A program made the translations under genes and the position numbers. The notes beneath the pieces were generated by a model that saw only the letters and a list, made by a program, of their open reading frames with translations, searched no databases and was not told where the DNA came from. This document shows positions 1-57,530 of a stretch of 57,530 nt of DNA, piece after piece. Source of the DNA: a virus. The stretch covers positions 1 through 57,530 of the IMG/VR virus record IMGVR_UViG_3300025870_000017; one strand, given 5' to 3'. Position 1 is the stretch's first letter. The number at the start of each line of letters is the position of its first letter.

Positions 1-825
1 CCAGATCCTGAGCAGGATCGTAAGTTGGGTGGTCCTGGTGCTAATCAACGTGCCAAAGAAGATCGTGCTGCTTCATCTAAACCAAAGTCAGATCCTAAGA
101 AACTGAAATCTGGTGAGTCCTACATGGACTATTCCAAGCGTCAGAAGGCAGCAAAGTCTGGCAATACTGTCAGCACTAGACACAACACTGCTGTTGGTAG
201 ATTGAATAAGTTGGGTGCTAACATCAAACCCAAAGAGCGTAAGCGCGACAAGATCGGTAAGGCAATCGGTAAAGCACTCGATAAGATCGGTGGTATCAAG
301 CGTGAGGAAGTGACTACACTTTCATTCAGTGCATTCCTTGCAGAAGGTAATGCTACTGGTCGCATGATGCAGAAGTCAAAGACTCAGGTTACTGGACACA
401 TCAGTGCCGACAGGGGGTCTGACGAAAAAAAGAACCGTGCGGGTCGTAAAGGACTCGAAAAGGATCTAAAGAAGCATGGCATCGGTCACAAGAAAGGTGT
501 CGGTGAGTATAAGTATGACAGTGGAGAGACTGGACGCGAAGTGTCCTATCAGACCTCAAAACCTGATAAGATGAGTAAGCGCAGATTCGGTAAAGTTATG
601 CGTCGCATGGGACGCAAGCACGGTCAAGAATCCGTGATCACCAAGGACAAGGACAAGTCTGCTAAACTTCACTATACTGAGAAGGGTAGTAAGGCAAAGT
701 CTGACTCTATTGGCAAGACCAAAGCAGGCAAACATCCCGAAGGGTATGGCGAAACCTCTGGCACCAAAGCTAGAAGTGGCAAACTACCTAAGAAAACTAC
801 TAAAGGAGCTTATCATTATGGCTGA
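1..825 (+). CDS. Hypothetical basic late protein, 5' end outside window
   Basis: The reading frame is open from the first base of the window, so the gene starts upstream; a TTG at 25 is the first start-like codon but nothing supports it. The visible 274 codons are Lys/Gly/Arg-rich and low in hydrophobics. Around codon 104 there is a short hydrophobic patch ending in FSAFLAE followed by GNATG. FLAE|G fits the (L/I)-x-E|(A/G) pattern cut by the T4-type prohead protease gp21. The part after it is basic and contains KYDSGETG. I know of no function. By composition and the cleavage-like site it could be an internal head protein, which is inference. The stop overlaps the next gene by 8 bases. Confidence 0.6.
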   Translation, partial: PDPEQDRKLGGPGANQRAKEDRAASSKPKSDPKKLKSGESYMDYSKRQKAAKSGNTVSTRHNTAVGRLNKLGANIKPKERKRDKIGKAIGKALDKIGGIKREEVTTLSFSAFLAEGNATGRMMQKSKTQVTGHISADRGSDEKKNRAGRKGLEKDLKKHGIGHKKGVGEYKYDSGETGREVSYQTSKPDKMSKRRFGKVMRRMGRKHGQESVITKDKDKSAKLHYTEKGSKAKSDSIGKTKAGKHPEGYGETSGTKARSGKLPKKTTKGAYHYG

Positions 826-943
826 AACTAAGAAGTGTCGTTACTGTGGCATCACGGTGCCTGTTGGACACCAGCGTCCTAAGACGTGGTTAGAAAAGCA
901 TGAGAGGAATTGTGCTAACAACCCTGACAATGTAGAAGAATGA
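818..943 (+). CDS. Small zinc-finger-like protein
   Basis: 41 residues starting at an ATG that overlaps the end of the preceding gene, with an AAAGGAG Shine-Dalgarno sequence at 802-808. The sequence contains CRYC near the N-terminus and HERNC further on, a C-x2-C...H-x3-C arrangement that could hold one zinc ion. Nothing else is recognisable. The stop overlaps the next start (ATGA), so it is probably translated together with the downstream DUF6321 gene. Role unknown; small Zn-ribbon peptides are frequent in T4-like cyanophages. Confidence 0.65.
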   Translation: MAETKKCRYCGITVPVGHQRPKTWLEKHERNCANNPDNVEE

Positions 944-1209
944 AGTCCTTTAACGAATTCATTACTGAAGACTGGCAGAAAAAGTCAGGTAAAAACTCTG
1001 AAGGTGGACTAAATGAAAAAGGACGGAAGTCGTATGAGCGTGAAAACCCAGGAAGCGATCTTAAGGCACCTTCAAAGAAAGTTGGGAACCCTCGTAGAAA
1101 GAGTTTTTGTGCGCGAATGAGCGGGATGAAGAGGAAACTCACATCTAAGAAGACAGCGAGCGATCCAGATAGTAGAATAAATAAGTCACTGAGAGCTTGG
1201 AATTGCTAG
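940..1209 (+). CDS. DUF6321 family protein, possible capsid-targeted peptide
   Basis: 89 residues. The body has WQKKSGK, GGLNEKGRKSYERENPGSD, PRRKSFCARM and DPDSRINKSLR, which I recognise as the DUF6321 family common in cyanophages and other T4-like marine phages. No function is established. The first ten residues, MKSFNEFITE, resemble the N-terminal capsid targeting sequences of T4 internal proteins (MKTYQEF-type), and ITE would be a gp21-like cleavage position, although the next residue is D rather than A or G. It starts in an ATGA overlap with the zinc-finger-like gene. Internal head localisation is inference. Confidence 0.75.
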   Translation: MKSFNEFITEDWQKKSGKNSEGGLNEKGRKSYERENPGSDLKAPSKKVGNPRRKSFCARMSGMKRKLTSKKTASDPDSRINKSLRAWNC

Positions 1210-1212
1210 ATC

Positions 1213-1500
1213 ATGGATAAAGAACTGTCCGACTTTAAGTTGGAACGTAAAGAGTGCCAGAAGTGTGGTGCTACATGGATTAATGGCACCCACGTTTGGC
1301 GTGGGACTGGAGCATCATCTGACTCTTCAGAGTTGGATCTTGCTGGTCTGGTATGTAATAAGTATGGCGACGCACAGTGCATCAATCCCCTGAAAGGGAA
1401 AGATGGTGGGCAGACTTGGGAGTATAGAGCAGGGTATATTGATGGCATGTTGAAGGGTAAAACTGACGCTATGAAACAGTTACGAGACCTTGACATTTGA
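1213..1500 (+). CDS. Hypothetical protein with CxxC motif
   Basis: 95 residues, starting three bases after the DUF6321 stop. An ECQKCGATWING segment near residue 15 gives one C-x2-C pair. Two further cysteines follow (VCNKYGDAQC), so a four-Cys zinc site is possible. The C-terminal half is Gly/Lys-rich (LKGKDGGQTW, DGMLKGKTDAMK). I do not recognise a family. The position at the end of a run of late small genes suggests cotranscription with them. A GGGGG-ATAAA-CCCCC hairpin without a T tract follows at about 1510-1526. Confidence 0.6.
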   Translation: MDKELSDFKLERKECQKCGATWINGTHVWRGTGASSDSSELDLAGLVCNKYGDAQCINPLKGKDGGQTWEYRAGYIDGMLKGKTDAMKQLRDLDI

Positions 1501-1553
1501 ATGTGGCTATGGGGGATAAACCCCCTACATAACTACAGTTACACAAATAGCGT

Positions 1554-1877
1554 ATGAAGTTTTTCATAGTTTTATTTGCTTCATTATTTCTGGCATTGCC
1601 AGCGTGGGCAGTAGAAGTTACAATGGGATCTAACGGAAATCTCATTTTTGAGCCAAACGATATTTCAATTTCCGCTGGGGACACCGTAACGTTTGTAAAC
1701 AATATGCTCCCCCCACACAACATCATTGTTGAAGGTCGTGCTGACCTCAGCAGAGAATCACTCATGTTCAATCCTGGAGAAACTCAGGAGATTAAGTTTG
1801 CAGATGCAGGCGATTATGAATTCTTTTGTGGTCCTCACCAAGGCGCTGGTATGACAGGCGTTATTCACGTTAACTAA
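1554..1877 (+). CDS. petE: Plastocyanin (type I copper protein)
   Basis: 107 residues. A signal peptide ends at ALPAWA (residues about 1-19), directing export to the thylakoid lumen or periplasm. The mature part is a cupredoxin: the first copper ligand His is in PPHNIIV, and the other three (Cys, His, Met) are in FFCGPHQGAGM near the C-terminus, so all four type I ligands are present. Plastocyanin carries electrons from cytochrome b6f to photosystem I. In cyanophages it is a host-derived auxiliary gene thought to sustain photosynthetic electron flow during infection. It sits three bases before talC, so the two are probably cotranscribed. Length is that of a normal cyanobacterial plastocyanin. 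Confidence 0.93.
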   Translation: MKFFIVLFASLFLALPAWAVEVTMGSNGNLIFEPNDISISAGDTVTFVNNMLPPHNIIVEGRADLSRESLMFNPGETQEIKFADAGDYEFFCGPHQGAGMTGVIHVN

Positions 1878-1880
1878 ATT

Positions 1881-2537
1881 ATGAAAATCTTTTTAGATAC
1901 TGCTGATGTCTCTGAAATTAAAAAGGCATACAGCACAGGGTTGATTGATGGCGTCACTACAAATCCGACACTAATTTTGAGATCGGGTGACACCCTTTAT
2001 AATGTAGCATCAAGACTACTTAAAGAATGTCCATCCCTTATCAGCGTCTCCACGGAGGTGGTTGCCGAGACAGCTGACGAAATGATTGAGCAAGCAAAAA
2101 CTTACTTCCCACTAGGTGAAGCAGTTACAATTAAAGTCCCTTGCACTGTAGAGGGACTGAAGGCATGTAAGGTCCTCTCAGCAGAAGGGATCAAGGTTAA
2201 TGTAACTCTTATCTTCTCAGTAGCACAAGCACTGCTAGCGGCGAAGGCAGGGGCAGCATACGTGTCTCCTTTCATTGGTCGCTGTAATGATAACTCATTC
2301 AGTGGCATTGAGTTGGTCCGTGCAATCGCTAATGCATTCAGTGTGCAGATGATGCCTACAGAGATCCTTGCAGCGTCCCTGAGGGATGTGCATCACGTCT
2401 CAAGGTGCTATACTTATGGTGCTAGTACCGTTACTATGCCACCCAGTATCTTCTGGAAGATGTATGATCACGTCTTGACTCGCGAAGGACTTGATCAATT
2501 CCAGAAGGATTGGGAATCTGCAAACACCACAGGCTGA
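1881..2537 (+). CDS. talC: Transaldolase, TalC / fructose-6-phosphate aldolase type
   Basis: 218 residues, the usual size of the short TalC class. MKIFLDTADVSEIKKA begins the barrel, and GVTTNPTLI and TIKVPCT follow; the Lys of the latter is the Schiff-base lysine. YVSPFIGR and ASLRDVHHV match later strands. Transaldolase exchanges dihydroxyacetone units between sugar phosphates in the pentose phosphate pathway. In cyanophages talC is one of the commonest metabolic genes and is believed to push carbon to ribose-5-phosphate and NADPH for nucleotide synthesis. It is flanked by petE and a gnd-like remnant, forming a host-derived island. Confidence 0.95.
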   Translation: MKIFLDTADVSEIKKAYSTGLIDGVTTNPTLILRSGDTLYNVASRLLKECPSLISVSTEVVAETADEMIEQAKTYFPLGEAVTIKVPCTVEGLKACKVLSAEGIKVNVTLIFSVAQALLAAKAGAAYVSPFIGRCNDNSFSGIELVRAIANAFSVQMMPTEILAASLRDVHHVSRCYTYGASTVTMPPSIFWKMYDHVLTREGLDQFQKDWESANTTG

Positions 2538-2541
2538 CACT

Positions 2542-3012
2542 ATGAAAGTTGGGATGATTACTCTGGGTCGTATGGGTGAGGACATTGCTCGCCGTATGAT
2601 GCAGGATGAGATCGACGTATTTTCTTATCAACAGAATTACGAGTTATCAAGTGAGCAGTATGATGCTGGATACATTCGTGGATGCACCACTAGCATCCCA
2701 CTTCTGGTTGATCAGATTAAGAAGAAGATGGTATATGGAGTTAAGTCTGGAGAGTCAGTCCTTTTTGAAGAGTCTGGTATCTTTATGTTGTGCATCCCAC
2801 CTGAGAATGTTGAGCACACACTTGACCAGTTGTTACCATTAATGGTTGAGGGAGATGTCCTCATCGATTTAAGCAGCTGTGATGCAAAGACATGTCAAGA
2901 GTTAGAATTGTATTGCTCCAAGTTGGGCATTGCATATATCTACTCTAATGTCTTTGGGTCAAGAGTTGCAATTGACACATGTAGAAAAATCTTTCGCTCG
3001 TTAGCACCATGA
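2542..3012 (+). CDS. Truncated, degenerate 6-phosphogluconate dehydrogenase-like protein
   Basis: 156 residues from the ATG at 2542, chosen because it opens exactly at the conserved strand KVGMI; an upstream ATG at 2491 lies inside talC. The sequence follows the NADP-binding domain of Gnd (LGRMGEDIARRM, GCTTSIPLLV, IPPENVEHTLDQLLPL, GDVLIDLSS) and then stops. Normal Gnd is roughly twice as long or more, and the catalytic helical domain is absent here and in the downstream frames. The dinucleotide motif is TLGRMG instead of GLGxMG, and the usual GxSGG segment after the domain is replaced by NVFGSRVAID. It is either a decaying gene or a repurposed Rossmann protein. Close to talC and petE. Confidence 0.75.
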   Translation: MKVGMITLGRMGEDIARRMMQDEIDVFSYQQNYELSSEQYDAGYIRGCTTSIPLLVDQIKKKMVYGVKSGESVLFEESGIFMLCIPPENVEHTLDQLLPLMVEGDVLIDLSSCDAKTCQELELYCSKLGIAYIYSNVFGSRVAIDTCRKIFRSLAP

Positions 3013-3140
3013 CATTCACCCATGTCTTACTTTTCGGATCACTACCCTTTGTATGTGCCACCATTTATTTCGGGTTACGAAAAGGTGAGAATATCTATTA
3101 CGAAAGCGACGCCTACTCAGGAAATGGAACAGCGCATTAG
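3009..3140 (+). CDS. Small membrane protein
   Basis: 43 codons from the ATG overlapping the gnd-like stop (ATGA). MTFTHVLLFGSLPFVCATIYF forms a single N-terminal hydrophobic span of about 21 residues, followed by the polar tail LRKGENIYYESDAYSGNGTAH. A single-span topology with a short charged tail is typical of cyanophage small membrane peptides. The overlap geometry and sensible composition support it over the longer frame that opens at 3022. No function is known. Confidence 0.6.
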   Translation: MTFTHVLLFGSLPFVCATIYFGLRKGENIYYESDAYSGNGTAH

Positions 3141-3321
3141 AATGAGGTTTGCTTTTGCTATGTCTTCATTCGGCAGAATGTTTTTACCTCATGGCATAAC
3201 ACCAGAAATGAGAGCATTCTGTAATGAATGGTCTAAGATAGAAGAGCAACCACCAGTTGGTGATTTATATAAAGTAGACAGGTATTTCTTAGAGATTTGG
3301 AAAAACCGTTTTATATGTTGA
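3124..3321 (+). CDS. Small conserved hypothetical protein
   Basis: 65 residues from the ATG at 3124; starts at 3142 (59 residues) or 3022 (99 residues) are also possible. I chose 3124 because the region before it is better explained by the membrane peptide ending at 3140, whereas 3022 would read through all of that gene in another frame. The core is soluble and mixed-charge, with FLPHGITPEMRAFCNEWSK and DLYKVDRYFLEIW. No family recognised. Start uncertain. Confidence 0.5.
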   Translation: MEQRIRMRFAFAMSSFGRMFLPHGITPEMRAFCNEWSKIEEQPPVGDLYKVDRYFLEIWKNRFIC

Positions 3322-3389
3322 AACTCGAAAATAAACACCTCAAGCAAAGACTAAAAGAATTAAATAGTGGGTGTTGGATCCATGGGTAA
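3315..3389 (+). CDS. Possible 24-residue basic peptide
   Basis: A short frame (MLKLENKHLKQRLKELN then SGCWIHG) bridges the previous gene and the next one, overlapping both by a few bases in the same stop/start style as its neighbours. The first part could be an amphipathic or coiled-coil helix. There is no clear Shine-Dalgarno sequence, and a peptide this short could be fortuitous. Confidence 0.3.
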   Translation: MLKLENKHLKQRLKELNSGCWIHG

Positions 3390-3474
3390 AATGGTGTGGA
3401 CAAAAGCAATTGCAATTCTGGGAGTAATAGTGTATTCTATTACATGGGGATTAGACAATGCTTACTATAATTAA
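3382..3474 (+). CDS. 30-residue single-span membrane peptide
   Basis: MGKMVWTKAIAILGVIVYSI forms one hydrophobic segment of about 16-18 residues preceded by Lys, followed by a short tail TWGLDNAYYN. The composition is that of a real membrane peptide rather than random translation, and it resembles other short membrane peptides in this cluster. Function unknown. The start overlaps the tail of the possible 24-residue peptide. Confidence 0.5.
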   Translation: MGKMVWTKAIAILGVIVYSITWGLDNAYYN

Positions 3475-3483
3475 AGATTAATT

Positions 3484-3684
3484 ATGAGAAACGAAATTCT
3501 GAAAGCACTTCGCATCGATGCAGAAGGCAACATTGAAAAGGCACGACTCAATATTGAGATCTACCTTAAGAATCCAGTAGGCATTGGTGAGCACCCTGAT
3601 GTGCTCGCTGCCATTCAAGATCAATTAGATGTTATTGCTCACGAGCAAGAACGTATAGACATCCTATCAAAATACTTCCTATAA
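3484..3684 (+). CDS. Conserved cyanophage hypothetical protein
   Basis: 66 residues, predicted almost entirely helical (RNEILKALRIDAEGNIEKAR, EHPDVLAAIQDQLDVIAHEQ). I recognise the pattern EIYLKNPVGIGEHPDVL as recurrent in T4-like cyanophages, without a known function. Start ATG at 3484 is nine bases after the preceding stop. The stop TAA overlaps the next start as TAATG, indicating translational coupling to the following membrane gene. Confidence 0.7.
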   Translation: MRNEILKALRIDAEGNIEKARLNIEIYLKNPVGIGEHPDVLAAIQDQLDVIAHEQERIDILSKYFL

Positions 3685-3860
3685 TGTTTCTACATTTCGC
3701 TAGATTCTGTGGGGTTGTATTAAACAACCCATACGGATTAGGATTCCTCTCCATGATTTTAGTCTTTGTCCCTGTCATAGGTATGTGGGCAGTACATAAA
3801 TATGGTTGGGAGCATTGGGAACCATTCACAAAAAAACATGGAATTCGATCCGAAGGATGA
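3684..3860 (+). CDS. Small membrane protein, TAATG-coupled
   Basis: 58 residues, beginning in the TAATG overlap with the previous gene. Residues about 19-38 (LGFLSMILVFVPVIGMWAVH) form a membrane span, flanked by an N-terminal amphipathic stretch and the C-terminal tail YGWEHWEPFTKKHG. It overlaps the next gene by 23 bases. No known function; one of several single-span peptides in this stretch. Confidence 0.6.
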   Translation: MFLHFARFCGVVLNNPYGLGFLSMILVFVPVIGMWAVHKYGWEHWEPFTKKHGIRSEG

Positions 3861-4056
3861 CGAAGGCACATTTGGTTATGAATGGACGATTGAAGACATT
3901 TACTTACTCTACCACTGCGTAAAGGAAACAATAAGACTATGGCCAGGTGCTCCTGCTCGTCCTTATGAGGAGCAAGAGCACTTACGCATACTTAGAGACG
4001 AACTATATAAGGCAGTATTAGATTACAAATTTCGCTACATGGATGTCGATGAATGA
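3838..4056 (+). CDS. Conserved cyanophage hypothetical protein
   Basis: 72 residues from the ATG at 3838; the same frame is open further upstream from 3802, but that extension is better covered by the previous gene. The acidic N-terminus leads to WTIEDIYLLYHCVKETIRLW and then PGAPARPYEEQEHL and LRDELYKAVLDYKFR, a helical protein with a conserved look that I associate with other cyanophages. Function unknown. ATGA overlap with the next gene. Confidence 0.65.
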   Translation: MEFDPKDDEGTFGYEWTIEDIYLLYHCVKETIRLWPGAPARPYEEQEHLRILRDELYKAVLDYKFRYMDVDE

Positions 4057-4259
4057 ATGCAAAACTTCTACTTTGCTTAGCCCCTGTTGGGATCATATTC
4101 ATTATGATGAAGGTTGCAGTCTGGATGTCTGCAGTCAATGTCGAGACTGATTATGTCAGACGAGAACCTTTACGCAAACGAGGACCCTTCGTGGCAGACG
4201 CATATGCGGACGTTGATGAAGAGGAAGAGGAATATGGAGATCGCACAGATTATAGATGA
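4053..4259 (+). CDS. Small membrane-anchored acidic protein
   Basis: 68 residues. An N-terminal span (LLLCLAPVGIIFIMMKVAVW, residues about 5-24) is followed by a polar tail with VRREPLRKRGPFVADAYADV and a run of acidic residues before DRTDYR. ATGA overlap with the upstream gene supports the start. The last 107 bases are also read in another frame by the following gene if that gene starts at 4153. Confidence 0.6.
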   Translation: MNAKLLLCLAPVGIIFIMMKVAVWMSAVNVETDYVRREPLRKRGPFVADAYADVDEEEEEYGDRTDYR

Positions 4260-4377
4260 AGCGATTATAGAGTATTATTCGCTTCAAGGATTGCCAGTCC
4301 CAAATTGGAAAAGAAAAGATCCAGACTGGTGGACAGAATATTTAATTAGTTTAGGACTTGATCCGAGAAACCCATGA
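4153..4377 (+). CDS. Conserved hypothetical protein overlapping its upstream neighbour
   Basis: 74 residues from 4153. An alternative start at 4234 (47 residues) has the better Shine-Dalgarno sequence (GAGGAAGAGG just upstream) and would shrink the overlap to 26 bases. I list the longer form because WQTHMRTLMKRKRNMEIAQI continues smoothly into the helical body IIDEAIIEYYSLQGLPVPNW, which looks like one protein. The tail is WKRKDPDWWTEYLISLGLD. No family known. The stop overlaps the next start (ATGA). Confidence 0.55.
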   Translation: MSDENLYANEDPSWQTHMRTLMKRKRNMEIAQIIDEAIIEYYSLQGLPVPNWKRKDPDWWTEYLISLGLDPRNP

Positions 4378-4550
4378 ACTTTGAATTAGATATGGAGGAT
4401 TATGCAATCATCCTCAATGCGCTACACTACTATAAAAAAGTTGAGAAGCGAGGAAACTTCAAGCAGTATAATGAAGAGCGTGTCAATAAGTTGCGAGACA
4501 AGATGGCATACCAATTAATTCCCTCACCCGAGAGTGGTAATAGATTATGA
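4374..4550 (+). CDS. Small conserved hypothetical protein
   Basis: 58 residues in an ATGA overlap with the preceding gene. The acidic N-terminus (MNFELDMEDYAIILNAL) is followed by basic helical sequence HYYKKVEKRGNFKQYNEERV and NKLRDKM, ending SPESGNRL. The amphipathic helices suggest a soluble helical hairpin. Function unknown. It hands over to the next tiny gene by another ATGA overlap. Confidence 0.6.
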   Translation: MNFELDMEDYAIILNALHYYKKVEKRGNFKQYNEERVNKLRDKMAYQLIPSPESGNRL

Positions 4551-4624
4551 GTGCTGTATTTGTATTTGGATTTGTGATACTACTCACTATAGGAATGGAA
4601 ATTACTTGGTCAGTTAAGAAATGA
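4547..4624 (+). CDS. 25-residue membrane peptide
   Basis: MSAVFVFGFVILLTIGMEIT is a nearly continuous hydrophobic span, followed by WSVKK, consistent with a single membrane helix with a positively charged cytoplasmic end. ATGA overlaps on both sides make it fit the chain of translationally coupled small genes. Too short to assign. Confidence 0.5.
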   Translation: MSAVFVFGFVILLTIGMEITWSVKK

Positions 4625-4830
4625 ATTTACTATTACGTCCACTTGACTACCCAAGTGATCCTGTATGGTCAGTAATTATCTTGGTAATTATTGCTGTTGG
4701 ATTAGCATTAGGATATGTTGTATACATACTAAGACAAGCATTTGCAGAGTTAGAAAATGGGAGTAATGACACCACCGAGCAGGAAGTCCTGCTACAACTT
4801 CCGAGTGACGGAGATCAACCGTGTCCTTGA
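4621..4830 (+). CDS. Small membrane protein
   Basis: 69 residues. Residues about 15-37 (VWSVIILVIIAVGLALGYVV) form one strong membrane span after a short polar N-terminus, and the tail is acidic and polar (AELENGSNDTTEQEV). Begins in an ATGA overlap. Its last 74 bases overlap the start of the thermonuclease-like gene in another frame. Function unknown. Confidence 0.6.
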   Translation: MNLLLRPLDYPSDPVWSVIILVIIAVGLALGYVVYILRQAFAELENGSNDTTEQEVLLQLPSDGDQPCP

Positions 4831-5218
4831 TGGTGATACTATTGATGTCACAATTGATCTTGGGTTTGACTTATACAAGAAGGAAAGAGTTAGAGTTGCA
4901 GGAGTTGATACGCCAGAGAAAAGAACGAGAAATCTTGAGGAGAAAGCACTGGGACTAGATGCCACTGAGTGGATGAAAGAAAAGTTAGAAGGTGCTATTG
5001 CTGGTGAAGACGAGTTATCTGTCAGAACTGAGTTAGTTGGTGGTCAAGGTAAGTATGGTCGCCTTCTTGGTTGGCTTTACATTGGGGACGACAGTGTGTC
5101 CCTTAACGAGCAAATGATTGAAGAAGGTTACGCTCATGCATATGATGGCGGTACCAAGGATATGAATCTAGAGAAACTCAAAGCAATCAGGAGGGAGCAC
5201 GGCACGCTAGTTGAATAA
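4757..5218 (+). CDS. Thermonuclease (SNase-like) family protein
   Basis: 153 residues from 4757 (an ATG at 4766 is also possible). The staphylococcal nuclease OB-fold pattern is clear: RVLDGDTIDVTIDLGF carries the first catalytic Asp region, VRVAGVDTPEKRT the Arg/Asp segment, and KYGRLLGWLYIGD with LNEQMIEEGYAHAY the later conserved blocks. Family members cleave DNA or RNA with Ca2+. No signal peptide, so it would act in the host cytoplasm, perhaps on host nucleic acid; the phage role is not established. It overlaps the upstream membrane gene by 74 bases and abuts the next oxygenase gene at a shared base. Confidence 0.85.
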   Translation: MGVMTPPSRKSCYNFRVTEINRVLDGDTIDVTIDLGFDLYKKERVRVAGVDTPEKRTRNLEEKALGLDATEWMKEKLEGAIAGEDELSVRTELVGGQGKYGRLLGWLYIGDDSVSLNEQMIEEGYAHAYDGGTKDMNLEKLKAIRREHGTLVE

Positions 5219-5826
5219 TGGATATAATGAAATTTGATCAGGTGATGGTCATTGACGATCTCTTCACAGATGAAGAGATCCTTTACATGGACACATACTT
5301 CACCCACTTTGATGGATGGCAACTTATCTTTGATAATGCGCCAGACGATACCTTATCCACTTATTCCCTAGGCAGAGCGATTGACCATCCTAACTATGGG
5401 GAGTTTGATCACTTCTGTATTAAACATGCATTTCTTCGCGCTGGGATTCCCATTCCTACATTTCACCGAGTCGTTTATAATGCTTTCCGTATTGGTGATA
5501 GTCCTTCTGTCCACTGTGACGGGGAAGAATTAGATGCACTCAGTTTCCTTGTCTATACTAATAGGGCATGGATCCCTGAGTGGGGTGGGGAAACCATCTT
5601 CATGAATGGTGACAGGATTACAGATACAGTCATTCCTAAACCAGGAAGGATTGTAGTATTCCCAGGATTAGTCCCACACAGTGGTAGAGCGCCAACAAGA
5701 CACTGCCCTGTTGCTGCTAGATATAGTGCAGTCTTTCAATTCTGTCCTGGACAGGAAGAGGTTGTGCTAGCACACGCAGCAGGTCAGGAGAAAAACAGGA
5801 GACCATTCCCGTATGAGCCAAAATGA
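5218..5826 (+). CDS. 2OG-Fe(II) oxygenase
   Basis: 202 residues. SVHCDGEE provides the proximal H-x-D iron ligands, FPGLVPHSGRAP the distal His, and AARYSAVFQF the Arg expected to bind 2-oxoglutarate, all in normal order in a double-stranded beta-helix. Substrate unknown; related phage proteins are loosely annotated as prolyl 4-hydroxylase-like. Cyanomyoviruses carry many such genes, and at least five are in this window. The start overlaps the thermonuclease stop and the stop overlaps gene 17 by 14 bases. It lies directly upstream of the terminase, so it may be transcribed with late genes. Confidence 0.8.
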   Translation: MDIMKFDQVMVIDDLFTDEEILYMDTYFTHFDGWQLIFDNAPDDTLSTYSLGRAIDHPNYGEFDHFCIKHAFLRAGIPIPTFHRVVYNAFRIGDSPSVHCDGEELDALSFLVYTNRAWIPEWGGETIFMNGDRITDTVIPKPGRIVVFPGLVPHSGRAPTRHCPVAARYSAVFQFCPGQEEVVLAHAAGQEKNRRPFPYEPK

Positions 5827-7480
5827 GATCTATCTAGGTAATCCTAACCTAAAGAGGGCTAACGTAGCACAGAGCTTCACCGATGAGCAGGTGGCAGAGT
5901 TTATCAAGTGCTCTAAGGATCCTGTCTACTTTATTAAAAACTACATCCAAATCATCTCGCTGGATCGTGGTTTGATTCCATTTGAGTTGTACGACTTCCA
6001 GGAGTCGATGGTCGAAAGATTTCATGCGAATAGATTTAATATTGCAAAACTACCACGACAGTCAGGTAAGTCAACTGTTGTTACTGCATATCTGCTGTGG
6101 TATATCATTTTTAATGACAATGTTAACGTAGCAATCCTTGCTAACAAGGCAGCTACGGCACGAGAGATGTTACAACGTTTGCAACTATCCTATGAAAACC
6201 TCCCAAACTGGCTCCAACAAGGAGTCGTCAACTGGAACAGGGGCAGTCTCGAATTGGAAAACGGAAGCAAGATTATGGCTGCTTCTACTTCAGCTTCTGC
6301 CGTCCGTGGTATGTCTTTTAACATCATATTTCTGGATGAATTCGCCTTTATACCAACGCATATTGCTGACGAGTTCTTTAGCTCTGTGTATCCTACTATT
6401 AGTTCTGGTAAATCTACCAAAGTAATTATCATCTCCACGCCCAAGGGGATGAATATGTTTTACAAACTCTGGCATGATGCAGAGAAGGGCAAGAATGAAT
6501 ACACTACTACAGAAGTCCACTGGTCTGAGGTGCCTGGTAGGGATGCTGCATGGAAAGAGCAGACCATTCGCAACACGTCTGAAGAGCAGTTTAACCAGGA
6601 ATTTGAATGTGAATTTCTGGGATCGGTTAACACCCTCATTACATCATCTAAACTAAAAACTTTGGTATACGATGATCCTGTGAAGTCCAATCAAGGACTA
6701 GATGTGTATGAAGATCCAATAACCGATCATACTTATGTATGCACAGTGGACGTTGCTCGTGGTATAACTAAAGATTACTCAGCATTCTGTGTATTTGATA
6801 CTACCACGATCCCATATAAGTTAGTAGCGAAGTATAGAAACAATAAAATTAAACCATTACTCTTCCCCAACATCATTCATCAGGTAGTGACGAGTTATAA
6901 TCATGCCTTTACCTTGATTGAGGTTAATGATATTGGTGGACAGGTAGCAGATATCATGCAGTTTGATCTGGAGTATGATAACCTCCTGATGTCATCCATG
7001 CGTGGACGTGCTGGGCAGGTTGTTGGTCAGGGATTCTCTGGGTCTAAGGTGCAACTAGGTGTCAAGATGTCTACCACAGTCAAGAAGACTGGGTGTGCAA
7101 ACATGAAACAGTTGATTGAGGATGACAAACTTATCTTTACTGACTATGATATCATTGCTGAGTTAACTACATTCATCCAGAAGGGACAGGCATGGGAAGC
7201 CGAAGAAGGATGTAATGATGACCTCTCTATGTGTCTGGTCATATTCTCTTGGTTAGCGACCTCAGACTACTTCAGAGAGCTGCATGACAACGATGTCAGG
7301 ACGCGAATGTATCTGGAGCAGAAGGAAGCAATCGAAGCAGACATGGCACCGTTTGGATTTATGGATGATGGTCTTCAAGAAGAAGTAACCGTAGATCCAC
7401 AAGGACAGACATGGCATAATGCAGAAAGAGATTCTATTGCTGAGTATGGCGACATGTCGTATATGTGGGATTACCAATGA
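5813..7480 (+). CDS. 17: Terminase large subunit (gp17)
   Basis: 555 residues (T4 gp17 is 610). The ATPase domain has Walker A LPRQSGKST (residues 80-88), Walker B IIFLDEF (171-177) with the catalytic Glu, and the coupling motif STPKG (209-213). The C-terminal nuclease domain starts with VDVARGITKDYSA (Asp 313) and continues through LIEVNDIGG. The protein packages concatemeric DNA into proheads and cuts it, docked on the portal gp20 encoded downstream. It opens the head-tail gene block in the order typical of T4-like cyanophages. Confidence 0.97.
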   Translation: MSQNEIYLGNPNLKRANVAQSFTDEQVAEFIKCSKDPVYFIKNYIQIISLDRGLIPFELYDFQESMVERFHANRFNIAKLPRQSGKSTVVTAYLLWYIIFNDNVNVAILANKAATAREMLQRLQLSYENLPNWLQQGVVNWNRGSLELENGSKIMAASTSASAVRGMSFNIIFLDEFAFIPTHIADEFFSSVYPTISSGKSTKVIIISTPKGMNMFYKLWHDAEKGKNEYTTTEVHWSEVPGRDAAWKEQTIRNTSEEQFNQEFECEFLGSVNTLITSSKLKTLVYDDPVKSNQGLDVYEDPITDHTYVCTVDVARGITKDYSAFCVFDTTTIPYKLVAKYRNNKIKPLLFPNIIHQVVTSYNHAFTLIEVNDIGGQVADIMQFDLEYDNLLMSSMRGRAGQVVGQGFSGSKVQLGVKMSTTVKKTGCANMKQLIEDDKLIFTDYDIIAELTTFIQKGQAWEAEEGCNDDLSMCLVIFSWLATSDYFRELHDNDVRTRMYLEQKEAIEADMAPFGFMDDGLQEEVTVDPQGQTWHNAERDSIAEYGDMSYMWDYQ

Positions 7481-7662
7481 GTAGCGAATTTGATTACGTT
7501 GAAGCACCTACCGAAGGTGAAGTTGATAAGTGGGGGTTTACTATTAAACCATCTATCAGCGATGAAGAATGCATTCTCCGTTGTATAAAGAATGCACCTG
7601 AAGGATGTGATAAAAAACAAGTTGCCAGATTGGTGCGGGAATGGACTTTGAAAATGACCTAG
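7477..7662 (+). CDS. Small hypothetical protein after gene 17
   Basis: 61 residues from the ATG overlapping the terminase stop (ATGA). FDYVEAPTEGEVDKWGFTIK is followed by a helical part, ISDEECILRCIKNAP and QVARLVREWTLK. No family recognised. It overlaps the next zinc-finger-like gene by 22 bases. Position between genes 17 and 18 is a usual place for small accessory genes in cyanophages. Confidence 0.6.
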   Translation: MSSEFDYVEAPTEGEVDKWGFTIKPSISDEECILRCIKNAPEGCDKKQVARLVREWTLKMT

Positions 7663-7868
7663 AGTTAGAAGAGTTTCTATTTGTAGATAGGCAGTGTCGC
7701 AAGTGTCTTCGCACCCTGTCACTGGTAGATCATTTCTATAAGACTAGACCTGATAGAGGTAAGAATCTTTCAGCGTATTCATACACCTGTAAACAGTGTC
7801 AAGTAAAGCGTAATGCTGCTAACAGGAAGAAGACAAAGACGTGGATTACTGAGTATCCTGACTGGTGA
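7641..7868 (+). CDS. Zinc-ribbon-like small protein
   Basis: 75 residues. CRKC and CKQC, about 30 residues apart, form two C-x2-C knuckles of a four-Cys zinc site, with a linker DHFYKTRPDRGKNLSAYSYT and a basic tail KRNAANRKKTKTW. The layout resembles the small zinc-binding proteins, some HNH-derived, common in phages, but no catalytic His pair is visible. DNA or RNA binding is plausible, not shown. It precedes the late promoter of gene 18. Confidence 0.65.
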   Translation: MDFENDLELEEFLFVDRQCRKCLRTLSLVDHFYKTRPDRGKNLSAYSYTCKQCQVKRNAANRKKTKTWITEYPDW

Positions 7869-7904
7869 TTTCGTCTTGTTTACCCTCTGAAAAACACCGT
7901 TATT

Positions 7905-7911
7905 CTAAATA
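7905..7911 (+). promoter_or_regulatory. Late promoter (CTAAATA) for gene 18
   Basis: CTAAATA 41 bases before the gene 18 ATG, in the only non-coding gap of the area. It is one base from the T4 late -10 box TATAAATA recognised by gp55, and copies recur before other late genes in this window. A GGAGAA Shine-Dalgarno sequence follows at 7940-7945. Confidence 0.6.
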
Positions 7912-7951
7912 GTTTCAGCATCCGACTAGGAATCTAATCAGGAGAATCTAA

Positions 7952-10723
7952 ATGGCATCAACACAACTTTCACCAGGGGTTGTTGTACTTGAAAGAGATC
8001 TAACCTCCGTAGCCAACGCAACAGTTGATAATGTTGCTGCTATTGTGGGATCCTTTGAAAAAGGACCCGTTGAGGCAATGACCACGATCACCAGTGAGCG
8101 CGAGCTCCTGTCGGTCTTCGGTCGTCCAAACGAGTATAACTACGAGTACTGGTTCACAGCAGCACAATTCTTGCTGTATGGCGGCACCTTAAAGGTGGTC
8201 CGTGCGATGAACAACTCGCTCAAGAACGCAATCGATACCGCACAGTTTATCGTTGCAACTTTCAGCAGCACCGACACTACACTTACTGTTGCAGCAGCAA
8301 CCGATCTGGACGTTAACGATTTGCTCCTTGTGGATGCAGAATTGTTGGTTGTCCAGGCAGTCTCTGGTAACGACGTTACCGTGCTTCGTGGTCAACTCGC
8401 AACATCCGCTGCATCTCACGCTGCCGCTGCTCCAATCACTTTGATTGAGCCTGCTGGCACATCATCGACTATTAACGAAGGATCTACCTTCACCGACGCT
8501 GACACCACTCTTACAGTGACCTCTGCAACCACCCTTGGTGGCGGCACCAACTCTTACATTAGAGTTGACGACGAGATCATGCAGATCACTGGTGTTTCTG
8601 GCGACAACCTTAACGTTACTCGCGGTCTTCTCGGCACCACTGCTTCGGCACACACCGATGGATCTACTGTCTCTCTGCAGCTGGTTACAGCACAGAAGAC
8701 TGAGATCAACGAAACAACTGCAACTGGTATCACTGCTCCTCTTGTCAAGAATGACGACGAGTATGAGACCAACGTTGAAAACGCAGCAAACAACTGGAAG
8801 TGGGCAGCAAAATCTGCTGGTCTCCATGGTAACTCACTCCGCGTGGTGATCACCGACGCTGGTGCTGATCAGGTCCTGTCTTTGGCACAACCTACTAGCA
8901 CTGAGTGGCAATTCACTAACGGTGCTGAGGTTGCATACTCTGCAGCAAACATCTACGGTAAGGTCTACGACTACGCTACTATCGTAACTGTTGTTGACGA
9001 TTCTACTCTGATTGGATCCTTCGAGAAGGACAACTACATCACTGCTGTTAGTGGTGGTGTTACTGGTCGCGTCGTTGCTTACGATCCTGAGACTCGTTTC
9101 CTTGAAGTCGCTATCGATACTTCCTCCGCTGACGTGCTGGAAGTTGGTGACACGATCTCCGAGTTGGCAAACAACAGCAACGCTCCTGGCAGTGCAACTG
9201 GTGATGCTGCTACGGTTGAGGCAATCCGTCGTGAGTTGAGAGTTTCTCTCAATCCTGGATCTCCTATCTTCCAAGCAAACCAGAATGTCTCTGATGCAAA
9301 CTCTGCTTCTGTGCTGGTTGCCGCAGTCGAAAATGACTACGACACCCGCCTTTATGGAGTAAACCAGAGATGGGCAAACATTGCTCCTCGTCCTACCACT
9401 TCTGCATATACAGAAGATCGTGGTGGTTATAACGACCTGATGCACGTCCTGGTGCTTGATGGCGACGGCAAACTGACTGGCACACCTGGCGCTCTCCTTG
9501 AGAAGCACCTCAACGTGTCTAAGGCAAGTGATGCTAAGTCTCCTCAGGGTGATAACATCTACTACAAGAATGTTATTAAGCAATTCTCGCAATTCCTGTA
9601 TTGGGGATCGCATGAAGTTAATAACATCTATGATCGCGACACCAACACTACGGGTAGTTTCGGTCTGACTGGTGTTAACAGAGAGTTTGACTTGATTAAG
9701 TCTGACAACTCCCTCAACAACCTCGATGACCCAACTGGTCTCAACCCCCTCGCCGTGCCTCTGGTTGGCACAAAGGGTCGCGCAACTCTGCGTTACGCTC
9801 TCCAAGGTGGCGTTGATGGTTACACCATCTCACGTCCTAACATCTTGGGTGCATACAGTCTCTTCAACGATGCTGAAACGGTCCAGCTGGATTACATCCT
9901 GCAGGGTCCTAGCATGAATAGTTTGAATGATACTATCGCTAAGGCGCAACACATCATCGGCATTGCAGATGCCCGTAAGGATTGTATCGCTTTCATCTCG
10001 CCATATAGAGGTGATATTGTTGGACAATCTTCTACACCTCAAATCGTGACACGCACGGTTGAGTATTTCGATCAACTTGGATCTTCCTCGTATACTGTCT
10101 TCGATAACAACTACAAGTATATCTACGACAAGTATAACGATGTCTATCGTTACATTCCTTGTAACGGTGACATGGCAGGTCTTGTCCTGAGCACCACTCT
10201 TAATCAAGAGCCTTGGTTCTCACCTGCAGGTTTCAACCGTGGTAACCTGAGAAACAGCATCAAACTTGCTTATTCTCCTTTGAAGGATCACAGAGATCTG
10301 CTTTATGCAGCAAGAGTTAACCCCATCGTCGCATTCCCTGGTCAGGGTATGGTCCTCTTCGGAGACAAGACTGCACTGGGTTATCAATCTGCATTCGACA
10401 GAATCAACGTCCGCCGTCTCTTCCTCGTTATCGAAGAAGCGATCAGTAACGCTGCTAAGACTCAACTCTTTGAATTGAATGATGAGTTTACTCGCCAACA
10501 ATTCAAGAACATCGTTGAGCCTTTCCTGAGATCTGTCCAATCACGTCGTGGTATTGTTGACTTCTTGGTTGTCTGTGATGGCACCAACAACCCTGCAGAA
10601 GCAATTGACCGTGGTGAATTCTACGCTGAGATCTTTGTGAAACCCACAAGATCCATCAACTTCATCACCTTGACCTTCACGGCAACAAGGACTGGCGCAA
10701 GCTTCACAGAGCTCGTCTCCTGA
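7952..10723 (+). CDS. 18: Tail sheath protein (gp18)
   Basis: 923 residues, far longer than T4 gp18 (659). The N-terminal SPGVVVLERDLT and AAIVGSFEKGPVEAMTTI and the C-terminal block (FVKPTRSINFITLTFTATRTG) are the conserved sheath ends. The protein forms the contractile tube around gp19. The extra length is partly a tandem pair of about 60-residue beta-rich modules near residues 107-164 and 183-241, each with DTTLTV, a VDxE/VDDE strand and a LRGQL/TRGLL turn. A further variable region covers about 250-460. Such insertions in sheath proteins usually face outward. High GC and regular codon use mark it as strongly expressed. It is followed after 49 bases by gene 19. Confidence 0.95.
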   Translation: MASTQLSPGVVVLERDLTSVANATVDNVAAIVGSFEKGPVEAMTTITSERELLSVFGRPNEYNYEYWFTAAQFLLYGGTLKVVRAMNNSLKNAIDTAQFIVATFSSTDTTLTVAAATDLDVNDLLLVDAELLVVQAVSGNDVTVLRGQLATSAASHAAAAPITLIEPAGTSSTINEGSTFTDADTTLTVTSATTLGGGTNSYIRVDDEIMQITGVSGDNLNVTRGLLGTTASAHTDGSTVSLQLVTAQKTEINETTATGITAPLVKNDDEYETNVENAANNWKWAAKSAGLHGNSLRVVITDAGADQVLSLAQPTSTEWQFTNGAEVAYSAANIYGKVYDYATIVTVVDDSTLIGSFEKDNYITAVSGGVTGRVVAYDPETRFLEVAIDTSSADVLEVGDTISELANNSNAPGSATGDAATVEAIRRELRVSLNPGSPIFQANQNVSDANSASVLVAAVENDYDTRLYGVNQRWANIAPRPTTSAYTEDRGGYNDLMHVLVLDGDGKLTGTPGALLEKHLNVSKASDAKSPQGDNIYYKNVIKQFSQFLYWGSHEVNNIYDRDTNTTGSFGLTGVNREFDLIKSDNSLNNLDDPTGLNPLAVPLVGTKGRATLRYALQGGVDGYTISRPNILGAYSLFNDAETVQLDYILQGPSMNSLNDTIAKAQHIIGIADARKDCIAFISPYRGDIVGQSSTPQIVTRTVEYFDQLGSSSYTVFDNNYKYIYDKYNDVYRYIPCNGDMAGLVLSTTLNQEPWFSPAGFNRGNLRNSIKLAYSPLKDHRDLLYAARVNPIVAFPGQGMVLFGDKTALGYQSAFDRINVRRLFLVIEEAISNAAKTQLFELNDEFTRQQFKNIVEPFLRSVQSRRGIVDFLVVCDGTNNPAEAIDRGEFYAEIFVKPTRSINFITLTFTATRTGASFTELVS
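8270..8674 (+). repeat. Tandem duplicated module inside gene 18
   Basis: Two copies encoding related segments: about 8270-8443 (STDTTLTVAAATDL ... VTVLRGQLATSAASHA) and about 8498-8674 (DADTTLTVTSATTL ... LNVTRGLLGTTASAHT). They align over their whole length at protein level (DTTLTV, V-D-E, VSG-N-L/V, RG-L-TSA-H) with clear divergence, so the duplication is old. It is seen only in the variable outer region of the sheath. Confidence 0.7.
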
Positions 10724-10772
10724 TCATCTAACCATCTAAACCCCATTACATAACAATCGGAGTATCAACCTA

Positions 10773-11450
10773 ATGGCTGACAAATACCCAGGGCAGACAG
10801 AAGGCAAGACGGTCAACGCACCAATCCTTGACTTCAGAAACAGAATCGGGGACCTAGCCCGCCCCAACCTTTTCCAAGTGGAAATCGGTTTCCCAGGAAT
10901 CGTCGATGAAGGCACCCCTGCATCGGGTGCCACACCTGGATCTCAAGAAAAGCGTCAGCAGGAAACTGCTGGTGCTTCCCAGGCAGGATCTTCTGCCTCA
11001 TCTGGATCTCTTGCCACCTTCCTTGTGAAGGCAGCAAACATTCCCGCTTCTACAGTGGGTGTGATTGAGGTTCCTTACAGAGGTAGGACACTCAAGATCG
11101 CTGGTGACAGAACCTTCGAGCCATGGACAGTTACTGTCCTCAACGACAAAGGATTCGCACTGCGCTCTAAGTTTGAAGAGTGGTCTACTAAGATCCAAAA
11201 CCTGCAGCAAAACCTGCAAACTCCTCGCACCATTGGCGAATATCAGTCTAGCGCACTTGTGCGTCAGTATGATCGTCAAGGCGGCGTGGTCAGATCGTAT
11301 CAGTTTGTTGGCATCTGGCCTTCAAACATCAGTGCAATTGACCTTGCATGGGATAGCAACGATACTCCTGAAGAGTATACTGTTGAATTCCAGGTCCAGT
11401 ACTGGACATACGCCAACGATAACAACGCTGGTAACTCTGTTGATGCGTGA
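10773..11450 (+). CDS. 19: Tail tube protein (gp19)
   Basis: 225 residues versus 163 in T4. Conserved tube-protein features are LARPNLFQVEIGFPG near the N-terminus, KAANIPASTVGVIEVPYRGR, FEPWTVTVLNDKGF, and a C-terminal YTVEFQVQYWTY strand. It forms the inner tail tube through which DNA passes. The extra length is largely a Gly/Ser/Ala/Gln-rich insertion at about residues 47-75 (GTPASGATPGS, GASQAGSSASSGS), an unusual flexible loop. It has its own GGAG Shine-Dalgarno sequence but no obvious late promoter in the 49-base gap, so it is probably read from the gene 18 promoter. Confidence 0.93.
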   Translation: MADKYPGQTEGKTVNAPILDFRNRIGDLARPNLFQVEIGFPGIVDEGTPASGATPGSQEKRQQETAGASQAGSSASSGSLATFLVKAANIPASTVGVIEVPYRGRTLKIAGDRTFEPWTVTVLNDKGFALRSKFEEWSTKIQNLQQNLQTPRTIGEYQSSALVRQYDRQGGVVRSYQFVGIWPSNISAIDLAWDSNDTPEEYTVEFQVQYWTYANDNNAGNSVDA

Positions 11451-11460
11451 TTTAATCACG

Positions 11461-11468
11461 TATAAATA
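11461..11468 (+). promoter_or_regulatory. Late promoter (TATAAATA) for gene 20
   Basis: A perfect T4-type late box TATAAATA lies 25 bases before the gene 20 ATG, in the short gap after gene 19. This is the best match to the gp55 recognition sequence in the area. Confidence 0.8.
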
Positions 11469-11493
11469 ATTGATAATGTATAGGGACAGTTGA

Positions 11494-13128
11494 ATGTCAC
11501 AACTATTTGGTTATTCCCTAGATCGAAAGAAAGGTAAGGGCTCTGCGAAGGGTCCTTCTTTCGTGCATAAAGACAATGACGATGCCGCGCAACCCATTGC
11601 GGCGGGTGGACATTTTGGTCAATATGTAGATCTGGGAGACTCGGCAAACAAGTCGAGCGATGTCGATCTTATTGGTCGGTACCGTGGAATGTCTTTGCAT
11701 CCTGAAGCGGATGCAGCAATTAATGACATTGTGAATGAGGCAATCGCTGGAGATCTTGACGATCACCCTGTTGATATTGAGCTTTCAAATCTTAAAGTGT
11801 CTGATGCAATGAAGACACGCATCCGCGAGGAGTTTGACAACGTACTGTCACTCCTCGATTTTGATAGAAAGGCATACGACATCTTTCGTAGATGGTATAT
11901 CGATGGTCGCCTCTTCTACCATAAGATGATTAACCCTGATAATCCACAGCAAGGGATTACAGAGTTGAGGTATATTGATCCTCGCAAAATCAAGAAAGTT
12001 ATCGAGTATGATAAACCCAAGGATCGCATTTCACCTGCAGATCCACAGGTCAACGTGCTGATTCCTAAGGCAACTGAGTATTATATTTACGCTCCTAAGG
12101 GTCTACGCGGTTACGAAAACAATGGAATCAAGATTGCACCTGATGCAATTTGCTATGCTCACTCAGGGCAACTTGATATGCAGCGCAACACTGTGCTGTC
12201 ACACCTCCATAAAGCAATTAAAGCACTCAATCAACTGAGAATGATTGAGGATTCGCTGGTTATCTATCGTCTCTCTCGCGCACCCGAGCGTAGAATTTTC
12301 TACATCGATGTGGGTAACCTGCCTAAGCAAAAGGCAGAGCAATACCTCAGAGAGGTGATGTCTCGCTATAGAAATAAGTTGGTATACAATGCTGACACTG
12401 GTGAGATTCGTGATGACAAGAAATTCATGTCTATGCTGGAAGATTTCTGGCTGCCAAGACGTGAAGGTGGACGCGGCACTGAGATCACTACACTCCCAGG
12501 TGGACAAAACCTAGGTGAGTTGGAGGATGTCAAGTATTTCCAGAAGAAACTCTACAGGTCACTCAACGTACCTGAGTCACGTCTGGAATCTGACTCGTCT
12601 TTCAATGTCGGTAGGTCTGCAGAGATCACTCGTGACGAAGTTAAATTCCAAAAGTTTGTAGTTAGACTCCGCAAGAAGTTTGGTGATCTGTTTAATGATC
12701 TGCTCAAGACTCAACTTATTCTGAAAGGTGTCTTCACACCTGAAGAGTGGGATGATGCTAAAGAGCATATCCAGTATGACTTTATTGCTGACAACTACTT
12801 CTCCGAGCTGAAAGAGCAGGAGATTATGAATGCTCGTATGGCACTCCTGCAGCAGATGGACCCATTCGTGGGTAAATACTTCTCGCTGGAATACATGCGT
12901 CGTCAGATTCTTAAGCAACCTGATGCCTTATTCAATGACATTGATAAGGATATGGCGCAAGAGATCAAAGACGGTAAGGTCATTGACCCAATGACAATGC
13001 CACAAATGGAAGTCGAGCAAATGGCAATGTCCATGCAACCTGAGCCAGTTGATCCTCAGCAACAAGCTATGGACCAATACGCGCAGCAGGGAATCGATCC
13101 TGCGGATCGTAAAAAAGGAGATTTCTAA
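11494..13128 (+). CDS. 20: Portal vertex protein (gp20)
   Basis: 544 residues (T4: 524). Clear gp20 features are DLIGRYRGMSLHPEADAAIN near residue 55, FRRWYIDGRLFYHKM, ELRYIDPRKIKKV, RIFYIDVGNLPKQKAEQYL, and the LPGGQNLGELEDVKYFQKKL and RLESDSSFNVGRSAEITRDE blocks. The dodecameric portal is the DNA entry point at one capsid vertex, and it nucleates prohead assembly and docks the terminase. The C-terminus is Gln/Met-rich. A late box overlaps its last codons. Confidence 0.97.
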   Translation: MSQLFGYSLDRKKGKGSAKGPSFVHKDNDDAAQPIAAGGHFGQYVDLGDSANKSSDVDLIGRYRGMSLHPEADAAINDIVNEAIAGDLDDHPVDIELSNLKVSDAMKTRIREEFDNVLSLLDFDRKAYDIFRRWYIDGRLFYHKMINPDNPQQGITELRYIDPRKIKKVIEYDKPKDRISPADPQVNVLIPKATEYYIYAPKGLRGYENNGIKIAPDAICYAHSGQLDMQRNTVLSHLHKAIKALNQLRMIEDSLVIYRLSRAPERRIFYIDVGNLPKQKAEQYLREVMSRYRNKLVYNADTGEIRDDKKFMSMLEDFWLPRREGGRGTEITTLPGGQNLGELEDVKYFQKKLYRSLNVPESRLESDSSFNVGRSAEITRDEVKFQKFVVRLRKKFGDLFNDLLKTQLILKGVFTPEEWDDAKEHIQYDFIADNYFSELKEQEIMNARMALLQQMDPFVGKYFSLEYMRRQILKQPDALFNDIDKDMAQEIKDGKVIDPMTMPQMEVEQMAMSMQPEPVDPQQQAMDQYAQQGIDPADRKKGDF

Positions 13129-13131
13129 ATA
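13125..13131 (+). promoter_or_regulatory. Late promoter (CTAAATA) before the prohead core genes
   Basis: CTAAATA overlaps the stop of gene 20, 22 bases before the next ATG at 13154, a spacing that leaves room for a short leader. A second CTAAATA at 13145 is only two bases from the ATG. Confidence 0.5.
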
Positions 13132-13153
13132 GTATTACTGAATTCTAAATATT

Positions 13154-13402
13154 ATGCCAACACAATCCGCGCTTGAGATCGTCAACGCATTGTTTGCAGG
13201 TCAAAAAGATCTGTCAGACTACGTTGATTCTGCTATGAAAATAGTAGCGGTTGATCAAATTGACGCCAAGAAGCAAGAAGTCGGATCCTCAATGTTTAAG
13301 GACCCCGACGAATCACCTGAAGTCGAAGCATCTGCAGAGACTGAGGTAACTGATACCCCACCAGAGGAAACGACAGATGAGACTGATCAGAGAGGAGATT
13401 GA
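13154..13402 (+). CDS. Putative small prohead core protein
   Basis: 82 residues between genes 20 and 21, the position of the T4 core genes 67/68. The N-terminal half is helical (ALEIVNALFAGQKDLSDYVD and SAMKIVAVDQIDAKKQEVG); the C-terminal half is strongly acidic and low in hydrophobics (ESPEVEASAETEVTDTPPEE). T4 gp67 is likewise a small, acidic core protein that helps shape the prohead and is degraded by gp21. The assignment rests on position and composition rather than on clear similarity. The 3' end overlaps gene 21 by 26 bases. Confidence 0.6.
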   Translation: MPTQSALEIVNALFAGQKDLSDYVDSAMKIVAVDQIDAKKQEVGSSMFKDPDESPEVEASAETEVTDTPPEETTDETDQRGD

Positions 13403-14024
13403 ATCCGCTAAGGTAACAATCACTGAAGGTAAGGATGGCAAAAAGCGCCACTTTATCGAAGGTGTTTTCCTGCAGGGTGAGATCAAAAACAGAAATGGTC
13501 GCATGTATCGCGCCGAAACTTTGCAACGTGAAGTTGCTAAATACAACGAGCAATACATCACCAAAGGTCGCGCACTAGGTGAGTTGGGTCATCCTGATGG
13601 TCCTACTATTAATCTTGACCGCGTGTCTCATCTAATTACTTCTCTGCACAGAGAGGGTAACAACTTCGTAGGTAAGGCAAGACTTCTCGATACCCCCATG
13701 GGTAACATCGCTAGAAATCTTCTCGACGAAGGTGTAAAACTAGGTGTATCTTCTAGAGGTCTTGGATCTATCAAGGAAGAAGGTGGTATTAAAGTTGTCG
13801 CTGATGACTTTATGCTTGCCACTGCTGCGGATATCGTAGCAGATCCTTCTGCCCCTGATGCTTTTGTCAATGGCATTATGGAAGGAAGAGAGTGGGTCTA
13901 TGCTGGAGGCGCAATCCAAGAGCAAAGAATCGAGAAGATTAAACAGAGAATTGATAACGCCCACCGTTCTCAGTTGGATGAGATGAAACTTTCCGCGTTT
14001 CACTCCTTCATCAAAAATCTTTAA
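13377..14024 (+). CDS. 21: Prohead core protease (gp21)
   Basis: 215 residues (T4: 212). The family U9 protease signature is visible: NRNGRMYRAETLQREV, LGELGHPDGPTINLDRVSH with the catalytic His, and LGVSSRGLGSI with the nucleophilic Ser, then a VADPSAPDAFV segment. It self-activates inside the prohead and cuts scaffold, core and capsid proteins after (L/I)-x-E. Candidate targets visible here are gp23 (LVTE|AAP), and possibly several uncharacterised proteins listed below. The start is inside the upstream core gene. Confidence 0.96.
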   Translation: MRLIREEIESAKVTITEGKDGKKRHFIEGVFLQGEIKNRNGRMYRAETLQREVAKYNEQYITKGRALGELGHPDGPTINLDRVSHLITSLHREGNNFVGKARLLDTPMGNIARNLLDEGVKLGVSSRGLGSIKEEGGIKVVADDFMLATAADIVADPSAPDAFVNGIMEGREWVYAGGAIQEQRIEKIKQRIDNAHRSQLDEMKLSAFHSFIKNL

Positions 14025-14026
14025 TC

Positions 14027-14034
14027 TATAAATA
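14027..14034 (+). promoter_or_regulatory. Late promoter (TATAAATA) for gene 22
   Basis: A perfect TATAAATA three bases after the gene 21 stop and 40 bases before the gene 22 ATG. A GGAG Shine-Dalgarno sequence follows at 14066-14069. Confidence 0.8.
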
Positions 14035-14074
14035 ACTATAGCAAATATCGCACGTTTGTAAACCAGGAGACAAA

Positions 14075-15109
14075 ATGTCACAAGAGATTGAAACAACTCT
14101 GGATGAATCGAGTGTAACCGCTGGCGCAAAACCTGCCGAACCACAGCCCAAACTGGGCGCTGACGGTAGTAGTCTCGCTGGAGTACAAGATCTCGGTGGT
14201 CCAACACCACAGAATAGCAAACCCACAGATGACAGCAATAAGTATAAGACTGTTGCTGGTGGAAATGCTGCTGCACCCACAACAAAACCCTCTGACGCCT
14301 CTGGCGCAAAAGCAGAATTTGCTGCTAAGGGTGATGTGAAGGCAGGTCACGAGCCCGAGGGCGATGTGATTGCTGAAGAGCCTCAGGAGACCGTGATCGA
14401 AGTCGATCTGTCTGCTGATGTTGCTGCTCTCACCGAAGGTGAAGAGTTGACTGAAGAATTCAAAGAGAAAGCAAAGACTATCTTTGAAGCAGCAGTCGTA
14501 TCACGCATCAACGAAGAGTTGGAGCGTATGCACGAGGACTATGCAAAAGTCCTTGAAGAAGAAATTGAGTCTGTTAAGTCCGACCTCGCAGAAAAAGTCG
14601 ATGAGTATCTGACTTATGCTGTTGGTCAATGGATGACAAAGAATGAGCTCGCCATTGAGCAAGGTATCAAAACCGAAATGGCTGAGTCCATGCTTGCAGG
14701 TCTCAAGCAAGTTTTCGTGGAGAACTATATTGATCTCCCCGAAGAAAAAGTTGATGTTGTAGAAGAAATTCAGACACAACTCGATGTAATGGAAACGAAA
14801 CTCAACGAGTCTATTGAAGAAAATGTCGAGCTCAATAAGAGCGTCGGCACCTATATCAAGAATGGGATTGTGACAGAGATCGCTGAGGGATTATCGCTCT
14901 CGCAACGCGAGAAGCTTGTCTCCCTGGCGGAAGCTGTTGAGTTTGAAAATGAAGAGTCTTTCCGTGTGAAGGTCTCTACCCTCCGTGAATCGTATTTCTC
15001 CACTAAGCCTGAGATGACTACGGTCACCGAAGATGTCGAAGTTGAGAACGGTCCTGTTGGTGACGCTATGGCAGCATATGCCCAAGCGATCTCCCGCTGG
15101 AGCAAATAA
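14075..15109 (+). CDS. 22: Prohead core scaffolding protein (gp22)
   Basis: 344 residues (T4: 269). The N-terminal third is low complexity, rich in Ala/Gly/Pro/Lys (TAGAKPAEPQPKLG, AAPTTKPSDASGAKAEFAAK). The remainder is long, acidic and coiled-coil like (SRINEELERMHEDYAKVLEE, EEIQTQLDVMETKLNESIEE), as expected for the major scaffold. It ends with DAMAAYAQAISRWSK, a tail shape conserved in gp22. It fills the prohead and is cut to small peptides by gp21. Acidic and helical composition plus position between 21 and 23 make the call firm. Confidence 0.9.
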   Translation: MSQEIETTLDESSVTAGAKPAEPQPKLGADGSSLAGVQDLGGPTPQNSKPTDDSNKYKTVAGGNAAAPTTKPSDASGAKAEFAAKGDVKAGHEPEGDVIAEEPQETVIEVDLSADVAALTEGEELTEEFKEKAKTIFEAAVVSRINEELERMHEDYAKVLEEEIESVKSDLAEKVDEYLTYAVGQWMTKNELAIEQGIKTEMAESMLAGLKQVFVENYIDLPEEKVDVVEEIQTQLDVMETKLNESIEENVELNKSVGTYIKNGIVTEIAEGLSLSQREKLVSLAEAVEFENEESFRVKVSTLRESYFSTKPEMTTVTEDVEVENGPVGDAMAAYAQAISRWSK

Positions 15110-15140
15110 TTTACCCTTTCATTTAACCTAAGAGTCTAAA

Positions 15141-16502
15141 ATGTTTAACGCAGAACACCTCCAGGAAAAGTGGAACCCCATTCTTGAGCACAGTGAGCTC
15201 GATCCTATTAAGGATACCTACAGAAAGGCGGTTACCTCAGTCCTCTTGGAGAACCAAGAAAAATTCCTAATGGAAGAGCGCGGTCTGGTAACAGAAGCAG
15301 CTCCTACTAACTCACTGGGCGGCACTGGCTTCTCAGGTGGCAGCACCGCAACTGGTCCTGTCGCAGGTTTCGACCCTGTGCTGATCTCCCTGATCAGACG
15401 CTCCATGCCTAAGCTTATTGCTTATGACATCTGCGGCGTGCAACCAATGACTGGTCCTACTGGACTGATCTTTGCAATGCGCTCCACAACGGGCACTAAC
15501 AGAGACATCAACAGCAGCGGCGTTGAGACTTTCTTCAACGAAGTTAACTCCGAGCATTCTTCCGAGAATAGCGCAAACGGTCTTGCATCTAACACTCAGA
15601 CTGGATCTAATCCTGGTCTGCTTGCTGATGGTGCTGGTCAGTATACCGTAGGCGGTCAGGGCATGACCACCGCTCAGTCTGAAGCACTGGGTGATGGCGC
15701 TTCTAACCACTTCAACGAAATGGGCTTCTCGATCGAGAAGGTCACCGTTACTGCGAAGTCAAGAGCTCTGAAAGCAGAATACAGTCTTGAGCTTGCTCAG
15801 GACCTTAAGGCAGTCCATGGTCTGGATGCCGAAAGCGAGCTTGCAAACATCCTCAGCACTGAAGTGCTGGCAGAGATCAACCGTGAGGTTGTCCGTACTG
15901 TTTACAAGATTGCTCGTCCTGGCGCTCAGAACAACACTGCAACTGCAGGTGTGTTTGACCTCGACGTTGACTCCAACGGTCGCTGGTCAGTTGAGAAATT
16001 CAAAGGTCTTCTCTTCCAAATTGAGAGAGACATGAATGCGATTGGTCACGAGACTCGTCGTGGGAAGGGCAACATCCTCATCTGCTCTGCTGATGTGGCT
16101 TCCGCTCTGTCCATGGCTGGTGTGCTTGACTACACCCCTGCTCTGTCTGGTAACGCTCAGTTGCTGCCCGACGACAACAGCAGCACCCTTGCTGGTACGC
16201 TTAACGGTCGTATTAAGGTCTACGTCGATCCTTACTCTGCCAACGTTTCCGATGCTCACTTCTATGTGGCTGGTTACAAAGGTAGCAGTGCTTATGACGC
16301 AGGTCTCTTCTACTGCCCTTATGTGCCCCTCCAGATGGTCCGCGCTGTGGGTCCTGATACCTTCCAACCAAAAATTGGATTTAAGACTCGTTACGGAATG
16401 GTCGCTAACCCATTCGCTGAAGGTCTTACCCAAGGTCAAGGTGCTCTCACCGCTAACGCTAACCGTTACTACAGACGTGTTAAGGTCACCAACCTCATGT
16501 GA
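15141..16502 (+). CDS. 23: Major capsid protein (gp23)
   Basis: 453 residues (T4: 521). KWNPILEHSELDPIKDTYRK and LLENQEKFLMEE form the cleaved N-terminal part. GLVTE|AAPT at residue 52 is the expected gp21 cut, matching FLTE|AEIG in T4. Downstream, RRSMPKLIAYDICGVQPMTG, PTGLIFAMRS and the C-terminal KTRYGMVANPF and YYRRVKVTNLM are highly conserved capsid blocks. HK97-fold hexamer-forming shell protein. There is no separate gene 24 nearby. Two Rho-independent terminators follow within 370 bases. Confidence 0.97.
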   Translation: MFNAEHLQEKWNPILEHSELDPIKDTYRKAVTSVLLENQEKFLMEERGLVTEAAPTNSLGGTGFSGGSTATGPVAGFDPVLISLIRRSMPKLIAYDICGVQPMTGPTGLIFAMRSTTGTNRDINSSGVETFFNEVNSEHSSENSANGLASNTQTGSNPGLLADGAGQYTVGGQGMTTAQSEALGDGASNHFNEMGFSIEKVTVTAKSRALKAEYSLELAQDLKAVHGLDAESELANILSTEVLAEINREVVRTVYKIARPGAQNNTATAGVFDLDVDSNGRWSVEKFKGLLFQIERDMNAIGHETRRGKGNILICSADVASALSMAGVLDYTPALSGNAQLLPDDNSSTLAGTLNGRIKVYVDPYSANVSDAHFYVAGYKGSSAYDAGLFYCPYVPLQMVRAVGPDTFQPKIGFKTRYGMVANPFAEGLTQGQGALTANANRYYRRVKVTNLM

Positions 16503-16542
16503 TCCTGGATGTTGTGGCGCTGGTTGCCCAACATGTCCTTTC

Positions 16543-16570
16543 AGACCTCCCGCAAGGGGGGTCTTTTTTT
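16543..16570 (+). terminator. Rho-independent terminator after gene 23
   Basis: AGACCTCCC (16543-16551) pairs with GGGGGGTCT (16556-16564, one G-T pair) around a GCAA tetraloop, followed by a run of seven T. It lies 40 bases after the capsid gene stop. Confidence 0.9.
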
Positions 16571-16658
16571 GTCTGTGTATAGTTACGTTAAAAAGTAAGG
16601 AAACTTAGTTACGATATCAAAACAAACCTAAGTAGTTAAGGAGATTTGAGGTATTCAA

Positions 16659-16817
16659 ATGCACAGTCTATCATCGAGAAATCAACTCAATGAGTGGAGA
16701 CATTTTGAGGAAACTGTAGAGGAGCAAAGCTTGAATGATTATTATGAATGTCTAATTGAGTGCGATATCCAGAGTCAAACTTCATGTAAAAAGATCTGTA
16801 GGGAGTTGCTTGTGTGA
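16659..16817 (+). CDS. Small Cys-containing hypothetical protein
   Basis: 52 residues between two terminators, with an AAGGAG Shine-Dalgarno sequence at 16638-16643 (somewhat far, about 15 bases). RNQLNEWRHFEETVEEQSLN is followed by YYECLIECDIQSQTSCKKIC, a C-x3-C and C-x3-C pattern. I associate such YxECxxxC...C-x3-C peptides with cyanophages. The leader carries an ACTTAG...CTAAGT inverted repeat (about 16609-16632). Having its own leader and flanking terminators, it looks like a separately regulated unit. Confidence 0.6.
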   Translation: MHSLSSRNQLNEWRHFEETVEEQSLNDYYECLIECDIQSQTSCKKICRELLV

Positions 16818-16844
16818 GAGTCCCCTCACAGTAAACCTTGTCAG

Positions 16845-16869
16845 AGCACCCCCCAGTGGGTGCTTTTTT
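16845..16869 (+). terminator. Rho-independent terminator
   Basis: AGCACCC (16845-16851) pairs with GGGTGCT (16858-16864) around the loop CCCAGT, followed by six T. It ends the single-gene unit that begins after the gene 23 terminator. Confidence 0.88.
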
Positions 16870-16898
16870 GTTAAATACCTGTATACTGTGAGAGTACT

Positions 16899-17066
16899 AT
16901 GCCTAGGAATAGGATGCAAAAGGTTGACCTCCTTGCCCAGATATACAAGTTGAAGACAACACTATATAATGAGCACAAGGAAGGTAGTGCTGATGATGAA
17001 TGGTACGATGGTGCCCATCATGCACTAAACCAAGTACTTGACCACTTACAGGAGTATAGGGAATGA
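16899..17066 (+). CDS. Small hypothetical protein
   Basis: 55 residues, too short for many gene callers but well formed. It is helical with QKVDLLAQIYKLKTTLYNEH, then EGSADDEWYDGAHHALNQVL and DHLQEYRE. It starts 30 bases after the second terminator and ends in an ATGA overlap with the next gene. The gap holds CTGTATACTGTGAG but no clear promoter. No family known. Confidence 0.6.
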   Translation: MPRNRMQKVDLLAQIYKLKTTLYNEHKEGSADDEWYDGAHHALNQVLDHLQEYRE

Positions 17067-17200
17067 AGGATCTAGACTTTATCGATGACTTCCTAGATGC
17101 TAAAGACGCTAACGAGCAAGAGAAGTCTAAGACTATCACCGAAGGTGATGCTAAAGACTGGGAAGATTTTTGGGAAAGATCTGACGATGGCGGAGAGTAA
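17063..17200 (+). CDS. Small acidic hypothetical protein
   Basis: 45 residues, very acidic: MKDLDFIDDFLDAKDANEQE, then TITEGDAKDWEDFWERSDDG. It begins in the ATGA overlap with the previous gene and overlaps the next one by 14 bases. The MKDLDFIDDFLD...ITEGDAKDWEDFW pattern resembles short acidic cyanophage peptides. Function unknown; a DNA-mimic or adaptor role would be speculation. Confidence 0.55.
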   Translation: MKDLDFIDDFLDAKDANEQEKSKTITEGDAKDWEDFWERSDDGGE

Positions 17201-17387
17201 TTACGTCACACAAGAAAAATGCAAGGAGATGATCGATGATGCCATACGACAACATAATCGTAACGCTTCAATTATTTCAATGTTTGTTGGCTGGATTGTT
17301 CTTGCACTTTTTGCTGAGGGTTTGCTTCGACTTATTGGAGTGATAGAGCCCGTATTTCCTTGGTTAGATATACATACTTTGCTATAA
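17187..17387 (+). CDS. Small membrane protein
   Basis: 66 residues from the ATG at 17187. A polar helix (TQEKCKEMIDDAIRQHNRNA) precedes a membrane span of about 20 residues (IISMFVGWIVLALFAEGLLR) and a short tail. Cytoplasmic N-terminus with a single span is likely. The gene 3-like late promoter lies in its last codons. Role unknown. Confidence 0.6.
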   Translation: MAESNYVTQEKCKEMIDDAIRQHNRNASIISMFVGWIVLALFAEGLLRLIGVIEPVFPWLDIHTLL

Positions 17388-17390
17388 ATA
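17383..17390 (+). promoter_or_regulatory. Late promoter (TATAAATA) for the gp3-like gene
   Basis: TATAAATA 24 bases before the ATG at 17415, overlapping the stop of the small membrane protein. A strong match to the gp55-dependent late box. Confidence 0.75.
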
Positions 17391-17414
17391 CTAGGACAAG
17401 ATATCCTAAGACAC

Positions 17415-17969
17415 ATGGCAACTTGGAATAAGCAAATTGAAAACAGGAATTTCCTGTCGCCTATTGGATTTAGGTTTACCCTTGCCAAGTATCCTAAGGT
17501 CGCATACTTTGCACAGTCTGCGAATATCCCACAGATCACATTAGGTATTCAACAGCAACCTACACCCTACAGAGCACTACCTCTGGAGGGTTTTATGACG
17601 TACGATCCTTTTACATTATCATTCCTCGTAGATGAGGACATGACTAACTACATGATCATGCACAACTGGATTCGTGCTCTCGGCACACCAGATGATACTT
17701 CAGAGAGACGTGCCTTCAGAGATAAGATGACTGCACTCTTTGGTAACGATGACCTGTATGCTGACGCAACGCTGTCTGTGCTCAACAGCAACTTCAAAAT
17801 GAATTTCAACGTCCAGTTTGAGGGGATGATTCCTACTGGGTTGAATGCACTAGAATTTAATGCTACAATAGATGGCACAGAGTATGCCATGGCACAAGTA
17901 ACATTCCAATACATGCGCTTTGAGATACAAGATACTGTCACCTATCAACGAGACAAGCGACTTACTTAA
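17415..17969 (+). CDS. 3: Tail completion / tube-associated protein, gp3-like
   Basis: 184 residues, close to T4 gp3 (176). RNFLSPIGFRFTLAKYPKVA and FAQSANIPQITLG, then LVDEDMTNYMIMHNWIRALG, are a tail-tube-fold type of sequence. Cyanophages usually have the gene annotated as gp3 exactly here, between gene 23 and uvsY. gp3 caps the upper end of the tail tube and stabilises the sheath. The alternative is the baseplate tube initiator gp54, which shares the fold. A strong late promoter supports a virion role. It ends in a one-base overlap with uvsY. Confidence 0.65.
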   Translation: MATWNKQIENRNFLSPIGFRFTLAKYPKVAYFAQSANIPQITLGIQQQPTPYRALPLEGFMTYDPFTLSFLVDEDMTNYMIMHNWIRALGTPDDTSERRAFRDKMTALFGNDDLYADATLSVLNSNFKMNFNVQFEGMIPTGLNALEFNATIDGTEYAMAQVTFQYMRFEIQDTVTYQRDKRLT

Positions 17970-18412
17970 TGAATCTAGACAAAATTGAGGAGATGTGGGC
18001 AAAGGACTCTGAAAGATTCTTTGATCACAGGGAGTTACCTGAGCTGTTGGCAAACGACAGTATGGAAACACCCAGACTCCATGCAAAGTATTTGCAATTT
18101 ATTAATCAATTCAAACTGATGCTATCAGAAGCAGAAGTAAAGCGCAAGGTATTACTGCGTGAGAAGTTTGAATACTATTCTGGTAAAGCACCTACCACAG
18201 TATATAAAGAAAAACCCTTTGCACTCAAGGTGCTCAAGGGTGACCTCCATGTGTACATTGATAGTGACCCAGATCTTACTAGAGCACAGCAGAAAATAGA
18301 CTACCTTGAAACTTGTATAAATTGTATTGATAGGATACTTAAACAGATCGACAGTCGTGGATTTGCAATTAAGAATACTATCGAAATTGTGAAGTATTAT
18401 GGAATCAGATGA
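17969..18412 (+). CDS. uvsY: Recombination mediator UvsY
   Basis: 147 residues (T4: 137). Helical, with LDKIEEMWAKDSERFFDHRE, PRLHAKYLQFINQFKLMLSE, KVLLREKFEYYSGKAP and a C-terminal ALKVLKGDLHVYIDSDPDL...CINCIDRILKQIDSRGF block that matches UvsY. UvsY loads UvsX recombinase on gp32-coated single strands. It overlaps the gp3-like gene by one base and uvsW by four (ATGA), so it is probably cotranscribed with uvsW. Confidence 0.9.
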   Translation: MNLDKIEEMWAKDSERFFDHRELPELLANDSMETPRLHAKYLQFINQFKLMLSEAEVKRKVLLREKFEYYSGKAPTTVYKEKPFALKVLKGDLHVYIDSDPDLTRAQQKIDYLETCINCIDRILKQIDSRGFAIKNTIEIVKYYGIR

Positions 18413-19869
18413 TTACTATCGAAAAGAAAAATGAAGTTTTTCTTAGAGTAGAAGGCGAGCAACACATCCATAAAGAATTAAGCGAGCACTTCCAGTTTGA
18501 AGTGCCTGGTGCTAAATTCATGCCACAGTATAGGAAAAAAGTATGGGACGGTAAGATCCGATTGTACTCTCCAGGGACAGGAGAGATCTATGTCGGTCTA
18601 TACGATTACCTTTTAGATTATCTTGACCAGAAAGGATACGAGTATGCTATCAAAGATAGCAAATTCTTTGGTCTACCCAATGAGGAGGAAGAGTATGTAT
18701 CACCAGAATCAGTGGCGTCTTTTGTTAGATCTTTGGGACTGCCATTTAAGATTCGCGACTACCAACTCAAAGCACTTTTCACGGCAATTAAGCAGCGTCG
18801 CAAGTTACTACTCTCGCCTACAGGATCTGGAAAATCGCTGATCATTTATGGTCTAGTCCGCTGGCATCTTAAGGCGGAGCGAGAGATCCTAATCATTGTG
18901 CCTACAGTCTCTCTGGTCTCACAATTAACGCAAGACTTCAAAGACTATGGGTGGAAGGCAGATTCGTATGTCCATCAGATCATGGGTGGTCAGGAGAGGT
19001 ATGTAGAAGCACCTGTCGTCATCTCTACGTGGCAGAGTATCTACAAGGAGCCCAAGAAATTCTTTGAAAGATTTGATGTAATCATTGGTGATGAAGCACA
19101 CCTGTATAAGGCGAAGAGTCTATCAGGTATTCTGAATAAATGTCACGATGCTCGCTATCGTGTGGGTCTGACAGGGACCCTAGATGGTATGTATAGTCAT
19201 CAGTTGGTGTTGGAGGGTCTATTTGGACGCTGCGATAAGGTAACAACCACTGTAGATCTGATGAAGAAAGGACAACTGACTCCACTGAAAGTGAAATGTC
19301 TTTTGTTGCAGCATGGTCATGTGCCATTCGATACCTATCAGCAAGAGATGGATTATATAGTATCACATCCCAAGAGAAATAACCTAATTTGTAACCTAGC
19401 AGAAGACATAGGTGGCAATACACTCATCCTATTTAACTACATCGAGAAGCACGGTGACCCTCTGTGGGAGATGCTAAATACTAAGGTGAGCAAAGATCGA
19501 AAGATCTTCTTTATTCATGGTGGTGTAGATGCTGTTGAAAGAGAAGAAGCTCGCAAGATATGTGAGCAGGAGAAAGACGCAATCATCCTTGCATCCTACG
19601 GCACATTCTCAACAGGTATCAACATTCGCAACCTACATAATGTAATCTTTGCGAGTCCATCTAAATCACGAGTAAGAAACCTCCAGTCTATTGGACGTGT
19701 CTTGCGTAAGGGAGACAACAAAGCAGAAGCAGTGTTGTATGACATTGCTGATGATTGCTCCCGAGGTAATAGGCACAATTATACTCTCCGTCACCTCATT
19801 GAAAGATTGAAAATCTATGAGGAAGAGAAATTTGATTATGAAATCACTAAGGTAAAATTACAACAATGA
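18409..19869 (+). CDS. uvsW: RNA-DNA and DNA helicase UvsW
   Basis: 486 residues (T4: about 500). Superfamily 2 helicase: the N-terminal domain with MPQYRKKVWDGKIRLYSP, motif Q/I RDYQLKAL and LLSPTGSGKSLI, motif II VIIGDEAH, motif III GLTGTLDG, and C-terminal SIGRVLRKGDNK motif VI. UvsW removes R-loops and remodels branched DNA, switching replication from origin-driven to recombination-driven. Overlaps uvsY by ATGA and is followed, again with overlap, by a small conserved protein. Confidence 0.95.
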   Translation: MITIEKKNEVFLRVEGEQHIHKELSEHFQFEVPGAKFMPQYRKKVWDGKIRLYSPGTGEIYVGLYDYLLDYLDQKGYEYAIKDSKFFGLPNEEEEYVSPESVASFVRSLGLPFKIRDYQLKALFTAIKQRRKLLLSPTGSGKSLIIYGLVRWHLKAEREILIIVPTVSLVSQLTQDFKDYGWKADSYVHQIMGGQERYVEAPVVISTWQSIYKEPKKFFERFDVIIGDEAHLYKAKSLSGILNKCHDARYRVGLTGTLDGMYSHQLVLEGLFGRCDKVTTTVDLMKKGQLTPLKVKCLLLQHGHVPFDTYQQEMDYIVSHPKRNNLICNLAEDIGGNTLILFNYIEKHGDPLWEMLNTKVSKDRKIFFIHGGVDAVEREEARKICEQEKDAIILASYGTFSTGINIRNLHNVIFASPSKSRVRNLQSIGRVLRKGDNKAEAVLYDIADDCSRGNRHNYTLRHLIERLKIYEEEKFDYEITKVKLQQ

Positions 19870-20294
19870 TTAACTACATCCGTCACGATAATGAATTCTA
19901 CGGCATCGTCAAATTAGTATCTGGCGAGGAAGTAATGGGTCCAATGATCGCCACGAATGAAGACAACTGCACAATGGTATATGTATCTGACCCTTTGTCT
20001 CCTACACTCACCCCTATAGAGAAACCTGATGGTGAGATGGGACTAGCAGCAGGATTTACTAAGTGGATGCTCTGGTCAGATGAAGAGTTTTACATTATCC
20101 AAGAGCCAGATATCATGACCATCGCCCCGATGTCCACTGAGGCGATCATGATGTATAAAATGTGGTGGAGAAAGGACGGTAAGATACCAGAGGATCTAGA
20201 TCCAGCTGTCCCTATGAATGAAAATATGGGTCTCATCGGTAAAGTCTCAGAGATGAGAAAGAAACTAGAAGATCAATGGAAGAACTCTAAGTAG
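19866..20294 (+). CDS. Conserved cyanophage protein, possible Sm-like fold
   Basis: 142 residues. The start GIVKLVSGEEVMGPMIATNE resembles the KxxSGEDVxADx opening of the proteins at 30099 and 38528 in this window, which look Sm-like. Next come YVSDPLSP and a hydrophobic WMLWSDEEFYIIQEPDIMTI block, then a helical C-terminus ending with a coiled KVSEMRKKLEDQWK. It could be an RNA-binding beta barrel with a helical tail, which is inference. ATGA overlap with uvsW. A transcription unit boundary follows. Confidence 0.6.
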   Translation: MINYIRHDNEFYGIVKLVSGEEVMGPMIATNEDNCTMVYVSDPLSPTLTPIEKPDGEMGLAAGFTKWMLWSDEEFYIIQEPDIMTIAPMSTEAIMMYKMWWRKDGKIPEDLDPAVPMNENMGLIGKVSEMRKKLEDQWKNSK

Positions 20295-20351
20295 TATTGT
20301 TTCCAACCCTTACATGGTTGAGTATAATTAATATTCTTAGAGTTGTCAAGC

Positions 20352-20380
20352 TTGACTTCTAGGACACAAACCTTTATAAT
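20352..20380 (+). promoter_or_regulatory. Consensus sigma-70 promoter upstream of gene 55
   Basis: TTGACT (20352-20357), a spacer of exactly 17 bases, and TATAAT (20375-20380) form a near-perfect host vegetative promoter in the 108-base gap before gene 55. Transcription would start near 20387, giving a leader of about 16 bases. This would let host RNA polymerase make the late sigma factor early. Confidence 0.85.
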
Positions 20381-20402
20381 GAATCTGTGAGCAAAACCAA
20401 AT

Positions 20403-20879
20403 ATGACTGTAATGCCTCCTAAGAAAAAACAACATTACGTTGACAATAAAAAGTTTCTTGTGGAGATCGTTAAGTACCGAGAAGCAGTTGAGATTGCCAA
20501 GATACAAGACAAAGAGAAACCTAGGATTACACATTACCTAGGGGACTGCTTCTTGAAGATTGCTACCCACCTGTCATATAGACCTAATTTTATTAACTAC
20601 ATGTATAAGGAGGACATGATCTCCGATGGTGTAGAGAATTGCGTCCAGTATATCGATAACTTCGATCCTGCCAAGAGCAAGAATCCATTTGCATATTTCA
20701 CGCAAATCGTTTACTATGCATTCTTGCGACGAATTGCTAAGGAAAAGCGTCAGATGGATATCCGTGATAAACTCATTGAGAAGAATGGTTACGATCAGGT
20801 CTTCCACTCAGATGAGAATGACAATCACGCTGATATGAATTCCATCAAGAGTCGCATTGAAACCAACATGCGTAACTAA
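20403..20879 (+). CDS. 55: Late-transcription sigma factor (gp55)
   Basis: 158 residues (T4: 185); a second ATG at 20412 is possible. The sequence has the gp55 pattern: HYVDNKKFLVEIVKYREAVE, ITHYLGDCFLKIATHLSYRP, VENCVQYIDNFDPAKSKNPF and AYFTQIVYYAFLRRIAKEKR, corresponding to sigma region 2 core-binding and -10 recognition. With gp45 as sliding activator it directs host polymerase to TATAAATA-type late promoters, many of which are visible in this window. It has its own host-type promoter. Confidence 0.94.
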   Translation: MTVMPPKKKQHYVDNKKFLVEIVKYREAVEIAKIQDKEKPRITHYLGDCFLKIATHLSYRPNFINYMYKEDMISDGVENCVQYIDNFDPAKSKNPFAYFTQIVYYAFLRRIAKEKRQMDIRDKLIEKNGYDQVFHSDENDNHADMNSIKSRIETNMRN

Positions 20880-20883
20880 CTCC

Positions 20884-21165
20884 ATGCCAAAGTCCACCCT
20901 TACGTCATCGTTGGGAGATAATCCCACGATTGAGAAAAACATCCCTGATGATGTAGAATGGATCGATGATGCATTCTATGTTAAGGAAACCAGATACGGT
21001 CTCTACACCAGTGTGCTAAAGAATCCTCTAGGGGCAAACTTTCTCACTGGTGCTACCGAAGAAGGTATTCTCCAAATGACTAGATGGCATCTGAAGTGTC
21101 TGCAAGAGGACACTCTCCATCTATATACTAGAATCGTAAACACTACTGCTGGAGTAAAACTCTAA
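20884..21165 (+). CDS. Conserved cyanophage hypothetical protein
   Basis: 93 residues from the ATG at 20884, four bases after the gene 55 stop; the frame is open upstream but inside gene 55. The sequence includes GDNPTIEKNIPDDVEWIDDA, VKETRYGLYTSVLKNPLGAN and FLTGATEEGILQMTRWHLKC, a compact alpha/beta look. I recall similar proteins following gene 55 in cyanophages, without function. Coupled to the next gene by TAATG. Confidence 0.65.
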   Translation: MPKSTLTSSLGDNPTIEKNIPDDVEWIDDAFYVKETRYGLYTSVLKNPLGANFLTGATEEGILQMTRWHLKCLQEDTLHLYTRIVNTTAGVKL

Positions 21166-21311
21166 TGACTCAGAAAGACGGACTTGAAGAACTTCACGAC
21201 GCCCAACAGAGAGACAATCCCTGTAGTGATGAGAATGAGCGCGGTTACTACCGCAAACGACTTCGTGATCTAGAGAATGGTAAGAGGGATGAAACTACTA
21301 CTGATAACTGA
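21165..21311 (+). CDS. Small charged hypothetical protein
   Basis: 48 residues starting in the TAATG overlap. It is highly charged: TQKDGLEELHDAQQRDNPCS, DENERGYYRKRLRDLENGKR, then DETTTDN. Probably helical. It overlaps the start of gene 47 by 23 bases in a different frame. The overlap style agrees with real small genes here, but the evidence is otherwise only composition. Confidence 0.5.
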   Translation: MTQKDGLEELHDAQQRDNPCSDENERGYYRKRLRDLENGKRDETTTDN

Positions 21312-22314
21312 TCAGCACTTTGGTGTCAGAAATGACAATCAATTCTTTCAGAAACTTTATAGAAAATTTTATCACGATGTAGTCCTCCCTTACATCGACA
21401 GAGAAGGTATCACTCAGGTCTTATGCTTAGGTGATACCTTTGATCGTCGGAAGTATGTGAATTTTAATTCATTAGAAGCAGCACGAGAGATGTGGTTTGA
21501 TCCACTTGCTGAGCGAGGCATCCGTATGTCTATGCTCATCGGTAATCATGACATCTATTACAAGAATACTCTCAAGGTGAATGCACCTGAGTTGCTTCTG
21601 GGTGACTACAACAACATCGAGATCATCACAGAGCCTACCTCTAAGAAGTTTGGTGAGACAAACTTCCTTCTTCTCCCATGGATATGTCCTGAAAACCAGG
21701 ACCATATCATGAAAAAGGTAAAAGCATCTAAGGCACAGGTGTGTCTAGGACACCTTGAGTTGAATGGGTTTGAGGTTATCCCTGGTCTCAAGATGGACCA
21801 TGGTATTGATCGCTCTCCCTTTGAGAAGTTTGACCTGACATGCTCTGGTCACTATCATATGAAGAGTAAGCAGGGTCCTATCCAGTATCTGGGTAACCCT
21901 TATCAACTGTATTGGAATGACTACGGGTTTGATCGTGGGTTTCACGTCCTAAATACAGAGGATTTGTCGATGGAATTCGTCACAAATCCATACAACACAT
22001 TCAATAAAGTCTACTACAAAGATGATATTGACGTTTCTACTTTCCCACAGTTGGAAGGGACATACGTTAAACTAATTGTAGGAGATGATAAGGATCAAGT
22101 TAAGTTTGATCGATGTGTAAGGAAACTTCAGCAGGTTGACCTAGCAGACTTGAAGATTGTCGAAGACATGACTGAGGAGTTGGGTGAAATTGATGAAGAG
22201 ATTGAGGTTGAAGACACTCTTTCTATCCTAGAATCATGCGTCTCAGAGTATAAAAATCACGATGAGATTTTTGGTATCTTAAAATCACTATATGTGGAAG
22301 CGTTGGAGGTCTAA
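21289..22314 (+). CDS. 47: Recombination endonuclease subunit gp47 (SbcD/Mre11-like)
   Basis: 341 residues (T4: 339) from the ATG at 21289, which directly precedes the first catalytic strand KLLLITDQHFG (D-x-H). The calcineurin-like phosphoesterase motifs continue as LGDTFDRRK, GNHDIYYKN and CSGHYHM. With gp46 it forms the Mre11/Rad50-type nuclease that resects DNA ends for recombination-dependent replication and host DNA breakdown. It ends in a one-base overlap with the following small gene; gene 46 is next but one. Confidence 0.96.
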   Translation: MKLLLITDQHFGVRNDNQFFQKLYRKFYHDVVLPYIDREGITQVLCLGDTFDRRKYVNFNSLEAAREMWFDPLAERGIRMSMLIGNHDIYYKNTLKVNAPELLLGDYNNIEIITEPTSKKFGETNFLLLPWICPENQDHIMKKVKASKAQVCLGHLELNGFEVIPGLKMDHGIDRSPFEKFDLTCSGHYHMKSKQGPIQYLGNPYQLYWNDYGFDRGFHVLNTEDLSMEFVTNPYNTFNKVYYKDDIDVSTFPQLEGTYVKLIVGDDKDQVKFDRCVRKLQQVDLADLKIVEDMTEELGEIDEEIEVEDTLSILESCVSEYKNHDEIFGILKSLYVEALEV

Positions 22315-22577
22315 TGTTTGTCCTGACTGACAATAAATCAGGTGGAGTATATGCTGTTAGAGATGATGATGCAGTAGAGCGCGTTGTCCAGTTGTTTGTT
22401 GACAAGGACGACGCCGAACGCTATTATATGCTATTGAAGGCAGACGAATACCCCCGTGATCTCTCGGTCTCAGAGGTAGACGAAGATACTGTCAAAGAAA
22501 ACTGTCGTCAATATGGGTATCGTTTTACCATTATTGATGCTGATGAATTTGTTATTCCGCCACGCCAAGATTCATGA
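22314..22577 (+). CDS. DUF3110-like small protein between genes 47 and 46
   Basis: 87 residues. GGVYAVRDDDAVERVVQLFV, DKDDAERYYMLLKADEYPRD, VDEDTVKENCRQYGYRFTII and EFVIPP follow the layout of cyanobacterial DUF3110 proteins (a ferredoxin-like small domain with DDAxRYxxLLxAxxFP). The resemblance is from memory. Its conserved place between the two nuclease subunits in cyanophages suggests it is coexpressed with them. ATGA overlap into gene 46. Confidence 0.65.
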   Translation: MFVLTDNKSGGVYAVRDDDAVERVVQLFVDKDDAERYYMLLKADEYPRDLSVSEVDEDTVKENCRQYGYRFTIIDADEFVIPPRQDS

Positions 22578-24289
22578 TCGTATTTGAAAAGATTCGTTGG
22601 AAGAATTTCCTCAGCACAGGTAATACCTTCACGGAAATGACTCTCAATGGGTCTAAATCACATCTTATTATTGGGTCCAACGGCGCAGGTAAGTCCACTA
22701 TGCTGGATGCCCTGTGCTTTGTGCTGTTTAACAAACCTTTTCGTAAGATTAGTAAGTCTCAATTGATCAACAGTGTCAATGAGAAAGAGTGTGTCGTAGA
22801 GGTTGAGTTTTCTATTGGTCAAGTAAATTACCATGTCATTAGAGGCATCAAACCTAACGTATTTAAGGTCAATAGAAACGGACAACTGCTTGATCAAGAT
22901 GCTGCCCAGAAGGACTATCAGAAGTATCTTGAGCAGAGTATCCTTAAGTTTAACTATAAGTCATTTACACAGGTTGTTATCCTAGGTAGCAGCACATTTG
23001 TGCCTTTCATGCAACTTCCTGCCACACATAGGAGAGAAGTAGTAGAAGACCTGCTGGACATCAAAATCTTTTCTAAGATGAATACTATCCTGAAGGATAG
23101 AGTCAAGGATAATAAGGATAATTTTACAGCATGTAAGCACACGCTGGAGATTTGTGAGACAAAATTGAATCACCAACGTGTATCTATCCACAAACTCACT
23201 GAGTTGCAGGATGGCGTTATTAAAAGTTTGCACACAAAGTTTAATAGCAACGAAGATAATATCGTAAGTTTGAATAAGCGTCAGGAAGAAAACAATCACT
23301 CGATGGGTGTGCTAGCACAGAGTGTCAGCAACCAGGCTGACGTGCAGGAGAAGTATGATAGTCTCCGTGACATGCGATCTAAGATCGAGCAGAATAAAAA
23401 CAAGGCAGAGAAGGATCATAAGTTTTATACCAAGCATGATAAGTGTCCAACATGCAGTCAAGACCTAGAAGAAGAGCACAAACATCGTCAACTTGTGGAT
23501 GCTGAGTCACGTCGTGTCAAGTATAATGAAGGTTATACAAAGATCGATGAGCAGGTCAGTCTTCTCTATGATAAACTGCGTGATCTAAAGGGTTATGGGC
23601 AGTCAATTATTGAATTGCAGAGTGATAATATCAATATTGGTAAGCAGGTATCACGACTGCTTAGAGACAATGAAAACATCATGTCCGAGGTAAACAAAGA
23701 GACCCCAGATATTGATGGTGAGAGGGTAAGATTAGACGAATATGAGGCAGAATACACTGAAAATATAGAGCGTTGTGCTGGCGTCAGTAAAGAGTTTGAC
23801 AACCTAAAAATTGTATCCACCCTCCTCCGAGACAGTGGCATTAAGAGTAAGGTTATCAGTAAATTTGTGCCTATTTTTAACAATTTGATCAACAAATATC
23901 TACAGTGCATGGACTTCTTTATTGGATTCACACTGGACGAAGAATTCAATGAGGTCATCAAGTCTCGTTGCCGTGATGTATTCTCCTATGCATCGTTTTC
24001 AGAGGGTGAAAAGCAGAAAATTGACCTATCTTTGCTGTTTTGCTGGCGTGACATTGCCAAGATGAAAAACTCTGCATCGACCAATCTTCTCATCCTTGAC
24101 GAGGTATTCGATTCTTCTCTTGATACTGCTGCTACAGACGAATTGATGAAGATTCTAAGGGGTATGGACGACAGGACCAACCTATTTGTGATCAGTCACA
24201 AGGGTGACATCCTTCTGGACAAGTTTGATACTGTGGTCACCTTTGACAAGGTGGGTGATTTCTCAACCATGAAGCAAGACAGTCTATAA
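22574..24289 (+). CDS. 46: Recombination endonuclease subunit gp46 (SbcC/Rad50-like)
   Basis: 571 residues (T4: 560). The ATPase head has Walker A IIGSNGAGKST (residues 32-42). Coiled coils flank the zinc hook CPTC at about 290, and SFSEGEKQKIDLSLLF (signature) and LLILDEVFDSSLD (Walker B) complete the C-terminal head. It is the SMC-like partner of gp47. The hook lets two arms dimerise and tether DNA ends. The gene is in an ATGA overlap with the DUF3110-like gene, and a new promoter lies just downstream. Confidence 0.96.
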   Translation: MIVFEKIRWKNFLSTGNTFTEMTLNGSKSHLIIGSNGAGKSTMLDALCFVLFNKPFRKISKSQLINSVNEKECVVEVEFSIGQVNYHVIRGIKPNVFKVNRNGQLLDQDAAQKDYQKYLEQSILKFNYKSFTQVVILGSSTFVPFMQLPATHRREVVEDLLDIKIFSKMNTILKDRVKDNKDNFTACKHTLEICETKLNHQRVSIHKLTELQDGVIKSLHTKFNSNEDNIVSLNKRQEENNHSMGVLAQSVSNQADVQEKYDSLRDMRSKIEQNKNKAEKDHKFYTKHDKCPTCSQDLEEEHKHRQLVDAESRRVKYNEGYTKIDEQVSLLYDKLRDLKGYGQSIIELQSDNINIGKQVSRLLRDNENIMSEVNKETPDIDGERVRLDEYEAEYTENIERCAGVSKEFDNLKIVSTLLRDSGIKSKVISKFVPIFNNLINKYLQCMDFFIGFTLDEEFNEVIKSRCRDVFSYASFSEGEKQKIDLSLLFCWRDIAKMKNSASTNLLILDEVFDSSLDTAATDELMKILRGMDDRTNLFVISHKGDILLDKFDTVVTFDKVGDFSTMKQDSL

Positions 24290-24324
24290 AGTGGCACCCT
24301 TCCCCTTTCGGGGACTGTGTGGCT

Positions 24325-24345
24325 GTGTATAATAGATGCATACAC
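24325..24345 (+). promoter_or_regulatory. Dyad overlapping -10 box, upstream of the VWA gene
   Basis: GTGTAT (24325-24330), nine bases, ATACAC (24340-24345): a perfect 6-bp inverted repeat. A TATAAT (24328-24333) is embedded in it. The same dyad with identical 15-base phasing occurs before the CobS-like gene at 26998-27018, and both are followed by A-rich CAAAGAAA sequences and the ATG within 10-14 bases. A promoter with overlapping operator is the simplest reading. No good -35 hexamer is visible. Confidence 0.6.
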
Positions 24346-24354
24346 AAAGAAAGC

Positions 24355-26472
24355 ATGACCGTACAAGAAGTCAAAGGCACCCTTGCCAAACTACTCGCCG
24401 CTGAAAACCTCACTGTTGAGCACAGAGCAGTCAGCACAGCATCCTTTGACGTGCATCGTCGTGTCCTGACCCTTCCTATCTGGAATGCTAAGGAAATTGT
24501 CTTCAACCTGCTGGTAGCGCATGAAGTAGGACACGCCCTCTTCACCCCAGACAGTGACCTTCTAGACAAACTTCCTTGCCCTAAGTCTTATGTTAATGTG
24601 ACTGAGGATGCTCGCATTGAGAAGTTGATGAAGCGTAAATTTGCAGGTATTTCTAAGGATTTCTACGGTGGATACAAGCAACTTCATGAGGATGATTTCT
24701 TCAGCGTCAAGGAGATCAACCTCAACACACTCAAACTGATCGACCGTATCAATCTCTACTACAAACTGGGTGCAAATGCCCTTATTCCCTTCTCTGCAGA
24801 AGAGATTCCTCTCTGTGATGCAGTCGGTGATGCAGAGACTTTTGAGGGTGCTATCGCTGCTGCTGTCGCTATCAAAGAGTTTGAAAAAGCAGAAGCAGAT
24901 CAGCAAAAAATTGATGATATCAGTGATGTAGACAACAATTCTGGTGGTGGTAGCGACCAGCAAGAAGCACAAGATGAGAGACCTTCCTCTCAAGGTGATG
25001 AGGGTGAGGAGCAAGACGGTGATGATGAAGGTCAGGACGATGCAGACCTTGATACACCCTCATTTAACCGTGGTAGTGGTGAAGAGGCAATGACTGATGA
25101 GTCTCTTGAGGAAGCACTGCAGGACATCGCAAGTCAAAACAGTCAAAACGAAACTAGGTATCTTGAGGTCCCTAATGTTGACCTAAATCACGTCATTATT
25201 GACCCTAAAACAGTCAATACCATGTCTGAATCCTACTGGTCTCAGTGGATCCAACCTGGATATTCATCCTCCACAGCAGACTTCACTATTGCTGATGCAA
25301 ACTACAACAATTTCAAGAAAGATTGCACCCGTGAGGTGTCCTATCTCCACAAAGAGTTTGAGATGAAGAAATCTGCAGCATCACATGCTCGCCAATCTAT
25401 TTCTAAGACTGGTGTGCTTGACACTGCTAAACTCCATCAGTATCTTTACAATGAAGACCTCTTCAAGAAGGTTACAATCACTCCTGATGGCAAAAATCAT
25501 GGTCTGATCTTCCTCATTGACTGGTCAGGGTCCATGGCAGAAATTCTCCACGATACTTTCAGGCAACTGCTGTCCCTTTGCTTCTTCTGTCGCAAATCAG
25601 GCATCCCATTCAGTGTATATGCCTTCGTAAATGATGCTTCATACGCAGAGTTTCGTAACTATGAGGAGGAGGTTGGTGAGGAAAATGACTTATACATTGG
25701 TAGTCACTTCCACCTTGTAGAATTCCTTAACAGTGACCTAAACAACAATCTTTTTGACAAATATGCTAAGAATCTCTTCCGTGTGACTCAGATGTATGAG
25801 CAACGCTACGGCAATCGCAATCCATTCATGACACGTCCAGTGCCTGATGCTATCCCCAGTCACCTTATGCTCGGTGGCACCCCTCTAAACGAGGCAATCA
25901 TGACTCTTCAGTCACTGATCCCTGCATTCACTGCTAAGCATGGTGTTGAGAAGTGTCACGTCAGTATCCTGTCTGATGGTGAGAGTAACTGGTCTGGGTG
26001 CTGGGTTAAGTCGTCCTATGATGACAAGATCCACCGCTCTGCAATGCCTCACAACGTCGCTATCCGTTGCCGTAAGACTGGTCGCACCTATACGACACCA
26101 CAGTGGGGCAACTACATGACTGAAACCCTCTTGCGTTACATGAAAGGTCGTTTCCCACAGTGCAACTTCACTGGTTTCCGTCTTGGTAGCACCCGTGACA
26201 TCAATTACATCATCCAAAACTTCAACACCCTTACTCAAAAGGAGAGGAAGACTGCTGCTGATGTATTCAAGAAGTTTAAGTCTACCTCTGCCCCAATGAT
26301 GGGTTATCAAGAATTGTTTCTAATTCAGAGTAACAAGTTGAATGAAGATGTAGAGTTTGATGTGGAGGAGTCTGCATCCAAAGCACAGATTACTCGTGCC
26401 TTCAAGAAAACTCTCAAGGCAAAGTCCAACAACAAGAAGATCCTCGCGTCCTTTATCACCCAAATTGCATGA
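24355..26472 (+). CDS. VWA-domain protein with HExxH motif, CobT-like partner of an AAA+ ATPase
   Basis: 705 residues from the ATG at 24355. The N-terminal region has VAHEVGHALF (about residue 55), an HExxH zinc-metalloprotease-type motif. A long acidic Gln/Asp/Glu-rich linker follows (about 190-250). The C-terminal VWA domain has a complete MIDAS: DWSGS near 388, the Thr in GGTPLNEAI, and the Asp in LSDGESNWSG. CobT/BchD-type VWA proteins work with CobS/MoxR AAA+ ATPases, and one is encoded two genes downstream. In cyanophages the pair has been named after cobaltochelatase, but no cobalamin gene is near. A protein- or virion-remodelling complex is an alternative. A dyad promoter precedes it. 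Confidence 0.8.
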   Translation: MTVQEVKGTLAKLLAAENLTVEHRAVSTASFDVHRRVLTLPIWNAKEIVFNLLVAHEVGHALFTPDSDLLDKLPCPKSYVNVTEDARIEKLMKRKFAGISKDFYGGYKQLHEDDFFSVKEINLNTLKLIDRINLYYKLGANALIPFSAEEIPLCDAVGDAETFEGAIAAAVAIKEFEKAEADQQKIDDISDVDNNSGGGSDQQEAQDERPSSQGDEGEEQDGDDEGQDDADLDTPSFNRGSGEEAMTDESLEEALQDIASQNSQNETRYLEVPNVDLNHVIIDPKTVNTMSESYWSQWIQPGYSSSTADFTIADANYNNFKKDCTREVSYLHKEFEMKKSAASHARQSISKTGVLDTAKLHQYLYNEDLFKKVTITPDGKNHGLIFLIDWSGSMAEILHDTFRQLLSLCFFCRKSGIPFSVYAFVNDASYAEFRNYEEEVGEENDLYIGSHFHLVEFLNSDLNNNLFDKYAKNLFRVTQMYEQRYGNRNPFMTRPVPDAIPSHLMLGGTPLNEAIMTLQSLIPAFTAKHGVEKCHVSILSDGESNWSGCWVKSSYDDKIHRSAMPHNVAIRCRKTGRTYTTPQWGNYMTETLLRYMKGRFPQCNFTGFRLGSTRDINYIIQNFNTLTQKERKTAADVFKKFKSTSAPMMGYQELFLIQSNKLNEDVEFDVEESASKAQITRAFKKTLKAKSNNKKILASFITQIA

Positions 26473-27005
26473 ATATCTTTGCAGTAGATGATGATCCTAC
26501 TCTGGCAGCAACTTGTCTGCCAGACAAGCACATCGTCAAGATGCCACTAGAGTGTTGCCAAATGCTCGCTATTGTATTCAGTAAGTGGTATCTCAATGAG
26601 GGTCCTGTCCTGAAGAAGGATGGGACTCCTTACTCTACGGAGAAGGGTGCGTTTCGTAACCACCCTTGCACCAAGTGGGTAGCAGAATCTGATGACAATA
26701 TCCAGTGGTTACTACAGCATGGCATTTCTCTATGTGAAGAGTATACATATAGATACGGCAAAAGACATTCCTGTCAATCATCACTCGTAGTTGCTGGTAT
26801 AGCGTATCAGCATGGGTGTCCTGATGACCACACTCCATTCGCTCGCGCTATGCCTGACGAGTGGAAGTTTGATGACAGTATCTCTACTATCGAAGCATAC
26901 CAACGGTATGTGGCAAGCAAACCATGGGTAGCGACCAACTACCTGCGTGTGCCAGAGCACAAACCGTCCTGGGTGGACTACTACTCGACCACAGCCTGTG
27001 TATAA
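26469..27005 (+). CDS. Conserved phage protein with N-terminal DKHxVKM motif
   Basis: 178 residues. MNIFAVDDDPTLAATCLPDK followed by HIVKMPLECCQML is the start of a family widespread in phages (MNIFxxDxDPxxxAxxxxDKHVVKM). Further on are NHPCTKWVAES and FDDSISTIEAYQRYVASKPW. The invariant Asp, Lys and His suggest an enzyme or nucleic-acid-binding active site, but I know of no demonstrated activity. It lies between the VWA and AAA+ genes, in ATGA overlap with the former. The promoter of the AAA+ gene overlaps its stop, so it may belong to the same system. Confidence 0.65.
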   Translation: MNIFAVDDDPTLAATCLPDKHIVKMPLECCQMLAIVFSKWYLNEGPVLKKDGTPYSTEKGAFRNHPCTKWVAESDDNIQWLLQHGISLCEEYTYRYGKRHSCQSSLVVAGIAYQHGCPDDHTPFARAMPDEWKFDDSISTIEAYQRYVASKPWVATNYLRVPEHKPSWVDYYSTTACV

Positions 27006-27018
27006 TTACTGTATACAC
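26998..27018 (+). promoter_or_regulatory. Dyad overlapping -10 box, upstream of the CobS-like gene
   Basis: GTGTAT (26998-27003), nine bases, ATACAC (27013-27018), with TATAAT at 27001-27006. Sequence and spacing match the element before the VWA gene (15 bases between half-site starts), and the downstream CAACAAAGAAA tract also matches. This argues for common control of the two genes even though a third gene lies between them. Confidence 0.6.
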
Positions 27019-27031
27019 AACAAAGAAACAC

Positions 27032-28114
27032 ATGACATTCGCACCACACCCTGTGACCACCGATCAAATCGTTGACTACCTTCAAAGCAAGCACGGCGAG
27101 CAAGTTGGCACCACAGAATTGCTTGGTGCTGCTGAGCATTTCTCCTGCTCCTTTGCTACTGTCAAGAAGCGTCTCACTGAATTCAAAGCAGGTATTGGTA
27201 AGTGGAATCTGTCTGTGCAAGAAGTCGTGCAACAACTTGAGACTGTTGTGAAGCACTGTGAATCACTCATCCCTTCCAAGGATGCCAACTACGTTCCCTT
27301 TGGCAACGCTACAGACCTTAAGAAGATCATCAAGTCTAAGATCTTCTACCCTACGTTCATCACTGGTCTCTCAGGTAACGGTAAGACCCTTGGTGTGGAG
27401 CAATCCTGTGCTCAACTCGGACGTGAGTTGATCCGCGTAAACATTACTGTTGAAACTGATGAAGACGATCTTATTGGCGGTTTCCGTCTTGTCGATGGTA
27501 ATACTGTATGGCACAATGGACCAGTTATTGAAGCCCTTGAGCGGGGAGCAGTGCTCCTTCTTGACGAGATCGATCTCGCATCCAACAAAATCCTCTGCCT
27601 GCAGTCCATACTAGAAGGTAAGGGTGTCTTCCTCAAGAAGATTGGTCGCCACGTCACACCTTCCCCTGGTTTCAACGTCTTTGCTACTGCAAATACTAAG
27701 GGTAAAGGCAGCGATGACGGTCGTTTCGTCGGCACCAACGTGCTCAATGAGGCATTCCTTGAGCGTTTCCCTGTGACCTTTGAGCAAGAGTATCCTGCTC
27801 CTGCTATTGAGATCAAGATGCTCAATAACTACTGCACTGAGTTGGATTGCTGTGACGATGACTTCATCAAGAATCTCGTTGCATGGGCAGACATCATCCG
27901 TAAGACTTTCAAGGATGGTGGTGTCGATGAGGTGATCTCCACCCGTCGTCTTGTCCACATCATCCGTGCTTACAGCATCTTCTCTGACCGTGTGAAGGCA
28001 ATCAAGGTCTGCCTCAACCGTTTCGATGATGAGACCAAGCAATCATTCATCGAATTGTATGACAAGATCGATGCTGACGTTGACGTGACAGTTGACAATC
28101 CTCTCAATCTCTGA
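27032..28114 (+). CDS. cobS: MoxR/CobS-type AAA+ ATPase
   Basis: 360 residues from the ATG at 27032. The N-terminal about 90 residues look like a winged-helix or helical domain (TTDQIVDYLQSKHGEQVGTT, FSCSFATVKKRLTEFKAGIG). The AAA+ core has Walker A ITGLSGNGKT (about 110), Walker B AVLLLDEIDLAS (about 172), sensor 1 FNVFATANTKG and the arginine-rich STRRLVHIIRA. It is the protein usually called CobS in cyanophages. The true CobS/CobT/CobN cobaltochelatase needs CobN, not seen here, so a chaperone-like role with the VWA partner is also possible. It has its own dyad promoter. Confidence 0.85.
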   Translation: MTFAPHPVTTDQIVDYLQSKHGEQVGTTELLGAAEHFSCSFATVKKRLTEFKAGIGKWNLSVQEVVQQLETVVKHCESLIPSKDANYVPFGNATDLKKIIKSKIFYPTFITGLSGNGKTLGVEQSCAQLGRELIRVNITVETDEDDLIGGFRLVDGNTVWHNGPVIEALERGAVLLLDEIDLASNKILCLQSILEGKGVFLKKIGRHVTPSPGFNVFATANTKGKGSDDGRFVGTNVLNEAFLERFPVTFEQEYPAPAIEIKMLNNYCTELDCCDDDFIKNLVAWADIIRKTFKDGGVDEVISTRRLVHIIRAYSIFSDRVKAIKVCLNRFDDETKQSFIELYDKIDADVDVTVDNPLNL

Positions 28115-28120
28115 TATCCT
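28092..28120 (+). promoter_or_regulatory. Possible sigma-70-type promoter before the clamp gene cluster
   Basis: TTGACA (28092-28097) lies inside the end of the CobS-like gene, with 17 bases to TATCCT (28115-28120), a fair -10. It precedes the DUF3310-like gene and genes 45 and 44. A second weak -10 (TATAGATAAT) follows at once. Suggestive only. Confidence 0.4.
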
Positions 28121-28142
28121 TTATAGATAATCTCTGTATATT

Positions 28143-28433
28143 ATGGCAAACAAGTATAACGAAGAAGAGATCATCAAGGAGTTGAAAGACTACATCTGCG
28201 CCACCTACCAGCAGCACTATTCCAGTGGTAATGGTGAAGGTGTCCAGACCCTTGATCTCATCAATGCTTGTGGTGACGCTGAAGCATTCTGCAGGAGTAA
28301 CATCCTAAAGTATGCTTCTCGCTATGACAAGAAAGGCACCGCTAGACGTGACCTCATGAAGGTGCTACACTATGCTGTGTTACTGATTCACTTCAGTGAC
28401 GAGTCAGCAGTTAAAGAAACTTACCCCCAGTAA
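28143..28433 (+). CDS. DUF3310-like protein
   Basis: 96 residues. The central segment GDAEAFCRSNILKYASRYDK followed by KGTARRDLMKVLHYAVLLIHF fits the DUF3310 pattern (FxxGNxxKYxxRxxxKxxxxxDLxKAxxYL) found in many phages, sometimes called nucleotide kinase-like without proof. Small helical protein. It sits two bases before gene 45, so is likely cotranscribed with replication genes. Function unknown. Confidence 0.7.
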   Translation: MANKYNEEEIIKELKDYICATYQQHYSSGNGEGVQTLDLINACGDAEAFCRSNILKYASRYDKKGTARRDLMKVLHYAVLLIHFSDESAVKETYPQ

Positions 28434-28435
28434 CT

Positions 28436-29158
28436 ATGCAAACCGAAGCAAGACAAACTGTTAAATTGAGCAAGCAAACCATTGAGGTGCTTCGCAATTT
28501 CAGTGCTATCAACAAGTCTATTCTCATTGATCCTGGTAAGTTTGTAGAAACGATGTCAGTCAATAAGAATATCATCGCTGCCACGGACATCCGTGAAGGT
28601 ATCCCTGAGCAGATGGCAATCTATGACCTGCCACTCTTCCTCGGTGCTCTGTCCCTCTTCAAATCACCCACTCTCTTCTTCCCTGATAACAAGAAGGTTG
28701 TGATCTATGATGAGGACACCAAGGGTAAGACCACCTTCTACTACAGTGACCCCGAGATCATCGGCAGAGTCCCTGAGTTTAATCCTGATCTCCCTGACCC
28801 TGAATTGTTCTTTGACCTGCCACAGCAGGACCTGGAGCAACTGATGCAGGCATCTAAAGTCTATGGTGTGGAAGATCTCTGCATCTATGGATATGAAGGT
28901 GAGTATAGTATCTGCGTGAAAGACAAGAAGAATGACACGTCTAATGTCTTCTCCCTGCCACTGAAGAAAGTAACCTTCAGTGACCCAGGTAACATGACAG
29001 TTGAGCGTATGACATTCTGTTATTGTTTCAAGGTTGAGAACCTGAAACTGCTCCCTGGCACTTACCATGTATGTCTCTCACGACGTAACATCGCTAACTT
29101 CTCCAGTCTCTCCAACTCTTCACTCAACTATTTCATCGCACTCGAGCCTAACAAATGA
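28436..29158 (+). CDS. 45: Sliding clamp (gp45)
   Basis: 240 residues (T4: 228). VKLSKQTIEVLRNFSAINKS, MAIYDLPLFLGALSLFKSPT and YYSDPEIIGRVPEFNPDLPD are clear gp45 blocks. The trimeric ring tethers DNA polymerase gp43 to DNA and, when loaded, activates late transcription through gp55. Gene order 45-44 is T4-like. It ends in an ATGA overlap with gene 44. Confidence 0.93.
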   Translation: MQTEARQTVKLSKQTIEVLRNFSAINKSILIDPGKFVETMSVNKNIIAATDIREGIPEQMAIYDLPLFLGALSLFKSPTLFFPDNKKVVIYDEDTKGKTTFYYSDPEIIGRVPEFNPDLPDPELFFDLPQQDLEQLMQASKVYGVEDLCIYGYEGEYSICVKDKKNDTSNVFSLPLKKVTFSDPGNMTVERMTFCYCFKVENLKLLPGTYHVCLSRRNIANFSSLSNSSLNYFIALEPNK

Positions 29159-30102
29159 GTAACAAACTGTTTCTTTGGGTAGAAAAGTATCGTCCTCAGA
29201 CTATTGAGGAGTGCATTCTACCAGGAAGCACCAAGGAAATCTTTCAAGGTTTCCTTGATCAGGGTGAGATCCCTAATCTCTTACTCTCAGGGTCTGCTGG
29301 TGTTGGTAAAACTACTATCGCTAAGGCACTGTGTAAAGAGTTAGGTGCTGACTGTCTGATTATCAACGGATCTGACGAAGGTCGTTTCCTCGATACCGTC
29401 CGTAATCAGGCAAAGGTATATGCTTCCACAGTATCGTTGACCTCCACTGCTAAGCATAAGGTCATCATTATTGATGAGGCAGACAACACCACACCTGATG
29501 TGCAGATGCTTCTTCGTGCTTGTATCGAAGAGTTTCAAGGTAACTGTAGATTTATCTTCACTTGTAACTACAAGAATAAGATCATCTCTCCTCTGCACTC
29601 ACGATGCTCTGTCGTTGAATTCTCTCTCAAAGGTCAGGAGAAGCGAGCACTGGCAGGAGCATTCTTCAACCGTGTGAAAACTATCCTAGATAGTGAAGGC
29701 GTCAACTATGAGCCAAAGGTTGTCGCTGAGGTGGTCCAGAAACATTTCCCTGACTTCCGTCGCACACTCAATGAGTTGCAACGGTATTCTTCTTCGGGAA
29801 AGATTGATACAGGTATCCTTGGTGTCTCCAATGACATCAACATTACCAACCTCGTGGGATATATTCGCACAAAAGAGTTTACCAACATGAAGAAGTGGGT
29901 GACTCAGAATATGGACAACGAGCCTATTTCTATTATGAGAAAGATCTATGACAACCTCTACAACCATGTCCAACCAAAGTCCATTCCTGAAGCAGTGCTG
30001 GTCATCTCTGAGTATCAGTATAAGTCTGCTTTCGTTGTTGACCAAGAGATCAACATGGTGGCATTCCTGACTGAGTTAATGATGAGATGTGAATTCAAAT
30101 GA
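29155..30102 (+). CDS. 44: Clamp loader large subunit (gp44)
   Basis: 315 residues (T4: 319). AAA+ features are WVEKYRPQTIEECILPGSTK, Walker A LLSGSAGVGKTTIAKAL, Walker B HKVIIIDEADN, sensor-1 FIFTCNYKNKI and the SRC motif HSRCSVVEFSL with the arginine finger. It assembles with gp62 to open and load gp45. In T4, genes 44 and 62 are adjacent and translationally coupled. Here five other genes separate them. ATGA overlap with the next gene. Confidence 0.96.
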   Translation: MSNKLFLWVEKYRPQTIEECILPGSTKEIFQGFLDQGEIPNLLLSGSAGVGKTTIAKALCKELGADCLIINGSDEGRFLDTVRNQAKVYASTVSLTSTAKHKVIIIDEADNTTPDVQMLLRACIEEFQGNCRFIFTCNYKNKIISPLHSRCSVVEFSLKGQEKRALAGAFFNRVKTILDSEGVNYEPKVVAEVVQKHFPDFRRTLNELQRYSSSGKIDTGILGVSNDINITNLVGYIRTKEFTNMKKWVTQNMDNEPISIMRKIYDNLYNHVQPKSIPEAVLVISEYQYKSAFVVDQEINMVAFLTELMMRCEFK

Positions 30103-30389
30103 ATGTAAAACTATTCCGTATGCGGTCTGGCGAAGATGTCGTTGCAGACCTGATCGAAGACACTGCACTTAGTGTCACCTTCTGTAACCCTATTGTCGCT
30201 ATCCCTAGTGGAGAAGGCAGACTAGGGTTTGCTCCTTGGGCACCACTTCTGAATGGACGTGACGCACCTGTGACTGTCCCCAAAGACTACCTTGTCTTCG
30301 GTCCTCTGGACACTCAAGCAGAGGTAGTCAGACAGTTTGAGTCAATGTTTAGTATCATTGAAACTCCTAGCAAGAAGTTAGTGTTATGA
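30099..30389 (+). CDS. Sm-like small protein
   Basis: 96 residues. MNVKLFRMRSGEDVVADLIE, then SVTFCNPIVAIPSGEGRLGF, then APWAPLLNG and VPKDYLVFGPLDTQAEVVRQ follow a strand-rich Sm/LSm-like plan (strand, SGE-D-V-A, strand, hydrophobic segment). It is clearly a paralogue of the protein at 38528. An Sm-like protein of likely cyanophage origin has been described structurally, as I recall. RNA binding is therefore a reasonable but untested inference. Coupled to both neighbours by ATGA overlaps. Confidence 0.7.
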   Translation: MNVKLFRMRSGEDVVADLIEDTALSVTFCNPIVAIPSGEGRLGFAPWAPLLNGRDAPVTVPKDYLVFGPLDTQAEVVRQFESMFSIIETPSKKLVL

Positions 30390-30586
30390 TGGAGAAGCGG
30401 AGAGCACAGGTTAAGTCTAAATTTTATTACATCTTCTGGGGTGTTGCTACTGCTTCAGTGCTGCTAGGTCAACTCTATGTTGGTAGTGGATACCGTAGCT
30501 TGCATTACTCTATGGAAGACCTAATTAATAAGGTTAACGGTGTGCTGATAGAAGCAAAACCAAATCAATACGAGGGATACATGTGA
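30386..30586 (+). CDS. Small membrane protein
   Basis: 66 residues; ATG at 30386 or 30389. A basic N-terminus (MMEKRRAQVKSKFYYI) precedes one membrane span (FWGVATASVLLGQLYVGSGY). The rest is a soluble helical tail with SMEDLINKVNGVLIEAKPNQ. The positive N-terminus suggests N-in topology. ATGA overlap upstream, and a GTGA overlap into the oxygenase gene. Similar single-span proteins occur near gene 44 in other cyanophages, as I recall; role unknown. Confidence 0.6.
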   Translation: MMEKRRAQVKSKFYYIFWGVATASVLLGQLYVGSGYRSLHYSMEDLINKVNGVLIEAKPNQYEGYM

Positions 30587-31248
30587 GGCAGAATTACGAT
30601 CAACACAACTTCTTTCCCGTTCAGTGTCATGAGTTTCGTTGTGATCAATTTTTAGTTGATACTACTCTAGATCTTATAAAAGATCTGGAGTATAAGGCTT
30701 ACAACGAACCTACTGGGGTTAAAACAAGCGATGATATTCATCGTAGGGAAGTATTCAAACCACTCATGTCTTGGTTTCAGGAGTGTGTAGACACTATACA
30801 CTTTGATTCTGGGTATGACTGTGATCGTTTGGCAGTCAACAAAGCATGGGCAAATAGATCCCTAGCAAAGTCTGCTCATCATCATGATGCTCATAGGCAT
30901 CCTATGTCTTACCTGAGTGGTATCTTCTACCTCACTACAGGTGCTCCTACAATCTTTGTTGACCCTCTATTCCAGAGGGAGTGGGCATCCTTCCACCTAG
31001 ATGGTAACGTCGCTCAAGAGTTGGCATTCCATGGTGGTCCAGGTGGGTTGATTGTATTTCCTAGTTACATAATCCATGCCAGTTTACCCAACACTGGTGA
31101 TGTTGATAGGTATTCTATTGCCTTCAACACCTATCCTGATGGTCGTGTTAATAGTGGTGGGTTTGGTAAACCCATGACTAAAGTCAAAGTAGAATCATGG
31201 AATGATGATCTTGGACCATTGAGACTTAGTGACTATGCAAGGGACTGA
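30583..31248 (+). CDS. 2OG-Fe(II) oxygenase, first of a tandem pair
   Basis: 221 residues from a GTG start overlapping the previous stop. KAWANRSLAKSA, then HHHDAHRHPMSYLSGIFYL supplies the metal-binding His/Asp cluster; IIHASLPN carries the distal His and DRYSIAFNTYP the 2-oxoglutarate Arg. The layout follows the TIGR02466-type putative 2OG oxygenases. Its neighbour downstream is a paralogue with the same HRHPMSYLS core, so the pair arose by tandem duplication or joint acquisition. Substrate unknown. It is part of the insertion between genes 44 and 62. Confidence 0.78.
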   Translation: MRQNYDQHNFFPVQCHEFRCDQFLVDTTLDLIKDLEYKAYNEPTGVKTSDDIHRREVFKPLMSWFQECVDTIHFDSGYDCDRLAVNKAWANRSLAKSAHHHDAHRHPMSYLSGIFYLTTGAPTIFVDPLFQREWASFHLDGNVAQELAFHGGPGGLIVFPSYIIHASLPNTGDVDRYSIAFNTYPDGRVNSGGFGKPMTKVKVESWNDDLGPLRLSDYARD

Positions 31249-31873
31249 ATTACATATGTTTCCTGTCGTGTGCAGGACATATCAACAACCAGACGAGACT
31301 CTCAATCAACGTGTGATTGAATCCATGGATGGGTATCCTGCTCAGCAGTCTAACTTTCCTGAAGGTGTCATCACTTCACGTCCTGATCTCCATAAACTTG
31401 AGGAGGGTCCTATCACAGAGTTGAGACAATTCTTCTGGGACTGTCTAGCAGAGTATAGGTATGCCTACAAACTCTACTGTGATTCCTTAGAGATCTCTTC
31501 TATGTGGTTTAACCATGCACCTGCAGGGAGTGGGTATGGACACCCCTTACACAGGCATCCAATGTCCTATCTGAGTGCTGTTTACTACCTCACTCCTGGT
31601 GCTCCTACCTTCTTTGAGGATCCTGTTACACCTCGCACATCTGATACACTAGATATCTTCCAAGGTGATATGATGGAGAGGGACTCTGGGATCAATGAAA
31701 AATTAATTGCAGAGGAGAATAAACTTATTCTCTTTCCCTCCTGGTTACGACACTACTCAGGTCGTCAACTAGACAACCATGACCGTTGGACTATTTCATT
31801 TAATGTATTCCCTTGTGGTAACATTAATATTGGTCCATTTGATATGCCACAACTACACGTCTCTATACAATGA
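31229..31873 (+). CDS. 2OG-Fe(II) oxygenase, second of a tandem pair
   Basis: 214 residues; ATG at 31229 or 31235, overlapping the first oxygenase by about 20 bases. MWFNHAPAGSGYGHPLHRHP then MSYLSAVYYLTPGAPTFF, distal His in SWLRHYSGRQ and Arg in DRWTISFNVFPCG match the upstream protein block by block. In the first His cluster, this copy has HPLHRHP where the upstream copy has HHHDAHRHP, so the metal ligands may be H-x-H rather than H-x-D. Substrate unknown. ATGA overlap into the methylase. Confidence 0.78.
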   Translation: MTMQGTELHMFPVVCRTYQQPDETLNQRVIESMDGYPAQQSNFPEGVITSRPDLHKLEEGPITELRQFFWDCLAEYRYAYKLYCDSLEISSMWFNHAPAGSGYGHPLHRHPMSYLSAVYYLTPGAPTFFEDPVTPRTSDTLDIFQGDMMERDSGINEKLIAEENKLILFPSWLRHYSGRQLDNHDRWTISFNVFPCGNINIGPFDMPQLHVSIQ

Positions 31874-32715
31874 AGTATTTGAAAACTCCACTCCGCTATC
31901 CTGGTGGCAAATCAAGGGTAGCAAAGATGTTGCTTGAGAAATTCCCAAGTGAGATCAATGAATTTCGTGAGCCCTTCGTGGGCGGTGGGAGTGTAGCACT
32001 GCTATTCTCTCAGAAGTATCCTGATATTCCTGTATGGATTAATGATAAGTATGTCTACCTCTACAGTTTTTGGAAGATGCTCCAAAAGCGTGGCGATGAG
32101 TTATCGGATACTCTCTATAATATCAAAGTCGAAAACAGCACGGAAGAAAAAGCGAAAGAGTTATTCATCTCTGCTAAAGCAGAGATATCCAACGCAGATA
32201 CTTTTCGCCAAGCTGTGCTCTTTTGGATTCTTAATAAGTGTAGCTATAGCGGGTTGACTGAAAACTCTTCCTTCTCTAAGACAGCATCTAATCAAAACTT
32301 CACCACCCGTGGTGCTCATAACCTGAAGAATATCTCTGAGATTATCCAGCGTTGGCGCATCACTAATCAAGATTACGAGGTCGTAATGAATACTGAGGAA
32401 GGGTTGAGTAATACATTCATCTTCCTAGATCCTCCATACAAGATCAACACATATCTCTACGGCACTAACGCCGAGATGCATAAGAATTTTAACCACACTC
32501 AGTTTGTGGAAGACTGTAAGGTATGTCCTCACAATTGGTTGGTTACATATAACATTGACGATGAGTTGAAAGAAGCATATACTGACTACAATCAAGAAGA
32601 GTTTCGTATCACCTATGGTATGAAGCACCGTCCAGATAATAAACTCAAGACTGAATTGTTAGTTACCAACTTCACTGAATCCACTCCTCTGGCATCCCTC
32701 TATGAAACAGTATGA
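31870..32715 (+). CDS. dam: DNA adenine methyltransferase (Dam / D12 class)
   Basis: 281 residues. PLRYPGGKSRVAKMLL and FREPFVGGGSVALLF form the SAM-binding part, NKCSYSGLTENSSFSK is the D12-class target region, and FIFLDPPYKIN is the catalytic DPPY motif. It methylates N6 of adenine, GATC being the likely site by family, which could protect phage DNA from host nucleases or mark it. It sits between the oxygenases and gene 62, with overlaps on both sides. Confidence 0.92.
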   Translation: MKYLKTPLRYPGGKSRVAKMLLEKFPSEINEFREPFVGGGSVALLFSQKYPDIPVWINDKYVYLYSFWKMLQKRGDELSDTLYNIKVENSTEEKAKELFISAKAEISNADTFRQAVLFWILNKCSYSGLTENSSFSKTASNQNFTTRGAHNLKNISEIIQRWRITNQDYEVVMNTEEGLSNTFIFLDPPYKINTYLYGTNAEMHKNFNHTQFVEDCKVCPHNWLVTYNIDDELKEAYTDYNQEEFRITYGMKHRPDNKLKTELLVTNFTESTPLASLYETV

Positions 32716-33100
32716 CATTCCTCTCAAAGATTACCTCAACAGTATCAACCTGAAGCAAGGAGATCTTTCTGAGGATCCTCTTGCCATGAAGAAGTATCCA
32801 GCATACGTTATCAACAAGTGTTTGATGCACCATCTTGATACATTGATGCACGCTAATGAGATGAATGCGTGTCAGAATTTAGACAGTGACTTACAATATC
32901 AATATTTCCTATATAGTGTGAGGAAATCGAAGAGATTCTCTCCGTGGGACAAGAAGATAAAAGACAGTGATCTTGACCTAGTTAAGAAATACTATGGTTA
33001 CAACACTGAGAAAGCACAAGCGGCACTAAAGATTCTAACCCAGGACCAACTACAAATTATTGCATCTAAATTGAATACTGGAGGCAGAAGAAATGAGTGA
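32702..33100 (+). CDS. 62: Clamp loader small subunit (gp62)
   Basis: 132 residues, shorter than T4 gp62 (187) but of the size usual in cyanophages. IPLKDYLNSINLKQGDLSED and YPAYVINKCLMHHLDTLMHA, then SVRKSKRFSPWDKKIK and DSDLDLVKKYYGYNTEKAQA are its recognisable blocks. It joins gp44 to load the clamp. It is followed in overlap by regA as in T4, which anchors the call. It is unusually far from gene 44. Confidence 0.88.
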   Translation: MKQYDIPLKDYLNSINLKQGDLSEDPLAMKKYPAYVINKCLMHHLDTLMHANEMNACQNLDSDLQYQYFLYSVRKSKRFSPWDKKIKDSDLDLVKKYYGYNTEKAQAALKILTQDQLQIIASKLNTGGRRNE

Positions 33101-33515
33101 TGAGATCCAATGGTCTCAAGACATGATGTTGGAAGTGACGCTTAAAGAACCCGACGATTTTCTCAAGGTAAGAGAAACCCTCACCCGCATTGGTGTTGCA
33201 TCTAGGAAAGAGCGCAAACTGTATCAGTCTTGTCACATTCTCCACAAACGTGGTAAGTATTACGTCGTACACTTCAAAGAGTTGTTTGCGTTGGATGGTA
33301 AACCAACAAACATCACTACGAATGATATTGAACGTAGAAGTCGCATTGCGAAACTGTTATCAGACTGGGGTCTGATCGACATCGCTCACGAGGAGGAGGG
33401 AGTAGCACTTGCACCCCTCAACCAAATCAAAGTCTTGTCCTTCAAGGATAAAGGTGAGTGGACTCTTGAGTCCAAATATAATATTGGAAAGAAAAAACAA
33501 CCTGCAGAGGTATAA
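33093..33515 (+). CDS. regA: Translational repressor RegA
   Basis: 140 residues (T4: 122). MLEVTLKEPDDFLKVRETLT, RIGVASRKERKLYQSCHILH, KRGKYYVVHFKELFALDGK and DIERRSRIAKLLSDWGLIDI match RegA throughout. RegA binds ribosome-binding regions of early mRNAs, including those for clamp-loader genes, and shuts off their translation. The C-terminal tail is slightly longer than in T4 and basic (KKKQPAEV). It overlaps gene 62 by 8 bases. Confidence 0.94.
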   Translation: MSDEIQWSQDMMLEVTLKEPDDFLKVRETLTRIGVASRKERKLYQSCHILHKRGKYYVVHFKELFALDGKPTNITTNDIERRSRIAKLLSDWGLIDIAHEEEGVALAPLNQIKVLSFKDKGEWTLESKYNIGKKKQPAEV

Positions 33516-33521
33516 CTCAAC

Positions 33522-33833
33522 ATGGCAGACACTCGTCCTGCTGATGATGAGAAGGATACTAATAATGAAGATAAGAGTGAAGTACTTGGTAATTTAGTGA
33601 AAGTGACGGTCCTTATATGGTCCGCATCCTTGCTCACATTTAGCTACGTCCGACTTCCCAACGGACAGAAAATTTTAGATTTCGATCCTACCTTCATAGC
33701 TTCGGTCTTTAGCGGCTCTCTCGCTGCCTTTGGCCTCAGTCCAGCAAAAACTGGTGGTGGTGGTAATGGTAATGCTCCAAAGAAAGCCCCGTCAATCGGT
33801 AAACAGGAGGAAAACAATGCAAAAGTTAATTAA
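33522..33833 (+). CDS. Membrane protein, first of three
   Basis: 103 residues. The acidic N-terminus (TRPADDEKDTNNEDKSEVLG) leads to a span NLVKVTVLIWSASLLTFSYV, then a second hydrophobic segment FIASVFSGSLAAFGLSPA, and a Gly/Asn/Lys-rich tail. Two-span, hairpin-like topology with a charged tail is compatible with a holin or antiholin but is far from proof. It starts seven bases after regA, overlaps the next membrane gene by 17 bases, and belongs to a three-gene membrane set. Confidence 0.6.
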   Translation: MADTRPADDEKDTNNEDKSEVLGNLVKVTVLIWSASLLTFSYVRLPNGQKILDFDPTFIASVFSGSLAAFGLSPAKTGGGGNGNAPKKAPSIGKQEENNAKVN

Positions 33834-34050
33834 CGCTATGGCAGTCCTCTCGTTTCTGGGGACTGCATCTATCATCGGTGGTGGCACCTATCTGTATGTA
33901 CAGAAGGATGCTATTACTGCACAACTCATGGGTAAGGTGGCAGCAGCAGCGACAGAAGCAATCGCTGGTGCCCTACCTGCTCTGGTTGATGGCGCAGTGC
34001 CTGAGTTGCCTAAGGCAACTGGAGGTGCATCTCTACCAGGGTTGCCATGA
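33817..34050 (+). CDS. Membrane-anchored Ala-rich protein, second of three
   Basis: 77 residues from the ATG at 33817 with a strong AGGAGG Shine-Dalgarno sequence. Span LINAMAVLSFLGTASIIGGG then TYLYVQKDAI, followed by an Ala-rich amphipathic helix (GKVAAAATEAIAGALPALVD) and a Pro/Gly-rich end. One span with a periplasmic or cytoplasmic helix. ATGA overlap with the next gene. No family known. Confidence 0.6.
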   Translation: MQKLINAMAVLSFLGTASIIGGGTYLYVQKDAITAQLMGKVAAAATEAIAGALPALVDGAVPELPKATGGASLPGLP

Positions 34051-34631
34051 ATACCAAAGTAAAGATAGCAGCAGGTGCGATTGGCGGTCTATTCGCTGTC
34101 GCACATATTGGTTTGCTTGGGTATGTAATCCATAGGCCGAAGCAACCTGAGGTAACTCAGGTCCCTACTATTAATATTCCACGAGGCACTCCATACTCTT
34201 CATATAGAATTGAAGCAGGTAAGGATGGTTATAGTATTGAATACAGGGCAAACGATCCTAAGATTCTTGAGTCGCAGAAATCATTAAGTCTAGACAAATC
34301 TAAGTCTGGTTTCTTTGGTGGTAACAGCACTGAAGTTAGGTCGGAGTTTCGCTCTGATCAATACACCATGGAAGGCACTCGTAATATAGGGGGTGCAACA
34401 GGTGAATTGGGAAAGATGGGAGGTGTAAGCGCAGAGTGTATCGCGGCGGACGCTGGAGCACGGTCTCAAGGTGCAATGGCAGGCACCGCAATTAGTGCTG
34501 GTCTTGTCGTCCCTGCTGTCGCTAGCATCCCTTACGTTGGATGGTTAGCAGGTGGTTGGGCACTACTCCTAGGACAAAAGATGGGCTCTGAAGCAGGATC
34601 ACAAGTGGGGTCAGTATTTAATGATTGCTAA
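34047..34631 (+). CDS. Membrane protein, third of three
   Basis: 194 residues. An N-terminal span (VKIAAGAIGGLFAVAHIGLL) is followed by a soluble domain with TINIPRGTPYSSYRIEAGKD, a Ser-rich segment, and a Gly/Ala-rich hydrophobic C-terminus (AISAGLVVPAVASIPYVGWL, AGGWALLLGQKMGSEAGSQV) that could insert in a membrane in the manner of glycine-zipper proteins. I recall similar proteins in cyanophages without function. Coupled to the previous gene by ATGA. Confidence 0.62.
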   Translation: MNTKVKIAAGAIGGLFAVAHIGLLGYVIHRPKQPEVTQVPTINIPRGTPYSSYRIEAGKDGYSIEYRANDPKILESQKSLSLDKSKSGFFGGNSTEVRSEFRSDQYTMEGTRNIGGATGELGKMGGVSAECIAADAGARSQGAMAGTAISAGLVVPAVASIPYVGWLAGGWALLLGQKMGSEAGSQVGSVFNDC

Positions 34632-34639
34632 TTTTAATT

Positions 34640-35131
34640 ATGAAAGAGTTGATTGTCCCTCACACTCGTGAGTATCATGAGTTAAAGAGCCTTGTAACAG
34701 GGGAGTTTTTCCCCTGGATGAGGACTCAAAATAAGTTAGATAATTTTTACTTCTATAGTCATATCTTTCTAGAGAGACCTGAGGTTGCTGGATACCCAGT
34801 ACAACAATGTGAATACCTACAGTTATTCCAGGCTGTCTTTAGTCAGATCTGTCAACATAATGAGGACATAGGATTCAACTACCTCTTAAGGATGAATGCA
34901 AATGCTATTGAGCCGTTGCCATCCAACCCTAAGATCGGTGCTGTGCATGAAGATCATACCTTCCCACATAAAAACGTTATCATATATTTGACTGACGCTG
35001 GTGGTGATACCATCGCTGGTGATGAATCATTCCCTGCAAAGGAAGACACTGCGTGTCTATTTGAGGGACCACATTGTCATGCTCTACCTGAGAAAGATCG
35101 TCGTGTTGTATTGGTGGTAACCTATGCCTGA
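34640..35131 (+). CDS. 2OG-Fe(II) oxygenase-like protein
   Basis: 163 residues from the ATG at 34640. GAVHEDHTFPHKNVIIYLTD contains the H-x-D pair, EGPHCHALPE the distal His, and RRVVLVVTYA the terminal Arg strand; GGDTIAGDESFPA lies between as in the DSBH fold. It is shorter than the tandem pair and of another subfamily. Substrate unknown. It overlaps the next gene by 8 bases. Confidence 0.75.
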   Translation: MKELIVPHTREYHELKSLVTGEFFPWMRTQNKLDNFYFYSHIFLERPEVAGYPVQQCEYLQLFQAVFSQICQHNEDIGFNYLLRMNANAIEPLPSNPKIGAVHEDHTFPHKNVIIYLTDAGGDTIAGDESFPAKEDTACLFEGPHCHALPEKDRRVVLVVTYA

Positions 35132-35906
35132 TATCCCCGATATTGATATCAATATTAGAAACATTGACATTGGGAATGTTAGAATTTCTGAAGTCCGTGA
35201 CTGGATTGTAAATCCACCAAGAGTACTCCCACCCAGTGTCCCTATCACAGATCAGATAGGTGTGCCTATTGTAGACATGCCTGGATGTGTAGAGGCACAC
35301 GAGTCAAAAAATAATTCTAATACTGTAGGTGTAGATGATGAGAATGGACTGATAACATACTGCGATGCTGGTATGCCAAACTTCAGTCCTCTTGACTACG
35401 ACACTAACAAGATGGACTTTGAGTATAACTCTCCAGTCCCACCAGTAAAATCTCCTGAGCAACCAGAGGTTGACACACCAGAGATCCCTGCAGGCACTGG
35501 TGCAGCTACTGCAAAGGTAGACTGTCCTACAGAGACACAAGCATTAAAAGAACCAGTCGGACACATCAAGGGTGACAAGAAGGTCACTGAGTATCGACTG
35601 GTTGGTAAGGAGTGTATACAGGTAACAGATAAACTATCCATTCCTGATCAGATTGTAGGTAATCTTCCTAGTGCTGGTGCTGTTACTGCGACTGCATCGA
35701 TTGCTGTCGTTGCAACGACTGCTGCACTGCTTTCAAAACCGCTTGCCGATCTAATTCTGAAAGTGGTGAAGCCGACTGTGAAGAAGGTAATGAAGAAGAT
35801 TGCTGCGATACGGGGGAAGACTCCTCCGATTGAGTCGTCAAAGGAGCGCCAAGATCAGCAGCGGATACGCTCTCACGCGATTCGGAAACTGAAGGGGAAG
35901 GAATAG
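35124..35906 (+). CDS. Hypothetical protein with a C-terminal hydrophobic segment
   Basis: 260 residues. The N-terminus is repetitive Ile/Asp/Asn (IPDIDINIRNIDIGNVRISE), then Pro-rich linkers (PVPPVKSPEQPEVDTPEIPA), a small domain with KVTEYRLVGKECIQVTDKLS, a hydrophobic segment AVTATASIAVVATTAALLSK, and a basic tail (KVVKPTVKKVMKKIAAIRGK). A tail-anchored membrane protein is likely. The last 224 bases are antisense to the end of a leftward gene, an unusually long convergent overlap. Function unknown. Confidence 0.6.
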   Translation: MPDIPDIDINIRNIDIGNVRISEVRDWIVNPPRVLPPSVPITDQIGVPIVDMPGCVEAHESKNNSNTVGVDDENGLITYCDAGMPNFSPLDYDTNKMDFEYNSPVPPVKSPEQPEVDTPEIPAGTGAATAKVDCPTETQALKEPVGHIKGDKKVTEYRLVGKECIQVTDKLSIPDQIVGNLPSAGAVTATASIAVVATTAALLSKPLADLILKVVKPTVKKVMKKIAAIRGKTPPIESSKERQDQQRIRSHAIRKLKGKE

Positions 35907-36681
35907 AATGAGTGTGATCCTTTAATACATTCACATTAGTTACCTGCACATCTGCACAGATAGAAGCATACTGTGTGCCAGGTGCAAAACGAATACCTTC
36001 CTTCATTAAATTTCCACAATTTTTTAGTCTTGCAATCTCAAAGTCGAGGCGCTTGTTAGCAGTTAGTTGATTCATCATGCTGATGTTAGCAGCTGCTGCT
36101 TCTTTACATTGTTGCTGCAGTTTCTTATCTAATGGTGTTGACCATGTAGCAGAGAAACCTACACCTACACTGTAGTTATCTTTCTGTCCTGTCCTAGTAG
36201 GGACATGATATAAAATCGAGCCAGGATTATCTAAAGATCCATCTTCGTCTAGATCTCGCATATCATATACAGGATCTTGATAGTAAGGCTCGTATGGTTT
36301 AGATGCAGACGCTGTGCCTGTCACATACGGGGTGAAATTCATAGTGGGTCCTTGACAACTAATACCATTTCCGTATGTATTAGTAATGTATGGTCCCTGC
36401 AAAACCTGAATAGCTTGGTTGGTCACTGAGCCAGAGCTATTCGCGATTGGAGATGCTGTTGCACTGACACCACCAACCGTCTCAGCGTTAACTGGTGCTG
36501 CTATAAACAGTGCTATTACTGGGTAAAGATACTTGTAGTATCGGTGACGCTTGTCACCTCTGTTACCCTTTGAATAATTGTCTGCTGTGTCAACCCTGGT
36601 CCGCTCAGAGTTTCCGTGAATTGAAACGCTGCGCCAGGTGTTGTTTGTGTAAACGTCGGTCTGTTGGTCGGCGTTGTCCAT
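35683..36681 (-). CDS. Exported protein of leftward cassette, third gene, with atypical N-terminus
   Basis: Leftward, 332 codons from the only in-frame ATG (36681). A signal peptide (YKYLYPVIALFIAAPVNA, then ETVGG) begins about 47 residues in, and no ATG, GTG or TTG lies between, so either the protein has a long pre-sequence or a non-canonical start is used. The mature part has SATASPIANSSGSVTNQAIQ, VLQGPYITNTYGNGISCQGP, PTRTGQKDNYSVGVGFSATW and NKRLDFEIARLKNCGNL, which I associate with conserved cyanophage exported proteins. The last about 75 residues are Ser/Gln-rich, antisense to the rightward gene ending at 35906. Confidence 0.65.
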   Translation of the reverse strand: MDNADQQTDVYTNNTWRSVSIHGNSERTRVDTADNYSKGNRGDKRHRYYKYLYPVIALFIAAPVNAETVGGVSATASPIANSSGSVTNQAIQVLQGPYITNTYGNGISCQGPTMNFTPYVTGTASASKPYEPYYQDPVYDMRDLDEDGSLDNPGSILYHVPTRTGQKDNYSVGVGFSATWSTPLDKKLQQQCKEAAAANISMMNQLTANKRLDFEIARLKNCGNLMKEGIRFAPGTQYASICADVQVTNVNVLKDHTHSIPSPSVSESRESVSAADLGAPLTTQSEESSPVSQQSSSLPSSQSASPLSELDRQAVLKAVQQSLQRQQSMQSQ

Positions 36682-36962
36682 GAAGAAGTCACTCCATCAA
36701 TAGTTACATTGTTTGTACCTGTACCAGGATTTAGGTTACCTGAAGAGGTAACTCCTGATCCAGTCACAGAGTATTGATACCCTGTGTTATAGTCCATGCT
36801 GTTTATGGTCTCAGTTACCTTACTGGTCGTTTCCGTGTGGCTCGTCATTGACCCCTGGGTGAAGTTTGGGACCACGGGGACCGCCTGGACAGGAGCAAGT
36901 ATGACACTTGCACCCACCACAGACATCACAGACCAAGATATCGTCTTTCCAAAATGGGTCAT
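36516..36962 (-). CDS. Exported protein of leftward cassette, second gene
   Basis: 148 residues from the ATG at 36962 (an ATG three codons earlier is less likely). The signal peptide MTHFGKTISWSVMSVVGASV continues to ILAPVQA, giving mature VPVVPNFTQGSM. The mature part is Thr/Ser-rich: SHTETTSKVTETINSMDYNT, GYQYSVTGSG, TPGAAFQFTET and IIQRVTEVTSVTDTTS. The pattern is familiar from other marine T4-like cyanophages but has no known role. It overlaps the third gene's frame by 166 bases and follows the first gene by 11 bases. Confidence 0.75.
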   Translation of the reverse strand: MTHFGKTISWSVMSVVGASVILAPVQAVPVVPNFTQGSMTSHTETTSKVTETINSMDYNTGYQYSVTGSGVTSSGNLNPGTGTNNVTIDGVTSSWTTPTNRPTFTQTTPGAAFQFTETLSGPGLTQQTIIQRVTEVTSVTDTTSIFTQ

Positions 36963-36973
36963 CTCTAACACTC

Positions 36974-37471
36974 CTAGTCAATTACTGTGATTTCACTCAC
37001 GAATTGTCCTGTTGCAGATGTGCCAGCCCCACCAGCCGTCACCGTAAGAGCACCGCTACTCAAGACTGTACCTGCAAGGGTTGATGCAACTCCAGCAGTG
37101 TAAGAGGTTTGAGTGGAGAAGTTACCCACTGTGCCTACAGTCGGTGCGCTAGTTGAAATAGCATCACCTTGAGTAAAGGACTGACTGTAGCTGAATGCAT
37201 TGCCGTTTGTGTGCTGTGTTGCTGCGATAGTGCCAGGTGACATAACACCTGAGGTGATCGTGCCTGCTGAGATAGTGCCAGCAGTCGTGCCATCAGTAGT
37301 GTTTATACCACTACCTGAGATCGCGTAAGAGTTGCCAACTCTGGAGACGGTAGACCTTGCTGCATCAACATTCAATTGCACACTGGAAGCATGTTTAGTA
37401 ACGAGTCCACCTGCTTGGGCGGCACCCGCTGTCATCAATAACATAACGATAGGAAGCAGAGATTTTCTCAT
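36974..37471 (-). CDS. Exported protein of leftward cassette, first gene
   Basis: 165 residues from the ATG at 37471; 37477 is an alternative two codons earlier. The signal peptide MRKSLLPIVMLLMTAGAAQA precedes mature GGLVTKHASSVQLNVDAARS. The rest is Gly/Thr/Ser-rich with repeated short units (AGTISAGTITSGVMSPGTIA) suggestive of a beta-rich, fibre- or surface-like protein. A leftward late box lies 27 bases upstream. With its two neighbours it forms a cassette of Sec-exported proteins, unusual in a lytic phage. Confidence 0.75.
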   Translation of the reverse strand: MRKSLLPIVMLLMTAGAAQAGGLVTKHASSVQLNVDAARSTVSRVGNSYAISGSGINTTDGTTAGTISAGTITSGVMSPGTIAATQHTNGNAFSYSQSFTQGDAISTSAPTVGTVGNFSTQTSYTAGVASTLAGTVLSSGALTVTAGGAGTSATGQFVSEITVID

Positions 37472-37497
37472 TTCCATCGGTTATAAAGTGCTAGAGG

Positions 37498-37504
37498 TAT
37501 TTAG
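37498..37504 (-). promoter_or_regulatory. Leftward late promoter (CTAAATA)
   Basis: On the - strand CTAAATA precedes the exported-protein cassette by 26 bases. A rightward copy at 37547 serves the Hsp20 gene, so the region is a divergent pair of late promoters. Confidence 0.6.
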
Positions 37505-37515
37505 CAAGATGAGTA

Positions 37516-37530
37516 TGTTTACGGTAAACA
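37516..37530. promoter_or_regulatory. Palindrome between divergent late promoters
   Basis: TGTTTAC-G-GTAAACA is a perfect 7-bp inverted repeat with one central base. The ten-base unit GTATGTTTAC at 37513-37522 is repeated directly at 37538-37547, running into the rightward late box. The arrangement looks like an operator for a DNA-binding protein; no regulator is known. Confidence 0.5.
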
Positions 37531-37546
37531 CTACTAGGTATGTTTA

Positions 37547-37553
37547 CTAAATA
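37547..37553 (+). promoter_or_regulatory. Late promoter (CTAAATA) for hsp20
   Basis: CTAAATA 56 bases before the Hsp20 ATG, immediately after the direct repeat GTATGTTTAC. An AAGGAG Shine-Dalgarno sequence lies at 37597-37602. Confidence 0.6.
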
Positions 37554-37609
37554 TATCGGTTGCCTTCGGGGACCACACAATACAATCTCGCTTTATAAGG
37601 AGAAGTTAC

Positions 37610-38104
37610 ATGGACCTTACTAGATGGACATCGAAAGATGTCGATAAAATTTTTGATGCTGCAAACAGATACAGCGTCGGACTAGATGATATCTTTTATC
37701 GATTGCATTCCTATGGATCGAATCATCCTGGTGGACAATATCCCCCATACAATATCATCAAAGAATCAAATATTAAATGGCGCATTGAAGTAGCACTTGC
37801 TGGATGGGATCCGAAAGATGTTGAGGTAACTACTGAGTCAAATATACTCTTAGTAAAATCTGTTGCATCTAAGAATGATGTTGAAGATGATGAGTATGTG
37901 CATCGTGGATTGTCTTCACGCACCTTCACTAGGGGATTCAACCTGAGTGATGATGTCGAAGTTGGCACAGTCAGTTTCACTAACGGACTTCTTGTGGTAG
38001 AATTACGAAGAATCATTCCAGAGCACCAGAAACGAAAAGTTTATGACATCGAAAATACTGCACTGGATCAAGGTAGCAGTGACACACCCAGCGACGCACG
38101 CTAA
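37610..38104 (+). CDS. hsp20: Small heat shock protein (Hsp20 / alpha-crystallin)
   Basis: 164 residues. The alpha-crystallin domain is visible from YPPYNIIKESNIKWRIEVAL through AGWDPKDVEVTTESNILLVK to the FTRGFNLSDDVEVGTVSFTN and GLLVVELRRIIPE strands, the last with the I-x-I/V-like end. It is an ATP-independent holdase chaperone. Hsp20 is nearly universal in cyanomyoviruses and proposed to help scaffold or virion folding. It has a late promoter. The 3' end overlaps the next small membrane gene by 62 bases. Confidence 0.93.
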   Translation: MDLTRWTSKDVDKIFDAANRYSVGLDDIFYRLHSYGSNHPGGQYPPYNIIKESNIKWRIEVALAGWDPKDVEVTTESNILLVKSVASKNDVEDDEYVHRGLSSRTFTRGFNLSDDVEVGTVSFTNGLLVVELRRIIPEHQKRKVYDIENTALDQGSSDTPSDAR

Positions 38105-38264
38105 CCTTATGATGGTGGGCACTCTGATTATGATTGGAGTGCTCCATAACCATGCTCACTTCTCCATGGAGAAGGATGCAGATGCATATGTCAGGCAGTG
38201 GTGCAGGTCATCAGCAGAAAACAAAAAGACCTGCATCAGTTATGGTGGAAACATGGACTACTGA
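38043..38264 (+). CDS. Small membrane protein overlapping hsp20
   Basis: 73 residues from 38043, overlapping hsp20 by 62 bases; a later ATG in LMMVGTLIM would remove the overlap but cut the span. HPATHANLMMVGTLIMIGVL is a membrane span; the tail HFSMEKDADAYVRQWCRSSA, ENKKTCISYGG has two Cys that could pair outside the cytoplasm. I recall similar proteins in other cyanophages. A terminator follows. Confidence 0.6.
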   Translation: MTSKILHWIKVAVTHPATHANLMMVGTLIMIGVLHNHAHFSMEKDADAYVRQWCRSSAENKKTCISYGGNMDY

Positions 38265-38288
38265 TCAACCTATATAATATGCAACTGA

Positions 38289-38317
38289 AGAGACCACCCT
38301 GATGGGGGTCTCTTTTT
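38289..38317 (+). terminator. Rho-independent terminator after the hsp20 unit
   Basis: AGAGACC (38289-38295) pairs with GGTCTCT (38307-38313), with extra C-G pairs inside, followed by a run of five T. It separates the late hsp20 unit from the replication genes beyond. Confidence 0.88.
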
Positions 38318-38334
38318 GTTTGGAGTTGATTTTA

Positions 38335-38577
38335 ATGAACATGTATGTTAATCTGTGTCCAGCATACACAGAGAAGAGCGAAACACTTACTCTAGACGTG
38401 CCACCTGATCAGATGGATACGTTTATGCAGTATGTCCACGTCCTTGCTGAAGAGAAAAACATCTCTGCTCGCCGTGCCTTTCAAGACATGGTGCAAGGCA
38501 CTTACGAACAACTAATGGAAAAAGATTATGAGCGTAAAAATCGCAAGAATGCAAAGCGGCGAGGACGTGATCGCTGA
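38335..38577 (+). CDS. Small hypothetical protein
   Basis: 80 residues from the ATG at 38335 behind a GGAG Shine-Dalgarno sequence; the frame also opens at 38302 inside the terminator. MNMYVNLCPAYTEKSETLTL, then DVPPDQMDTFMQYVHVLAEE, and a helical segment RRAFQDMVQGTYEQLMEKDY ending in a very basic tail (ERKNRKNAKRRGRDR). The tail suggests nucleic-acid contact. It overlaps the following Sm-like gene by 50 bases. Confidence 0.6.
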   Translation: MNMYVNLCPAYTEKSETLTLDVPPDQMDTFMQYVHVLAEEKNISARRAFQDMVQGTYEQLMEKDYERKNRKNAKRRGRDR

Positions 38578-38920
38578 CGTTAAAGAAGTCAGGGCATCCG
38601 AAGACCACACACTGCCTCTCGCGTATCAGTTTAGTCAACCATACTCAGTGGTGATTGAGCAACCAGCAGACAAGATGTTTGAGTTTCAGGGAGAGGAGAC
38701 TGTCCCTGATGAGATGGATCTCTCTGACGTGCAGATCAAACTGTTTCCATGGTCTCCACTGACTGTAGGTAACAATATTGTATCTGTAATGTCAGTCGTA
38801 AGTCTTGGTGACCCTCATGAAAACGTGACTGAAAGTTACAAGGCTATACTTAAATCTCATAAACCTGCTGGTATGAGTGTTTACTTTGATGATGAAGATG
38901 CTACTGCAAGAGACCTATGA
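38528..38920 (+). CDS. Sm-like protein, paralogue of the gene at 30099
   Basis: 130 residues. MSVKIARMQSGEDVIADVKE matches the start of the 30099 protein (VKLFRMRSGEDVVADLIE). After it come YQFSQPYSVVIEQPADKMFE and IKLFPWSPLTVGNNIVSVMS, giving the same strand plan (hydrophobic strand, PWxPL, NxIVSV). The C-terminus is longer than in the paralogue. Inferred Sm-like RNA-binding ring. Starts inside the previous gene, ATGA into the next. Confidence 0.7.
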   Translation: MSVKIARMQSGEDVIADVKEVRASEDHTLPLAYQFSQPYSVVIEQPADKMFEFQGEETVPDEMDLSDVQIKLFPWSPLTVGNNIVSVMSVVSLGDPHENVTESYKAILKSHKPAGMSVYFDDEDATARDL

Positions 38921-39162
38921 TTAAAGTTTTAATTCTTAAAAACAATCCTGACACTTACCTCATTGGTAAACTGACTGAGTTGGATGAGGAGCCGAGTCTC
39001 CTGCTAGAGGATTCGTATGTAATTGATGTAGACACCAGTCTACACAGGTATCCCCTCCACACGGATCAATCATTTCTCTTCTTGACATCTACGGATATTA
39101 TGTCTATACTGGATCCTGCACCCGCAGTGCTGGCAGCATACCAGAAAGCAGTTAAGGAATGA
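38917..39162 (+). CDS. Small beta-rich protein next to gene 43, possibly Sm-like
   Basis: 81 residues. KVLILKNNPDTYLIGKLTEL, then SLLLEDSYVIDVDTSLHRYP, then FLFLTSTDIMSILDPAPAVL form alternating strands and turns like the barrel of the Sm-like paralogues, but the SGE-D-V signature is replaced by NPDTYLIG. It directly precedes DNA polymerase with an ATGA overlap, a conserved place in cyanophages for such a protein. A role in regulating polymerase expression would fit an RNA-binder but is speculation. Confidence 0.6.
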   Translation: MIKVLILKNNPDTYLIGKLTELDEEPSLLLEDSYVIDVDTSLHRYPLHTDQSFLFLTSTDIMSILDPAPAVLAAYQKAVKE

Positions 39163-41666
39163 GTGATTTTTACACAAGTGTCTGTCTACTGGGCGATGAC
39201 ATTCTCATCAGAGGTTACGAGCACGGAGACCCCGTGCAGTATCGAGAGAAGTCTCGCCCTACTTTGTTTCTAGTGCCTAACGCACAACAGAAAACGAGTA
39301 AGTATAAGACACTGGATGGTCGTTATGCTTTCCCCAAGCAGTTTGATGGCGCTCGTGAAGCACGAGAGTTTATCAAAACGTATGAGGGCGCATCGGGTCT
39401 GGAAGTCCATGGATATGAGCGGTATGTTTATCAACATATTGCTCAGAAGTGGCAGGGTGAGATTGATTATGACATGTCTAAGATGAAGATCTGGACTATT
39501 GACATTGAGGTTGCCTGCGAAAATGGATTCCCAGACGTGCAAGCATCTGCTGAGGAGATGCTTTGTATTACGATGAAGAATTTCAATACCAAGGAGACAA
39601 TCACCTGGGGGACCAGAGAGTTTGTTGCTCCAAAGGATATTGAATACCGTGTCTTCTGGACAGAGCAAGAGATGCTACAGGACTTTCACTCATGGTGGAA
39701 TCAGAATACCCCTGATATCATTACTGGATGGAATAACAACCTGTATGACATCCCTTACATCTGTCGTCGTATCGAGCGGGTGCTAGGTGAGAAGTGGAAG
39801 AAGTCTTTGTCCCCCTGGAATAGGGTCATTGACAGAGAGATCAAGATGATGGGACGCACCAATATAGCGTATGAAATAACTGGTGTAGCGATCCTAGATT
39901 ATCTCGATCTCTATAAGAAATTCACTTACACTAACCAGGAATCCTATCGCCTAGACCATATTGCTATGGTTGAGTTGGGTGATAAGAAGTTGGACCACTC
40001 TGAGTTTGAAAACTTCAAGGATTTCTATACGTCTGACTGGCAACGCTTCGTGGAATACAACATCCATGACGTGAATCTGGTTGACATGCTGGAAGATAAG
40101 ATGAAGTTAATCGAGTTGGCAGTTACCATGGCGTATGACGCTAAGGTAAACCTTGAGGATGTATATTCTCAGGTCCGTATGTGGGACACCCTGATCTATA
40201 ATGATCTTAAGGGTCGTAACATTGTGGTGCCACCTCGCCTAACTACTAAGAAGGATGACAAGTATGCGGGAGCATATGTTAAGGAACCGATTCCAGGAAG
40301 CTATGATTGGGTGGTCTCTTTTGACCTCAACAGCCTGTATCCTCATCTTATTATGCAATATAATATATCCCCCGAGACCCTCCTGGATGAGCGACACCCA
40401 ACGGTTACAGTTGATAAAATACTTAACCAGGAAATAGTCTTCGATGGGGATGGTTGTGTCTGTGCTAACGGTGCTCAGTATCGTAAGGACACACTTGGAT
40501 TCCTTCCACAAATGATGCAAAGAATCTATGATGAAAGAACCATTTACAAGAAGAGAATGCTTGCCGCTAAGCAATCTCTCGAAGATGCCACCACACCTGC
40601 AGAGACCTTGGCATTACAAAAGGATGTGTCAAAATTCAACAACATCCAAATGGCAAGAAAGATCCAACTCAACAGCGCCTATGGTGCCATTGGAAACCAA
40701 TACTTCCGATACTACTCTCTGGCAAACGCTGAAGCGATTACTCTATCGGGACAGGTAAGTATCCGATGGATACAAAACAAAATGAATACTTACCTTAATA
40801 AAATCCTGAGGACTACTGATGTTGACTACGTTATTGCTGCTGATACTGATTCCATCTATCTCAATCTGGGTCCTTTTGTTGACAAGGTATTCGAGGGCAG
40901 AGAGAAGAGCGATGAGAGTGTTGTTAGGTTCCTTAACAAGGTGTGTGAAGTGGAATTTGAGAAGTATATTGGAGATTCTTATGAAACGTTGGCGACCTAT
41001 GTAAACGCCTACGATCAGAAGATGTTTATGAAGCGAGAGAATATCGCTAACCGTGGCATCTGGACAGCAAAGAAGAGATATATCCTCAATGTATTTGATA
41101 GTGAGGGTGTCCGTTACAAGACTCCCAAACTTAAGATCAACGGTATTGAAGCAGTCAAGTCTTCTACCCCTGCACCCTGTCGCACTGCCATTAAGGATGC
41201 TCTGAAGGTCATTATGAATGGCACAGAGGCTGAGTTGCAACAGTTTATCGCTGACTTCCGTGAGAGGTTTGAGGCGATGCCTGTGGAGGAGATTGCATTC
41301 CCCCGTGGATGTAACAACGTGGCAAAGAATTCCTCACCTGCTACCATCTATGGCAAGGGATGCCCCATGCATGTGCGAGGAGCACTGCTGTATAACTTTT
41401 ATATCAAGAAGAGGAAACTGGCACACAAGTATCCCATCATCCAAGAGGGTGAGAAGATTAAGTATGTGATGCTGAGGACACCAAACCAGATCAACGAGAA
41501 CGTGATCTCATTCTTCCAGACTCTCCCAACCGAGTTTGGACTTGACAAAAGCATAGACTATGACCTACAGTTTAAGAAGTCGTTTCTTGACCCTTTGACT
41601 GTGATCTTAGACACCATTGGTTGGAAACCCGAAAAAATAAACACCCTGGAGGCACTTTGGTCGTGA
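39159..41666 (+). CDS. 43: DNA polymerase (gp43, family B)
   Basis: 835 residues (T4: 898). The exonuclease domain has [13 protein letters not shown] (Exo I, about residue 113) and the polymerase domain has motif [12 protein letters not shown] (about 387), motif [14 protein letters not shown], and motif [12 protein letters not shown] (about 560). [17 protein letters not shown] thumb-side motif is also present. Replicative polymerase tethered by gp45. The start is in ATGA overlap; the TGA overlaps the GTG start of uvsX. No intein or split is seen, unlike some T4-like phages. Confidence 0.97.
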
Positions 41667-42676
41667 ATTTTCTTTCTGATATCGTAAAGGAGATCGATAA
41701 TGAATACGCTGGTCTGGTTTCAGACGGAGTTGCAGCAGGTGATACCACCTCTTATATCGATACTGGCAGTTATATTTTTAATGCACTGGTATCTGGATCG
41801 ATCTATGGTGGCATCCCGTCCAATAAGATTACAGCTGTGGCAGGCGAGTCTTCAACTGGTAAGACTTTCTATTGCCTTGGCATTGTCAAGCATTTTCTTG
41901 ACATGGATCCTGATGCAGGTGTGATTTATTTTGAATCTGAGTCTGCCATCAGCAAGAGCATGATCGAGTCTCGCAAGATTGATTCAAATCGTATGGTCAT
42001 TGTCCCTGTCACTACAGTGCAGGAGTTTAGGCAGCAGGCAATCAAGATCATTGACAAATACTTAAGTCTGCCTGAGGAGTCTCGCCAACCTATGATGTTT
42101 GTGTTAGACTCACTAGGAATGCTCTCAACCTCCAAGGAGATTGAGGACACCGAAGCGGGTAAAGAAACCCGCGATATGTCACGGGCACAGGTAGTTAAGT
42201 CTATCTTCCGTGTGCTTACCCTTAAACTGGGTAAAGCAAACGTGCCTATGATTGTTACTAACCACACTTACGATGTTATTGGATCTTATGTCCCTACAAA
42301 GGAAATGGGTGGAGGCAGTGGACTCAAGTATGCTGCTTCTACAATCATCTATCTCAGCAAAAAGAAAGAGAAGGATGGTAAGGAAGTCATTGGAAACATT
42401 ATCAAGGCAAAGACTGCTAAGTCACGTCTGAGCAAGGAGAATACTGTAGTTGAGACACGACTATTTTATGACGAGCGTGGACTTGATCGCTATTTCGGAC
42501 TACTGGAATTGGGTGAGAAGTATGGAGTCTTCCAACGGGTCGGTAATCGTATCAAGTTTGGTGAGACTTCTGTTTATCCTAAGTCTATTCTCGCTGACCC
42601 TGAAAAATACTTCACCCCCGAAATCATGATGAAACTTGACAAGGCAGCAGAGCAGGAGTTTTCCTATGGATCATAA
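41663..42676 (+). CDS. uvsX: RecA-like recombinase UvsX
   Basis: 337 residues from the GTG at 41663, which overlaps the polymerase stop (GTGA). Upstream start-like codons would sit inside gene 43. Walker [10 protein letters not shown], Walker [12 protein letters not shown] and the [20 protein letters not shown] loop 2 region identify UvsX. It forms filaments on single-stranded DNA with UvsY and drives strand invasion for repair and recombination-dependent replication. Slightly shorter than T4 (391), as in other cyanophages. Overlaps the next gene by 11 bases. Confidence 0.95.
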
Positions 42677-43226
42677 GGAATGGATTAAAATCTATCCCAA
42701 AGCACTTGATCCAAACGTATGCCGCAATGCTATCCTTAAGGCTGATGCCTCTGAGAAGATGATGAGGTGGGACGATGGTGTCCCACAGTATAACATCCTC
42801 AATGTTTCCTTCCTAGCAGACCAGGGAGACCACGAGTGGAATGCAATCCAACAACAGGTTGTGCCCATCATTCAGTGGTCTGCTCATGAATACATGAAGC
42901 AACTGGACTGTGAGAAATTCTGGGCAGCAAAGAATAATCTTGAGCAGATCAAATTGAATAAATACAATGTCGAGACTGGAGATAACTTCGGTCTACATAT
43001 CGACGTTGGTGATGCCGACTCTGCTAAAAGATTTCTAGCATACAAATTCTTCCTTAACGATGTTGAGGAGGGAGGCGAGATGGAATTCCCGCAAGTGGGT
43101 CTCAAGATTAAACCACAGCAAGGTGATGTGGTATTATATCCACCTGGGTGGACGTTTCCTTACTCGGACAACGCTCCTATCAGTAATGACAAGTATGAAT
43201 TGACCACCTATCTACATTATCAATGA
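42666..43226 (+). CDS. 2OG-Fe(II) oxygenase-like protein lacking the distal histidine
   Basis: 186 residues from the ATG at 42666. The prolyl-hydroxylase-like core is visible: [20 protein letters not shown] with the H-x-D pair, [20 protein letters not shown], and [18 protein letters not shown]. In related phage proteins the segment after P-x-x-W is W-x-F-x-H; here it is WTFPYSD, so the distal iron-binding His appears to be Tyr. The Lys/Tyr strand [12 protein letters not shown] follows. It may be inactive or use another ligand. It lies between uvsX and gene 41. Confidence 0.72.
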
Positions 43227-44599
43227 GCCTAAAGATCGAAGAGATTGCACTCAGTAAACTTATCCTTGAGGAAGATTACTGTCGAAAGGTTTTGCCTTTC
43301 ATTAAGGATGAATACTTCGATATGTTTACTAACCGTCTGTTGTTTCAGACGATTCAGGAATACATCAGTGAGTATGATATCAATCCAGAGCCTAATGCTC
43401 TGAAGATTGAGGTTGAGAAACGGCGTGACATCACGGAGGACACTTACAAGGAGATTGAAACCTTCCTTGATAACTTAGATCGTGATTCTTACAATGATGA
43501 ATGGTTGATGGAGACCACTGAGAAGTGGTGTAAAGAACGTGCAGTCTACCTTGCTCTCATGGAGTCGGTGCAGATTGCCGATGGACAAGATAAGACAAGG
43601 ACAAAGGACGCTATCCCCAGCATTATGTCTGAGGCATTGGGCGTCTGTTTTGATGATCATGTAGGTCACGATTACATCTCTGATGCATCAGACCGTTACG
43701 ACTTTTACCACAGGAAAGAGGAGAAGATTCCCTTTGACATCGACTATTTTAACAAAATCACAAAAGGTGGTCTGCCTAATAAGACTCTCAACATCGCACT
43801 TGCTGGCACAGGTGTCGGGAAGTCTCTATTCATGTGCCACTGCGCTAGTGCCAGTCTCCTGCAGGGGAGGAACGTACTCTACATTACACTTGAAATGGCA
43901 GAGGAGAAGATTGCTGAGCGAATTGACGCCAACCTTCTGGACATCCCGATCCAACAACTGAGTGATCCGATGTTTACTAAAGAGAGATACATCAAGAAGG
44001 TGGAATCTCTCAAGAAGAAAACACAAGGTCGCTTAGTTATTAAAGAGTATCCCACAGCGTCTGCACATGTGGGACACTTTGAAGCACTCTTGAATGAGTT
44101 GTCACTCAAGAAAGGTTTCCATCCTGACATCATCTTTGTTGACTACCTTAATATCTGTGCATCCTCACGATACAAAGGGACTTCTGTCAACTCCTATACA
44201 TATGTTAAGTCTATCGCAGAGGAATTGAGAGGACTCGCTGGCAAGTTGAATGTCCCTGTTGTCTCTGCTACTCAAACTACCCGAAGTGGATATGGAAACT
44301 CTGACGTGGATATTACCGATACTAGCGAGTCTTTTGGACTGCCTGCTACTGCTGATCTTATGGTCGCGCTTATATCCACAGAGGAGATGGAGCAGCTGGG
44401 TCAGATCATGGTCAAGCAACTCAAAAATAGATACAACGACCCCACCCTATTCAAACGATTTGTTGTAGGGATTGACAGGGCGAAGATGAGGCTGTATGAT
44501 TGTGATCAGTCCGCCCAGGACAACATCATTGATGCTGGTGACATCAGTGAGGATGCATTCACCGATACTAAAAAAAGTTTTGACGGATTCAAAGTATGA
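43223..44599 (+). CDS. 41: Replicative DNA helicase (gp41)
   Basis: 458 residues (T4: 475). DnaB-like: Walker A ALAGTGVGKSLFMCH, H1a/Walker B-like LYITLEMAEEKIAERID and DIIFVDYLNICASSRY, followed by SATQTTRSGYGNSDVDITD and DTSESFGLPATADL motif H4 region. Hexameric helicase that moves 5'-3' on the lagging strand with primase gp61, encoded at 51991. In ATGA overlap on both sides. Confidence 0.96.
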   Translation: MSLKIEEIALSKLILEEDYCRKVLPFIKDEYFDMFTNRLLFQTIQEYISEYDINPEPNALKIEVEKRRDITEDTYKEIETFLDNLDRDSYNDEWLMETTEKWCKERAVYLALMESVQIADGQDKTRTKDAIPSIMSEALGVCFDDHVGHDYISDASDRYDFYHRKEEKIPFDIDYFNKITKGGLPNKTLNIALAGTGVGKSLFMCHCASASLLQGRNVLYITLEMAEEKIAERIDANLLDIPIQQLSDPMFTKERYIKKVESLKKKTQGRLVIKEYPTASAHVGHFEALLNELSLKKGFHPDIIFVDYLNICASSRYKGTSVNSYTYVKSIAEELRGLAGKLNVPVVSATQTTRSGYGNSDVDITDTSESFGLPATADLMVALISTEEMEQLGQIMVKQLKNRYNDPTLFKRFVVGIDRAKMRLYDCDQSAQDNIIDAGDISEDAFTDTKKSFDGFKV

Positions 44600-45249
44600 C
44601 TGACCCCAACAAGTTTACCCAACAAGGTGAGCCTAATTATGAATTAGAGCAACAGACAGAGAAGATCTCTGGTGATGCTCAAGAGAAGGTTGAAGAGGAG
44701 CGTCAGCGTGCTCAAGAAGTAGCAGACACTACTCCCAAGAGTCCTGAGGAGATGCTCAACAACCCTGATGTTGTGGCACCCAAGACCAAAAAGAAAGCAG
44801 CAGAGAAGAAAGCCGCTGCCTCTGCAGGTGGTGGTAAGGAAAAGTTTGAAGTTGATCTCGATCGCTATTGTGAGTTTGTAGATCGTGTCACCTCTCCTGC
44901 TAGTAAGAACTATGTGTCTTACATCGAGCGACTCCAGGAGTTGCACAAAGCAGGTTGTAACATCGAGCGTCTTGACACTGCTGCAGCAGGTATCTGTGCA
45001 GAGGGTGGAGAGTTTATGGAGATCGTTAAGAAGTTGAAGTTTCAAGGCAAACCTTGGGACCAGGCAAACAAAGAGCATCTCCAGAAAGAGTTGGGTGATG
45101 TCATGTGGTATGTTGCCAATGCTGCTATGGCACTGGACATGCGACTTGATGAGATCATCTACATCAACACACTGAAACTGGCAGCACGTTACCCTGAGGG
45201 TATGTTTGATGTCAACTACAGTGAGAATCGTGCCCCAGGAGATATCTGA
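44596..45249 (+). CDS. MazG-like NTP pyrophosphohydrolase with N-terminal extension
   Basis: 217 residues. The C-terminal about 130 residues follow the all-alpha NTP pyrophosphatase plan: GICAEGGEFMEIVKKLKFQG (E-x2-E type) and LQKELGDVMWYVANAAMALD (E-x2-D), the magnesium-binding helices. The first about 85 residues are charged and Ala/Lys-rich (EKVEEERQRAQEVADTTPKS, KTKKKAAEKKAAASAGGG), not part of the usual domain. Cyanophage MazG proteins are thought to act on nucleotides in the host pool; this version is longer. It follows gene 41 in ATGA overlap. Confidence 0.78.
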   Translation: MTDPNKFTQQGEPNYELEQQTEKISGDAQEKVEEERQRAQEVADTTPKSPEEMLNNPDVVAPKTKKKAAEKKAAASAGGGKEKFEVDLDRYCEFVDRVTSPASKNYVSYIERLQELHKAGCNIERLDTAAAGICAEGGEFMEIVKKLKFQGKPWDQANKEHLQKELGDVMWYVANAAMALDMRLDEIIYINTLKLAARYPEGMFDVNYSENRAPGDI

Positions 45250-45515
45250 TGCGGTTTAGTCAAGATGATCTTTGGAATCAGATTGCATCCCTTGGTTGGG
45301 ATGTGAGGCATGATAACATTCACATCGAGATTGGTGGCACACAGGTATCTGGTATCGAGCAACCTGAAGGATACAATAAAAAGTGGGCAGCCCAAAAGGG
45401 TGACCGCAAGTATAACAAAGATGCATTCATTGTTATCAAGAACCTCTCACGCAACGATGACACCAAGTCTCAACCCATGGACAGGGAGCATAAACCTCAT
45501 CATCTAAATAGTTAG
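45249..45515 (+). CDS. Small hypothetical protein
   Basis: 88 residues, sharing one base with the MazG-like stop. MRFSQDDLWNQIASLGWDVR, then a middle with IHIEIGGTQVSGIEQP, then polar QKGDRKYNKDAFIVIKNLSR and a polar tail. No recognisable family. A late promoter box overlaps its last codons, marking the end of the early replication group. Confidence 0.55.
   Translation: MRFSQDDLWNQIASLGWDVRHDNIHIEIGGTQVSGIEQPEGYNKKWAAQKGDRKYNKDAFIVIKNLSRNDDTKSQPMDREHKPHHLNS
45504..45510 (+). promoter_or_regulatory. Late promoter (CTAAATA) for the nucleotidyltransferase module
   Basis: CTAAATA 22 bases before the ATG at 45533, in the end of the preceding gene. It begins the late module of 45533-49990. Confidence 0.55.
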
Positions 45516-45532
45516 ATCGAGTCCTAGGTCAG

Positions 45533-46357
45533 ATGGCAAACAAGGGTTTACAATTTGAGCACGCTGTAATGTATTCTGCTATGAGCAGAGTCACCAGTAA
45601 GTCATCACAAAATAAAAAAGATTTTGATGATGCTGCTGGACGCTATGAAGCCATTCCTAATGACATCAAGCAAGCAGCAGATCGAGTTGTGCAAAACTAT
45701 GCTCCATCTGGTCTCGGTGCAAGACAAGAATACTATTCTTCATTCAAGAAGATGTCTGGTGGTGGAGAAGAACCTAAGACTGATATTAAGTTTAAGTCTG
45801 GTAGCACAGTATATAAGTGCTCAATGAAATGGGGAGACTCTTTTCAACTCTCATCAGCGGGGGTTGATAAGAGTCTTCTTGTTTTACAAAATGTTTTGAA
45901 AAAGACTGCAAAGGACATGGGTGGTAGCACTGATGTTGAGACCCTAGGTTATCTACAATTAGTCCTGGAGCAGATCGGTAACAAGTGTGAGAATGCAAAA
46001 GGCACCATCGCACAACCACAGGCCAAAGCAATCCTCTCTGATATCAAGAAGTCGGGTGGGTTGAATGAGCAACTGCAAGAGATCTTAGGATCAAAGCAGA
46101 AACCTAATGGTGCAGAAGCATATGATAGATTCAAATATAACTTGACGCACGAGTGTATGACTGGTGCCCTCCTGTTTAACGGTGATGACAGGGCAGCATC
46201 TCATATCCTGACAGAGGACGGGATCAAACCCATAGATGAGAAGGCAGTCCGTGACGTGATGAAGGTGGCAGGAGTCAGGGTATCCCTCAAGGGCAGGGGC
46301 AAGGACAAAGTTACAGGTGTCCGTCAGAACGCCATTGTGATCCGATACGAGGTATAA
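45533..46357 (+). CDS. Conserved late protein, possible PD-(D/E)XK-like fold
   Basis: 274 residues. GLQFEHAVMYSAM (Glu near residue 9), KTDIKF (Asp 84) and CSMKWGDSFQL (Ser/Lys near 97-99) lie in the order and spacing of a restriction-endonuclease-like core (E, D, x-x-K), with Ser in place of the usual acidic residue. The C-terminus has YNLTHECMTGALLFNGDDRA. I recall such proteins in cyanophages and other T4-like phages as hypotheticals. The nuclease reading is a weak inference. The following gene, seven bases later, is ligase-like, so an end-processing pair is conceivable. Late promoter upstream. Confidence 0.6.
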   Translation: MANKGLQFEHAVMYSAMSRVTSKSSQNKKDFDDAAGRYEAIPNDIKQAADRVVQNYAPSGLGARQEYYSSFKKMSGGGEEPKTDIKFKSGSTVYKCSMKWGDSFQLSSAGVDKSLLVLQNVLKKTAKDMGGSTDVETLGYLQLVLEQIGNKCENAKGTIAQPQAKAILSDIKKSGGLNEQLQEILGSKQKPNGAEAYDRFKYNLTHECMTGALLFNGDDRAASHILTEDGIKPIDEKAVRDVMKVAGVRVSLKGRGKDKVTGVRQNAIVIRYEV

Positions 46358-46364
46358 TACAGGT

Positions 46365-47549
46365 ATGGCAAACACACACTTAGAGCACCTAGAGGACGAC
46401 ATCCTCAATGGAGGATCCAAGGGAGGTCACAACGCTATCGCATTCTTGCGCTCGCTAGGTGACATGCTTGGCAAACCTCAGTCCAACATGAGGGTCACTA
46501 CTAAGTGGGACGGTGCTCCCGCTGTCATCTGTGGCATTCATCCTGGCACTGGTAACTTCTTCGTGGGCACCAAGGGTGTCTTTGCTAAGATGCCTAAGAT
46601 CTGTGTGACTCATGAGGATGTTGACACATGGTATAGCGGTGCCTTAGCAGAGAAACTTAAAGATTGTCTTAACGAGTTACCTAAGTTAGGTATCAAAGGT
46701 GTGCTACAGGGTGATCTCCTCTTCACTAACGATACGATTGTTAAAAATATTAATGGTGAGAAGTCCTTGGTCTTCCAACCCAACACCATCACCTATGCAG
46801 TACCTGCCGATACAGATATGGCAAAGAAATTGCAAGCAGCGAAGGTGGGCATTGTATTCCACACCTCATATAGTGGTGGTCCTACCCTCCGTGACATGAA
46901 GGCATCCTTTGGTGTTAATGTTAATGGTATGCAGGGTGTGAAGAGTGTCGCTGTATTCTCTTCCAACTTCTCAGACGATAAAGGTAAGTCTTACTTCACT
47001 AATGCTGAGCGTATTCGTTACAATGCTGCTGTCAAGAAGGCAGAAGGATCTCTCAAGCAGGCATCTAAGTTCTTAGATATTCTGCAGACGAGTGGTGAAG
47101 GTAAGTTTATGCTTGCTCCTATGTTTAAGATTTATTTCAACACATATATCCGACAAGGTAAGACATTCCCCAGTGCTGCACAAGTATCCAAGGGATTTGA
47201 AGACTTCTATACTGCTGCACTTGATAAGGAGATCTCCCTCAAGAAGCAGGAGACAACCAAGAAGAAGTATCTTACAATGAAAGAGAATGGTCTGAAGTTT
47301 ATCAAAATGAATAGCACTGCTATCTACATGACTGTCGCTTCCTACATGAATCTCACTGCTGCTAAGACTCTGGTCATCAGACAACTAGAGAAAGTCCAAG
47401 GCATTGGCACCTATATCAAGACTGATAAAGGTTACAAAGTTACTGCACCAGAAGGATTCGTTGCTATCAAGTCGGGCAATGCACTCAAATTGGTGGACCG
47501 CTTGGAGTTTTCCAGAGCGAATTTCACCGTCGAGAAGAACTGGGGTTGA
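46365..47549 (+). CDS. DUF6267-type protein with ligase-like KxDG nucleotidyltransferase motif
   Basis: 394 residues. MRVTTKWDGAPAVICG (K-x-D-G, Lys at about 47) matches motif I of the ATP-dependent ligase / mRNA-capping nucleotidyltransferase fold, in which the Lys takes AMP or GMP. GVLQGDLLF (about 112-120) and VGIVFHTSYSGG may be motifs III and IIIa-like. The C-terminal half is helical (EDFYTAALDKEISLKKQETT). I recognise the family as DUF6267 from T4-like phages; activity is unknown. It may be an RNA/DNA ligase or another nucleotidyltransferase. Its stop is directly at the next late promoter. Confidence 0.7.
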   Translation: MANTHLEHLEDDILNGGSKGGHNAIAFLRSLGDMLGKPQSNMRVTTKWDGAPAVICGIHPGTGNFFVGTKGVFAKMPKICVTHEDVDTWYSGALAEKLKDCLNELPKLGIKGVLQGDLLFTNDTIVKNINGEKSLVFQPNTITYAVPADTDMAKKLQAAKVGIVFHTSYSGGPTLRDMKASFGVNVNGMQGVKSVAVFSSNFSDDKGKSYFTNAERIRYNAAVKKAEGSLKQASKFLDILQTSGEGKFMLAPMFKIYFNTYIRQGKTFPSAAQVSKGFEDFYTAALDKEISLKKQETTKKKYLTMKENGLKFIKMNSTAIYMTVASYMNLTAAKTLVIRQLEKVQGIGTYIKTDKGYKVTAPEGFVAIKSGNALKLVDRLEFSRANFTVEKNWG

Positions 47550-47555
47550 TAAATA
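47549..47555 (+). promoter_or_regulatory. Late promoter (ATAAATA) for the HxGH protein
   Basis: GATAAATA overlaps the previous stop. Transcription would begin near 47562. An ATG lies right there, which would make a leaderless message; the ATG at 47586 gives a leader of about 24 bases. Confidence 0.55.
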
Positions 47556-47585
47556 AAGTATATGGCTGAGTTTTTTAGTAAACCA

Positions 47586-48701
47586 ATGCGATTTATTACA
47601 TTCATAAGAGAAGCAGCGGCTGCAGCAAAACCTGCTGCTAAGAAACCTTCCACATCTAGTAAGGGTAAGTCTCCTGCTGCTCAAGCAAAGATAGATGATA
47701 AGCACGTTGCTATCACCTTCGGTAGGTTTAACCCACCTCATGCTGGTCATGGTAAACTCCTTGATGCAGTCAAGGCAAACGGTGGTGACTCAGGTAACTA
47801 TCGTATCTACCCATCCAGATCACAAGATCATAAGAAGAATCCACTGACTGCAAATCAGAAGGTGGATCACATGCGTAAGATGTTTAAGGGGCACAAGGAT
47901 GCTATCCAAAACAATGAAGCGCATAGAAACATCTTTGACATCCTTCGTGACTTACATGACGAGGGTCATGAGCATGTAACCATGGTGGTCGGAGACGACC
48001 GTGTGAAAGAGTTTGAAACTCTTGCTAACAAATATAATGGTATGCACTATGACTTCAAGTCTATTAACATTAAGTCTGCAGGTGCTCGTGCTACTGACTC
48101 TGATGATCCTATCGAGAATCTGTCTGCATCAGCAATGCGAAAGCACGCCCAAGGGGGTGACCATGATTCATTCCACGCTGGGACTGGTGGATATAAGGAC
48201 TCTAAGAAACTGATGGGTGATGTCATCACTGGGATGACACCTCCACCTAAAGCGAAGAAGGGTAAGAAGGGTGAGTCTGTCCACGAATCTGTGTGGTCAT
48301 ACGCTCCTAAACTTGACTTCGATGCTTTCCGTGATCACTACATGCTCAACCACATCTACAAGGTGGGTGCAATTGTAGAGCACGATGACAGTGGTATCCG
48401 TGGTAGAGTTGCTCACCGTGGCACTAACTACATCATCATGCGTGATGGTTGGGGTGGCGAGCACCGCTGCTGGTTGCAACACATCAGTGAGGTTGCACAA
48501 CTAGGACCATCAGATCTTAGTCACAAGCAAGAGGTTGCTGCTGACACTACTAAGGATCAAAGCAACTATAGTGCCGATGATGGTAGTGGTAACACCTGGA
48601 AAGCAGGCACTGACCTCTATCGCCAAGCACTCCAGGACATGACCCCTGGTCAAAAGGCAGTTAAATTCACAGATTTCAGAAAATCTGCTGAAACTAAATA
48701 G
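47586..48701 (+). CDS. HxGH nucleotidyltransferase (NMNAT / cytidylyltransferase-like) with late expression
   Basis: 371 residues from the ATG at 47586; the frame also has an ATG at 47562, but the late box ends at 47555, and the shorter form begins MRFITFIRE|AAAAA, which resembles a cleavable capsid targeting peptide. The nucleotidyltransferase domain has FGRFNPPHAGHGKLLD (H-x-G-H, 52-55), MVVGDDR (133-139) and NLSASAMRKHA (the SSTxxR-like motif, 180-185). The family adenylylates or cytidylylates small molecules such as NMN or glycerol phosphate. A second domain after about 220 has VGAIVEHDDSGIRGRVAHRG, a beta-rich look. Substrate unknown; NAD synthesis is one option. Confidence 0.75.
   Translation: MRFITFIREAAAAAKPAAKKPSTSSKGKSPAAQAKIDDKHVAITFGRFNPPHAGHGKLLDAVKANGGDSGNYRIYPSRSQDHKKNPLTANQKVDHMRKMFKGHKDAIQNNEAHRNIFDILRDLHDEGHEHVTMVVGDDRVKEFETLANKYNGMHYDFKSINIKSAGARATDSDDPIENLSASAMRKHAQGGDHDSFHAGTGGYKDSKKLMGDVITGMTPPPKAKKGKKGESVHESVWSYAPKLDFDAFRDHYMLNHIYKVGAIVEHDDSGIRGRVAHRGTNYIIMRDGWGGEHRCWLQHISEVAQLGPSDLSHKQEVAADTTKDQSNYSADDGSGNTWKAGTDLYRQALQDMTPGQKAVKFTDFRKSAETK
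48694..48700 (+). promoter_or_regulatory. Late promoter (CTAAATA) for the gene at 48732
   Basis: CTAAATA overlaps the stop region of the HxGH protein, 31 bases before the ATG at 48732. Confidence 0.55.
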
Positions 48702-48731
48702 TATTAGCGAAATTCATTTCGGTTTAGAAAC

Positions 48732-49610
48732 ATGACGTTAGAAATGCTGGTGTCTGTGGCACTCATGGATTACAATCCTACTGAGCAGGCATATATCCTC
48801 AAAGCAATCGAAGAAGATACTCTTCCAAAATCACAGAGACTCCACACAGGTGTCATGAAAGTGATGGAAGCATTCGATGCTTACGAGCCTGTAATTGAAG
48901 GCTATGCGGGATTCAAAGTAGATCGTAACTCCGTCGCAAAGAAGAAGGCAGAGTATAAGGATGATCGAAATGTTGGTCGTGTTGTCCAATCAGGTGGTGA
49001 CTCTATGCTCATCACTGGTAAGAAGGCAGACGGTCGTTACATCGTTGTCGGTAAGAAAGGAGAGAAGTCAGCGAGAGATGCTGCTGACCTCGGCGTGACC
49101 GCTAAAGAAGAAGTGGTCGGCATTGATATCGATGATCTCCATCAACAAATGCTTGAAGGTCTCAAGCAAGCACGCAAGAATGTGGGTGCTAGCAAGTGCT
49201 GGGACGGATACAAAGCAAGTGGCACTAAGAAGAAAGGTGGTAAGGAAGTTCCTAACTGCGTGAAGGAAGAGGATCAGATTGACGAACTCTATAAGGGTAA
49301 GCACGGTCAGTCTGAGAAAGAGTATCAAGACGGTCGCTCACAGGGTGGCAAGATGGTCTCTGGCGATTCTAAAGGGAGTGGTGCAAAATACTCTCACGGC
49401 AGAAGAGTTGACGACGGTGGCGCTGGTCCACAACCTGCAGGTGGTTCTAAGAAACCAAAGGCACAAGGTAGAATGGACAGAGGTGGTCGTGCCGAATTAG
49501 TAATGCGTAAAGCAAACCTCAAAGCAAAGAATGAGCACTTTATAAATAAACTATCGGACTCAGGATTATTTACTGAGGAAGAATTACAAAAGATGGGTGA
49601 GATTGAATGA
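48732..49610 (+). CDS. Hypothetical late protein, Lys/Gly-rich
   Basis: 292 residues. The N-terminus is helical (MTLEMLVSVALMDYNPTEQA), then FKVDRNSVAKKKAEYKDDRN, SMLITGKKADGRYIVVGKKG with beta strands, a CWDGYKASGTKKKGGKEVPN segment reminiscent of short cyanophage head-associated peptides, and a Gly/Lys-rich tail (SGDSKGSGAKYSHGRRVDDG), ending in MRKANLKAKNEHFINKLSDS. Similar composition to the gene at the left edge of the window. No function known. Late box upstream; ATGA into the next gene. Confidence 0.6.
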   Translation: MTLEMLVSVALMDYNPTEQAYILKAIEEDTLPKSQRLHTGVMKVMEAFDAYEPVIEGYAGFKVDRNSVAKKKAEYKDDRNVGRVVQSGGDSMLITGKKADGRYIVVGKKGEKSARDAADLGVTAKEEVVGIDIDDLHQQMLEGLKQARKNVGASKCWDGYKASGTKKKGGKEVPNCVKEEDQIDELYKGKHGQSEKEYQDGRSQGGKMVSGDSKGSGAKYSHGRRVDDGGAGPQPAGGSKKPKAQGRMDRGGRAELVMRKANLKAKNEHFINKLSDSGLFTEEELQKMGEIE

Positions 49611-49990
49611 AACCGATTGGTCATAAAGAATCATCTCTAAAGACTACCAAGAAAGGTAACGTCACCATCAATCCAAAGAAAGAGGACCTTATGTCTGAAC
49701 ATCTGAGAAGTAGAATCGTGAGTAGCGTAGAAGCACTCAAGGAAGCTGCTAAGAAAAAAGACAAGCACATTAAAGCCGCCAAGGCAGGTAAGCGTTGGCA
49801 GGATTCTGACGGCGATGGCAAGTGGTATGAGCCTGGTCAGGATGTCAAGAAAGAAGAATGCGACACCCCTGCTCCCAAGGCAGACAACGTAGCAGACGAC
49901 GCTGCAAAGAAAGTTGCTAAGGATCGCATGAAGGAAAAGATGCTGCAAGCTACTGCCGATTTCGATCGGAAGAAGGCAGGCGGTAAGTAA
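49607..49990 (+). CDS. Hypothetical protein with EF-hand-like DxDxDG loop
   Basis: 127 residues; ATG at 49607, or at 49691 (MSEHLRSRIVSSVEALKE). RWQDSDGDGKWYEPGQDVKK has the D-x-D-x-D-G spacing of a calcium-binding loop, followed by acidic residues. VEALKE|AAKKKDK contains a gp21-like site. The C-terminal part is Lys/Ala-rich (DAAKKVAKDRMKEKMLQATA). Similar DxDGDGKWYEPG peptides occur in cyanophage late proteins, as I recall. Function unknown. ATGA overlap upstream. Confidence 0.6.
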   Translation: MKPIGHKESSLKTTKKGNVTINPKKEDLMSEHLRSRIVSSVEALKEAAKKKDKHIKAAKAGKRWQDSDGDGKWYEPGQDVKKEECDTPAPKADNVADDAAKKVAKDRMKEKMLQATADFDRKKAGGK

Positions 49991-50000
49991 TCACATATAT

Positions 50001-50027
50001 AGATCAGTAACCTACGAGGACTGATCT
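50001..50027 (+). promoter_or_regulatory. Stem-loop presenting a ribosome binding site
   Basis: AGATCAGT (50001-50008) and ACTGATCT (50020-50027) form a perfect 8-bp stem ending at the base before the ATG at 50028. GAGGA (50016-50020), the Shine-Dalgarno sequence, lies in and at the edge of the 11-base loop AACCTACGAGG. The hairpin could gate or enhance initiation. Confidence 0.6.
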
Positions 50028-50210
50028 ATGTGGGCAATTTTCCTACCATTAGCAAAGAAAACAATTATCGGACTACTCGGCAAAGACGAAGTGCGTCACT
50101 TCCTTGTGGACGTGCTGCGCTCGCTAGTGTCTACAACTGATAATAAGTTGGATGACAAAGCAGTTGACGTAGTGGAGTCACTTCTATTCCAAAAAGAAGA
50201 GGAAGCCTAA
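50028..50210 (+). CDS. Small amphipathic protein
   Basis: 60 residues. MWAIFLPLAKKTIIGLLGKD is amphipathic with Lys pairs and Trp, followed by helix EVRHFLVDVLRSLVST and DDKAVDVVESLLFQKEEEA. It is too polar for a classical holin span but could associate with membranes. Preceded by the stem-loop at the ribosome binding site. The next late box overlaps its stop. Confidence 0.6.
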   Translation: MWAIFLPLAKKTIIGLLGKDEVRHFLVDVLRSLVSTTDNKLDDKAVDVVESLLFQKEEEA

Positions 50211-50213
50211 ATA
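50207..50213 (+). promoter_or_regulatory. Late promoter (CTAAATA) for the Ig-like protein
   Basis: CTAAATA overlaps the stop of the small protein, 33 bases before the ATG at 50247; a CGGAG Shine-Dalgarno sequence follows at 50236-50240. Confidence 0.6.
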
Positions 50214-50246
50214 AAATATAGGTATTAATTTCATTCGGAGTAAATT

Positions 50247-50831
50247 ATGTCTCTTTACGGGAGAGTAGACTCAACAGCAAATCAAACCCAAGTAGGACTC
50301 GCCCGTGGTAACGGTGCTGGATCCGTCACCGAGACAATCGTTTTCGTTGACGAAACAGAAGCGGCTCTTGCATCTAACAAGGCGCGTGGAATCCACAGTC
50401 CTGGTTGGTGGGCATACAAAACGTACGTCACCGCAGCAGGTGACACACGACACAAGGCAGAGCAACTTGCATTCATCAGCAACCCTGAAGCAAATGCAGA
50501 CGAGACTCTTGCTGACGACACTATCGCAGCAGACGTGCTTGAGGTTATCACCATCGGCACTCAACCTGCTGACCAAGACTCTTCTAGTGGTGCTGCAACC
50601 TTCACTGTTGTTGCAACCGTGGATCAGTCTGGCACTATCACTTATCAGTGGCAGAAGAAGACATCTGGTAGCACCCGCTATACAAATGTCGCTGCCGCAA
50701 CCAGTGCATCTCTTGTGCTGAGTGGTCAACTCGCTGCTAACGATGGTGACAAGTATAGAGTGAAGATCAACACCAGCAAAGGCGCTGAAGAAGTCGTCTC
50801 TGATGCTGCAACGTTGACCTTTGTGTCCTGA
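50247..50831 (+). CDS. Virion protein with Ig-like domain
   Basis: 194 residues. The N-terminal half (LYGRVDSTANQTQVGLARGN, ARGIHSPGWWAYKTYVTAAG, then DTRHKAEQLAF) resembles small capsid or neck-associated cyanophage proteins; the C-terminal half (TYQWQKKTSG, LVLSGQLAANDGDKYRVKIN, VSDAATLTFVS) is a classical Ig-like fold with the W in strand C and the DGDKYRVK strand F. Ig-like domains on phage particles are surface decorations that bind cell-surface carbohydrates. Codon use is like that of the highly expressed genes 18 and 23. Late promoter. Confidence 0.78.
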   Translation: MSLYGRVDSTANQTQVGLARGNGAGSVTETIVFVDETEAALASNKARGIHSPGWWAYKTYVTAAGDTRHKAEQLAFISNPEANADETLADDTIAADVLEVITIGTQPADQDSSSGAATFTVVATVDQSGTITYQWQKKTSGSTRYTNVAAATSASLVLSGQLAANDGDKYRVKINTSKGAEEVVSDAATLTFVS

Positions 50832-50850
50832 TAACTGACTTTTTTACATA

Positions 50851-51222
50851 ATGCATTTTGATCAACTTAGTGAAAAAAACTATTTAATGTTTGCTATTCA
50901 GCATTATGATAACCCACAGTCGGTTACCGTAGATGATTTTATGGAGGACATGAAGAAATTCAAATACCTTAAGAGGTTACTCAAGAGGTATTTGAAAACG
51001 GGTGTCCTCCGTGTTAATCTGATACTCAATCATCTTATCATTCTGTTTAATGTGTTTGGTGACGGGACGATCCCGCTACTGATGTATAAATTAGAGAGAG
51101 AATATTGGTCCCTGATAAAGACCTTTCTTGTATATCTGAATAGATATCCACAGATACCTGCTGGATGTCTTGACCTTGTTGATATCGATAACGACGTAAA
51201 AGAATTACTAGAAGATCTGTGA
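50851..51222 (+). CDS. Conserved T4-like phage protein of unknown function
   Basis: 123 residues. FDQLSEKNYLMFAIQHYDNP and VTVDDFMEDMKKFKYLKRLL, then KRYLKTGVLRVNLILNHLII, LFNVFGDGTIPLLMYKLERE and YWSLIKTFLVYLNRYP. The block RVNLILNHLIILFNVFG is one I know from many T4-like and Pelagibacter phages as a hypothetical. Helical and moderately hydrophobic. The stop TGA overlaps the ATG of the next gene. Confidence 0.7.
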   Translation: MHFDQLSEKNYLMFAIQHYDNPQSVTVDDFMEDMKKFKYLKRLLKRYLKTGVLRVNLILNHLIILFNVFGDGTIPLLMYKLEREYWSLIKTFLVYLNRYPQIPAGCLDLVDIDNDVKELLEDL

Positions 51223-51608
51223 TGAATGAAGACGCACCCACAATGAGCGCAGGCGATGGTGGTTTCAGCAACACTGCTGATGCAACTGGACCCAATGCTG
51301 GTTTCACTCCTCTCCTAGGAGGGTCGAAGAAGAAACCTAAGAAGCGTCGTCGTTATACTATTTCCCAGTCTGAAATGTTAAAGACTGAGGGAGCACAGAA
51401 AGATACCTCATACCTACCATTCCTCATCTCCTATGATGGAGCAGAGCAGTATGTATTGTATAGTAAGTCAGAAGCACAACTGAAGATAGAGCTTCGCAAG
51501 ATCTATCGACCAGAAAACTTTAAGAAGTTAGATGTTAAACGTCTTTATCCTAATGATGTAATCCAGTTTTACTGGAAGAAACGACAAGCAGCACTACGAT
51601 CAGAATAA
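51222..51608 (+). CDS. Conserved cyanophage hypothetical protein
   Basis: 128 residues from the ATG at 51222; a GTG at 51219 and an ATG at 51243 are alternatives. Gly-rich N-terminus (SAGDGGFSNTADATGPNAGF, TPLLGG), a strongly basic stretch KKKPKKRRRYTISQSE, then an ordered part SYLPFLISYDGAEQYVLYSK and KLDVKRLYPNDVIQFYWKKR. I have the impression of similar proteins in other cyanophages; function unknown. One-base overlap with the next gene. Confidence 0.62.
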   Translation: MNEDAPTMSAGDGGFSNTADATGPNAGFTPLLGGSKKKPKKRRRYTISQSEMLKTEGAQKDTSYLPFLISYDGAEQYVLYSKSEAQLKIELRKIYRPENFKKLDVKRLYPNDVIQFYWKKRQAALRSE

Positions 51609-52039
51609 TGGCAGACATTAATTCCGCTATCCTAGAAAGATTAGAAAAGGTAGTTGATTCATTACAGGATAATTCTGTAAAGATGGGTCAACTACTTGCA
51701 GTACATAACGAAAAACTATCCACCCAGAGTGAAGTCGATGGGATTCTATTTGAAAAAGTAGATAGACTTCATTCGGATCTGAACAAAGAATGTGACACAA
51801 TCAAGAAAGGTTGTGAGAGAGACATCCGTCTGGTAGATGACAGACTCAGGATGATGGAGAAGAAGATGTGGTCCATCTTTGGTGGTCTCGCTGTCATCTC
51901 ATTCCTGGTCAGTGTGCCAGGTCAAGCACTGCTTAGATCATTGACACCTGACGATCCTTCTGCTATGGTAGATCCAATGGATCGCTCTGCATGGATTACG
52001 TCGATGACAAATACATCCGACTTCTCAGCACCAGGCTAG
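51608..52039 (+). CDS. Coiled-coil protein with a membrane span
   Basis: 143 residues. The first 95 residues form a long helical coiled-coil (ILERLEKVVDSLQDNSVKMG, LDRVHSDLN-like heptads, RLVDDRLRMMEKKM). Then comes a hydrophobic segment WSIFGGLAVISFLVSVPGQA and a polar tail. The topology resembles the small membrane coiled-coil proteins found near phage lysis or injection genes; nothing specific is seen. It overlaps the start of gene 61 by 49 bases. Confidence 0.6.
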   Translation: MADINSAILERLEKVVDSLQDNSVKMGQLLAVHNEKLSTQSEVDGILFEKVDRLHSDLNKECDTIKKGCERDIRLVDDRLRMMEKKMWSIFGGLAVISFLVSVPGQALLRSLTPDDPSAMVDPMDRSAWITSMTNTSDFSAPG

Positions 52040-52983
52040 AGAAATACAAACACGTCAAATCAGGACTCTATAACTTCCGCTGCCCTTACTGTGGTGATTC
52101 ACAGAAGCATAAGAATAAGGCACGGGGGTATTTTTTTCTGAAGAAGACTGAATACATCTTCAAGTGTCACAACTGTGGCATGGGTAGATCGCTGTCTAAT
52201 TTTCTAAAGGACAATGCGGTTGACCTCCATGCTGAGTATATTATGGAGAAGTATAAGCAGGGGATGACAGGTAAAGGTAGGCACACACCTGCTCCTGAAT
52301 ACAAAGGTGCTAAGCCAAAGTTTGCTAACAAAGTGACAGATCTCACTCCGATCAGCGAGCTAAATACAACGCACCCCGCCAAGAAGTATCTCCTCGATAG
52401 AAGAATCCCAGAGGATCAACTGGGTAGATTCTTCTATGTTGACAAGTTTAAGAGGTGGGTTAATACGCAACGCCAGACATTTGATAATCTACAGAATGAC
52501 AGACCTAGAATTATTATCCCTCTCGTTGACAAGGACGGTAATTGGTTTGGCATTCAGGGTAGATCTATGGCAGCAACTTCTACGCTACGATACATCACCG
52601 TGATGTTTAAGGATCAACTTAAACTATTCGGACAAGACCAAGTAAACCCAGAGGAGACAGTGTATGTCACAGAAGGACCCTTCGATAGTACTTTCATTAA
52701 GCAATCTGTTGCTATGTGTGGCAGCGATGTTGACCACCGCACTCTTCCTTATACACATAGGGTCTGGGTCTTCGACAACGAGCCAAGAAATAGACAGATC
52801 GTGTCTAGGATTGATGCGGCAATTGGAAGCGGCGAAGCAGTAGTTATCTGGCCGAAGTCAGTAAAAGAAAAAGATATTAATGACATGGTGTTGGCAGGAC
52901 TTGACCCCTCTGCTATAATACAGAGCAACACCTTTTCAGGATTAAAAGCAAAGGTACAATTTACAGATTGGAAAAAGGTATGA
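51991..52983 (+). CDS. 61: DNA primase subunit (gp61)
   Basis: 330 residues (T4: 342). N-terminal zinc ribbon FRCPYCGDSQKHKNKARGYF and FKCHNCGMGRSLSNFLK (CPYC...CHNC), then the TOPRIM-like segments VYVTEGPFDSTFIKQSVAMC with the catalytic Glu and HRVWVFDNEPRNRQIV with the Asp. Makes RNA primers for lagging-strand synthesis with helicase gp41. The start is inside the upstream coiled-coil gene; ends in ATGA overlap with nrdA. Confidence 0.94.
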   Translation: MDYVDDKYIRLLSTRLEKYKHVKSGLYNFRCPYCGDSQKHKNKARGYFFLKKTEYIFKCHNCGMGRSLSNFLKDNAVDLHAEYIMEKYKQGMTGKGRHTPAPEYKGAKPKFANKVTDLTPISELNTTHPAKKYLLDRRIPEDQLGRFFYVDKFKRWVNTQRQTFDNLQNDRPRIIIPLVDKDGNWFGIQGRSMAATSTLRYITVMFKDQLKLFGQDQVNPEETVYVTEGPFDSTFIKQSVAMCGSDVDHRTLPYTHRVWVFDNEPRNRQIVSRIDAAIGSGEAVVIWPKSVKEKDINDMVLAGLDPSAIIQSNTFSGLKAKVQFTDWKKV

Positions 52984-55301
52984 GCAACACAGTTGTCAAA
53001 CGCAACGGACAGGTGGAAGAGATCCACCTAAGTAAAATCCATGAAATGGTAGAGCACGCTTGCAGAGGACTTGCTGGTGTGTCGGAGTCAGCAATCGAAA
53101 TGAATGCTAACCTCCAACTATTTGATGGCATTCAGACATCAGACATCCAAGAGATTCTTGTGCGCTCTGCTAATGATTTGATTACATTGGAGTCACCAAA
53201 CTATCAGTTTGTGGCAGCACGTCTGCTTCTGTTTGGTCTTCGCAAGCAAGTATATAATGGACACCCAGACTTGCGTCCTCATATTCAGGAGCATGTGTGG
53301 GGATGTATTGAGCGTGGTGTCTATGACAATACCATCCTCAAAGCATACACAGACGATGAGTGGGATCAGATTGAAACATTCATTGATCATGACCGTGACT
53401 ATCTGTTTACATATGCTGGTCTAAGGCAAGTTGTTGATAAATATCTCGTGCAGGATCGATCGTCTGGAGAGGTGTATGAGACACCCCAGCAGATGTACAT
53501 CATGATTGCAGCAACTCTCTTCCAAACCTATCCACAAGAGACAAGACTAGATTATGTCAGACGATACTACAACGCGATCTCAAAGCACAGGATCAACATT
53601 CCAACCCCCATCATGGCAGGAGTGCGAACGCCTCTCCGTCAATTTGCGAGTTGTGTTCTCGTTGATGCTGATGACACCCTCGATAGTATCTTTAGTAGTG
53701 ATATGGCTATTGGTTACTACGTTGCACAACGTGCAGGCATCGGTATCAACGCAGGTAGAATCCGTGGCATCAACAGTAAAATCAGAGGCGGAGAGGTTCA
53801 ACACACAGGTGTTATCCCTTTCCTCAAGAAATTTGAGAGCACTGTCAGATGCTGTACTCAAAATGGCGTCCGAGGTGGAAGCGCAACTGTCCACTTCCCC
53901 ATCTGGCACAGAGAGATCGAAGACATCATCGTCCTCAAAAACAACAAAGGCACAGAAGACAACCGAGTAAGGAAACTTGACTATTCTATTCAGATTAGTA
54001 AATTATTCTACGAGAGATTCATTAACAATGAAGAGATTACCCTCTTCTCACCGCATGACGTGCCAGGTCTCTATGAAGCCTTTGGTACGGATGACTTCGA
54101 CACTCTATATCGGATGCATGAACTCAATGATGCTGTGCCAAAAAATACTATCGGGGCACAGCAACTCTTCCTTGATCTACTAAAGGAGCGAGCAGAGACA
54201 GGTCGTATTTACATCATGAATATCGACCACTGTAATACTCACTCCTCCTTCAAGGACAAGGTGAATATGAGTAACCTCTGTCAGGAGATCACTCTACCTA
54301 CAGATCCTATCAATCATATTGATGATCGTGATGGTGAGATTGCTCTGTGCATTCTCTCTGCTATCAACGTGGGTAAACTGAAGTCCCTAGATGAGATGGA
54401 AGACCTCTGTGACCTCTCTGTGAGGGGTCTGGAGGAGTTGATTGACTACCAGGAGTATCCAGTCGCTGCTGCTGAGCGTAGCACGTTGGCACGTCGATCT
54501 CTGGGCATTGGATTCATCGGACTAGCACACTACCTTGCTAAGAATGGTGAGCATTACGATGACAAAAGTGCATTGAGACTCGTCCATGAGTTGACTGAAG
54601 CATTCCAATACTACCTGCTGAGAGCATCTAATAGACTCGCTCAAGAGCGTGGTCCATGTGAAGCATTCCACCGCACAAAGTATTCTGATGGACTTCTACC
54701 AATTGATACATATAAGAAGGACGTGGATGAATTAGTTTTACCAGAGTATAATTATGATTGGGATTCTCTTAGGACATCTATCAATGAATACGGACTCAGG
54801 CACAGCACTCTGTCCGCACAGATGCCATCGGAAAGTAGTTCCGTTGTGTCAAACGCAACCAATGGAATCGAGCCGCCTAGAGACTACTTGTCCATTAAGA
54901 AATCAAAGAAAGGACCTCTTAAGCAGATTGTCCCACAATTTAATACACTAAGGAATAACTATACTCTCCTATGGGAAATGCAATCCAACAAAGGATACGT
55001 TGAGATTGTTGCAGTCATGCAGAAATTCTTTGACCAAGCCATCTCAGGCAACTGGTCTTATAACCCAGAGAAATTTGAAAACAATGAAGTGCCTGTATCC
55101 GTTATGGCACAAGACCTACTAATGACCTACAAGTATGGTTGGAAAACTTCTTACTATCAGAATACATACGATGCTAAAAAAGATGTAGACGATCCTGCTC
55201 ATTCAATTGGATGGGTTGATGAGACTACCTCAAAACTAGACAATCTCTTAGCGGAGATTGATGCAGGCGATGAGTCTGAATGCGATGCCTGCAATGTCTA
55301 A
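52980..55301 (+). CDS. nrdA: Ribonucleotide reductase class Ia, large subunit
   Basis: 773 residues from the ATG at 52980 (E. coli NrdA: 761). N-terminal ATP-cone TVVKRNGQVEEIHLSKIHEM, then ASCVLVDADDTLDS with the first active-site Cys, RAGIGINAGRIRGINSK, MSNLCQEITLP with the thiyl Cys region, and a C-terminal ECDACNV C-x2-C pair that relays electrons. It reduces ribonucleoside diphosphates, giving dNTPs for phage DNA. It overlaps gene 61 and is separated from nrdB by one tiny gene. Confidence 0.97.
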   Translation: MSNTVVKRNGQVEEIHLSKIHEMVEHACRGLAGVSESAIEMNANLQLFDGIQTSDIQEILVRSANDLITLESPNYQFVAARLLLFGLRKQVYNGHPDLRPHIQEHVWGCIERGVYDNTILKAYTDDEWDQIETFIDHDRDYLFTYAGLRQVVDKYLVQDRSSGEVYETPQQMYIMIAATLFQTYPQETRLDYVRRYYNAISKHRINIPTPIMAGVRTPLRQFASCVLVDADDTLDSIFSSDMAIGYYVAQRAGIGINAGRIRGINSKIRGGEVQHTGVIPFLKKFESTVRCCTQNGVRGGSATVHFPIWHREIEDIIVLKNNKGTEDNRVRKLDYSIQISKLFYERFINNEEITLFSPHDVPGLYEAFGTDDFDTLYRMHELNDAVPKNTIGAQQLFLDLLKERAETGRIYIMNIDHCNTHSSFKDKVNMSNLCQEITLPTDPINHIDDRDGEIALCILSAINVGKLKSLDEMEDLCDLSVRGLEELIDYQEYPVAAAERSTLARRSLGIGFIGLAHYLAKNGEHYDDKSALRLVHELTEAFQYYLLRASNRLAQERGPCEAFHRTKYSDGLLPIDTYKKDVDELVLPEYNYDWDSLRTSINEYGLRHSTLSAQMPSESSSVVSNATNGIEPPRDYLSIKKSKKGPLKQIVPQFNTLRNNYTLLWEMQSNKGYVEIVAVMQKFFDQAISGNWSYNPEKFENNEVPVSVMAQDLLMTYKYGWKTSYYQNTYDAKKDVDDPAHSIGWVDETTSKLDNLLAEIDAGDESECDACNV

Positions 55302-55461
55302 GGACATTACTATCACACTCAGCAAGGACTTACAAGAAGAATTTGAGTCCTATCTTGACTGCTGTGAATCCCTGGAGTTTGCTCCGAGGATCAATGCATT
55401 CCTAAATTATATTCACAACTACGGTACATGCAAAAATCCAACGGCGCAACTATGGGACTGA
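55294..55461 (+). CDS. Tiny protein between nrdA and nrdB
   Basis: 55 residues from the ATG at 55294, overlapping the nrdA stop and the start of nrdB. MSKDITITLSKDLQEEFESY, then LDCCESLEFAPRINAFLNYI, with a CC pair and a later Cys. A helical peptide. The consistent position between the two reductase subunits and overlaps on both sides support translation. A regulatory or accessory role for the reductase would be guesswork. Confidence 0.6.
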   Translation: MSKDITITLSKDLQEEFESYLDCCESLEFAPRINAFLNYIHNYGTCKNPTAQLWD

Positions 55462-56588
55462 CTGTTTTCAACGACAAGAAAGTAGACACCAAAAAACAAC
55501 CAATGTTTTTCGGAGCACCCTTGGGGATGCAACGATACGATGAATACAAGTATCCTGACTTCGACAAACTAACACAGACACAACTCGGTTACTTCTGGAG
55601 ACCTGAAGAGGTATCTCTACAGAAGGACCGTGCAGATTACAAGACACTGAATGAGCAACAAAAACATATCTACACCAGCAACCTCAAGTATCAGATCCTT
55701 CTGGACTCTGTGCAAGGGCGTGGTCCTGGCATGGCATTCTCACCTTACTGTAGTCTTCCAGAGTTGGAAGGATGCATGGGAGTATGGGAATTCATGGAGC
55801 AGATTCACTCTCGCTCCTATACTCATATCATCAAGAACGTATACGCAGACCCATCAGAAGTCTTCGATGCGGTATTAGATAACGAGAAGATCCTTGACCG
55901 TGCTACAGCAGTATGCAAAGCATACAATGACTTCATTGAGGTAGCAACTGAGTGGTCACTCAGTAACATGTGGAAGGAAGGTTGGAAAGACTCTCCTACT
56001 TCACAGTGGACTATCAGAGATGTTAAGCGTAAACTCTATCTGGCGATTGCTAATGTCAATATCCTTGAAGGAATTCGGTTTTATGTTTCTTTTGCTTGCA
56101 GCTTTGCTTTTGGTGAACTTAAACTCATGGAAGGTTCTGCAAAAATTATCTCCCTTATTGCCAGGGATGAGTCACAGCATCTCGCATTGACCCAGAAGAT
56201 CCTCTACAAGTGGAAGAAGGGTGACGATCCTGAGATGCAGCAGATCATTAAGGATGAGGAAGAGACAGTGCGTCAGATGTTCCTTGACGCAGTTGCCCAA
56301 GAGAAAGAGTGGGCAAAATATTTGTTTGAGAATGGTAGCATGATCGGTCTTAACGAGCGTCTGCTTTCTCAATACGTTGAATGGATTGCTAATCGTCGTA
56401 TGAAAGCAATCGGACTAGCACCCGCCTTCGATATCCCTGCTAAAAACAATCCTCTGCCTTGGACAGAGCACTGGCTAAATAGCAAGGGTCAACAAAATGC
56501 CCCTCAGGAAACTGAGATTGAATCCTATGTCGTCGGAGGAATCAAGCAGGATGTTAGTGCGGAAACTTTTAGCGGGTTTAAGCTATAA
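55452..56588 (+). CDS. nrdB: Ribonucleotide reductase class Ia, small subunit
   Basis: 378 residues from the ATG at 55452 (E. coli NrdB: 376). KYQILLDSVQGRGP with the first iron-binding Asp, SLPELEGCMGVWEFMEQIHS with the E-x2-H ligands, and RSYTHIIKNVY with the radical Tyr four residues after the His. The second ligand set is in ISLIARDESQHLALTQKILY (E-x2-H). So all di-iron ligands and the radical Tyr are present. Forms the active enzyme with NrdA. The conserved C-terminal tail AETFSGFKL docks on the large subunit. Confidence 0.97.
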   Translation: MGLTVFNDKKVDTKKQPMFFGAPLGMQRYDEYKYPDFDKLTQTQLGYFWRPEEVSLQKDRADYKTLNEQQKHIYTSNLKYQILLDSVQGRGPGMAFSPYCSLPELEGCMGVWEFMEQIHSRSYTHIIKNVYADPSEVFDAVLDNEKILDRATAVCKAYNDFIEVATEWSLSNMWKEGWKDSPTSQWTIRDVKRKLYLAIANVNILEGIRFYVSFACSFAFGELKLMEGSAKIISLIARDESQHLALTQKILYKWKKGDDPEMQQIIKDEEETVRQMFLDAVAQEKEWAKYLFENGSMIGLNERLLSQYVEWIANRRMKAIGLAPAFDIPAKNNPLPWTEHWLNSKGQQNAPQETEIESYVVGGIKQDVSAETFSGFKL

Positions 56589-56638
56589 AATTACAACATG
56601 GATACGGATACCCAAGGTGTATCCAGATACACATCACG

Positions 56639-56836
56639 ATGCCGAGAAGAAATTGGAAGAGACAAGCGAGGAGCCTCTACTCAAACGAGACACAATCGAC
56701 TGGTATTCCGAAAACCCCGATACATGGTATCAGGGACCACTTATCCTTCTTGAAGAAACTCAAGAAGGACTTAAAGAATACCAAGCCCATTAGTAACACC
56801 CCCTACTATCGTCGTAAAAAGAAACGAGATAAGTAG
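56639..56836 (+). CDS. Possible small basic protein after nrdB
   Basis: 65 residues, very basic: MPRRNWKRQARSLYSNETQS, then FLKKLKKDLKNTK and NTPYYRRKKKRDK. The same DNA is open in another frame, from a GTG near 56619, giving a less charged product with DWYSENPDTWYQGPLILLEE. I prefer the basic frame because its ATG and its stop fall cleanly between nrdB and the late box, but neither has a clear Shine-Dalgarno sequence. Low certainty. Confidence 0.42.
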   Translation: MPRRNWKRQARSLYSNETQSTGIPKTPIHGIRDHLSFLKKLKKDLKNTKPISNTPYYRRKKKRDK

Positions 56837-56843
56837 GGGTTGC

Positions 56844-56850
56844 ATAAATA
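56844..56850 (+). promoter_or_regulatory. Late-type promoter (ATAAATA) before the riboswitch unit
   Basis: GCATAAATA lies just after the basic small gene and about 24 bases before the riboswitch-like RNA, well placed to transcribe it and the following small genes. Confidence 0.55.
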
Positions 56851-56854
56851 GTAA

Positions 56855-56872
56855 TGTCATGCTATCATGACA
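56855..56872 (+). repeat. Inverted repeat in the leader before the riboswitch
   Basis: TGTCATG-CTAT-CATGACA, a perfect 7-bp inverted repeat with a 4-base loop, lies between the late box and the riboswitch core. It can form an RNA hairpin or serve as a protein-binding dyad near the transcription start. Confidence 0.55.
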
Positions 56873-56873
56873 A

Positions 56874-56924
56874 CACGTTCATCCCCCGAAAGGAGGACGC
56901 AAGTAAGTCGCGCAACGGAGCGTT
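56874..56924 (+). ncRNA. Glutamine-riboswitch-like RNA (glnA / downstream-peptide type)
   Basis: The core matches the glutamine riboswitch as I remember it: CGTTCA (56876-56881) as the 5' arm of P1, a CCCGAAAGG hairpin, then GGACGCAAGTAAG, and GGAGCG (56917-56922) closing P1 by pairing with CGTTC (one G-T pair). The related downstream-peptide motif of marine cyanobacteria and their phages sits before short ORFs, as here. The likely Shine-Dalgarno GGAG is itself in the 3' arm of P1, about 10 bases before the ATG at 56931, so ligand binding should block translation of the peptide. Confidence 0.75.
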
Positions 56925-56930
56925 GATCCC

Positions 56931-57092
56931 ATGTTTGAATTACTTCTGTATTCATCACTCACCTGCCAACAAGCTGATACAATCATGCTTAAGATGAAAG
57001 CAAATGAGAATCTCTCAAATGCTTTTAAGGTAGAGTTGATAGAGACCGTAAAGGAATCTGTCCCTGAGTGTTATTGGGACGCAAACGACTGA
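56931..57092 (+). CDS. 53-residue peptide under the glutamine-riboswitch-like leader
   Basis: The ATG at 56931 follows the riboswitch-like RNA. MFELLLYSSLTCQQADTIML, then KMKANENLSNAFKVELIETV, then KESVPECYWDAND. Probably helical, with two Cys. I recall similar peptides downstream of the same RNA element in other cyanophages. The cyanobacterial peptides under such RNAs include inhibitors of glutamine synthetase (for example IF17/GifB-like), so a role in tuning host nitrogen metabolism is possible, although the sequence shows no clear resemblance to GifB. Confidence 0.7.
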   Translation: MFELLLYSSLTCQQADTIMLKMKANENLSNAFKVELIETVKESVPECYWDAND

Positions 57093-57122
57093 AGGAACGG
57101 GGATTAAAAACCCTAACTTCAG
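57089..57122 (+). promoter_or_regulatory. Hairpin abutting the ribosome binding site of the DUF4278-like gene
   Basis: CTGAAG (57089-57094) pairs with CTTCAG (57117-57122), and inside it GGGG (57099-57102) faces CCC (57111-57113) around ATTAAAAA. The 3' arm ends at the GAGGA Shine-Dalgarno sequence (57122-57126) of the next gene. The segment just upstream (GGGACGCAAACGACTGAAGGAACGG) partly resembles the riboswitch core, so this may be a degenerate or alternative RNA element. Confidence 0.5.
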
Positions 57123-57133
57123 AGGACCTACTC

Positions 57134-57301
57134 ATGAACACACTTAACCTCATTCGCAAGCAAATCCAGAAGGCATCTGCCTTACATGACGCACAGATCC
57201 TTCACGCCACATACCGTGGGGTGAAGTACGACACACGTTGTGTGGATAGTAAAGAGTCTCACGGGACTTTCTGCTACCGTGGAAAGACCTACAGCAAGTG
57301 A
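57134..57301 (+). CDS. DUF4278-like small protein
   Basis: 55 residues from the ATG at 57134; GAGGA Shine-Dalgarno sequence at 57122-57126. The N-terminal helix NTLNLIRKQIQKASALHDAQ precedes ATYRGVKYD and GTFCYRGKTYSK, the paired YRG-x-x-Y segments characteristic of cyanobacterial DUF4278. Function unknown. It is likely transcribed with the riboswitch-controlled peptide and ends just before a terminator. Confidence 0.72.
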   Translation: MNTLNLIRKQIQKASALHDAQILHATYRGVKYDTRCVDSKESHGTFCYRGKTYSK

Positions 57302-57309
57302 CCTAAGTA

Positions 57310-57332
57310 AGAGGGGGTAACCCCTCTTTTTT
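57310..57332 (+). terminator. Rho-independent terminator
   Basis: AGAGGGG (57310-57316), GTAA loop, CCCCTCT (57321-57327), then a run of six T. It closes the riboswitch-led unit. Confidence 0.9.
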
Positions 57333-57345
57333 ATTATACTTTTAT

Positions 57346-57530
57346 ATGAAACTATTAACGTTAGATGATTACAAGAAAGCAGGAGATACTTTCTGGGAAA
57401 AGTATTGGTATGTTGCTAAAGAGTTAGGCGGTGATGCTAGGACCGAAGACATCCTCAAAGTAATGGAGTCTCTGGGTGCTGTTGCACTCAAGTTGAGACT
57501 AGAAGAAGATAAAGTTTCCCCGTTTGGATT
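57346..57530 (+). CDS. Hypothetical protein, cut by the right window edge
   Basis: The frame from the ATG at 57346 runs open to the last base, so the C-terminus is outside. MKLLTLDDYKKAGDTFWEKY, then WYVAKELGGDARTEDILKVM, then ESLGAVALKLRLEEDK. Helical, acidic. I have seen similar cyanophage proteins without function. Upstream are the terminator and an AT-rich stretch (TTATTATACTTTTATATG) that may hold a promoter. Confidence 0.6.
   Translation, partial: MKLLTLDDYKKAGDTFWEKYWYVAKELGGDARTEDILKVMESLGAVALKLRLEEDKVSPFG

Follow-up and report, generated by a model that had tools for sequence, protein, structure and literature searches.

A stretch of 57,530 nucleotides from a virus (IMG/VR record IMGVR_UViG_3300025870_000017; the window), which is a fragment of a T4-like phage of marine cyanobacteria, carries neighbouring late genes that look like a set encoding enzymes packed in the phage head and probably injected with the DNA. 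The five genes, here termed p3 to p7, were all recovered at the coordinates of an initial annotation when open reading frames were re-examined (Table 1), and the module motifs are real, conserved and late-expressed. The explanation considered probable is that of a late-transcribed virion-cargo module, in which the nucleotidyltransferase p5 is packaged via a targeting sequence and ejected, the nuclease-like p3 is co-made, and p4, a DUF6267 protein, acts as partner. Conserved active-site motifs, the targeting sequence, late boxes, genetic linkage and gene fusion carry this reading, together with findings by others that p5 homologs and neighbouring module products are present in virions; from these, the ejection of p5, the substrates and the joint function of the module are inferred.

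Late transcription of the module

The initial annotation had assigned three late boxes to the module. The boxes are real and number four, preceding genes 45533, 47586, 48732 and 49607, with a fifth nearby, upstream of the 50247 gene. Across the window, 13 of 86 genes have TAAATA within the 70 nt before them, against 2.2 under random placement (maximum 8 in 1000). The other genes with a box mostly encode structural or head proteins (tail sheath, portal, scaffold and tail tube), and the 70-nt upstream scan found no late box at the helicase, MazG and primase genes flanking the module. For p5, the originally annotated start at 47586 is preferred to that of the ORF caller at 47562, because many homologs begin there and the late box ends 6 nt before 47562.

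Table 1. Features of the module and their positions in the window.
Feature	Position	Strand	Description or basis
Late-promoter-like box TAAATAG, before p3	45505..45511	+	Sequence
p3	45533..46357	+	PHROG_22045; hypervariable-slot protein, PD-(D/E)XK-nuclease-like by motif
p4	46365..47549	+	DUF6267 (PF19782); ligase/capping-like motif array
Motif I K47-x-D-G of p4	46503..46514	+	Invariant
Motif III-like Q115-G-D117 of p4	46707..46715	+	Q and D invariant, G >90%
Motif IV-like E363-G364 of p4	47451..47456	+	Invariant
Motif V-like K375-L-V of p4	47487..47495	+	K invariant
Late-promoter-like box TAAATA, before p5	47550..47555	+	Sequence
p5	47586..48701	+	Predicted virion cargo; HxGH nucleotidyltransferase (PF01467, NMNAT-like) of 371 aa when read from 47586
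Capsid-targeting sequence MRFITFIRE of p5	47586..47612	+	Predicted prohead-protease cut before Ala10
FGRFNPPHAGH (H-x-G-H) active-site motif of p5	47718..47750	+	Homolog comparison
SASAMR motif of p5	48123..48140	+	S-A-S and R invariant, 23 homologs
Late-promoter-like box TAAATAG, overlapping p5 stop codon	48695..48701	+	Sequence
p6	48732..49610	+	Hypothetical; homologs S-SZBM1_139 and, partly, S-SCSM1_89 are virion proteins
Late box TATAAATA, before p7	49541..49548	+	Sequence
p7	49607..49990	+	Hypothetical, PHROG_24377
EF-hand-like loop DSDGDGKWYEPG of p7	49802..49837	+	Sequence

A capsid-targeting sequence on p5

The N-terminus of p5, MRFITFIRE↓A, matches the T4 capsid-targeting sequence MKTYQEFIAE↓A. 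In the T4 signal, residues 4 and 7 direct targeting and residues 8 and 10 direct processing (PMC9026906); the p5 family shares positions F/Y4, F7, I/L8 and E10 with T4 IPII and IPIII. The copy in the window carries the required residues, with one residue fewer ahead of the first Phe than in T4. Among 23 p5 homologs, the F and E of the signal are invariant and the next Ala is kept in >90%, and the linker behind shows no conservation. The strict pattern is present in only 36 of 57 p5 homologs, and the S-RSM4 homolog lacks the sequence.

Around DUF6267 loci, the motif begins 70 of 1304 genes, where 0.7 would be expected after shuffling (a 100-fold excess), and in the complete phage S-SZBM1 it is found in 3 of 238 ORFs. 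It is specific to these families, occurring in 1% of other genes. Pelagiphage-type DUF6267 proteins and adenylate kinases also begin with it, as does SSCSM1_91 (MKSFLQFLKEA); in the window, p3, p4, p6 and p7 are without it. On this basis, p5 would enter the prohead core through a T4-type N-terminal signal, be cut by the phage prohead protease after FIRE, at a site predicted directly before Ala10, remain in the filled head and then leave with the DNA into the host.

Module products in the virions of relatives

Mass spectrometry detected a p5 homolog in virions of S-SM1 (PMC3037559; the gene was identified in the present analysis) and of S-CREM2 (PMC10665884). S-SZBM1_140 and S-SZBM1_139 are likewise virion proteins (PMC9146016), and five consecutive module gene products, S-SCSM1_89 to _93, were all found in the virion (PMC9602691 and its record), among them SSCSM1_90, a nuclease-like slot protein of PHROG_1462. 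Virion presence of p5 homologs extends to four cyanophages, all of them relatives of the window phage. Neither S-SZBM1_141 (DUF6267) nor S-SZBM1_142 (a slot protein) was detected in the S-SZBM1 virion (PMC9146016). For p5, the targeting sequence and the spectra from four phages strongly support the earlier suggestion of enzymes brought in by the particle; in S-SCSM1, the suggestion is supported for the nuclease-like neighbour as well. The variable p3 may be a co-made effector, packaged in at least one relative.

An NMNAT-like protein carried by virions had been proposed in 2022, and the S-SCSM1 p5 homolog was annotated as NMNAT and virion-located (PMC9602691); apparently new are the mechanism of targeting, the hypervariable slot and the broader set of cargo.

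The p5 nucleotidyltransferase

Both active-site motifs initially reported for p5, HxGH and SASAMR, are present (GRFNPPHAGH and SASAMR). The protein matches PF01467 (E 1.7e-8; 35.1 bits, cut-off 21) and has the (H/T)xGH motif, which places it in the family; the first His is often Thr among homologs. It also belongs to PHROG_395 (E 2e-84). Its NCBIfam matches are of NMNAT, PPAT or FAD-synthetase types, with weak matches to the NMNAT models NadR, NadM and TIGR00482 and none to a CDP-glycerol model, and all NMN adenylyltransferase equivalog cut-offs are missed by far (best 23 bits vs 112). The K-K-N-P-L motif has a similar counterpart in the NadM-Nudix protein of phage DLP6. An NMNAT-like adenylyltransferase has, as a substrate assignment from sequence, a roughly even chance of being correct; such an enzyme would work immediately in the new host. 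Single-sequence PDB searches with p4 and with p5 found no relatives, and a match of p5 to PF20819 (T4_Rnl1_C; E 0.2) was dismissed as noise.

DUF6267 and its linkage to p5

The p4 protein is a full-length DUF6267 (PF19782; E 7e-129, 430.9 bits against a cut-off of 27). The K-x-D-G reported at Lys47 of the 46365 gene is an exact match and does not vary among 40 long forms or, x excepted, across 18 long and short forms, the short ones being 290 aa in length. The Lys of motif I, acidic residue of motif III, Glu of motif IV and Lys of motif V of covalent nucleotidyltransferases occur in order and are invariant in long and short forms, and in the AF2 model (pLDDT 88.5) the strand order fits these motifs. 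DUF6267 has no fold match in the PDB by Foldseek, no ligase match in a PDB profile search and no match by hhalign to the T4 Rnl2 profile, which is narrow (Neff 2.7). In BFVD, beyond the family itself, its first neighbour with a named function is annotated as phage RNA ligase (E 0.028). RNA_ligase PF09414 was found only in T4 among seven phage records, and profile searches with A2, A3, A5 and A7 found no relatives. At the level of motifs, DUF6267 may be a ligase- or capping-like covalent nucleotidyltransferase.

The pairing of p4 and p5, whose loss in related phages would have spoken against a module, is kept: DUF6267 and the nucleotidyltransferase occur together in 39 of 39 loci and are fused in some phages (PHROG_455; the 591-aa protein of S-PM2). 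DUF6267 would usually work beside p5. P-SSM2, S-N03 and ACG-2014f have both genes, about 90-100 kb apart, and DUF6267 lies outside the module in some lineages, S-SCSM1 among them. Pelagiphage-type loci add an AAA_33/PNK-like P-loop kinase, an NTP_transf_2/Pol-beta nucleotidyltransferase, an adenylate kinase and an NT5C 5'-nucleotidase. A cellular DUF6267 gene was considered and rejected: all 23 hits in contigs of bacterial or archaeal genomes appear, from titles and lengths only, to be phage contigs that were binned into MAGs.

A hypervariable nuclease-like slot

PD-(D/E)XK nucleases with an S-x-K variant include Cfr10I, Bse634I and NgoMIV. The E...D...S-x-K core proposed as possible in the 45533 gene holds, with E9, D84, S97-x-K99 and Q105-L106 invariant in 39 homologs, and p3 has the catalytic residues E, D and (D/E/S)xK of the superfamily. 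The gene slot upstream of DUF6267 is hypervariable. D...S-x-K is invariant in 7 of 7 divergent slot clusters vs 2 of 16 controls, a count based on invariant-column statistics in place of a regex test tuned after seeing the data. The AF2 model of p3 (pLDDT 87) has no Foldseek match to a solved member in the PDB, and Pfam is uninformative on slot proteins. Because no solved fold matches DUF6267 or p3, 'ligase' and 'nuclease' are motif-level claims. Such a slot suggests an arms race fought at a single fixed locus.

Alternative explanations

An end-healing or repair set, in which p3 would cut or trim, DUF6267 would seal or adenylylate ends, and the kinase, phosphatase and Pol-beta proteins of pelagiphage-type loci would heal ends of phage DNA or host RNA, is possible, if on the unlikely side. 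The invariant ligase-like array, the modelled strand order, the BFVD neighbour and the pelagiphage partners speak for a possible end-healing role of DUF6267, as raised in the initial annotation, but the missing fold matches of DUF6267 and p3 and the missing profile match to T4 Rnl2 or PDB ligases count against it. Moreover, no kinase or phosphatase was found beside DUF6267 in the window, and repair has no need of late expression or of p5 packaging. Rebuilding of NAD+ by p5 as a packaged NMNAT, countering an NAD-depleting defence in the manner of NARP2, is unlikely. It would agree with the weak NadR, NadM and TIGR00482 matches and the annotation in S-SCSM1, but p5 falls far below the equivalog cut-offs and DUF6267 and the nuclease slot would be left unexplained. 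As the known two-enzyme route of NAMPT and NMNAT, the rebuilding put forward earlier is not supported: of 8 complete module phages, 7 lack NAMPT (the window is itself fragmentary); in DLP6, the sole carrier, a separate NadM-Nudix gene, a dedicated second NMNAT, adjoins NAMPT.

Records annotate the p5 family as 'cytitidyltransferase', and a glycerol-3-phosphate cytidylyltransferase has been suggested (PMC9146016), but a CTP-dependent enzyme for glycerol phosphate or a similar substrate, modifying the envelope, is highly unlikely given the NCBIfam matches and the K-K-N-P-L motif. The authors of the S-CREM2 (PMC10665884) and S-SCSM1 (PMC9602691) studies cautioned about carry-over through CsCl purification. 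That an abundant late protein contaminated the virion preparations and that the motif at its N-terminus is a helix arising by coincidence is nevertheless most improbable, considering detection in four independent phages, the excess of the motif over shuffles, its rarity in other genes and residues identical to the experimentally defined T4 signal. A more elaborate version of the cargo module is decidedly unlikely: an injected kit in which host, plasmid or rival-phage DNA is the target of a sequence-diverse nuclease, DUF6267 represents a new kind of ligase-like enzyme consuming NAD+ or ATP, and the NMNAT-like domain, whether fused or adjacent, reconverts released NMN to NAD+. If true, adenylate kinase would recycle AMP in pelagiphages and the kit would be active ahead of any phage gene expression.

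Relation to known systems

The virion-cargo module resembles T4 IPI-IPIII and Alt, which carry a targeting sequence, are cleaved by gp21 and are ejected, in its M-K-x-F/Y-x-x-F-I/L-x-E↓A signal, in being expressed late, in the occurrence of homologs in virions and in its variable neighbours. The p5 cargo differs in being a nucleotidyltransferase with a conserved active site and in its linkage or fusion to DUF6267, and its ejection is inferred. It is a member of the cyanophage virion 'NMNAT'/cytidylyltransferase family (T4-GC190, PHROG_395), for which virion detection is published; the targeting signal and genetic module of this enzyme were apparently undescribed before. The Pfam record of DUF6267 gives no function, and its ligase-like array is recognised here. 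With ATP- or NAD-dependent ligases and capping enzymes of the Rnl2 type, DUF6267 shares the order of motifs I, III, IV and V and the predicted strand placement, but it differs in a large helical insertion spanning residues of about 200-345, an Asp in motif III and the lack of a separate C-terminal domain, and has no fold or profile match to them. Likewise, p3 shares the E...D...S-x-K pattern with S-x-K nucleases, being nuclease-like by motif with no fold match, and p5 is NMNAT-like as in NARP2 (NAMPT with NMNAT), but almost all module carriers have no NAMPT partner.

Nearly all marine T4-like cyanophages have the nucleotidyltransferase, a core gene of cyanophages that has so far been classed either as a cytidylyltransferase or among the auxiliary metabolic genes. 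The targeting sequence would account for its recurrence in virion proteomes and offer a simple sequence test predicting injected proteins in marine T4-like phages, and it makes early host takeover by the ocean's commonest phages directly testable.

In the EF-hand-like loop noted initially within p7, DSDGDGKWYEPG, position 12 has no acidic residue.

A late gene island within the replication region

The window, a 57.5-kb virus record from a T4-like cyanophage, has its best DNA matches among Kyanoviridae such as S-SZBM1 and S-WAM1. An ORF run is bounded by the replicative helicase and primase genes, and TAAATA late boxes, which elsewhere in the window mostly precede structural genes, lie upstream of p3, p5, p6, p7 and a head protein gene; the module (p3–p7) therefore forms a late island within the replication region. 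The initial annotation had described nuclease-like, ligase-like and nucleotidyltransferase genes together here, an observation that was confirmed. The module probably represents a variant of the T4-type packaged internal proteins in which the cargo is enzymatic.

Genes of the late island and its surroundings (window positions)
Feature	Position	Remark
Replicative helicase	43223	boundary of the ORF run
MazG	44596	between helicase and primase genes
p2	45249	between helicase and primase genes
p3	45533	late box upstream
p4	46365	DUF6267
p5	47562, better start 47586	late box upstream
p6	48732	late box upstream
p7	49607	late box upstream
p8	50028	between p7 and head gene
Head protein gene	50247	late box upstream
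Primase	51991	boundary of the ORF run

A predicted capsid-targeting sequence on the nucleotidyltransferase

The HxGH nucleotidyltransferase p5, a member of PF01467 and PHROG_395, begins with a tag of consensus M-K/R-x-F-x-x-F-I/L-x-E↓A. Across 23 homologs, F6 and E9 never vary and F3 and A10 rarely do, and the linker behind the tag is variable and gap-rich. The consensus contains the key residues of the T4 internal-protein capsid-targeting sequence (MKTYQEFIAE↓A in IPII and IPIII), in which residues 4 and 7 govern targeting and residues 8 and 10 processing (PMC9026906). Of 1304 genes surrounding DUF6267 loci, 70 matched a strict tag pattern, versus 0.7 in shuffles; these counts are inflated by within-family homology. 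Its frequency was 63% among p5 homologs, 44% among adenylate kinases, 16% among DUF6267 proteins and 1% among the remaining genes, but the tag does recur across several unrelated families. In the complete S-SZBM1 genome, 3 of 238 ORFs carry it, the p5 homolog among them. When the DUF6267 and p5 profiles were compared as a negative control, the tag was the sole part that aligned.

Homologs of p5 have been detected by mass spectrometry in virions of S-SM1 (as T4-GC190; PMC3037559), S-CREM2 (PMC10665884), S-SZBM1, there alongside head protein _136 and _139, the homolog of p6 (PMC9146016), and S-SCSM1, where the protein is named NMNAT (PMC9602691). Five consecutive products in the S-SCSM1 record, _89 to _93, are all marked as virion proteins. 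The NMNAT (_91) starts MKSFLQFLKEA, and _90, which has D...S-L-K, belongs to PHROG_1462, the family of the largest cluster found here directly upstream of DUF6267. That NMNAT-like proteins travel in virions was proposed earlier by the S-SCSM1 authors, who caution about carry-over (PMC9602691). The virion-borne protein is already known; the targeting signal is added by this analysis. Delivery with the particle, one role suggested initially, is well supported for p5 by the tag and the published mass spectrometry of homologs.

The only other strict match in the window is ORF 940–1209 (MKSFNEFITED...), which beyond the tag matches a C-terminal domain common to many cyanophage PHROGs (727, 11180, 4689). 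The C-terminal part of p5 (48300–48500) is a conserved small domain, phrog_4808, which forms a separate gene in S-RSM4 (L003 6754–7008); its label there, 'ribonucleotide reductase alpha subunit', is probably a misannotation.

Putative nuclease and ligase partners

The slot immediately upstream of DUF6267 holds many families unlinked by BLAST (63 genes in 13 clusters at E 1e-4). Seven slot clusters contain three or more divergent members, and in every one an invariant D precedes an invariant S-x-K, versus 2 of 16 divergent control clusters keeping D then S/E-x-K (p about 1.5e-4); this supports the restriction-like core first read in p3 as a property of the class. In p3 itself, E9, D84, S97, K99 and Q105 are kept in 39 homologs, and the P-SSM2 counterpart at the matching place has a classical-looking PD...E-V-K. 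In the AlphaFold model of p3 (pLDDT 87), D84 and S-x-K lie around a beta hairpin that follows a helix bearing E9. As Foldseek returned no PDB match for this model, p3 is described as a putative nuclease.

DUF6267 (PF19782, p4) is essentially a phage family; its family record gives no function, and its name was not found in the literature searched. In window numbering, the residues invariant in both long and short forms are H5, E7, H8, E10, D11, K47, D49, G50, Q115, D117, E363, G364 and K375. The order of these invariants, and the strands bearing them in the model (pLDDT 88.5), agree with ligase motifs I, III, IV and V; a helical insertion spans roughly 200–345. A PDB fold search and a profile comparison with T4 Rnl2 gave no match, and the first function-named match beyond obvious relatives in a viral structure library was an RNA ligase at E 0.028; 'ligase-like' is therefore a motif-level designation, as is the nuclease label of p3.

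A segment of p6 (49195–49262), C-W-x-G-Y-K...G-T-K-x-K-G-G-K-x-V-P-N-C, is shared by many phage proteins that otherwise differ (L062, L085).

NAD+ rebuilding and genomic linkage

Weak matches of p5 to family models favour NMNAT-type enzymes. No NAMPT turned up in S-SM1, S-SZBM1, S-RSM4, P-SSM2, HTVC008M, P-RSM6, S-N03 or the window fragment, and in Stenotrophomonas phage DLP6 it adjoins a NadM-Nudix gene distinct from the module nucleotidyltransferase. The module enzyme is therefore unlikely to be the NMNAT of a NAMPT salvage route. The DLP6 genes (L294 1438–2556; L292) constitute a NARP2-like pair, and the DUF6267 module is present in DLP6 as well.

In all 39 environmental loci that had enough sequence, the nucleotidyltransferase came no more than 4.5 kb after DUF6267; PHROG_455 and a 591-aa protein of S-PM2 are fusions of the two. 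In P-SSM2, S-N03 and ACG-2014f, a short-form DUF6267 lies among small genes about 90–100 kb from the nucleotidyltransferase gene; the tag stays on the nucleotidyltransferase in P-SSM2 and S-N03, the two that were read. Pelagiphage-type contigs carry the nucleotidyltransferase fused to a Pol-beta-type domain, P-loop kinase or PAP2 domain, with tagged adenylate kinase and NT5C-like genes nearby.

Some pelagiphage-type proteins combine a P-loop kinase or PAP2 domain with Pol-beta-type and HxGH nucleotidyltransferases in a single chain (L058 11180–13921; L055 1846–4836; L062 8906–11251). Pelagimyophage adenylate kinases have been published as auxiliary metabolic genes (PMC7029224). Since phage adenylate kinases often begin with the capsid-targeting motif (L062 6636–7256, L049 2954–3541 and others), the tagged ones may be virion cargo. 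P-loop kinases (L049 3528–4214, L053 9826–10500 and others) have variable N-terminal peptides ending in L/I-x-E-G right before a conserved V/L-Y-D, and these ends resemble prohead-protease sites.
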